Source: Acidobacteriaceae bacterium (GTDB lineage Bacteria > Acidobacteriota > Terriglobia > Terriglobales > Acidobacteriaceae). From it: a stretch of DNA of 32,609 nucleotides. The stretch spans positions 1-32,609 of the forward strand of contig PLOI01000055.1 in NCBI GenBank assembly GCA_003142015.1, read 5' to 3'. The notes under the pieces are model-generated. The model saw nothing but the letters and a program-made list of their open reading frames with translations. It did no database searches and had not been told where the DNA came from. Of this stretch, positions 1-32,609 are shown piece by piece (the stretch's first letter is position 1; every line of letters begins with the position of its first letter). Made by a program: the position numbers and the translations under genes.

Positions 1-7
1 ACCTGTG

Positions 8-21
8 CAGAGGTTCCTTAG
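8..21. repeat. Terminal motif CAGAGGTTCCTTAG, probable end of a dispersed repeat copy extending off the left edge
   Basis: Identical 14-mer occurs at 11113-11126 and, inverted, at 10967-10980, where the two copies bracket a repeat element. Confidence 0.55.
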
Positions 22-300
22 GTCCACACCAGGGGAGTTACAAGGCGTGGTGGCGCGAGATAGCGATTGAAGTATACGACCGGCCTGCGTCCGAGGGCCA
101 TGCGAAGCTCGCGGGGGAAAACTGTGAAGGCTATCTGGGACAAAGCAACCTATAGCTGGCGGATGACCATACCCGGCAGCGGAGACGGGCTGGAGCTTAC
201 ATTGGAGTAAAGCAGATTTCTATTGTACCTCTCGCGTGTGGCCGCAGACACTCAGGGTGTCCGCGGCCTTTGGCTTCTCGGCCTCCTGCCTCAGGCGGTA

Positions 301-306
301 TATAAT
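301..306 (+). promoter_or_regulatory. Candidate -10 box TATAAT
   Basis: Perfect TATAAT 10 nt before ATG 317; no convincing -35 seen. Confidence 0.4.
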
Positions 307-316
307 TGGATTGAGC

Positions 317-709
317 ATGGAATTATTCCTCAATTTCTCCTGGGCGCTGCTGACAATTGCGAGTGTGTGCCTGTGGATGCGAATGGAGCGCAGAATCGGC
401 GCAGAACGCCGTTTGCCACTGGTCGCTCTAGCGTTGCTCATCGTGATCCTGTTCCCGGTAATTTCGGTCAGCGATGACCTGCAGGTGCTGCAGAACCCGG
501 CGGAAAGCGACACTTTTCAGTGCCAGCGCCGGGACTGCCTGGCCGGCAGTTCGCACGCGGTTCATCCGGCAATTGCCGCTCTCCCCGAGCCGGTTTTTGC
601 TGAAGCGGTCTGGAGTTTTCAGCGCTACGCACGGCTGAATTTTTCTTCGAGAGCCGTTGAGAATCCCGCCTTCGACACTATCCAGAATCGGCCCCCGCCC
701 GCAGCCTGA
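317..709 (+). CDS. Small membrane protein preceding RND efflux genes, unknown function
   Basis: MELFLNFSWALLTIASVCLWMRM...LPLVALALLIVILFPVISVSDD: two hydrophobic segments; start chosen at internal ATG 317 just after TATAAT (301-306); co-directional with the efflux genes. Confidence 0.6.
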   Translation: MELFLNFSWALLTIASVCLWMRMERRIGAERRLPLVALALLIVILFPVISVSDDLQVLQNPAESDTFQCQRRDCLAGSSHAVHPAIAALPEPVFAEAVWSFQRYARLNFSSRAVENPAFDTIQNRPPPAA

Positions 710-787
710 TCTCTCTCTTCGTTCATTTCATGATGTGCCTTTTCTCTTCCCGTGATCGCCGCGCAGAACGCGGCGCAAAGGCTGTAT

Positions 788-2074
788 ATGAAGCAGAGAT
801 TTCCCTTCTACATTGCGTTGGCAGTGCCCGCGCTGGTTATTCTCACGGCGGCGCTGTGCCCGGCGGAAGAGAGCCTCACCTGGGACCAGGTGAAGGCAAA
901 GTTTGAAGCGGCTAATCCCGCGCTCAAAGCAGACGCCCTGAGCGTGGACGAGATGAAGGCCGCGGAGATTACAGCTTTTCTGCGGCCCAATCCAACGGCC
1001 TCATTCACCATGGACCAGCTCTATCCGTTCGGAGCGCACTACGATCCCAACCTTCCCGGCACGCGCTATCGCCCGCTGAGCAATGCGCTCACCACTGGGT
1101 CAGTCAGCTATCTCTACGAGCGCGAGCACAAACGCGATTTGCGATTGAAGAGCGCCAAGGAAGGCACTGAGATTGCGCAGTCAGAGCATATCGACCTGGA
1201 GCGAAACCTGATCTTCAACCTGCGTTCGTCCTTTGTTGAGACGCTGGAAGCCAAGGCGGTGCTGCAGCTGGCCAAGGCCGACCTGGCTTACTACGACAAC
1301 ATCATCAAGATCAGCCGCGACCGTTTTCGCGCCGGAGACATTGCCAAGATCGATCTGGACCGCATCGAGCTGCTGCGCGTCCAATATGAAGTGGAGATAC
1401 AGGCAGCCATCGTCAATCTGCGCACCTCGAAGATCCAGCTTCTGCAACTGCTGAACGAGAGGACGCCGGTGGAGCAGTTCGATGTGACCGGCGTCTTCGA
1501 CTTCACAGACGATCTGAAGCCTCTGGAAGACTTCAGGCAAATCGCGCTGGACGAGCGGCCCGATCTGCGCGCGGCGCTAGAAACCATCCAACAGGCCAAG
1601 ACCAACCGCAAGCTTGCCCAGGCTAACGGCTCCGCGGACCCCACCTTCAGCGTGGATTCGGGCGCAAATCCTCCGCTCGATCAGTACGTCGGCTTCAACG
1701 TCAGCATTCCACTGCGCATCTTCGACCGCAACCAGGGCGAGAAAAAGCGCACGCAGATTGATATTGGCCGCACGACGGAATTAAGTGAATCGGTGCGCGC
1801 CGAGGTTTTCAGCGATGTGGATTCGGCCTATGTGCAAGTGGAGAGCAACATCGCGCTGCTGCGGCCCTACAAGGCGCAATACAAAGAGCAGGCGCTGAGG
1901 GTGCGCGACACGGTGACTTATTCTTACCAGCACGGCGGAGCTTCGCTGATGGATTTTCTGAACGCGCAGAGCGATTACCGGGCCGTGGAACTGGCATACC
2001 TGCAACTTGTCGGCTCTTATCTGACAGCTGCCGGACAACTGAATCTTGCCGTGGGACGCGAGGTAATTCAATGA
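788..2074 (+). CDS. TolC-family outer membrane efflux protein (CzcC/CusC-like)
   Basis: Signal peptide MKQRFPFYIALAVPALVILTAALCPAEE; TolC-like coiled-coil composition (ERPDLRAALETIQQAKTNRKLAQANG...); ATGA overlap with next gene. Confidence 0.9.
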   Translation: MKQRFPFYIALAVPALVILTAALCPAEESLTWDQVKAKFEAANPALKADALSVDEMKAAEITAFLRPNPTASFTMDQLYPFGAHYDPNLPGTRYRPLSNALTTGSVSYLYEREHKRDLRLKSAKEGTEIAQSEHIDLERNLIFNLRSSFVETLEAKAVLQLAKADLAYYDNIIKISRDRFRAGDIAKIDLDRIELLRVQYEVEIQAAIVNLRTSKIQLLQLLNERTPVEQFDVTGVFDFTDDLKPLEDFRQIALDERPDLRAALETIQQAKTNRKLAQANGSADPTFSVDSGANPPLDQYVGFNVSIPLRIFDRNQGEKKRTQIDIGRTTELSESVRAEVFSDVDSAYVQVESNIALLRPYKAQYKEQALRVRDTVTYSYQHGGASLMDFLNAQSDYRAVELAYLQLVGSYLTAAGQLNLAVGREVIQ

Positions 2075-3252
2075 TCTCGAATTCTTCTTTGAAGCAATGG
2101 CCTAAGACTCCTTCTGCTTACTTTCTGACTGCGTTATTTTTTCTGGTGCTTGCAGGGAGCCTGGCGCTCACCGGCTGCAAAGGCAAGGACGAGGGCGAGG
2201 GCGCGCCGCCGCCGGCACGCGTGATCGAAGTGCATGACATGAACCTGATCACGATAGACAGCAAAGACGCGGGAAAGTTTCCGCTGGCCACGGCCGAAAA
2301 GATTGAGGCGCCGTCGGAGTTGAACGCGACGGGAGCGGTTTTGCCGGATATTGCGCGCGAGGTTCCCGTCATCTCGCTGGCCAATGGGCGCGTGGTGGAC
2401 ATCAAGGCGCGCCTGGACGACAACGTGAAGAAAGGCCAACTGCTACTGAAGGTGCAGAGCCCGGACATTACAAACGCTTTCGACACGTACCTGAAGGCGG
2501 CCAACGACGAGCAGCTTGCCAACAGGGCGTATATCCGCGCTGAAGATCTCTTCAAGCATGGCGCCATCTCGCAGTCGATGCTGGAGCAGGCGGAAGATAC
2601 GGAGAAGAACGCGCAAGCGGATCTCACGGCTGCCGAAGAGCAATTGAAGACGCTGGGCGTGGACAAAAAGCACCCCAGCAGCGTGATGAATGTCTATGCG
2701 CCGATCTCGGGCGTGATCGTCGCGCAAAATGTTACGCAGGCGGCTGCGGCCGGCGTCAGTTTGTCCGGCTCTGCAACGGCCTTTACGATTGCCGATCTAT
2801 CGAGAGTCTGGATCGTCTGCGATGTCTATGAGAATGACATTCCCAAGCTGCAACTTGGCCAGGAAGCGAAGATCAAGGTGAATGCCTGGCCTGATCGCCC
2901 ACTTACTGGACGCATCAGCGACATTGGCCCCATTCTCGATCCATCGCTTCGCACCGCGAAGGTGCGCATCGAGGTTGCCAATCCGGGCTTCCTAAAACTT
3001 GGGATGTTTGCCACGGCCACGTTCACCAGCCGCGTCAAGGAGACGTATGCAGCAGTTCCTGCCGACGCCGTCCTGCACCTGCACGACCGCGACTGGGTCT
3101 TTTTGCCGGCCGGCGGGAACCAGTTCAAACGCACCGAGGTCCATGCTGGGCGGATGCTGAGCGGAAACCGGCAGGAGATTCTTTCCGGCCTCCAGCCGGG
3201 CCAACAGGTGGTCACCAACACACTTCTGCTTGAAAACGCGGGGAACCAATAG
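2071..3252 (+). CDS. Efflux RND transporter periplasmic adaptor subunit (lipoprotein)
   Basis: Lipobox LALTGC; HlyD/CusB-type regions (VISLANGRVVDIKARLDDNVKKGQLLLKVQSPD; SRVWIVCDVYENDIPKLQLGQEAKIKVNAWP). Confidence 0.93.
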   Translation: MISNSSLKQWPKTPSAYFLTALFFLVLAGSLALTGCKGKDEGEGAPPPARVIEVHDMNLITIDSKDAGKFPLATAEKIEAPSELNATGAVLPDIAREVPVISLANGRVVDIKARLDDNVKKGQLLLKVQSPDITNAFDTYLKAANDEQLANRAYIRAEDLFKHGAISQSMLEQAEDTEKNAQADLTAAEEQLKTLGVDKKHPSSVMNVYAPISGVIVAQNVTQAAAAGVSLSGSATAFTIADLSRVWIVCDVYENDIPKLQLGQEAKIKVNAWPDRPLTGRISDIGPILDPSLRTAKVRIEVANPGFLKLGMFATATFTSRVKETYAAVPADAVLHLHDRDWVFLPAGGNQFKRTEVHAGRMLSGNRQEILSGLQPGQQVVTNTLLLENAGNQ

Positions 3253-6200
3253 ATGCTTCGCGCACTCGTCGATTTTGCACTTAAAAATCGCTGGCTTATT
3301 CTTGGCGGCACGGTGGTGCTCATTGCCTGGGGTATTGTTTCGTTTCGCAACCTGCCTATCGAGGCCTATCCGGACGTCGCCAATAACTATGTCCAGATCA
3401 TCACCCAGTGGCCGGGCCGCAGCGCGGAGGAGATCGAGCGCCAGGTCACCGTGCCAATTGAGATTCAGATGGCGGGCATTCCCCACCTGGAACATCTGCG
3501 CTCGACAACGCTGGCCGGCTTGTCGAGCCTGATGTTGGTCTTCGACGACAACTCCACCAGCGACATGAACCGCGAGCACGTGCTGGAGCGGCTCAGCATG
3601 GTCAGCCTGCCCGCTGGCCTGGTGCCGCAGATGGGCACGGACTGGAGCCCTGTCGGCCAGATTTACTGGTACACGCTGGAGAGCACGAATCCCGCCTTCG
3701 ACGTGATGGAGAAGAAGTCGCTGGAAGATTGGACTCTGGAAAAATCTTTCAAGGGCGTCAACGGCGTGGTGGATGTATCGAGCTTCGGCGGACCGACGAA
3801 GGAATATCAGATTAAGCTCGACCCGGAGAAGCTGGTCTCCTACGGGCTGAGCATCAGCCAGGTAGAGCAGCAGATCGCCAACAACAACACCAACGGCGGC
3901 GGCAGCTTCATCGAGCAAGGCGCGCAGCAGATCAACGTCCAATCCGTGGGCCTCTTCACCAGCGTGCAGGACATCGAGAACACCGTCGTCAAGACCCAGA
4001 ATGGCGCGGCAATCAAGGTCAAGGACATCGCAACCGTTACGCAAGGCCCAAAGATTCGCCTGGGGCAGATCGGCAGGTCAACACACCTGACAGACAGCGC
4101 GGGCGACAGGATTATCGACAATCCTGACACTGTCGAAGGTATCGTGCTGCTGCAGAAGGGCGACGACTCCGATCCTGTTCTTGACGGCATTCACAACGAA
4201 GTGGACAAGCTGAACGGAGACAAAGACCACCCCGGCATTCTGCCCAAAGGCGTGAAGATCGTTCCGTTTCTTGACCGCTCCGATCTGGTCAAGTTCACAG
4301 TGGAAACCGTCGAGCGGAATCTGACCGCCGGCATTCTCCTCGTTTCGATCATTCTCTTTCTCTTTCTGGGGAATGCGCGCGGCGCCATTGTGGTTGCGCT
4401 CACCATCCCCTTTGCGCTTCTATTCGCGTCGATCTGCCTCGACCTCAGCCACATTCCCGCCAACCTGCTTTCGCTGGGCGCGCTGGACTTTGGAATGGTT
4501 GTGGACGGCAGCGTGGTGATGATCGAGAACATGGTCCGGCATCTGTCATTGAAGGACGACCTGCGCACCCCGGCGCAGAAGATCCGCGACGCCGCGCACG
4601 AAGTGCAACGGCCGGTCTTCTATGCGCGCGGGATCATTATCGCCTCCTATCTGCCCATTTTCACGTTGCAGGCGGTGGAGGGGCGACTCTTCAAACCCAT
4701 GGCCTGGACAGTGACCTTTGCGCTGCTGGGCGCGCTCCTTTTTGCCATCCTTGTTGCTCCCGTGCTGGGCGGCATCGTTTTCAGAAACGGCGCAAAAGAG
4801 TGGAGGAACCCGCTGATGGATTGGCTCACCGGCCACTATCGCACCGCGGTACGCGGGGGGATTCTGCACCGCAAGATCACGCTGGGCATCTGCGGCGCTC
4901 TGTTTGCCTTTGCCGTTTTTCTTGCCTTCGGCGGACCTATCGGCTCGGAGTTTTTGCCCCATCTCGACGAGGGATCCATCTGGGTGCGCGGGACATTGCC
5001 ACCCAGCGAAGGCCCCACCGCAAGCATCGATTTCACCAACAAGGCGCGGCTTGTGATGGCCTCCTTCCCTGAGGTCATACAGGTGGTCAGTCAGACCGGC
5101 CGCCCCGATGACGGCAACGACACTACCGGCTTTTTCAACACCGAATACTTCGTCGATTTGAAAAGAAAAGAGCAGTGGCGGCCCGGTTTTCACCAGAGCA
5201 AGGAAGCGTTGATCACGGCAATGGACAAACAGCTCTCCCAGTTTCCCGGCGTCATCTGGAATTACTCGCAGCCGATCTCCGACAACATGGAAGAGGCAGT
5301 CTCCGGCGTCAAAGGCGAGTTGGCCGTCAAACTTTACGGCGACAATCTGCGCAAGCTGGAGGAGACGGCTGAATTGATCCAGACTCAAATGGCCACAGTG
5401 CACGGCATCGAGGATCTTGGCATCTTCCGCATCGTGGGCCAGCCCAACCTGAACTTTACAGTGGACCGGGAAGCCGCGGCGCGATGGGGCATCAACGTGG
5501 CCGACATTCAGGACGCGGTGCAGACAGCCGTGGGCGCCAATGCTGTGACCCAGGTGCAACAGGGCGAGGCGCGCTATGATGTGACGCTGCGCTATCAGCA
5601 ACAGTACCGCGACACACGGGAGGCAATCGAAGGCGTGCGCCTGCTGGCTCCCAGCGGCGAGCGGGTTTCTCTGGCTCAACTCACAAAAGCCTCGACCGAC
5701 GACGGCGCGGAACAAATCAATCGCGAAGGAGGCCAGCGTTATATTGCCATCAAGTACTCCGTGCGCGGCCGCGACCTGGGCTCAACGGTGGAAGAGGCCA
5801 TTGGCAAGGTGGAGCACAATGTGAAACTGCCCTCCGGCTATCACCTGGAGTGGGCAGGTGAGTACGCCAGCCAGAAGCGCGCGGACAAGCGAATGGCGTT
5901 GGTGATTCCCATTACCGTGCTGGCCATCTTCCTCATTCTCTACACCATGTTTCGCTCTTACAAGTGGTCAGCGCTGGTGCTCGTCTCTGTCATCATGGCA
6001 TCAATTGGCGGTCCGCTTGCGCTGTTCCTCACCCACACCAACTTTTCGGTTTCTTCCGAGGTGGGCTTCCTGGCGCTCTTTGGCGTCTCAGTGGAAACGG
6101 GCGTCATCATGATCGAGTTCATCAACCAACTGCGCGCGCGACGAAAGGGAACGGAAGGGTTCAGCGAGGAACACGTCATAGAGGCCGCTGTCGAGGGCTC

Positions 6201-6435
6201 GGTGCAACGCCTGCGTCCCATCATGATGACGATGCTTGTGGCCACGCTGGGCCTGCTGCCCGCGGCGCTTTCTCATGCCATCGGTTCAGACTCGCAACGC
6301 CCGTTTGCGATTGTCATCGTCGGCGGCCTGATTGCAAACCTGGTGATTGGCATCTTCCTGATGCCCACACTTTACGTCTGGATGGCTCGCGAGAACGATA
6401 TTCTGCCAGAAGTAGACGTCAGCAAGGATTCCTAG
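3253..6435 (+). CDS. Efflux RND transporter permease subunit, heavy-metal (CzcA-like) type
   Basis: 1060 aa; TM4 motif LDFGMVVDGSVVMIEN resembles the HME-RND DFGxxxDGxxxxxEN pattern; follows TolC and adaptor genes. Confidence 0.93.
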   Translation: MLRALVDFALKNRWLILGGTVVLIAWGIVSFRNLPIEAYPDVANNYVQIITQWPGRSAEEIERQVTVPIEIQMAGIPHLEHLRSTTLAGLSSLMLVFDDNSTSDMNREHVLERLSMVSLPAGLVPQMGTDWSPVGQIYWYTLESTNPAFDVMEKKSLEDWTLEKSFKGVNGVVDVSSFGGPTKEYQIKLDPEKLVSYGLSISQVEQQIANNNTNGGGSFIEQGAQQINVQSVGLFTSVQDIENTVVKTQNGAAIKVKDIATVTQGPKIRLGQIGRSTHLTDSAGDRIIDNPDTVEGIVLLQKGDDSDPVLDGIHNEVDKLNGDKDHPGILPKGVKIVPFLDRSDLVKFTVETVERNLTAGILLVSIILFLFLGNARGAIVVALTIPFALLFASICLDLSHIPANLLSLGALDFGMVVDGSVVMIENMVRHLSLKDDLRTPAQKIRDAAHEVQRPVFYARGIIIASYLPIFTLQAVEGRLFKPMAWTVTFALLGALLFAILVAPVLGGIVFRNGAKEWRNPLMDWLTGHYRTAVRGGILHRKITLGICGALFAFAVFLAFGGPIGSEFLPHLDEGSIWVRGTLPPSEGPTASIDFTNKARLVMASFPEVIQVVSQTGRPDDGNDTTGFFNTEYFVDLKRKEQWRPGFHQSKEALITAMDKQLSQFPGVIWNYSQPISDNMEEAVSGVKGELAVKLYGDNLRKLEETAELIQTQMATVHGIEDLGIFRIVGQPNLNFTVDREAAARWGINVADIQDAVQTAVGANAVTQVQQGEARYDVTLRYQQQYRDTREAIEGVRLLAPSGERVSLAQLTKASTDDGAEQINREGGQRYIAIKYSVRGRDLGSTVEEAIGKVEHNVKLPSGYHLEWAGEYASQKRADKRMALVIPITVLAIFLILYTMFRSYKWSALVLVSVIMASIGGPLALFLTHTNFSVSSEVGFLALFGVSVETGVIMIEFINQLRARRKGTEGFSEEHVIEAAVEGSVQRLRPIMMTMLVATLGLLPAALSHAIGSDSQRPFAIVIVGGLIANLVIGIFLMPTLYVWMARENDILPEVDVSKDS

Positions 6436-6469
6436 AGAGGTTCTCATAAATGGCCGCTGCGTCTCCGTT

Positions 6470-6540
6470 GCAATCCCTCAGGGGTTGAAACCCCTTGTGT
6501 ATAAGACTTCTTTCGGCACGACTGAAGTCGTGCCCTGACA
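6470..6540. repeat. Dispersed double-hairpin intergenic repeat, copy A (divergent)
   Basis: AGGGGTT-ga-AACCCCT (6480-6495) and GGCACGAC-tgaa-GTCGTGCC (6515-6534) in the convergent intergenic region. Confidence 0.6.
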
Positions 6541-6597
6541 CAAGGCCGGCGTTCTCGGCAGGATTCTTGAGCGGATTCGGCTGAGCGCGCCGCGTTC

Positions 6598-7578
6598 TTA
6601 TTTAGCGTTCGGCGGGGCTTGTTGATTAGCCTTATCGGCGGCGTGCGCCTGCGCATCGAGACCGTGAGTGGGGTCCCGGTGGAGAAACTTCCGCGAGATG
6701 TCGGGCCAGAACTCCTGGAAGACGGAGCCAATGCCGCCCTCGGCGGTCACGACGAACCCGTTACTGAAGGTCTCACCGATGCCGGATTCGCTGGACGGAT
6801 AGTAGAGATTGGAGATTGCGCCCGCGATGATGTTGCCGCCAACGTTGGAGTAGTTGGGCTCCCACTTGTGTGTGTTGTCGTGCTTGCACATCACGTTTGT
6901 GGCCAGGGAATAGAGTATGCGGTGAGTGGTGGTTCCGTGGCCCAGGCGGAAGTAGCGCGGGTCCTGATGGAGGATGGAAGGCAGGATGCCGTTGCCGATT
7001 ATGCCACCGTCAAAGGCGTCGAGGTAGGCCGCGCCGGACCGCTTGCCGTAGCCTTCAGCGCCCCAACCGAAGCCGGGATCGTCGTCAAGGGCCTCGCGGT
7101 AGCCGGCAACGACGAATGCCGCGGCGAAGGCGACGGGATCAGTGGAAGAGCGAAAAGCGAGCTTCATCTTCTGGCCCGCGGTCATGGAGACGGCGTCACT
7201 GCGATAGGAGACATTGAAGGCGGGCAGAATGCCCACGGTTCTCTGCTTCTCTTGCTCCTTGATCTGCTCGTCGGCCTTTTCGCGCTGGGTTTTCTGGGCG
7301 TCGGGCTGTTGCGCAGCGGGTAGCGAACTGGAGCTGCCCTGGGCCGGCGTGGCGCTCGAAGCTGGCTGCGGGGCGCTCTGGCTTTGCCCGGCCGGAGTTT
7401 GCTGCTCCGGCGGCTCGGCTTCGGCCAACGCAAACTGCGGCTGCGGCGTATCGGGCAGTTCGTGAACGGCGGTCGGCCCGGAGGCCGGTTCCTGAGCACA
7501 AGCAGCGGAGGGCAGCGCCAGCAGGCAAAGACCGGCCGCGAGCGTTGCAGGAAGAAGACAAAAACCGAAGCGCATCAA
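6598..7578 (-). CDS. Exported protein of unknown function (acidobacterial type)
   Basis: Signal peptide MMRFGFCLLPATLAAGLCLLALPSAACAQ; Pro/Gln/Ala-rich linker followed by a globular domain (GILPSILHQDPRYFRLGHGTTTHRILYSLATNVMC). Confidence 0.8.
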   Translation of the reverse strand: MMRFGFCLLPATLAAGLCLLALPSAACAQEPASGPTAVHELPDTPQPQFALAEAEPPEQQTPAGQSQSAPQPASSATPAQGSSSSLPAAQQPDAQKTQREKADEQIKEQEKQRTVGILPAFNVSYRSDAVSMTAGQKMKLAFRSSTDPVAFAAAFVVAGYREALDDDPGFGWGAEGYGKRSGAAYLDAFDGGIIGNGILPSILHQDPRYFRLGHGTTTHRILYSLATNVMCKHDNTHKWEPNYSNVGGNIIAGAISNLYYPSSESGIGETFSNGFVVTAEGGIGSVFQEFWPDISRKFLHRDPTHGLDAQAHAADKANQQAPPNAK

Positions 7579-7599
7579 TTCACCAGAGATAGCGTGGGC

Positions 7600-7645
7600 G
7601 CCCTCCTGGTCTGTTCTCCCGTGAGGGCAAATGGGCCAGGAGGGC
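7600..7645. promoter_or_regulatory. Long inverted repeat in the 5' leader of the minus-strand exported protein
   Basis: GCCCTCCTGG (7600-7609) pairs perfectly with CCAGGAGGGC (7636-7645); inner CCC-gtga-GGG; TATATA abuts its upstream side on the minus strand. Confidence 0.55.
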
Positions 7646-7709
7646 TATATATAGGTTAAATCACCGCGCACACCGCGTGCCGGTAATACGACCGTTGCGC
7701 AGCGGCTTT

Positions 7710-8594
7710 TCATCGCGTGTGTACAATTGCGGCATCAACGCCGCCCGCGCCCATTAGAACCAGCGAACGTTGAGCAAAGGGCGAATAGACGAGGAGCGTC
7801 GCGCAGGCCAGCGCTAACCCAATATTGATGTGGTGCAGGAGAAGGAAGGGCGAGAGCGACCACAGCTCATCGAGGATGAGCAGAAACGGCCAAATCCGGA
7901 GGAATTTTTCGCGCGCTCCGGGCGCATGGAAGAGCGCAGCGGAGAGCACAAAGGCACGGGCAGGAATCAGGATCGCGGCAGTCACAATCAGGATGGTCAG
8001 CGCCTGAGTTGCCTTCGGAAGCGGCGAGAAGAGATCTTCAATCTCGGCAAGATTTGCCAATGCCCCAATGTAGAAGCCCAGATACATGAACTGCAAAAGG
8101 GTGAAGAGCGTTTGCACAACCGGGTAGGAGGCTTTGGGAAGCTCTTGCGGCGAGGCCAGAATCCGGAAACGAGGATTGGTTCCAGACTCGGCAGGAATTG
8201 CGGCCTGGTCCGTTGCTACTTGTTCGGATGTAATCGGGGACGGATCTTCTTTGAGAGGGATGCGTTCTACGGGAGCCACGAAGCGATAGCCGCGACGGGC
8301 CAGGGTCTCAACGAATCGCGGATTGCTCGCCGTGTCTCCGAGGGCTTCGCGGATGCGATTTACCGCGGAGTTTACGCCGTGGTCAAAATCGATAAAAGTC
8401 CCGTCGGGCCACAGGTCGCGTGAGATTTCTTCGCGAGTAAGAAGCTGGCCGGGATGGCCCAGGAGCATGAGGAGCACCTGGAAGGGCTGCGCGTTCAGCT
8501 TGATGCGCACACCGTGCTTGCGTAGCTCACCCGTGGCAGCGTCTGCTTCATATGTTCCGAAGCGATAACGCAAGGCTGGCACTAGGTCTGTCAT
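7710..8594 (-). CDS. Winged-helix (OmpR/PhoB-type) transcriptional regulator with C-terminal transmembrane domain, CadC-like
   Basis: YRFGTYEADAATGELRKHGVRIKLNAQPFQVLLMLLGHPGQLLTREEISRDLWPDGTFIDFDHGVNSAVNRIREALGD...RRGYRFVAPV, then hydrophobic helices. Confidence 0.9.
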   Translation of the reverse strand: MTDLVPALRYRFGTYEADAATGELRKHGVRIKLNAQPFQVLLMLLGHPGQLLTREEISRDLWPDGTFIDFDHGVNSAVNRIREALGDTASNPRFVETLARRGYRFVAPVERIPLKEDPSPITSEQVATDQAAIPAESGTNPRFRILASPQELPKASYPVVQTLFTLLQFMYLGFYIGALANLAEIEDLFSPLPKATQALTILIVTAAILIPARAFVLSAALFHAPGAREKFLRIWPFLLILDELWSLSPFLLLHHINIGLALACATLLVYSPFAQRSLVLMGAGGVDAAIVHTR

Positions 8595-8753
8595 GTCTGA
8601 TGTCCAGTGTATCCGATGGCGAGCGCCATCCGGCGCAAAGTATAACTTCTCCGAAGCCTAATCGCTGCAATCATTTGCACGGTGAGAAACAATCTTCAAC
8701 AAATGAGATTCAATGCATTGCCCTGGAAGCCTGGGCGGCGTAAGGTGCTGTTC

Positions 8754-9590
8754 ATGACGCAACGCAAACAATTAGAAGCGCGAAGATTCTTGGCTGGCCG
8801 AGTTCTCTGGGGGCTAGTTGCCTTATTGGTTTTTGCGGCCGCTCCCGGCCAGGTTCCGGCAGAGCCGGCGCCAGCGGCTATTGCAGCTTTCAACTCTTAT
8901 ATTGGCGCGGTCGAGTCGCGCCTCGCCGAGCAGCATCGGTCACAAAATGGAGTCCTTGCTCCGGTGACTTCGGGGCCGGAAAACGAGATGCGGCTGAGAC
9001 GCGGAGAGCTGATTGTGGAGAAGCTCACGCCTTCAGCGGGCGCGGAATTGCCCGGAGCGATGCTGCACCACTGGCGCGGCACCGCGTTCGCCCCCGGAGC
9101 CACGGCTGCGGATTTTGAGCGGCTGATGAAGGATTTCAACGCTTATCCGCAACACTTTTCTCCGCAGGTTGTCCAGGCAAAAACCCTGACGCAACAGGGT
9201 GATCGTTTTCAGGCATCGATACGGGTACGCCAGCGGCACGTGATCACGGTGGTGATGGATACGAACTACGACATTACTTTTGAACGGCTGGATGCACGGC
9301 ATGGATACAGCATCTCGCGAAGCACGCGGATTGCCGAGATCGACTCGCCCGGTACGAGCCGAGAACGCGTGCTGAATTCCAAGGAGGAACATGGCTTTCT
9401 TTGGCGACTGAATACTTACTGGAGTTACGAGGAGCGAGACGGAGGGCTTTACATGCAGATTGAGTCAGTCTCGCTGACGCGGTCGATTCCAACCGGCCTT
9501 GGCTGGGCGGTTGGACCGTTTGTGGAGAGCGTTCCGCGCGAATCGCTGGAGTTCACATTGCGATCGACATGCGATGCGCTGCGGAGATAG
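8754..9590 (+). CDS. Exported protein of unknown function, possible START/SRPBCC-like fold
   Basis: Signal sequence after MTQRKQLEARRFLAGRVLWGLVALLVFAAAPGQ; C-terminal WRLNTYWSYEERDGGLYMQIESVSLTRSIPTGLGW resembles SRPBCC-type proteins; fold is inferred. Confidence 0.65.
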   Translation: MTQRKQLEARRFLAGRVLWGLVALLVFAAAPGQVPAEPAPAAIAAFNSYIGAVESRLAEQHRSQNGVLAPVTSGPENEMRLRRGELIVEKLTPSAGAELPGAMLHHWRGTAFAPGATAADFERLMKDFNAYPQHFSPQVVQAKTLTQQGDRFQASIRVRQRHVITVVMDTNYDITFERLDARHGYSISRSTRIAEIDSPGTSRERVLNSKEEHGFLWRLNTYWSYEERDGGLYMQIESVSLTRSIPTGLGWAVGPFVESVPRESLEFTLRSTCDALRR

Positions 9591-9630
9591 GGACTGAAGA
9601 AATTTCCGAGCAGGGTCTTACAGCGAGCGA

Positions 9631-9735
9631 CCATTCCTTCCGGGGCTAAAGCCCGCGTTGGTTCTGCTGACTTTATGCGGGGGTTGAAACTCCCGTCTCC
9701 CTCCGGATCGAGTTTATTCGGAGACTGTAAAGACC
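9631..9735. repeat. Dispersed double-hairpin intergenic repeat, copy B
   Basis: GGGCTaaAGCCC (9643-9654) and CGGGGGTT-ga-AACTCCCG (9678-9695); closely matches copy D. Confidence 0.8.
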
Positions 9736-9838
9736 CCGTTGATCTTGCCGCATCTGCGACGCGGTTCAATCTGCGGCATTCAAAGCCTCAATTTCAGAAC
9801 CTCAACTTGTTCGGAGTTCCATTGGAAAGGATACGAAG

Positions 9839-10537
9839 ATGAATGCTCAAGCAGCCACAGCGAGGGATGAAGTGGTTTTTGCATCTGCGCGGCGAGTGAA
9901 TCAGGCGCTGACGGCTCGAATGGAGAAGCGCGCGTTGCAGTGGATGGCCGAGAGAGCGCCGAAGTGGGTGAGTTCGGACCAACTGACTCTGATGGGTTTT
10001 TGCGCGCAGGTGGGAGCTGGAATCTTCTATGGATTGTCGCGCTACAACCGCTACGCTCTGTTGCTGGTGATTCTGTGCCTCGTGCTGAACTGGCTGGGAG
10101 ACAGCATGGACGGGACACTGGCCCGAGTGCGCCGGCAACAGCGCCCGCGCTATGGATTCTATGTGGATCACATGGCGGATATCTTTGGAGCCGTCGCGCT
10201 GATGTGCGGGCTGGGCTGCTCCGGATTTCTGCACTGGCAGACGGCGGTCGCCATGCTTGTGGCGTTTCTGCTGCTGTCGAGCGAGAGCTACCTGGCCACA
10301 TATACTTTGACCTGCTTTCAACTTTCGCAAGGGATTTTCGGCCCCACGGAGATTCGGATTCTGCTGATTATCGGCAACCTGGCGCTACTGCGCAGCCCTT
10401 ACTCGACGCTGTTCGGGCACAAGATGCTGCTGTTTGATCTGGGAGGGACAATAGCAGCGGCGAGCATGTTCGCGATGGCGATGGCCGTCACCGTGCGGCA
10501 TACGGCGCAGCTCTACCGGCAGGAGCCGTTGCCGTGA
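9839..10537 (+). CDS. CDP-alcohol phosphatidyltransferase family protein
   Basis: Signature DSMDGTLARVRRQQRPRYGFYVDHMAD fits DxxDGxxAR(x8-9)GxxxDxxxD. Confidence 0.92.
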   Translation: MNAQAATARDEVVFASARRVNQALTARMEKRALQWMAERAPKWVSSDQLTLMGFCAQVGAGIFYGLSRYNRYALLLVILCLVLNWLGDSMDGTLARVRRQQRPRYGFYVDHMADIFGAVALMCGLGCSGFLHWQTAVAMLVAFLLLSSESYLATYTLTCFQLSQGIFGPTEIRILLIIGNLALLRSPYSTLFGHKMLLFDLGGTIAAASMFAMAMAVTVRHTAQLYRQEPLP

Positions 10538-10929
10538 ACACCTTTATCCGCTGGGGTAAGTTCAACCTGGTGGGAGCCATGGGGATGGTTGTGCAGCTTG
10601 GCACGCTCGCTTTCTTCGACCGTTGGGCAGCGGGCCATTACCTTTATGCTTCGGCCGCGGCCATAGAGCTTACGCTGTTGCACAACTTTGTGTGGCACGT
10701 GCACTACACGTGGAGGGACCGCAGAGACGACTCCGCGCTACTGGCCCAATTGACGCGATTTCATCTTTCAAACGGGCTGGTTTCCATGCTGGGGAATCTT
10801 GCGTTGATGCGAATACTGGTCGACGGGGCGCACATGCCGCTGCTCGCCTCGAATGGTATTGCGATTCTGTGCTGCTCAATTGTCAACTTCTTCCTCGGAG
10901 ATAACTTGGCGTTCGCGACAAGAAGGTAG
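10534..10929 (+). CDS. GtrA family membrane protein
   Basis: FNLVGAMGMVVQLGTLAFFDR...LLHNFVWHVHYTWRDR...FVNFFLGDNLAF-type pattern (here IVNFFLGDNLAF), four TM segments; GTGA overlap with upstream gene. Confidence 0.85.
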   Translation: MNTFIRWGKFNLVGAMGMVVQLGTLAFFDRWAAGHYLYASAAAIELTLLHNFVWHVHYTWRDRRDDSALLAQLTRFHLSNGLVSMLGNLALMRILVDGAHMPLLASNGIAILCCSIVNFFLGDNLAFATRR

Positions 10930-10965
10930 GCACTCCTCTCACTACATATAGCTCTCAGTGGCACA

Positions 10966-11127
10966 GCTAAGGAACCTCTGAATGAGCCCGTGTTGTAAGG
11001 CCACACTTCCTCAGGGGCTAAAGCCCACGTTGGTTATGCCGCATTTACGGCGCCCTTCGGCTGCGCTCAGGGCAGGCTTTAAAGCCGCGCCCTTTCAAAA
11101 CTCCGACTTAATCAGAGGTTCCTTAGC
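10966..11127. repeat. Dispersed repeat element, copy C, bounded by 16-bp perfect terminal inverted repeats
   Basis: GCTAAGGAACCTCTGA (10966-10981) and TCAGAGGTTCCTTAGC (11112-11127); internal GGGGCTAAAGCCC, GCCCTTCGGCTGCGCTCAGGGC and palindrome GGCTTTAAAGCC. Confidence 0.8.
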
Positions 11128-11168
11128 GCTTCACTTCAGCGTCTCTCTGGCCAGCGTGGGGGGCCTGC

Positions 11169-13046
11169 TCAATCCCGTTCGAGATACCAGGGAATGTTGA
11201 TGACGACAATGCGCCGGTTGCCGCGGAGCAGCAGGATGACCTTCAGCATATCGGCGCGGCGGTTATGGAGCAGATTTTCCCACCAGTGGTACACCACCAG
11301 CTCCGGCACCAGCACACAGACCTTGTTGAAGGTGGACTCCCGTTCCACGGTCAGGATGTAATCGACCATTGGTCCGAGGACATAGCGGAAGGGCGATTGC
11401 AGAATTTTGAGCGCGGGGACGCACTTGCCGGCCGCACGCAGGGGCGCGGCTACATCAGTCTCCCATGCCAGGGAGATCGGGTCCGGCTCGTCGCCGGTCT
11501 GCACGTGCACGCAGCGAATATCGCAGGACATGCCGAGCGCAAAGGAGAGCGCCTTCTCGGTAATCCGGCTCCAGCGGTCGATGGGCAGCACCACGATGGG
11601 TTGGCTGATCTGAGCCGGAACGATGGGCCGGTCGAGAGCAGTGTCGCGGTCCACGCCAACGTAGTGGCGATGGACGGCGTGCATCAAGAGGATCATGACG
11701 GCAATCAGGAGCGCGGTGATCCATGCGCCCTGTGCGAATTTGGCGACCAACACCACCACGGCAGTGATACCCGTGGCCACGGCTCCCAAGCCGTTGACGG
11801 CCATGCGAAACGGCGCATTGCCCTGACGCTTCCAGTGCATCACCATTCCAGCTTGCGAGAGCGTGAAGGCCATGAATGCGCCGACAGCGAAGAGCGGAAT
11901 GAGCCGGTCAGTGACGCCGCCGAAGATGATCAGGAGCAGCGCGGTGAGCGCGACCAGAACATAGATTCCCCAGGAGTAGAGCAGCCTGCGTCCGCGCAGC
12001 AGAAAAACGTGGGGCAAGTAGTCATCGAGGGCGATGACGCGGGTGAGGCGCGGGAAATCGGCAAAAGCTGTGTTGGCAGAGAGTGCGAGCACCAGCAGCA
12101 CCGATGCGATGGTGATGTAGTAGAAGGCTCCATGTCCCATGACGGCGCGCGTCAGCATGGAGAGCACGCTCTCGTAGCCGGGACCGTTGGGGTTGGTGGC
12201 GGCGATGCCGTAGGCGCGGCACAGCAGAGCAATACCGGCCAACAGCACCGCCAGCAGGACAACGATGATGGTGAGCGTGATTTTAGCGTTCCTTCGCGTG
12301 TCGTCGCGGAAGGCCATCACGCCGTTACTCACCGCCTCCACGCCGGTCATGGCCGTGCAGCCGGAAGCGAAGACTTTCAACAGGAGCCACAGGCTGACAG
12401 CAGTGGTGGCCGCGGGCAATGGGGGCAGCGCCGTGACAGGATGGGGCGGGCCTGCGCTGTGCAGCACTTGCCACAAGCCGACGCCGATAACAATCAAGAG
12501 CGTTCCCGTGAACAAGTAAGTGGGAATCATGAAGACCACGCCGGTGTCGTGGACGCCGCGCATATTGATCACGGTCAAAATGGCCAATACCAGCAGGCAT
12601 AGTTGCAAAGTGTACGGCTGCAAGCCGGGAGCGGCGGAGATGAGCGCGCCCACGCCGGCCGAGATGCCCACGGCGGCAGTGAGCGTGTAGTCGATCATGA
12701 GAGCGGCTGCGGCCAGCAGGCCCGCGCCCTCGCTCAGGTTCCGGCTGGCCACAGTGTAGGAGCCGCCGCCTTGGGGGTAGGCGTCGATGGTCTGGCGATA
12801 GCTGAAGTAGACGATGGCGAGTAATGCCACGATGGCCGCGCTCACCGGCGCGATGTAGTGAACGCCGAGAAGGCCCAGCGGAATGAGCAGCGTGAGCGCG
12901 GCCTCGGGGCCGTATGCGGCCGAACTGAGGGCGTCCAGGCCGAAGACGGGGATGCCTGCGACCGGGCCGATGTGTTCGGCGCGTTCTTCGCTGGTGGCCA
13001 GCGGCCGGCCGAAGAGCAGATTCAATATGCGGGAAGATAAAGCCAT
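11169..13046 (-). CDS. APC family permease, KimA/YdaO-like, with C-terminal cytosolic domain
   Basis: FGRPLATSEERAEHIGPVAGIPVFGLDALSSAAYGPEA...SYRQTIDAYPQGGGSYTVASRNL resembles KimA/YdaO; 11-12 TM then a soluble domain (PIVVLPIDRWSRITEKALSFALGMSCDIRCVHV). Start trimmed to the internal Met (MALSSRILN). Confidence 0.88.
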   Translation of the reverse strand: MALSSRILNLLFGRPLATSEERAEHIGPVAGIPVFGLDALSSAAYGPEAALTLLIPLGLLGVHYIAPVSAAIVALLAIVYFSYRQTIDAYPQGGGSYTVASRNLSEGAGLLAAAALMIDYTLTAAVGISAGVGALISAAPGLQPYTLQLCLLVLAILTVINMRGVHDTGVVFMIPTYLFTGTLLIVIGVGLWQVLHSAGPPHPVTALPPLPAATTAVSLWLLLKVFASGCTAMTGVEAVSNGVMAFRDDTRRNAKITLTIIVVLLAVLLAGIALLCRAYGIAATNPNGPGYESVLSMLTRAVMGHGAFYYITIASVLLVLALSANTAFADFPRLTRVIALDDYLPHVFLLRGRRLLYSWGIYVLVALTALLLIIFGGVTDRLIPLFAVGAFMAFTLSQAGMVMHWKRQGNAPFRMAVNGLGAVATGITAVVVLVAKFAQGAWITALLIAVMILLMHAVHRHYVGVDRDTALDRPIVPAQISQPIVVLPIDRWSRITEKALSFALGMSCDIRCVHVQTGDEPDPISLAWETDVAAPLRAAGKCVPALKILQSPFRYVLGPMVDYILTVERESTFNKVCVLVPELVVYHWWENLLHNRRADMLKVILLLRGNRRIVVINIPWYLERD

Positions 13047-13158
13047 GTTATGTTGTCCGGCAGCAGTGGAGATGGGAAGAGATGGCCGCCAAAAGCATTG
13101 TCTCACGAACGCTGCGACTGAGAACGGCCGATAACTCGATGCTATACCATGCTCGCGC

Positions 13159-14004
13159 TCAAACGCGCAGCACCTCGACGCCGCTTTTTTCAAATGCCGC
13201 CACTGTTTCTTCCGAAGTTCCGGTGTCGGTAATCACCATATGAATATCCGAGATTCCGCAGATTCGCCAGCCGGCGGTAACATCGAACTTACTGTGATCC
13301 ACTACCGCGACCCTCCGCCGCGAAGCCCTGACCAATGCCGAGTTAAAATCAGCTTCATCAGAACTGAAGCAGGTCGCACCCCATTCCGGATCAAGGCCAT
13401 CCGCGCCAATAAACAGCGTGTGGATCAATATCCCGCTTAAACTTTGAACTGCCGTGGGGCCCACCAGGGAGAACCAGTCTCCGCGCAGATGGCCTCCTGT
13501 AACATAGACATTGAGGTCTTTGCGCTTGGACAATTCCATAGGAATATTAACCGTATTAGTGACCACTGTAATATTAAAGTTCTGAGGAAGGCTTCTAACT
13601 ACTTCCGTGGTCGTCGTTCCGGGGGTGAGTGCAATCGTCTCGCCGGCTCCTACCAATGCAGCGGCAGCTCGGGCAATGCGGCGCTTTTCATCCGCGAACT
13701 TCTCAACCTGCGCCTGAAAGGATCGGTCATTGCGGAAAGGCTCATAAAACAGCGGCTCGATGGAGACAGCTCCGCCATGTGTCCTGCGCAGTCGCCCATC
13801 TTTTTCCAGAAGGTCAAGATCCCGCCGGGTTGTAACCACCGAAACGGCGAATCGTGAACTTAGTTCATCTACGGAGACCGAGCCGGTTTCCCGCAGGATT
13901 TCAAGAATCGCCGTGAGCCGCAAGGATTGCTTGTCCGATAAGGCGTTCCCGGCTGTGTTCACTCCCGAAGATTGGGAAGTCGAGAATGAGTGTTGCTTTG
14001 CCAT
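13159..14004 (-). CDS. DeoR/GlpR family DNA-binding transcriptional regulator
   Basis: LTAILEILRETGSVSVDELSSRFAVSVVTTRRDLDLLEKDGRLRRTHGGAV (DeoR HTH) and sugar-P sensor domain (TPGTTTTEVVRSLP...LFIGADGLDPEWGATCFSSDEADFNSALVRASRRRVAVVDHSKF). Confidence 0.95.
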   Translation of the reverse strand: MAKQHSFSTSQSSGVNTAGNALSDKQSLRLTAILEILRETGSVSVDELSSRFAVSVVTTRRDLDLLEKDGRLRRTHGGAVSIEPLFYEPFRNDRSFQAQVEKFADEKRRIARAAAALVGAGETIALTPGTTTTEVVRSLPQNFNITVVTNTVNIPMELSKRKDLNVYVTGGHLRGDWFSLVGPTAVQSLSGILIHTLFIGADGLDPEWGATCFSSDEADFNSALVRASRRRVAVVDHSKFDVTAGWRICGISDIHMVITDTGTSEETVAAFEKSGVEVLRV

Positions 14005-14053
14005 ATAACATAGCCTCGCATGCCTGACCTTGCATTCTGGTGTTCATCCGAAT

Positions 14054-14078
14054 ACAAAGGCGGCCGTGTACTATATAT
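14054..14078 (+). promoter_or_regulatory. Candidate promoter/operator: ACAAAGGCG followed by TATATAT
   Basis: Same 9-mer and AT box at nearly the same spacing upstream of rhaT (20286-20313). Confidence 0.35.
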
Positions 14079-14166
14079 ATATTATTGCCGCTCTGGCTGG
14101 CTATGGAAATTCACTCTGCTTTTGCGGTTTTCCGGAAGCAGCCATCAGGACCGGAGGTGGTTGACT

Positions 14167-14739
14167 ATGATCTCTAGCGGAGACTACGCGCCCCCGGAAG
14201 CTCAGATCGATTGGCTGACCGGGATGATGCGCGGCTCAGCCGTTCAAGAGGCAACGAAAACGCTGAGAGATATGGCAAGGTTGTTTCACGACGCCGATTC
14301 GCTGCGCCGCATGGATGAAAACACCGTAGTGTACCGCGTTCAGTGGACGGAGCCAGTGGCACAAGGAACGACGGGCGGCCTCTTTTGGGGATCGACAATC
14401 ATTGAGCCCGGCCGAGTAGGCGATGAGTACTTTATGACCCATGGCCATTTTCATTCAAGGCGCGACCGGGGAGAATATTACGGCACCATCGGCGGCAAAG
14501 GCTTGCTGGTACTTATGGATGAGAGCCGCGCCACCCGGACCGATGCGATGTTCCCTGGAAGCCTGCACTACATTACCGGCGGCCTTGCGCATCGCGTCGT
14601 AAATACCGGCGATGAACCATTGCTTTTTGGGGCATGCTGGCCGAGCGATGCAGGCCACGACTATTCATCGATAAAGGCCAAAGGATTTGGGGCGCGCGTC
14701 CTGCTTCGCGGCGGAGGGCCCGCAGTGATACACGCTTGA
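14167..14739 (+). CDS. Cupin-type glucose-6-phosphate isomerase
   Basis: THGHFHSRRDRGEYYGTIGGKG...LAHRVVNTGDEPLLFGACWPSDAGHDYSSIKAKGF matches the archaeal-type cupin PGI pattern (HxH...E...H). Confidence 0.9.
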   Translation: MISSGDYAPPEAQIDWLTGMMRGSAVQEATKTLRDMARLFHDADSLRRMDENTVVYRVQWTEPVAQGTTGGLFWGSTIIEPGRVGDEYFMTHGHFHSRRDRGEYYGTIGGKGLLVLMDESRATRTDAMFPGSLHYITGGLAHRVVNTGDEPLLFGACWPSDAGHDYSSIKAKGFGARVLLRGGGPAVIHA

Positions 14740-14805
14740 GCCGGGAGTTCTATCCTGCTCAAGACGTTTAACAACACGGAAGCGCACGATTGTAACTGCT
14801 TCGAT

Positions 14806-15582
14806 ATGCCGTTTTATCCTCAACTCGATATTCGGCTCAGCGCCGGACCGCTCGCATTTGACTACGGTCAAGGCGTCTTCGGCCCTTATCCGGAGTTACG
14901 CAGCCTGGATGCCATCCGCTATAGTTTGCTCTCTCCAAACTGCGATGGCCCCGATCCTGTTTATTGCATCGCGATGGATGTAAGGCGGAAAGAACATACC
15001 GAGGCGCTAAGGCAGCGGATGTTGCTGTTCGGAGTTGTTGCTTATGAAAGCGGGCGGCTGGGCGATGAGCCGGTTCGCAGCCAGGGCCATGTTCATGCCA
15101 TAGCTCCCCACTGCGGATGGTCCACTCCAGAACTTATCGAGATATGGCAAGGAAACGCCATCATCTATGCGCAAGAGAAGGTGCTTGACGATCCTGGCCA
15201 CTGCGTAGCAATTGAGGCCGGCCCTGGAGACAAGGTTGTTATCCCTCCTGGCTGGGCGCACTGCATCATCAATGGAAATCCAGAGGCCCGGATGATGTTC
15301 GGAGCATGGTGCGACCGGCAATATGGATTCGATTATGATGATGTGCGCGCGCATGGTGGACTGGCTTGGCGTCCACTCCTGCGGGAAGACGGCATAGAAT
15401 GGCAGCGCAACTCGACTTATGCGCCCTCTCGACTGGTATGCAGAACCGCTCGCGCTTATCCTGAACTGGGCGTATCGGACGCACTGCCCATCTATGAACA
15501 ATTTGCGCGCGATCCGAGCTCCATGCAGTGGGTCTCGGAACCGGCAGCAGTGGAAGATATCTGGGATGCCTTTGAGCCTTGA
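14806..15582 (+). CDS. Second cupin-type glucose-6-phosphate isomerase family protein (divergent paralog)
   Basis: SQGHVHAIAPHCGWSTPELIEIWQGNAIIYAQ...VVIPPGWAHCIINGNPEARMMFGAWCDRQYGFDYDDVRAHGG: same HxH...E...H and GxDYxxxxAxG layout as the preceding gene. Confidence 0.8.
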   Translation: MPFYPQLDIRLSAGPLAFDYGQGVFGPYPELRSLDAIRYSLLSPNCDGPDPVYCIAMDVRRKEHTEALRQRMLLFGVVAYESGRLGDEPVRSQGHVHAIAPHCGWSTPELIEIWQGNAIIYAQEKVLDDPGHCVAIEAGPGDKVVIPPGWAHCIINGNPEARMMFGAWCDRQYGFDYDDVRAHGGLAWRPLLREDGIEWQRNSTYAPSRLVCRTARAYPELGVSDALPIYEQFARDPSSMQWVSEPAAVEDIWDAFEP

Positions 15583-15600
15583 ACTGCGCCGCGGTGAAGC

Positions 15601-16734
15601 TCAGTGCTTCGGCCACGGCATCTGAACGCTTTTTGGGAAATAAATCCAGGGCTCGCGCGTAATCTTCTTTACATCCAGCGTATTGCAGACATAAGTGAAA
15701 ACCAGCGAGCCCGGATCCTCGAACTCTGGATGCTCCTTGGCGGCATAACAAAACGTATCCCTGTCATGGTGGGCATAGGTCGGCTGCACCTCTGGAATGT
15801 GGTAGATTACTTCTCCTCCGCTCCATGGACCTGTAAGTGACGGCGCTTCTCTTAGCAGTACCTTATCTGAGAAACCGGCCGGGTCCAACAGAACGGCAAC
15901 CCATTTCCCCAAGTCTGGATGCCAGCGCACTGACATTTCTGCGCTTGCGGTCTCCATGACATGTTTTGCTTTCTCCGGGTCAAATCCTTTTTGCCATGTA
16001 TTGTCTGCCGCGAGGTATTCCAGATTCTGGCGCGGCTCATTCAGGCCTGCGAGCGGAATCCTGGTCAGCAAGGCCGGGCGATTCCCCGCTTCGTAGAGGG
16101 CGAAGATATAGGCATACTCGCCGCTAATAACGGCGGTGGCGGAGGGGTATGCTTTGACTCCATCAGCTACCAACGGAAAGTACTCGACCTTCCACTTTTG
16201 CGCATCATTGCCCAGCCCGGAGACCTTGGCCAGATCAGTTCCGCAGGTCTCGAACCCCATCGCCGAAGGTGAAGACGCCGGCGCATTGCGGACGCAGAGC
16301 AAAGTGACCCATAAGCTCTTGTTATAAAAGAATCCATCCATGGCCCAATACCAGGTGTGCGGATGCTGTGCGGTGAAGAAGTCCTTCGCTTCTCCCTTTG
16401 CGTCGCGGCGGATAACAGGGTCGAGCGTCGCCTTGCCGTGCCTGTCGCAAGACGAAATTCCAATGCTGTTCCGGACCATTAACGGATCGCCGCTGGGAAG
16501 AAGCGAGCGGCTCTTTCCGTAGAGAGTATCGCCAAAGATCCAAACGTCGCGGCCATCGGGAAGCGAAATGGAATAGGCCGCATCGGCGCCCTGCCAACTG
16601 GCGTCGAGCGGAAAGGCTGGCATGCAACTGCCTTTGCTGCTAGACAAGGCATAGGCCGGCAGCGCAAGAGATACGCAAACCATGAACCAAATTGCCGTCC
16701 AACGAATCAGTACTCTCGCTTGCGTGTGTTGCAT
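15601..16734 (-). CDS. Exported DUF4185-like protein (putative carbohydrate-active beta-propeller)
   Basis: Signal peptide; PLDASWQGADAAYSISLPDGRDVWIFGDTLYGK...HTWYWAMDGFFYNKSLWVTLL is DUF4185/GH43-like; start trimmed to MQHTQARV. Confidence 0.7.
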   Translation of the reverse strand: MQHTQARVLIRWTAIWFMVCVSLALPAYALSSSKGSCMPAFPLDASWQGADAAYSISLPDGRDVWIFGDTLYGKSRSLLPSGDPLMVRNSIGISSCDRHGKATLDPVIRRDAKGEAKDFFTAQHPHTWYWAMDGFFYNKSLWVTLLCVRNAPASSPSAMGFETCGTDLAKVSGLGNDAQKWKVEYFPLVADGVKAYPSATAVISGEYAYIFALYEAGNRPALLTRIPLAGLNEPRQNLEYLAADNTWQKGFDPEKAKHVMETASAEMSVRWHPDLGKWVAVLLDPAGFSDKVLLREAPSLTGPWSGGEVIYHIPEVQPTYAHHDRDTFCYAAKEHPEFEDPGSLVFTYVCNTLDVKKITREPWIYFPKSVQMPWPKH

Positions 16735-16860
16735 AAAGTTCCTTTCCTGACCGGGTGACAAAGGAGAGTGCTAATAAGCCGGGGGCAGTTCATGACTCTA
16801 TAATTTTACAAGTTCGGCGCGACCGTCCACCGGGTCTGTGACCGTGTAAATTTGTGCGCT

Positions 16861-16900
16861 CCCACCCTTGCGGCAAAAACAAGTACGCCGCAAGGATGGG
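16861..16900. repeat. Strong hairpin downstream of the TonB receptor, possible transcript end/stabiliser
   Basis: CCCACCCTTGCGGC (16861-16874), 12-nt loop, GCCGCAAGGATGGG (16887-16900); 13 of 14 Watson-Crick pairs, the other a wobble on one strand. Confidence 0.65.
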
Positions 16901-16915
16901 GCACCCACATTTGCC

Positions 16916-19900
16916 TCAGAAGATGATCTTGAGTGAGAGTTGCGTTTGGCGCGCGGTTCCATTGCCTATCTGGTTTGTGTCGGCTCCGGCGATCGTTGCG
17001 CTGGAGACTCCGAATCCGCTCCAGGTGCCGTTTTGAAGCGTGGGCGTGTTTGGCGTGCAGACCGCAGAGGTGGCGCTGGGGTAGGAGACCGAACTGCAAA
17101 TGCCGGTGTCGATGTTGGAGAAGTTCGGATGGTTCAGGATATTGAAGATATCCGCCCTAAATTGCATTTTGAGTTTGTCGGTGATGGGAAAATTCTTCAT
17201 CCCTGAGATATCCCCCTGGAAGAACGCCGGGCCGCGAATAGAGTTTCGCCCGATGTTGCCAAGTGTCGTTGGGCTGCCCCAAACTCCGTTGAACCCCGGC
17301 TCCATCGCGAACGCGTTGATGTTGTAACTCGAATTGGGCCAACTGGCATTGGCGACCTTCAAGGACTGGCCTGATACAGAGTTAGGCCGCATATAGTTGC
17401 CAAAGAATCCGCTAGTAACCTCGACGTTTTGCGCCAGGCCGGAGCGGGTTTGGAGGATGCTGGATACCTGCCATCCGCCCAGGGTTTCCTGGATCAGACG
17501 GGCGGAGCCTTTCAGGTCAGAGAAGGTGTAGAGCACGCTGGCTGTAAGGTTGTGCCGCGTATCCCAATCGCCGCTGCTACGGTCGAGGTTTGGCTTGAAC
17601 GGATCCGAGAAGCCGGCGAAGACGTTAACCTCGTCATCGATTTCGTGCGACCACGTGTAGTTTGCCTCCAGCGCGAGCTGCTTGTAGTTTCTGCGAAGCT
17701 GCGCCTGCAATGCGTTGTAGTTTGAGTAGAGACTGTTGGGCATATAGTTCTCGTCCTGGTAGGGCGAAGTCGCAGAGAGAATCCGGGGGACGTTGGTGTT
17801 TGGATTGGAAGGATTTCGGTTTATCCCCTGAAATGCGACGCCAGCCTGCGTATGCTGCACCTTATTGCCCGTGTAATTGACAGTCAGGACAGTATTCTTT
17901 GCGACTTCCTGCTCGATTCCAAAGAGCCAGTTAGTGGAATATGGATCTTTGGGATTCGTCGGAAATATGTATACGCTTTGGTTTGTGGCAAGCAACGGCG
18001 GATTCGGCGTGGGGTAGGAGATGGATGGGATTGTGCCGCCGAAGATGGTGAGATTGAAGAAGGTGTCAGAGATGGTTGCATTGGCCGGCATGTTATCCGC
18101 CAGGGTATTGGGGGAGGGCTGCATGGGCATATAGAACAGGCCGCCGTAGCCGTGAACCACCGTCTTTCCCTTGCCAAAGACATCCCAGGAGAAGCCTAGG
18201 CGAGGAGCAAAGTCAGTTCTTGAGGAACTGTACGCGCTCTGGCCCGCCGGACCGAAGGATTGTGTCGCATAGATGAATTGCTGCTGGTCACCATGGCCTA
18301 CATTCCATGTGGTGTTGTAGTCATAGCGAAGACCGACGTTGACCGTGAGCTTGCGGTTCACTCTCCAGTCATCTTGCGCATAGACATCCCAGTTGGAGCT
18401 ATCGTTGCCGATGAACCCAGGAGTTCCCTGCTTCTGCAATGCAAAGGGGAAGTTTGTTTCGAGGCTTCCGAAGCTGTAGTACTCGTAGCTCTCGATGGGC
18501 CGCAACCATGTATTCAGCCTGTTGAGGCGGATTTGGACGCCCGCCTTCAGCGTATGAGTTCCGGCTGTCTTGGTCACGTTGTCAAATATCTCGGGCAAGG
18601 TATTCGCATTGGTCTGGTTGAACGAGTTGGCTCCGGGCAGCGCGCCGAGATTGACGAAGAAACTCGCAATCGAAAAATAGGGAGCGCCGGTGTTTGACGC
18701 CGTATTGGAATAGAAGCGGTTGACTGCCACGCTGAATTCATTGAGCAGCGTGGGGCTAAAGATATGGGTCTCGTCGATCTTAGCCAACTGCGTGCGGAGC
18801 GTCTGCGGAGAGACCTGTCCCTGCGCGTTGCCGTAGGTGTTCGTGGTCAGGGAGTCGTTGATGTTATAGCGGAACATCAGGCTATCGTTGTCGCTGATGT
18901 GGTAATCGAGCCTGGCCGAGCCGGTATCTTCCCGAACGATGGTTGGAAGAGTGGTGGGAGTGAAAACGAGGTCATAGGTTGAGCCGTCAGGGTAATGGGT
19001 ATCGTAGGCGCATGTAGCTACCGTCGAGCCCAGGCCGCAGCCTGCGGGCAAAGGAGCCATCATGGCCAGGATGGGCGCCATGGTCGGGTCAAATTGCGAG
19101 CGAACATATGCGCTGGCAACCTCGTAGGTGGGTTCGGGGGTCGTGATGTGGGTGCGATCTCCCTCGTAGTTCATAAAAAAGAAGAGCTTCTTTTTGAAGA
19201 TGGGGCCGGCGAGGTTGACACCAAACTGATTGAGCTTCAAGGGCACTTTCGGGCCCGGCGTGAAGTAATCCCTGGCGTCGAGAGCGTCGTTGCGCAGGAA
19301 TTCAAAAACAGTGCCATGAAAGTCATTGGTTCCGGACTTGGTGATGATATTCATCTGCGGCCCGAGCGAGAAACCGCTTTGCGCGCTGTAGCCGCTATTG
19401 GCGAAGTCGATCTCCTGGACACTATCAAGGCTTGCGCGAGTGACGCGCGCGCCTTCCTTGCCTTCGGTCTCGAGGAAGCCATTGACATCGCCGCGGTTCG
19501 CGGACTGGCCATCGAGCTTGATATTCAATCCGGTAAAGATGTTATCGAGCCCGTTAACGCTGCCCTGGAAAAACGCCGTGGAGCCGACTGAGCCCGGCGA
19601 GATCTCGAGAAATTCGCTGACGTCTCTGCCGTTGACAGGTAGATTGCTTACCTGGGCGGAGTCGAGTGTGGTGCCGGATGCGCTCGAAGAGGTGTCAACC
19701 GTAGTGGTCGTGCCTGTGACCTCGACAGATTCGTTGGCCGCCGCGACTGCCAGGACCAGGTTAACGCGAACCGTGGCGCCGACATTCAATACGAAGGGCT
19801 GGGTAGTAGCCTTGCCAAAATTGGCCGCGCTGGCCGAAACCACGTAATGGCCAAAGGGCAGCCCGGAGGCAGCGAAACTCCCCGCGTCGTCAGTGGATGC

Positions 19901-20107
19901 GGCTGTTTGGATCCCCGTGCCCATATTGGTAATGGTTATCGAGCTGTGAGGGATGACGGCGCCGGTTGCATCCGTCACCAGGCCTGAGATGGCGCCGGTA
20001 TCGAATTGAGCCGAGGCCGGCAGCGTAAACAACAAGCAGATGAGCGCCAGAACGGCGACAAGGCACCGTGAGGTTAGAACATTCATTTTTACTGGAACAC
20101 CAGCCAT
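16916..20107 (-). CDS. TonB-dependent receptor with N-terminal carboxypeptidase-regulatory-like domain (Oar-like)
   Basis: Signal peptide; GAISGLVTDATGAVIPHSSITITNMGTGIQTAASTDDAGSFAASGLPFGHYVVSASA; plug-like NLPVNGRDVSEFLEISPG; C-terminal aromatic beta strand ending LSLKIIF; GGAGAGG before ATG. Confidence 0.95.
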   Translation of the reverse strand: MAGVPVKMNVLTSRCLVAVLALICLLFTLPASAQFDTGAISGLVTDATGAVIPHSSITITNMGTGIQTAASTDDAGSFAASGLPFGHYVVSASAANFGKATTQPFVLNVGATVRVNLVLAVAAANESVEVTGTTTTVDTSSSASGTTLDSAQVSNLPVNGRDVSEFLEISPGSVGSTAFFQGSVNGLDNIFTGLNIKLDGQSANRGDVNGFLETEGKEGARVTRASLDSVQEIDFANSGYSAQSGFSLGPQMNIITKSGTNDFHGTVFEFLRNDALDARDYFTPGPKVPLKLNQFGVNLAGPIFKKKLFFFMNYEGDRTHITTPEPTYEVASAYVRSQFDPTMAPILAMMAPLPAGCGLGSTVATCAYDTHYPDGSTYDLVFTPTTLPTIVREDTGSARLDYHISDNDSLMFRYNINDSLTTNTYGNAQGQVSPQTLRTQLAKIDETHIFSPTLLNEFSVAVNRFYSNTASNTGAPYFSIASFFVNLGALPGANSFNQTNANTLPEIFDNVTKTAGTHTLKAGVQIRLNRLNTWLRPIESYEYYSFGSLETNFPFALQKQGTPGFIGNDSSNWDVYAQDDWRVNRKLTVNVGLRYDYNTTWNVGHGDQQQFIYATQSFGPAGQSAYSSSRTDFAPRLGFSWDVFGKGKTVVHGYGGLFYMPMQPSPNTLADNMPANATISDTFFNLTIFGGTIPSISYPTPNPPLLATNQSVYIFPTNPKDPYSTNWLFGIEQEVAKNTVLTVNYTGNKVQHTQAGVAFQGINRNPSNPNTNVPRILSATSPYQDENYMPNSLYSNYNALQAQLRRNYKQLALEANYTWSHEIDDEVNVFAGFSDPFKPNLDRSSGDWDTRHNLTASVLYTFSDLKGSARLIQETLGGWQVSSILQTRSGLAQNVEVTSGFFGNYMRPNSVSGQSLKVANASWPNSSYNINAFAMEPGFNGVWGSPTTLGNIGRNSIRGPAFFQGDISGMKNFPITDKLKMQFRADIFNILNHPNFSNIDTGICSSVSYPSATSAVCTPNTPTLQNGTWSGFGVSSATIAGADTNQIGNGTARQTQLSLKIIF

Positions 20108-20169
20108 TTCGCCTCTCCTATCAGTTGGTCAGTTGAGTGCAGACAAATTGCGAATTTCAAAGACAACCG

Positions 20170-20199
20170 AAGATAAAACACGTCAACATGCGTTGTCAA
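20170..20199 (-). promoter_or_regulatory. Candidate sigma70 promoter for the TonB receptor gene
   Basis: Minus strand TTGACA (20199-20194), 18-bp spacer, TATCTT (20175-20170). Confidence 0.45.
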
Positions 20200-20282
20200 G
20201 CCAATTCGGCAGTATTTTTATTTTATTAGGCATTATTACGTCTTGTATTATGACCGTTTTAGGTAAAAACGAACATTTTGCA

Positions 20283-20312
20283 TTGACAAAGGCGTATGGA
20301 AGAACGTATATA
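20283..20312 (+). promoter_or_regulatory. Candidate sigma70 promoter for rhaT
   Basis: TTGACA (20283-20288), 18-bp spacer, TATATA (20307-20312). Confidence 0.5.
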
Positions 20313-20492
20313 TGCAGAGGATTCAATTCGTGCAAAGTCCACCACACGTTTCAAGTCCAGCCGGCGAGTCCGGCTTCACTCCACGGCCAATGTGACCGGG
20401 CAGCCTTGGCTCGGCGCACGGCTGAGAGAAACGCGAGATGAACCTTTGACCCGGCAGGGACGCGGGGCGTGAAAGCAGGGAAAGCTCCAGAG

Positions 20493-21512
20493 ATGAATCA
20501 TACCGAATTCGGATTTCTGCTACTGACGATCGCAGGCTTGATGAATGCGAGCTTTACGCTGCCCATGAAATTTACACGCCGCTGGGCGTGGGAGAATACA
20601 TGGCTGGTGTGGACCATCTTTGCCCTGCTGTTGTTGCCGGCAGCGGTGACGCTCAGCACGGTGCCCGAACTTGTAGCGGTATATCGCCTCTCCGGCCTCA
20701 CGCAGGTGCTGTGCGTTATGGCCTTTGGAGCGGGCTGGGGACTGGCTCAGGTGTTTTTCGGCATCGCCGTGGATGACATTGGGATTGCTTTGACTTTTTC
20801 TCTGGTGCTGGGCACCTCTGCAGCGGTGGGCGCGCTGATTCCAATGCTGCGCCTGCATCGGGACAAACTCGACACTCCCGCGGGACATATATTGTTGCTG
20901 GGCATTGCGACGGTTCTGCTGGGCGTGGCGATCTGCGCCGTTGCCGGCAGATTGCGCGAGAGAGCAAAGCCCGGAGCCGCGGGCAAAGGGCACGGCAATG
21001 CGACCGCCGGCCTGGTGCTGGCCATCATCTGCGGATGCGGCGCATCGTTTGTGAACTTCGGCCTTGCCTTCGGCGCTCCGCTGATTGACGTGGCCGCACG
21101 GCACGGCGCCAGCGCTACCAGCGCCGCCAACGCGGTGTGGCTGCCGCTGATGGCCGCCGGAGCCGTTCCCAACCTGCTCTATTGCATTTATCTGTTGCGG
21201 AAAAATTCGAGCGGAAGTAATTTTGCGCGCGGCGGCTTCAATCACTGGACGCTTGCATTTGCGATGGCCGCTTTCTGGTTTGGCAGCACGCTGCTCTATG
21301 GCGCATCGGTCGTTCAACTGGGGCCTTTGGGCGCCGTTCTGGGCTGGCCGCTTTTCATGTCTCTGATTGTGATTGCGGCCAGCCTACTGGGCATCCTGAC
21401 CGGGGAATGGAAGCAGAGCGGGCGCAGGCCTCTCGCCGTTCAGTTGGCGGGCGTGGTTGTGCTGATTCTCGCCATCTTCATTTTGGCCACGGCCAGCCTG
21501 GCGCTGGCTTAG
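20493..21512 (+). CDS. rhaT: L-rhamnose/proton symporter (RhaT) family transporter
   Basis: MNHTEFGFLLLTIAGLMNASFTLPMKFTRRWAWENTWLVWTIFALLLLP...GWGLAQVFFGIAVDDIGIALTFSLVLGTSAAVGALIP is characteristic of RhaT; 10 TM. Confidence 0.92.
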   Translation: MNHTEFGFLLLTIAGLMNASFTLPMKFTRRWAWENTWLVWTIFALLLLPAAVTLSTVPELVAVYRLSGLTQVLCVMAFGAGWGLAQVFFGIAVDDIGIALTFSLVLGTSAAVGALIPMLRLHRDKLDTPAGHILLLGIATVLLGVAICAVAGRLRERAKPGAAGKGHGNATAGLVLAIICGCGASFVNFGLAFGAPLIDVAARHGASATSAANAVWLPLMAAGAVPNLLYCIYLLRKNSSGSNFARGGFNHWTLAFAMAAFWFGSTLLYGASVVQLGPLGAVLGWPLFMSLIVIAASLLGILTGEWKQSGRRPLAVQLAGVVVLILAIFILATASLALA

Positions 21513-21541
21513 CGCGGTGTTCTTTGTGGAAAGGAGTGTTC

Positions 21542-21700
21542 GTGACCGGTACAGGTATTAGAGCGCTGTTACTTGTGGATCAACACGCACGCACCTCATG
21601 GGGAAAACCGCAGGCGCGCGCGGCCTTGCTGGGCAATGAAGCTGCCTTGTTCGGAGCTATTCCGCTTCTGCTGGAGGATATGAATGACGCGGCAATCTAA
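21542..21700 (+). CDS. 52-codon ORF resembling the C-terminal tail of a ROK-family sugar kinase; possible gene remnant
   Basis: GTG start preceded by AAAGGAG; MTGTGIRALLLVDQHARTSWGKPQARAALLGNEAALFGAIPLLLEDMNDAAI; overlaps the next gene's ATG by 17 nt. Confidence 0.5.
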   Translation: MTGTGIRALLLVDQHARTSWGKPQARAALLGNEAALFGAIPLLLEDMNDAAI

Positions 21701-23438
21701 TTACGATAAGTTTCCTTCGATTCAAGCAGGAGCCGAGAAGGATTGCGCCAAAGGATGGGCTGAGATTGGCAGCGGGCTGCTTTCCAGGCTGCCCGGGCAC
21801 GGCGGCGTAATCTGCGTGGAGTGCTATCCGGGCACATTTGCAGGCGAGATCGAGCGCGGCCTGTGCAGCGCGCTGACGCCCGACGCGATCATCCGCACTT
21901 CGGAGTTGCTCAAGAGTCCCGAAGAAATTCGCACAATGCTATCTCCCTTTCTCGGCAGCGACCCTGTATTTGGACGAATGAACGGCATTGTGATTGAAGA
22001 TTATTTCGATCCTGCCCGGCTGGAAACCGCCCGCTGCCAGATTGAGAGCGATCGCGCTCGACGCCTATTGGTGATAGGAACCGGAGCCGCGCTTCTCTCG
22101 GCCAATCCCGATTTGATCGTCTATGCCGATATTGCGCGCTGGGAGATACAACAACGCTGGCGAAGAAAAGAGAACGGAAACCTGGGACTCTACAACGCGG
22201 AAGACGCCACCGGCGGCAAATATAAATGCGGATATTTTGTAGAGTGGCGAGCCGCGGACCGTTTGAAGAAAAAGCTGCTGCCACGGCTTGATTTTCTGCT
22301 GGACACAAATAAGCCCGCGTTGCCGAAGATGATCAGCGGGGACGATTTCCGTCGAGCATTGCGCAACGCCTCGCAAAGACCTTTCCGCGTGGCTCCCTAT
22401 TTCGATCCCGGACCATGGGGCGGTCACTGGATGGAGAATGTCTGCGATCTTCCGCTCGACCGTCCCAACCATGCCTGGTGCTTCGACTGCGTTCCGGAGG
22501 AGAACAGCCTGCTGCTCGGCTTCGGCGATACGCGAGTAGAAATCCCCGCTATTGATCTGGTGTTTGCGCACCCGCATGAACTGCTGGGAGAGAGCGTCCA
22601 TGCGCGCTTCGGGACCGAATTTCCCATTCGCTTCGACTTCCTTGACACGATGGGAGGCGGCAATCTTTCCCTTCAGGTTCATCCATTGACCGAATATATA
22701 CAGGATAAGTTCGGAATGAATTACACACAGGATGAGAGTTACTACATACTCGACGCCGGCGAGGACGCCACGGTCTATCTTGGGCTGCGCGACGGCACCA
22801 AGCCGGCGGAGATGCTGCGTGATCTGCGCGCGGCGCAAGAGACCAGCTTCATCTTTCCAGCCGAGCAGTATGTGAATATCTGGCCGGCTCACAAGCACGA
22901 CCATTTTCTTATTCCCGCCGGCACGGTTCATTGCTCGGGGAAAAACGGCATGGTGCTCGAAATCAGCGCGACGCCTTACATTTTTACCTTCAAGCTGTGG
23001 GACTGGGATCGCGTGGGACTGGACGACAAGCCGCGTCCGATTCATATCGACCACGGCGAGGCGAATATCCAGTGGGACCGCTCTACAGCCTGGGTGCGGA
23101 ATAATCTCATCGCTCGCATCGAGCCTATTTCTTCCGGCGACGGCTGGACGGAAGAGCGCACCGGTTTGCACGAACGCGAGTTTATCGAAACCAGACGCCA
23201 TTGGTTCCATGAGCCTGTTCCTCACCACACACAGGGGACGGTGAATGTATTGAATCTTGTTGAAGGCGAAGAGGCGGTGGTAGAAAGCTCTACGGCAGCT
23301 TTTCCTCCATTCATCGTGCATTACGCGGAGACATTCATTGTGCCGGCCGCGGTGGGCGCATATACCATTCGCCCTCATGGACCGTCTATCGGCAAGCAGT
23401 GCGCCACGATCAAGGCGTTTGTGCGCGCCAAAGCCTAA
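21684..23438 (+). CDS. Class I mannose-6-phosphate isomerase (cupin) with long N-terminal extension
   Basis: PMI metal-ligand pattern LSLQVHP...DESYYIL...GTVHCSG; N-terminal ~200 aa VICVECYPGTFAGEIERGL is P-loop-like but lacks the Walker A GKS/T. Confidence 0.88.
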   Translation: MTRQSNYDKFPSIQAGAEKDCAKGWAEIGSGLLSRLPGHGGVICVECYPGTFAGEIERGLCSALTPDAIIRTSELLKSPEEIRTMLSPFLGSDPVFGRMNGIVIEDYFDPARLETARCQIESDRARRLLVIGTGAALLSANPDLIVYADIARWEIQQRWRRKENGNLGLYNAEDATGGKYKCGYFVEWRAADRLKKKLLPRLDFLLDTNKPALPKMISGDDFRRALRNASQRPFRVAPYFDPGPWGGHWMENVCDLPLDRPNHAWCFDCVPEENSLLLGFGDTRVEIPAIDLVFAHPHELLGESVHARFGTEFPIRFDFLDTMGGGNLSLQVHPLTEYIQDKFGMNYTQDESYYILDAGEDATVYLGLRDGTKPAEMLRDLRAAQETSFIFPAEQYVNIWPAHKHDHFLIPAGTVHCSGKNGMVLEISATPYIFTFKLWDWDRVGLDDKPRPIHIDHGEANIQWDRSTAWVRNNLIARIEPISSGDGWTEERTGLHEREFIETRRHWFHEPVPHHTQGTVNVLNLVEGEEAVVESSTAAFPPFIVHYAETFIVPAAVGAYTIRPHGPSIGKQCATIKAFVRAKA

Positions 23439-23449
23439 AGGAATAATCG

Positions 23450-24424
23450 ATGAGCAACAAAGAAAATGACCAGGAATTTCCGCGAGGGATGGACCCCCAG
23501 ACGCGGGGATTTCTACGCGCTCTTCGCGCAGGCGATGGCCCGCCGCTGCACGAATTCTCCATTGCGCAGGCCAGAAGCTTGATGCGTGATATGCAGACTG
23601 CGGACGTTTCCGGCTATCCGGTAGAGGTTCAGGAGATCAATCTTCAGAGTTACTCGTTGCAGATTGTGCGTCCGCGAAATATGACAGAGCCTCTGCCCGC
23701 CGTGATGTTTTTTCATGGCGGCGGCTGGGCGCTGGGCGAGATGAAAACCCATGCCAGATTAGTGCGTGAGATTGTGGTCGGGGTCAACGCGGCGGTGGTG
23801 TTTGTGTCTTACACGCGCGCGCCCGAAGCGCGTTATCCCACGGCAGTTGAACAGTGCTACGCAGCCACACAGTATGTGCATGAACATGCGGCAACCCTCG
23901 ACATCGACCCATTGCGGCTGGCCGTCGCGGGCGACAGTTCCGGCGGGAACCTTGCGGCGGCGGTCGCTCTTTTGGCGGCGCAGCGCGGCGCACCAGCCCT
24001 TCGCCTGCAAGTGCTGCTCTGCCCGGTGCTGGATTGCGACTTCGATACGGCATCCTATAAGGCCTTCGGAAAGGGCTTCAATCTTGACCGCGAGACAATG
24101 CAGTGGTTTTGGAATCACTACGCTCCCGATGCCGCCACGCGCATGGAGCCACTGGCCAGCCCGTTGCGAACCGCAAGCGCCGAGTTATCTCTCTTGGCGC
24201 CCGCGCTTATTGTTACCAGCGAATACGACGTGCTACGGGATGAGGGCGAGGCCTATGCCCAGAAGCTCAGTGATGCCGGGGTCCAGGTAACCGCCGTGCG
24301 TTTTCCCGGCACGGTCCACGGTTTTGCGATGGTGGATGCCCTGGCCAGCACGCCGGGCGCTGTGGATTGCCTTGGCATGGTGATCGATTCGTTGCAGCAC
24401 GCGTTTAAAAGAACCTCTGAATAA
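23450..24424 (+). CDS. Alpha/beta hydrolase (HSL/esterase family)
   Basis: Oxyanion motif FFHGGGWALG, nucleophile GDSSGG, C-terminal FPGTVHGF with catalytic His. Confidence 0.93.
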   Translation: MSNKENDQEFPRGMDPQTRGFLRALRAGDGPPLHEFSIAQARSLMRDMQTADVSGYPVEVQEINLQSYSLQIVRPRNMTEPLPAVMFFHGGGWALGEMKTHARLVREIVVGVNAAVVFVSYTRAPEARYPTAVEQCYAATQYVHEHAATLDIDPLRLAVAGDSSGGNLAAAVALLAAQRGAPALRLQVLLCPVLDCDFDTASYKAFGKGFNLDRETMQWFWNHYAPDAATRMEPLASPLRTASAELSLLAPALIVTSEYDVLRDEGEAYAQKLSDAGVQVTAVRFPGTVHGFAMVDALASTPGAVDCLGMVIDSLQHAFKRTSE

Positions 24425-24660
24425 ATTCCTGCTGTAAGGCCATATTTCCTCAGGGGCAGAACAGGCTGCGGAAAAACTCGGGATTTCGTGTGAAATTGAC
24501 TGGGAATTTCCCTCCGGGGCTAAAGCCCGCGTTGATTCTGCTAGCATTATGCGGGGGTTGAAACCCCCGCCTCCTTCCGGACCGAGTTTATTTGCAACCT
24601 GTGAAACCCCTTGTTTCCCCGGCCCTTTCGGCATCCTTCGGCCGCGCTCAGGGTTTGGGA
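24411..24660. repeat. Dispersed repeat element, copy D (composite)
   Basis: GAACCTCTGAAT (24411-24422, as in copy C), GGGGCTAAAGCCC, GCGGGGGTT-ga-AACCCCCGC (24551-24570), and CCTTCGGCCGCGCTCAGGG. Confidence 0.85.
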
Positions 24661-27600
24661 GAGGCCGGCTTCCGATTGCGTTTTGGCGCATCGCCGGGCC
24701 ATTTCTTCTGTAGCTCTTTAAACAGTTTGGTGGTAGACAGTCCGCGAAGTCTGTCCGAAGCGGACACTGAAATCAACTGGCCGTCGCGCGCCTTGGATTC
24801 GCGCCCCGCGAACAACGTCTCGACAATGTGCTGCCCCAGCCGCCGGTAGCTTTCGAATTGCGATTCCGAGAACCACTGATCCGCTGTGGATTGGTGCGGG
24901 AATGTCGCGTGGCACGTTTGGTAGTTCAACACGTCTGCCGGCTCGTCTCCTGTCAGCGACGCTTTGATGTATACGAATACGCCCTTGCCTCCTTCGGGGT
25001 CGGCCATGTCGTAATGTATTGTGCCCACCACGCAATGCTGCGTGGTTTGTTTCTTGCCGCTTTTGTCTCCGTTTGCGCCGTCGCTTTTCGGAATCAGCGG
25101 CGCTGTATCCACTTCGATCTCGACTCCAATATCTTCGCGACACTTCCTGATTGCGTTCCCCAGGTCGTCGAATGCGTAGTTGGGGTCAGCGCCCGCGTCG
25201 CACGCCACGATGTATTTGCAGCGCCTCTTCACCAGCTCGTAGACTCCAAGATTCTCGAAATGGCCCCCATCGGAAAGATAGACGTACCTGGCGTTGTCGT
25301 TCGTCAAGCCAAATAATTCGCGGAGCAACTGACCCAGTCCGACTTTTGGGCCTGGGTGAGTCCAGGTCTTGCTGTTCCTCGGATTGCCCGCCCAGAATCC
25401 CAGGCGCACATTGAAAAACGTCATCAGAAGCGCCAGCGACGGCACCGAATGGTATCCCATATTCGGGCTGGCTGCCGCTCCCGAGATACTCATCGCCGTT
25501 CCCACGTATAAGCCTTTGTCGATGTACCCATATTTTTCGGTGGGACGGTAGGCAAACTTTGTTATGTCGTCTGCTTTTCTCAACTTTCTGTCGGAGGCGT
25601 AATTCTTCTCGAGGTTCCGTTGCTCGATCCAGGTGTCGAAGCCACAGCGCAGGGGCGTCATCGGAAATGATTCCGCCTTTCGCTCCTGCCACGCCAAATC
25701 TCTCGTACTCACGAGGTTCAGAGTCCCATTGAGGATGGGCAGCGGACCCGAATAGCCCTCGGAACTGCGCAAGGTCGAAAGGAACAAATCGTCTCCTGAA
25801 TCCAGTCCGGAAAACGGATTCGGCTGGCGTCTTTCATGCGTCGCTCCCAGATAGCACCTGACCAGCCGGTTCCTGTACATCAGGTTCATCGAGAACTCGT
25901 TCAGGTCGACTCGATACGATAGCCATACACAAACGCAGAGAACTACGAGGCACGCCAGGATCAGCCATCCGTTCGTCACAATGCCCAGAATCGCAAAGTG
26001 CGCGTGCATGTACGGCGGGGCTCCATGAGGAGCCGATGCGGACGATGTCGATGCTGCCCCGCTCAGTGTCACTGCTCCCGAGGCGCCATTCCCGCTCACC
26101 TTCAGCACCCAGTTGGCGACCTTCTCCACCGTGGGGCTCTCCGCGAGGAAGACATTCCACGTTTCCACCATTTTTGTATTCGCCATGTAGAAGCTCGCCA
26201 GTATCAGCTCCAATGAGAGCGATAACAACGAGAGCAGCCCGACGATGAAGATGTAAGGCGTTATCGACAGCAGCTTAACCTTTATACCACCTGTTTCTAC
26301 GTCGCCTGTTTTATCGCTCTTTCCTCCCAATACTCCGGTCGCCGTGCTCCCAATCCACGCCAATCCCCCCGCCGTCAGCCAGCCACGCAACCAGAGCAGC
26401 CCAAGCGGCGCGTAGATCGCAATTCCAAATCCTGCCGCCCAGATGAGGGCCAGGATGAGAATCCATCCTGCCACCCTCGACCACCATTCCCGGTACGGAT
26501 CGTAAAACGTCCGCCCCATGAAACCAACATGGAGGGCAGTAGCCACCAGAAAAACCAGCAGCGTCAACGGAACTCCCAGGCTCAATTCGTGCCAGTCCGC
26601 CCCGCACCATGCGCTCATGGGCACGAACGCATGGTGAACCACGACCTTCATCAACAGCCCGCTCACCGCGCCAGTGGCTAGGGACGCCAGAACCCACCCC
26701 ATCTTCGGGTTGTGCAACCACCCCAGTTTGTATCTCCGCAACCACGCCAGGACTTCGCGCAACAGCTTGTGGCTTTCGTCATTGACAGCTTGCTGGTGCG
26801 GGGCAAGCAGCGAGCCGATGACCAGCGGCAAGCCGAACAACACCATCCCTCCGAGAGGCCACCAATATGCAGGCATGGCGTCCCATTTGACTGCGTTCGG
26901 CCACAACCAGGCCGTCAAAACCCACAGAGCTATGGAGAAAGGAGCAATGATCGTCAGAAGCACCCAACGCTCCTCCTGCGGAGGAAGCCACTCCCTGGTT
27001 CGCTTCGTTTTGTGCTTAGGGTCAGTCAGGCCACGCAGGTTTCTCGCTCCTACCGACAGCGCCCAGGTCATGAGCGTGAAGACCACGAAGGGCGCCGCGC
27101 CCATCCACGCCACCGGCAAGGCATGGGTCAACCAAACCGCAATGTAGGGAAGCAGCAGCAGCGCAAACAGAAACAAAATCAAAATCGCCTGAATCAGCAA
27201 CAGGTTCCGAAAATAGATGGCAATGACGGTCCATGTGTCGGCGCCCAGCGCTCCCAGCCGCGGCGTCAAATAGTTGCTGTACTCGCGCAGAAACCGGATC
27301 GGCGGCGGCTCGGTGTGCGACTTAGCGTCCTGCGATTCGCGCTTTTTTACGCTCTCGAGCCGCTCGGTCCGCGTGGGCCGCAGCTCCTCCTCGACAACAT
27401 CAATTCCTTCGAGCGCTGCCTCGCCCGCCGGCAGCTTTTCATCTTCCGGCCTCGGGCGCTTGATCCACGCTTCCAGCCAGTTGCCGATATAACCACCTCC
27501 CGACACGGTCGAGAGATAGTCGAATGTTCGCACCTTGTTGAATTTAGCCAGCCCCTGGAGGACGCCCAGGTTGAATGTCGCGCTGCGGATGCCGCCGCCG

Positions 27601-27869
27601 GAAAACGCGAGACCCGCCAGCTCCATCTGCCGGGCCTGGCCCACCACCAAGGTCGCTTGATCCGCTGCATCCTTGCCTTCCTTGTCCTTGCGCCCAGTTG
27701 ATCGAGCTTCTTTGGCTATCTGTTCCACGTTCTCCCAAGTCCGGTCAGACCGCGAATCCAAGTGGCCCTCAACCTTCCGTTTTTGCCGCAGCGCATCAAC
27801 TTCCACCAGCTCTTCCGCCAGCGCCTCGGCAAAGCTTACAGCGTGGTCTTGATTCAAAAGGTTCGCCAT
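24648..27869 (-). CDS. Patatin-like phospholipase family protein with large internal multi-TM region
   Basis: AFSGGGIRSATFNLGVLQGL (oxyanion), STVSGGGYIG (Ser123), YLSDGGHFENLG (Asp867), many hydrophobic helices between; AAGAAGGAG RBS. Confidence 0.88.
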   Translation of the reverse strand: MANLLNQDHAVSFAEALAEELVEVDALRQKRKVEGHLDSRSDRTWENVEQIAKEARSTGRKDKEGKDAADQATLVVGQARQMELAGLAFSGGGIRSATFNLGVLQGLAKFNKVRTFDYLSTVSGGGYIGNWLEAWIKRPRPEDEKLPAGEAALEGIDVVEEELRPTRTERLESVKKRESQDAKSHTEPPPIRFLREYSNYLTPRLGALGADTWTVIAIYFRNLLLIQAILILFLFALLLLPYIAVWLTHALPVAWMGAAPFVVFTLMTWALSVGARNLRGLTDPKHKTKRTREWLPPQEERWVLLTIIAPFSIALWVLTAWLWPNAVKWDAMPAYWWPLGGMVLFGLPLVIGSLLAPHQQAVNDESHKLLREVLAWLRRYKLGWLHNPKMGWVLASLATGAVSGLLMKVVVHHAFVPMSAWCGADWHELSLGVPLTLLVFLVATALHVGFMGRTFYDPYREWWSRVAGWILILALIWAAGFGIAIYAPLGLLWLRGWLTAGGLAWIGSTATGVLGGKSDKTGDVETGGIKVKLLSITPYIFIVGLLSLLSLSLELILASFYMANTKMVETWNVFLAESPTVEKVANWVLKVSGNGASGAVTLSGAASTSSASAPHGAPPYMHAHFAILGIVTNGWLILACLVVLCVCVWLSYRVDLNEFSMNLMYRNRLVRCYLGATHERRQPNPFSGLDSGDDLFLSTLRSSEGYSGPLPILNGTLNLVSTRDLAWQERKAESFPMTPLRCGFDTWIEQRNLEKNYASDRKLRKADDITKFAYRPTEKYGYIDKGLYVGTAMSISGAAASPNMGYHSVPSLALLMTFFNVRLGFWAGNPRNSKTWTHPGPKVGLGQLLRELFGLTNDNARYVYLSDGGHFENLGVYELVKRRCKYIVACDAGADPNYAFDDLGNAIRKCREDIGVEIEVDTAPLIPKSDGANGDKSGKKQTTQHCVVGTIHYDMADPEGGKGVFVYIKASLTGDEPADVLNYQTCHATFPHQSTADQWFSESQFESYRRLGQHIVETLFAGRESKARDGQLISVSASDRLRGLSTTKLFKELQKKWPGDAPKRNRKPASPKP

Positions 27870-28037
27870 CAGCTCCTTCTTTCAGCTTTCGTTGGGTAGA
27901 TTGCAACGCCTAGAGTCAACAGGTTCCATTGCGCGACACCTAGCTGCGGCTCTCCGCGCATGGGTCAGCGGCAACCTATGCCATCCACTTCATTTCACTG
28001 AGGTTTTTTGGGAAGCCCCGCTCGCCGAAACCAGGCT

Positions 28038-28070
28038 CAGAGGAGTTACAGGGAATATTCACTCCCTCTG
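28038..28070. repeat. Imperfect hairpin upstream of the patatin gene
   Basis: CAGAGGAGT...ACTCCCTCTG with one bulged C. Confidence 0.35.
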
Positions 28071-28162
28071 ACGTTCTGATTTTGCGACCGCTGCGAAACA
28101 ATAAAACAGAGTGTTATCGGTTGTCAATGAATTGTTTCCCACGGTTGTGTGTCAGGTTGCAT

Positions 28163-28235
28163 GAACTTTCCCTCGGGGGCTAAAGCCCCGTTGATTTTGT
28201 TTGGCTTATGTACGGGCTGAAGCCCGTACCCTCAA
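28163..28235. repeat. Dispersed double-hairpin intergenic repeat, copy E
   Basis: GGGGCtaaaGCCCC (28176-28189) and GTACGGGCT-ga-AGCCCGTAC (28210-28229). Confidence 0.75.
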
Positions 28236-28294
28236 ATTGACCCATTACCTTTTCCACGGTAAAATGCGGCTGGCAGTGGTGCGGCGGCAGAGTA

Positions 28295-28312
28295 TGGTGA
28301 TCCACATCACCA
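28295..28312. promoter_or_regulatory. Candidate operator palindrome TGGTGAT-ccac-ATCACCA
   Basis: Perfect 7-bp arms, 4-bp spacer, about 20 bp upstream of a TAGAAT box (28332-28337) and 32 bp before ATG 28344. Confidence 0.45.
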
Positions 28313-28343
28313 AAAAATACGGTTCCCATGGTAGAATGAGCCC

Positions 28344-28682
28344 ATGTTGAGAGGCGTCTTCCAGCGCGCAGCGGTGGCCATCGTATTGATGGGGACACTG
28401 CTTGCGCCGTCCGGGATTTGCCTGCAACGAACGCACAAGACCGCGCACAGTTGCTGCTTGCATAAATCGGGGTGCGACCAATCGGTCCGGACGAATTGCT
28501 GCGCCGGCAGCGTCCCTCTGACAGCAGTCGTGGTTGCGCGGGTCATTCACGGTTCTGCACCATTGACTGCCACGCACGCGTTCATCCCCGTGAGTGAATC
28601 TTCCGCGCCGGGTGAATTCACAGCGCATGCAGTGACTCCTCCGCTCTCTCCGCCTACCGGCTCATTCAACTTAAGAATCTAA
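28344..28682 (+). CDS. Small Cys/His-rich exported protein preceding metal efflux genes
   Basis: Signal-like MLRGVFQRAAVAIVLMGTLLAPSGICL then HKTAHSCCLHKSGCDQSVRTNCC; co-directional with the RND cassette. Confidence 0.6.
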   Translation: MLRGVFQRAAVAIVLMGTLLAPSGICLQRTHKTAHSCCLHKSGCDQSVRTNCCAGSVPLTAVVVARVIHGSAPLTATHAFIPVSESSAPGEFTAHAVTPPLSPPTGSFNLRI

Positions 28683-28766
28683 GACTTCACTTCCGCAGTG
28701 GCTACCCGGGGTGTGCATTTTTGCGCCTTGAAGTATCTCTTTTGCCTAATCTCGCGGAGTTGAAGA

Positions 28767-30071
28767 GTGAAACCAATTTATGTTTTAGCGCCGCTTATCT
28801 TAGCGGCGTCAGTAATCTGCCTGGGGCAGACTGAGCCGCCTGCCGTCTCGATGCCAGTTCCGGCCGCTCGGCCTTTGTCAGTGGATGAGGCGGTCGCGGA
28901 AGCTCTCGAGGCCAATCCTGAAATCCAGGCGTCTGTACGGCGGCTGTCGCTGGCGCAACTCAAGACCACAACCGCGCGCAGCCTCGACGACCCGATGCTG
29001 ATGGTGCGGGACTGGGATACTCCGCTGCGCCAACCATGGGATGTGAACCAGGCGCAGCTCATGTTCAGCGTGCAGCAAACATTTCTGAGCAAAGAGAAGC
29101 GGGATGCGCGAGCCAGGATTGCGGGCGACGATGTGGAAGTGGCATCGAGCGAGCTGGAATCGCTGCGGCAGGAAGTTTCAGCAGACGTGCGCGAGGCGTG
29201 CGCTGACCTGAAGCGCAACGCGGACGAGATGAGGGTGCATGACCGGCAGGCGGCGCTGCTGAAAGAGGCCCTGGCCGCGGTGCTTGCGCAATACACCACG
29301 GGCAAGGTTCCCGAGGCAGATGTGCTGCGCGCGCAGATGGCGCTGACCCGGCTGAGCGAACACCTTATTGAACTTGAAGAAGAGCGGGACAACGCGCGCG
29401 CCCGGTTGAATACGCTGCTGGGACGGCCGCCGGACGAGGCAGTGGAGATTGCGGGTGAGTATGCGATCCCGGCGGAGCTTCCGCCCATTGAAGAACTGGA
29501 GCGGTTGGCAATCGAACACCGGCCGGAACTCGCGGCGCAGCGCAAACTGCTGACGAAATCGCGTGATCAGGAGCAGTTGACGCGGCTAGCGATGAAGCCT
29601 GACTTCACTTTAGGCGCCGGCTATATGGTGATGCCGTCCGGCTCCGCATCGCGCAACGCCTATATGGCGGAACTGACGATGAATCTTCCTTGGCTGAATC
29701 GCGACCGCCATCAAGGCGAAGCGAAGCAAGCCGATGCGGCAACCGCGGTGACGCAAGCCGAACTTGATGCCAGAGCGTCAGCCGTGTTTCTCGAAGTGCG
29801 GCAAGCGCAGATTGAGACGCTGGCCGCAGAGAAGCGAGTGAAGGTGTATCGCGACACGCTGCTGCCGCAGGCCGAGACCACATTCAAGGCTTCAACCGCC
29901 GCTTACCAGAACAATCGAGCAGAGTTTCAGACGCTTATCGACAGCCAGAACCTGTTGCTGGAGATTCAGACCGCTTATTACAAAGCATTGTCGGCCACAG
30001 ATGCCGGCATCGCGGGATTGGAACGCGCCATCGGCGCACAACTTCCGGGCACAGAGAGGACAAGCAAATGA
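28767..30071 (+). CDS. TolC-family outer membrane efflux protein (CusC/CzcC-like)
   Basis: GTG start, signal peptide, SVDEAVAEALEANPEIQASVRRL...; ATGA overlap with adaptor gene. Confidence 0.9.
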   Translation: MKPIYVLAPLILAASVICLGQTEPPAVSMPVPAARPLSVDEAVAEALEANPEIQASVRRLSLAQLKTTTARSLDDPMLMVRDWDTPLRQPWDVNQAQLMFSVQQTFLSKEKRDARARIAGDDVEVASSELESLRQEVSADVREACADLKRNADEMRVHDRQAALLKEALAAVLAQYTTGKVPEADVLRAQMALTRLSEHLIELEEERDNARARLNTLLGRPPDEAVEIAGEYAIPAELPPIEELERLAIEHRPELAAQRKLLTKSRDQEQLTRLAMKPDFTLGAGYMVMPSGSASRNAYMAELTMNLPWLNRDRHQGEAKQADAATAVTQAELDARASAVFLEVRQAQIETLAAEKRVKVYRDTLLPQAETTFKASTAAYQNNRAEFQTLIDSQNLLLEIQTAYYKALSATDAGIAGLERAIGAQLPGTERTSK

Positions 30072-31657
30072 CTACAAAGGAAGCAAAATTGATTGCGTGG
30101 GGCGCAGGGGCCGGAGTGCTGGCTGCCTCGCTGATTGGCGGAATCTTCGCCGTACGAGGAGCGCATACGTTTGCAGTCGAACCGGCATCGGCGGCCGCGC
30201 GCTCCAACTCAGGCGCACGGCCGGAGGCCGGCGCAGCGGCAACTTCGGGGACGCAGCCCGGCACAACCGTCGAGCTGACACCTGCTGAGATTACCGCTGC
30301 GGGAGTGCAGATTGCCGAGGTTCGCGCCGTATCCCTGAAGACAGACATCGCAGCCTTTGGCAGAGTGGCGCAGCCTGAGGCGCAGCTGGCCGCAGTGAGC
30401 GCGCGCATCGGCGGCCGCGTGGACAAGCTCTATGTGCAGTTCACCGGCGAACACGTGCGACGCGGCCAGGCAGTGGCCGATTTATATAGCCCGGAAGTAG
30501 CGACGGCTGTCGAGGAATATCGCCTGGCCACAGATAACATCAAGCAACTGCATCAATCGGACGATGCCTTTGCGCGCCAGCAGGCCGACGCGCTGGTCGA
30601 AGCCAGCGAGCACAAGCTGGAGCTTTGGGGCATTTCAGCCAAACAGATCAATGCGCCGGAGACAAGCGGCATCCCGCACGTGACTATTTACGCCTATGCG
30701 GGCGGGACGGTTGTGGAGCGCAAGGTGACGCAGGGGCAATATGTGAACGCCGGCGACACACTGTTCACTCTCGCCGACCTGAGCCAGGTTTGGGTGATGG
30801 CCGATGTGTATGAAGAACAGTTGCCGCAGATTCGCGACGGTCAGGAGGTGGACATCACGGCGGAGGCACTGCCGGGCCGGACATTGCACGGGCACGTGGA
30901 CTTTATTGAGCCCTCCGCGAACCCGCAGACACGCACTGTGCCCGTGCATGTGCATGTCGCCAATCCAGGAATGAGGCTGTTGCCAGGAATGTTTGTAAGC
31001 GCCACCTTTGTGAGCCGCGCAGCGGCGCCGGCTATCGTGGTTCCGCGCTCGGCGGTGCTGGATACGGGCACACACAAGCTTGTGTATCTGGCCAGGCCCA
31101 ACGGCGTCTTCGAGGCAAGAGAGGTGCAGGTGGGCGCACCCAATGAAGATTTGTACCCGGTTACCAGCGGACTGGCCATGGGCGACAAGGTGGTGCTCAA
31201 CGGCAACTTCCTGATCGACTCGCAAGCGCGCTTGAGTTCGGGCATGTCGGGTCTCTACGGCGGATCGAAGGAGTTTGCCGCGGACCAACAGGCGCAGCCA
31301 GCTTCCTCATCCGCTGCCGGCACGAACGCGGAGGCGGCCGCGGCGAAGATCGAATTCCATGCGGAGCCCGATCCGGTGAAGGCTGGCGAGGACAATCTCT
31401 TCCACGTGAAGCTGACTGATGCAAGCGGAAAACCGATCCCGGATGCGCGCGTGACGGTTTCACTCATTATGCCCGCGATGCCTTCGATGGGCATGCCGGA
31501 GATGAAGAATTCCTTCGATCTGCCGTGGATGGCAGCCCACCAGATGTATATGGGCAAAGGCCAGCCACCAATGGAGGGCACTTGGAGTGTCCTGGTCGAG
31601 GCGCGCAGAAACGGCAACGTGATTGCTTCCTTTCACACTCATTTGAGCGCGAAGTAG
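30068..31657 (+). CDS. Efflux RND periplasmic adaptor (CusB-like) with C-terminal YtkA/FixH-like Met-rich domain
   Basis: [61 protein letters not shown]-terminal [38 protein letters not shown]...[13 protein letters not shown]. Confidence 0.9.
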
Positions 31658-31665
31658 GAGACGCC

Positions 31666-32609
31666 ATGATCAACCGCATTATCGAATTTTCGATGAAGAA
31701 CCGCTGGCTGATTCTGGCCGTCTATGCCGCGCTGGCGGTATGGGGATATTGGGCGATGGTGCACACGCCCATCGACGCGATTCCCGACCTGAGCGAAAAC
31801 CAGGTGATTGTGTTTACTGAGTGGCAAGGGCGCAGTCCGCAGGAAGTGGAAGATCAGATTACCTATCCGCTGACTGTGAACCTGCAAGGGCTGCCGCATG
31901 TGCGCACGGTGCGCTCGTCTTCCGCGTTCGGCTTCTCGATGGTGAACGTAATCTTCGAGGATTCGGTGGACATCTACTTCGCGCGCACGCGCGTGCTGGA
32001 GCGGCTCAGCCTGGCGGGCAGCTTTCTGCCCGCAGGCGTGACGCCGATGATGGGACCGGACGCAACCGGAGTGGGCCAGGTCTTCTGGTATACGGTCGAG
32101 GGTCCGTACGACAGCGGCACGCTTCATTCCATTCAGGAATGGTTCGTGAAGTACCAGTTGAACTCCGTGCCCGGTGTGGCCGAGGTGGCCAGCGTGGGCG
32201 GATTCGAAAAACAGTACCAGATCGATCTCGACCCTATCAAGCTGCGCGCTTACAACGTCCCGCTCAAGGATGTGATTTCCGCAGTAGAGCGGAGCAACAA
32301 CAATGTCGGCGCGAAAGTGATGGAGGTTGGCGACACCGAGGAGATGGTGCGCGGCATCGGCCTGATTCGCGGCTTGACGGACATCGATGACATTTCGCTG
32401 GGGGCATATAACGGCGCGCCTGTAACGGTTGGCAATGTGGCCAGCGTCCAGCTTGGTCCCGAATTTCGCCGCGGCGTTCTCGATAAAGACGGGAAGGAAG
32501 CAGTGGGCGGAGTAGTCGTAATCCGCTATGGCGCCAATGCGCGGGAAGTCATTGAGGCAGTCAAGAAGAAGATCGGCGAGATTCAACCGGGCCTTCCGGC
32601 GGATGTGAA
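31666..32609 (+). CDS. Efflux RND permease, CusA/CzcA family (truncated by window end; absent from supplied ORF track)
   Basis: [70 protein letters not shown]...[19 protein letters not shown]...[29 protein letters not shown]; no stop before 32609. Confidence 0.95.

Follow-up and report, generated by a model that had tools for sequence, protein, structure and literature searches.

The window, the whole 32 609-nt stretch of contig PLOI01000055.1 analysed here, carries related sequence in five intergenic regions, as the initial annotation had stated, and one covariance model (R1) fitted all five copies (A–E, plus strand) far above chance. R1 was built from 22 rows representing 21 copies (one locus was entered twice), with B, D and E among its rows and A and C outside the model, so that the whole-genome E-values given below for B, D and E are favourable by construction. 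The sequence GGGCTAAAGCC was common to four of the five regions, and two of the regions formed a 103-nt direct repeat with 84% identity. On the plus strand the unit consists of CCCTC(A/C)G, a first hairpin (GGGGCTAAAGCCC), a spacer of ~22 nt ending in TTATG, TTTAC or TTTGC, a second hairpin with a two-base loop that is mostly GA or AA, and a short tag at the foot of the second hairpin.

Copies B (9633–9712, E = 1.4e-25) and D (24507–24586, E = 8.2e-28) belonged to a GGAG-tag subfamily. The alignment placed the first hairpin, second hairpin and tag of B at 9642–9654, 9677–9696 (GCGGGGGTTGAAACTCCCGT) and 9697–9705 (CTCCCTCCG on the plus strand, CGGAGGGAG on the minus strand), and those of D at 24516–24528, 24551–24570 and 24571–24579 (CTCCTTCCG). 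Copy E (28167–28245, E = 2.9e-21), of a TGAAGG-tag subfamily with GTACGGGCT stems, had its aligned hairpins at 28176–28189 and 28210–28229 and its tag from 28230 (CCTCAAA). In copy A (6472–6550, E = 1.4e-6), of a GTCAG-tag subfamily, the first hairpin was aligned at about 6482–6493 (GGGTTGAAACCC), the second was located at 6515–6534 (GGCACGACT-GA-AGTCGTGCC) by both the alignment and an exact stem-plus-tag pattern, and the tag, from 6535 (CTGACAC), by the same pattern. The near-palindrome, spacer and second hairpin described initially were thus recovered, except that AGGGGTT-ga-AACCCCT in A, first taken for the second hairpin, lies at the position of the first, which has diverged.

Copy C (11005–11107, E = 5.3e-8) belonged to a GAAAG-tag subfamily, with its first hairpin aligned at 11014–11026 and its tag at 11092–11100 (CTTTCAAAA). 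Its second hairpin (11049–11091, GGCGC...GCGCC) was split by an inserted CCCTTCGGCTGCGCTCAGGG module (CTTCGG/CTCAGGG), and two 29-nt outer inverted arms with 83% complementarity (10966–10994 and 11099–11127) surrounded the copy. A CCTTCGGC(T/C)GCGCTCAGGG module recurred at 11055–11072 and 24636–24653, beside or inside double hairpins, and is probably a further repeat nested within these.

Copy number and subfamilies

Searching the genome and its relatives with the covariance model, a check proposed together with the first description, found copies to be abundant elsewhere in the genome and in congeners. At least 123 copies were detected by R1 at E ≤ 0.01 in the 3.4-Mb source genome, a lower bound because scoring covered only 150 of the 1201 candidates from the first look, and all 36 congeneric genomes searched with the covariance model (the source genome included) contained copies. 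Outside the genus, copies were absent from most sister-family genomes and present in a few other families of the class. The pattern GGGCTAAAGCC...TTATG had 22 matches in the source genome and its reversed control had none. A literature search returned no match to the exact repeat sequence, and no characterized repeat family was found to match the copies exactly; their general kind (REP elements and their transposases) is known.

Among 118 aligned copies, the second hairpin was the variable part, and its stem and foot tag changed together, defining subfamilies, four of which are represented in the window. Stems GCGGGGGTT or CAGGGGCCT occurred with CTCCCTCC (window B and D), GGCACGACT with CTGACACA (A), GGCACGGCT with CTTTCAAA (C, where the hairpin is the one split by the other module) and GTACGGGCT with CCTTCAA (E), with a few exceptions such as GGCACGACT with CTTTCAAA. 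In this alignment 96.4% of the cells were paired, and 331 double-sided changes were counted against 114 in shuffles, beyond all shuffles. As described at first, the hairpin structure is kept while the stem sequence varies. The double changes were mostly swaps of the whole second hairpin between subfamilies and not independent compensatory changes, which indicates that the hairpin matters and is no proof of an RNA; covariation was rejected as such a proof on this ground.

Association with REP-associated tyrosine transposases

Ten Y1_Tnp matches were found in the source genome, and one of them, a REP-associated tyrosine transposase (RAYT) gene (G000:C3), had inverted double hairpins on both sides ending in CTCCCTCCG, the GGAG tag. 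Named relatives of this RAYT suggest that the host is probably a member of the Acidobacteriaceae. Relatives of the gene were examined in 80 congeneric genomes, and 76 RAYT loci were classified by tag. Outward-facing double hairpins bearing the gene's own tag were present on both flanks of 56 of the 76 genes and on one flank of the other 20, some of which reach a contig end, while none of 55 control gene loci had tagged double-hairpin flanks. A representative of each of the six RAYT clades scored above the cut-off of NCBIfam NF047646 (REP_Tyr_transpos), with 88–115 bits versus 80. With tag labels assigned from the flanks and the tree computed from the proteins alone, the six tag classes of the 76 RAYTs corresponded to six clades, requiring 5 changes, the minimum, against a mean of 44.9 for shuffled labels; this monophyly is partly co-inheritance, because the flanks pass on with the gene, as in several GAAAG RAYTs that precede a carB-like gene. 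In seven loci (L140, L142, L145, L146 and L148–L150) the GAAAG-tag RAYT directly preceded this gene, which starts with MPRRNDIQKILVIG and which, from reading its sequence, we presume to be carB; the RAYT there is kept vertically and is possibly domesticated.

In exact-pattern counts over 79 genomes, copy number was higher where the cognate RAYT was present, and with two flanking copies subtracted per RAYT it remained so for the GGAG (p = 0.006), GTCAG (p = 0.0007) and TGAAGG (p = 0.04) subfamilies, by statistics that ignore phylogeny. In the uncorrected test, all but one of the 15 non-cognate controls failed to reach significance at the 0.05 level. The source genome, 88% complete, has GTCAG, GAAAG and TGAAGG copies, and only the GGAG clade was identified among its assembled RAYTs. 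No TGAAGG RAYT was identified in the four genomes richest in TGAAGG copies (G064, G092, G065 and G035, with 33–59 copies), so that there the RAYT must have been lost or be missing from the assembly, or else a different transposase must be involved. The stem that goes with the GGAG RAYT is CAGGGGCCT, whereas that of window copies B and D is GCGGGGGTT, with an identical tag; none of the RAYTs was seen with the exact GCGGGGGTT stem on both flanks.

Another RAYT group of the source genome (L002–L005, L007 and L009; motif EHVH...Y[IM]HRNP) was rejected as a partner, its flanks bearing different repeats, e.g. GGTGCCCCAGGTCCGGATTTTCGGACCTGGG. One flanking repeat of this group recurred in the RimO linker of genome G028. 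L001 encoded a 148-aa IS200-like Y1 transposase (YIQNQEEHH) between inverted double hairpins (GCGCCGTAGGCGC ... CCCCGCGCTTCAGCGTGGGG); it matches subclass 1.2, which is listed without a REP (PMC6006769).

Genomic positions and insertions within genes

Genes were called with a purpose-made simple codon-score gene finder. By these calls, 98 element clusters of the source genome comprised 69 in intergenic regions, 25 overlapping predicted genes and 4 at contig edges, and the intergenic sites (42 tandem, 14 divergent and 13 convergent) resembled element-free gaps. The gene that separates copies B and C was traced in 28 relatives, where synteny was kept around both sites. The element was absent from site C in all 28, although the neighboring gene was retained, and was present at site B in two, both times in the opposite orientation. 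That both sites are mostly empty counts against a conserved terminator or RNA there.

In 20 predicted genes of the source genome, 21 copies were 100 bp or more away from both ends of the gene and left its reading frame open over the whole length, and in-gene copies were found in both orientations. NCBIfam named ten of the insert-bearing proteins: MetG, RimO, RsmB, UvrC, TrmD, CCA-tRNA nucleotidyltransferase, Maf, NadD, a 23S rRNA methyltransferase and QueG. Solved TrmD structures aligned on either side of the insert and skipped it, and the TrmD linker measured 22–25 residues in many species of the genus. In both rimO and trmD, one linker was occupied by different subfamilies in different species, most relatives having no insert. 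The TrmD linker held a TGAAGG-type insert in the source genome, GGAG-type inserts in G004 and G010 and a GTCAG-type insert in G026. The RimO linker held a GGAG insert in the source genome, TGAAGG-type inserts in G018, G092 and G001, GTCAG-type inserts in G011 and G009, a GTAG-type insert in G010 and a TGTATCAG-type insert in G028, and none in at least 10 other genomes. By these sequence comparisons, copies have entered housekeeping genes of soil Acidobacteriota repeatedly with the reading frame intact. The minus-strand peptides FNPRI...RALAPE(G) had initially been called spurious; they are not always so, because the same peptides are predicted to be read in frame inside real genes such as metG, rimO, trmD and uvrC.

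These positions bear on whether the copies could be transcription terminators or 3′-end mRNA stabilizers selected at gene ends, with their dispersal incidental. The hairpins are stable and GC-rich, three of the five window copies do lie between convergent genes, as first noted, and REPs elsewhere can show such side effects (PMC3733652). However, the convergent placement did not extend to a genome-wide bias, a comparable number of sites being divergent; the second hairpin has no T-tract, the GC hairpin followed by a T-run of an intrinsic terminator being absent; and terminator scans, like promoter scans, gave matches near chance, with only the first hairpin of E matching, weakly. With the copies inside genes and the lack of conservation at sites B and C, we consider a terminator or stabilizer function very improbable. 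Of the roles initially listed, the mobile REP/MITE-like unit was the one supported, and those of terminator and non-coding RNA were not.

Units bounded by terminal inverted repeats

Copy D is contained in a MITE-like 142-bp unit (24461–24602, plus strand) with terminal inverted repeats ACAGGCTGCGGAAAAACTC and GAGTTTATTTGCAACCTGT, whose flanks are each one half of a different REP hairpin. Seven units of the source genome, D and six others, had terminal inverted repeats of 19–24 bp and a length of ~137–162 bp. The ACAGGYTGCGGAAAAACTC-ended units were that of the window and those of L151, L152, L154, L155, L173 and L216, and the flanks of most of them were halves of a REP hairpin (GGGGCTAA on one side, AAAGCCC on the other). 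In some units these halves are consistent with a target duplication of 2 or 4 bp, and in others, L155 among them, they derive from different hairpins. The ACAGGYTGCGGAAAAACTC-ended units may represent a second element targeting hairpin loops, or a recombination product.

Such ends raise the alternative that the copies are MITEs of the classical kind, with the hairpins as passengers and a DDE transposase as the mobilizing enzyme. We regard this as a slim chance, since the terminal inverted repeats occur in a minority of copies only and the TrmD and RimO inserts lack them, spanning roughly from the tag to the first hairpin. The least probable of the alternatives is that the copies form a conserved family of structured non-coding RNAs or riboswitches, for which the strong base-pair conservation of the 118 copies would speak, given that an Rfam covariance-model search with E-values up to 1 allowed found nothing, that in-gene copies lie in both orientations, that orthologous sites are not kept and one orthologous gap has copies on opposite strands, and that changes of the second hairpin track the foot tag and the RAYT clade.

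Comparison with known systems

REP elements and RAYTs have been described before, as have the guide tetranucleotide and REPs inside genes (PMC3733652, PMC6006769, PMC8266576). The present family resembles REP/BIME/REPIN elements with RAYT (TnpA-REP) genes, and REPtrons, in its short palindromes, in its tens to hundreds of copies, mostly intergenic (at least 123 copies; 69 of 98 clusters), in the hairpin tag at the 5′ foot, and in a linked Y1 transposase gene, a RAYT by its NF047646 match, between outward-tagged inverted copies. It differs in having two unequal hairpins per unit, in six tag types that follow transposase clades within one genus, and in its tags, which are GGAG, GTCAG, TGTAACAG, GAAAG and TGAAGG and not GT[AG]G; a GTAG subgroup is also present, limited to a sister RAYT group. 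Since the window copies carry GGAG, GTCAG, GAAAG and GAGG/GAAGG-type tags and not the canonical GTAG/GTGG 5′-foot tag, we filed them as a variant and not as canonical REPs. Inverted pairs at a fixed spacing of ~129 or 195 bp, REPIN-like, were found in relatives G064, G065 and G035, and the window copies are all single units and not the two inverted REPs of a REPIN.

The TIRYT genes and TIRtrons of Acidobacteria (Di Nocera and co-workers, 2013, PMC3733652), compared here by description, are similarly RAYT-like genes flanked by inverted repeats. Some of those repeats are double-palindromic and one is a repeat family in Koribacter (PMC3733652), but such a family was reported for only one of three Koribacter genes. 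TIRtrons are defined by a GGGGWSAS motif in the flanking terminal inverted repeats and by the TIRYT sequence group. Class 3 TnpA of Solibacter, also a HUH/Y1 enzyme of Acidobacteria, accompanies up to ~600 secondary structures per genome (2018 phylogenomic survey, PMC6006769). It has a Y----Q motif and a CnGA foot, whereas the GGAG RAYT here has HFH, YIGENP and other feet; Class 3 TnpA was rejected as the partner on the YIGENP motif of the GGAG RAYT in the source genome. Rickettsia RPEs and intragenic GTAG/CGTC REPs (PMC3733652) are likewise in-frame palindromic inserts of 20–30 residues in housekeeping and DNA-repair genes. CGTC elements are without a linked transposase, whereas every subfamily here has one, and different subfamilies here hit one linker in different species.

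Proposed mechanism and implications

We conclude, with a probability of about 0.88, that the family consists of non-autonomous, REP-like elements that transpose as single strands and depend for their mobility on REP-associated tyrosine (HUH/Y1) transposases acting in trans. On the minus strand the order within each unit is 5′-tag, second hairpin, spacer, first hairpin-3′. By analogy with TnpA-REP, the RAYT would bind the folded second hairpin of single-stranded DNA. The tag at the 5′ foot of that hairpin would guide the choice of the cleavage site, as GTAG does for TnpA-REP; every tag/stem subfamily has a RAYT clade of its own. After cleavage, the ~75–80-bp unit would be inserted elsewhere, mostly into intergenic DNA and also into gene linkers, where stop-free units would be read through as insertions of ~25 residues. 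The system may be active at present.

While REP/RAYT systems and intragenic REPs were known already, the pairing of non-GTAG tags with transposase clades is new. The choice of REP and cleavage site by a RAYT is a general question for such systems; mutating GTAG shifts cleavage in vitro (PMC8266576). With six tag types on one transposase tree, guide–enzyme co-evolution becomes directly testable. A more tentative proposal, to which we give slightly less than even odds, is that within this one genus RAYTs diversified their guide tag (GTAG, GGAG, GTCAG, TGTAACAG, GAAAG and TGAAGG) in step with the protein, as a natural retargeting series, while stop-free elements keep supplying in-frame peptide insertions to the linkers of essential proteins. 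The recurrent peptides FNPRI...RALAPE, KGTGFSPY...ALAPE and QGTTSVVP...GALAPE in Acidobacteriota proteins should be annotated as mobile-element inserts, and the rimO and trmD linkers lend themselves to studying how an enzyme can gain peptide from mobile DNA while the host survives.
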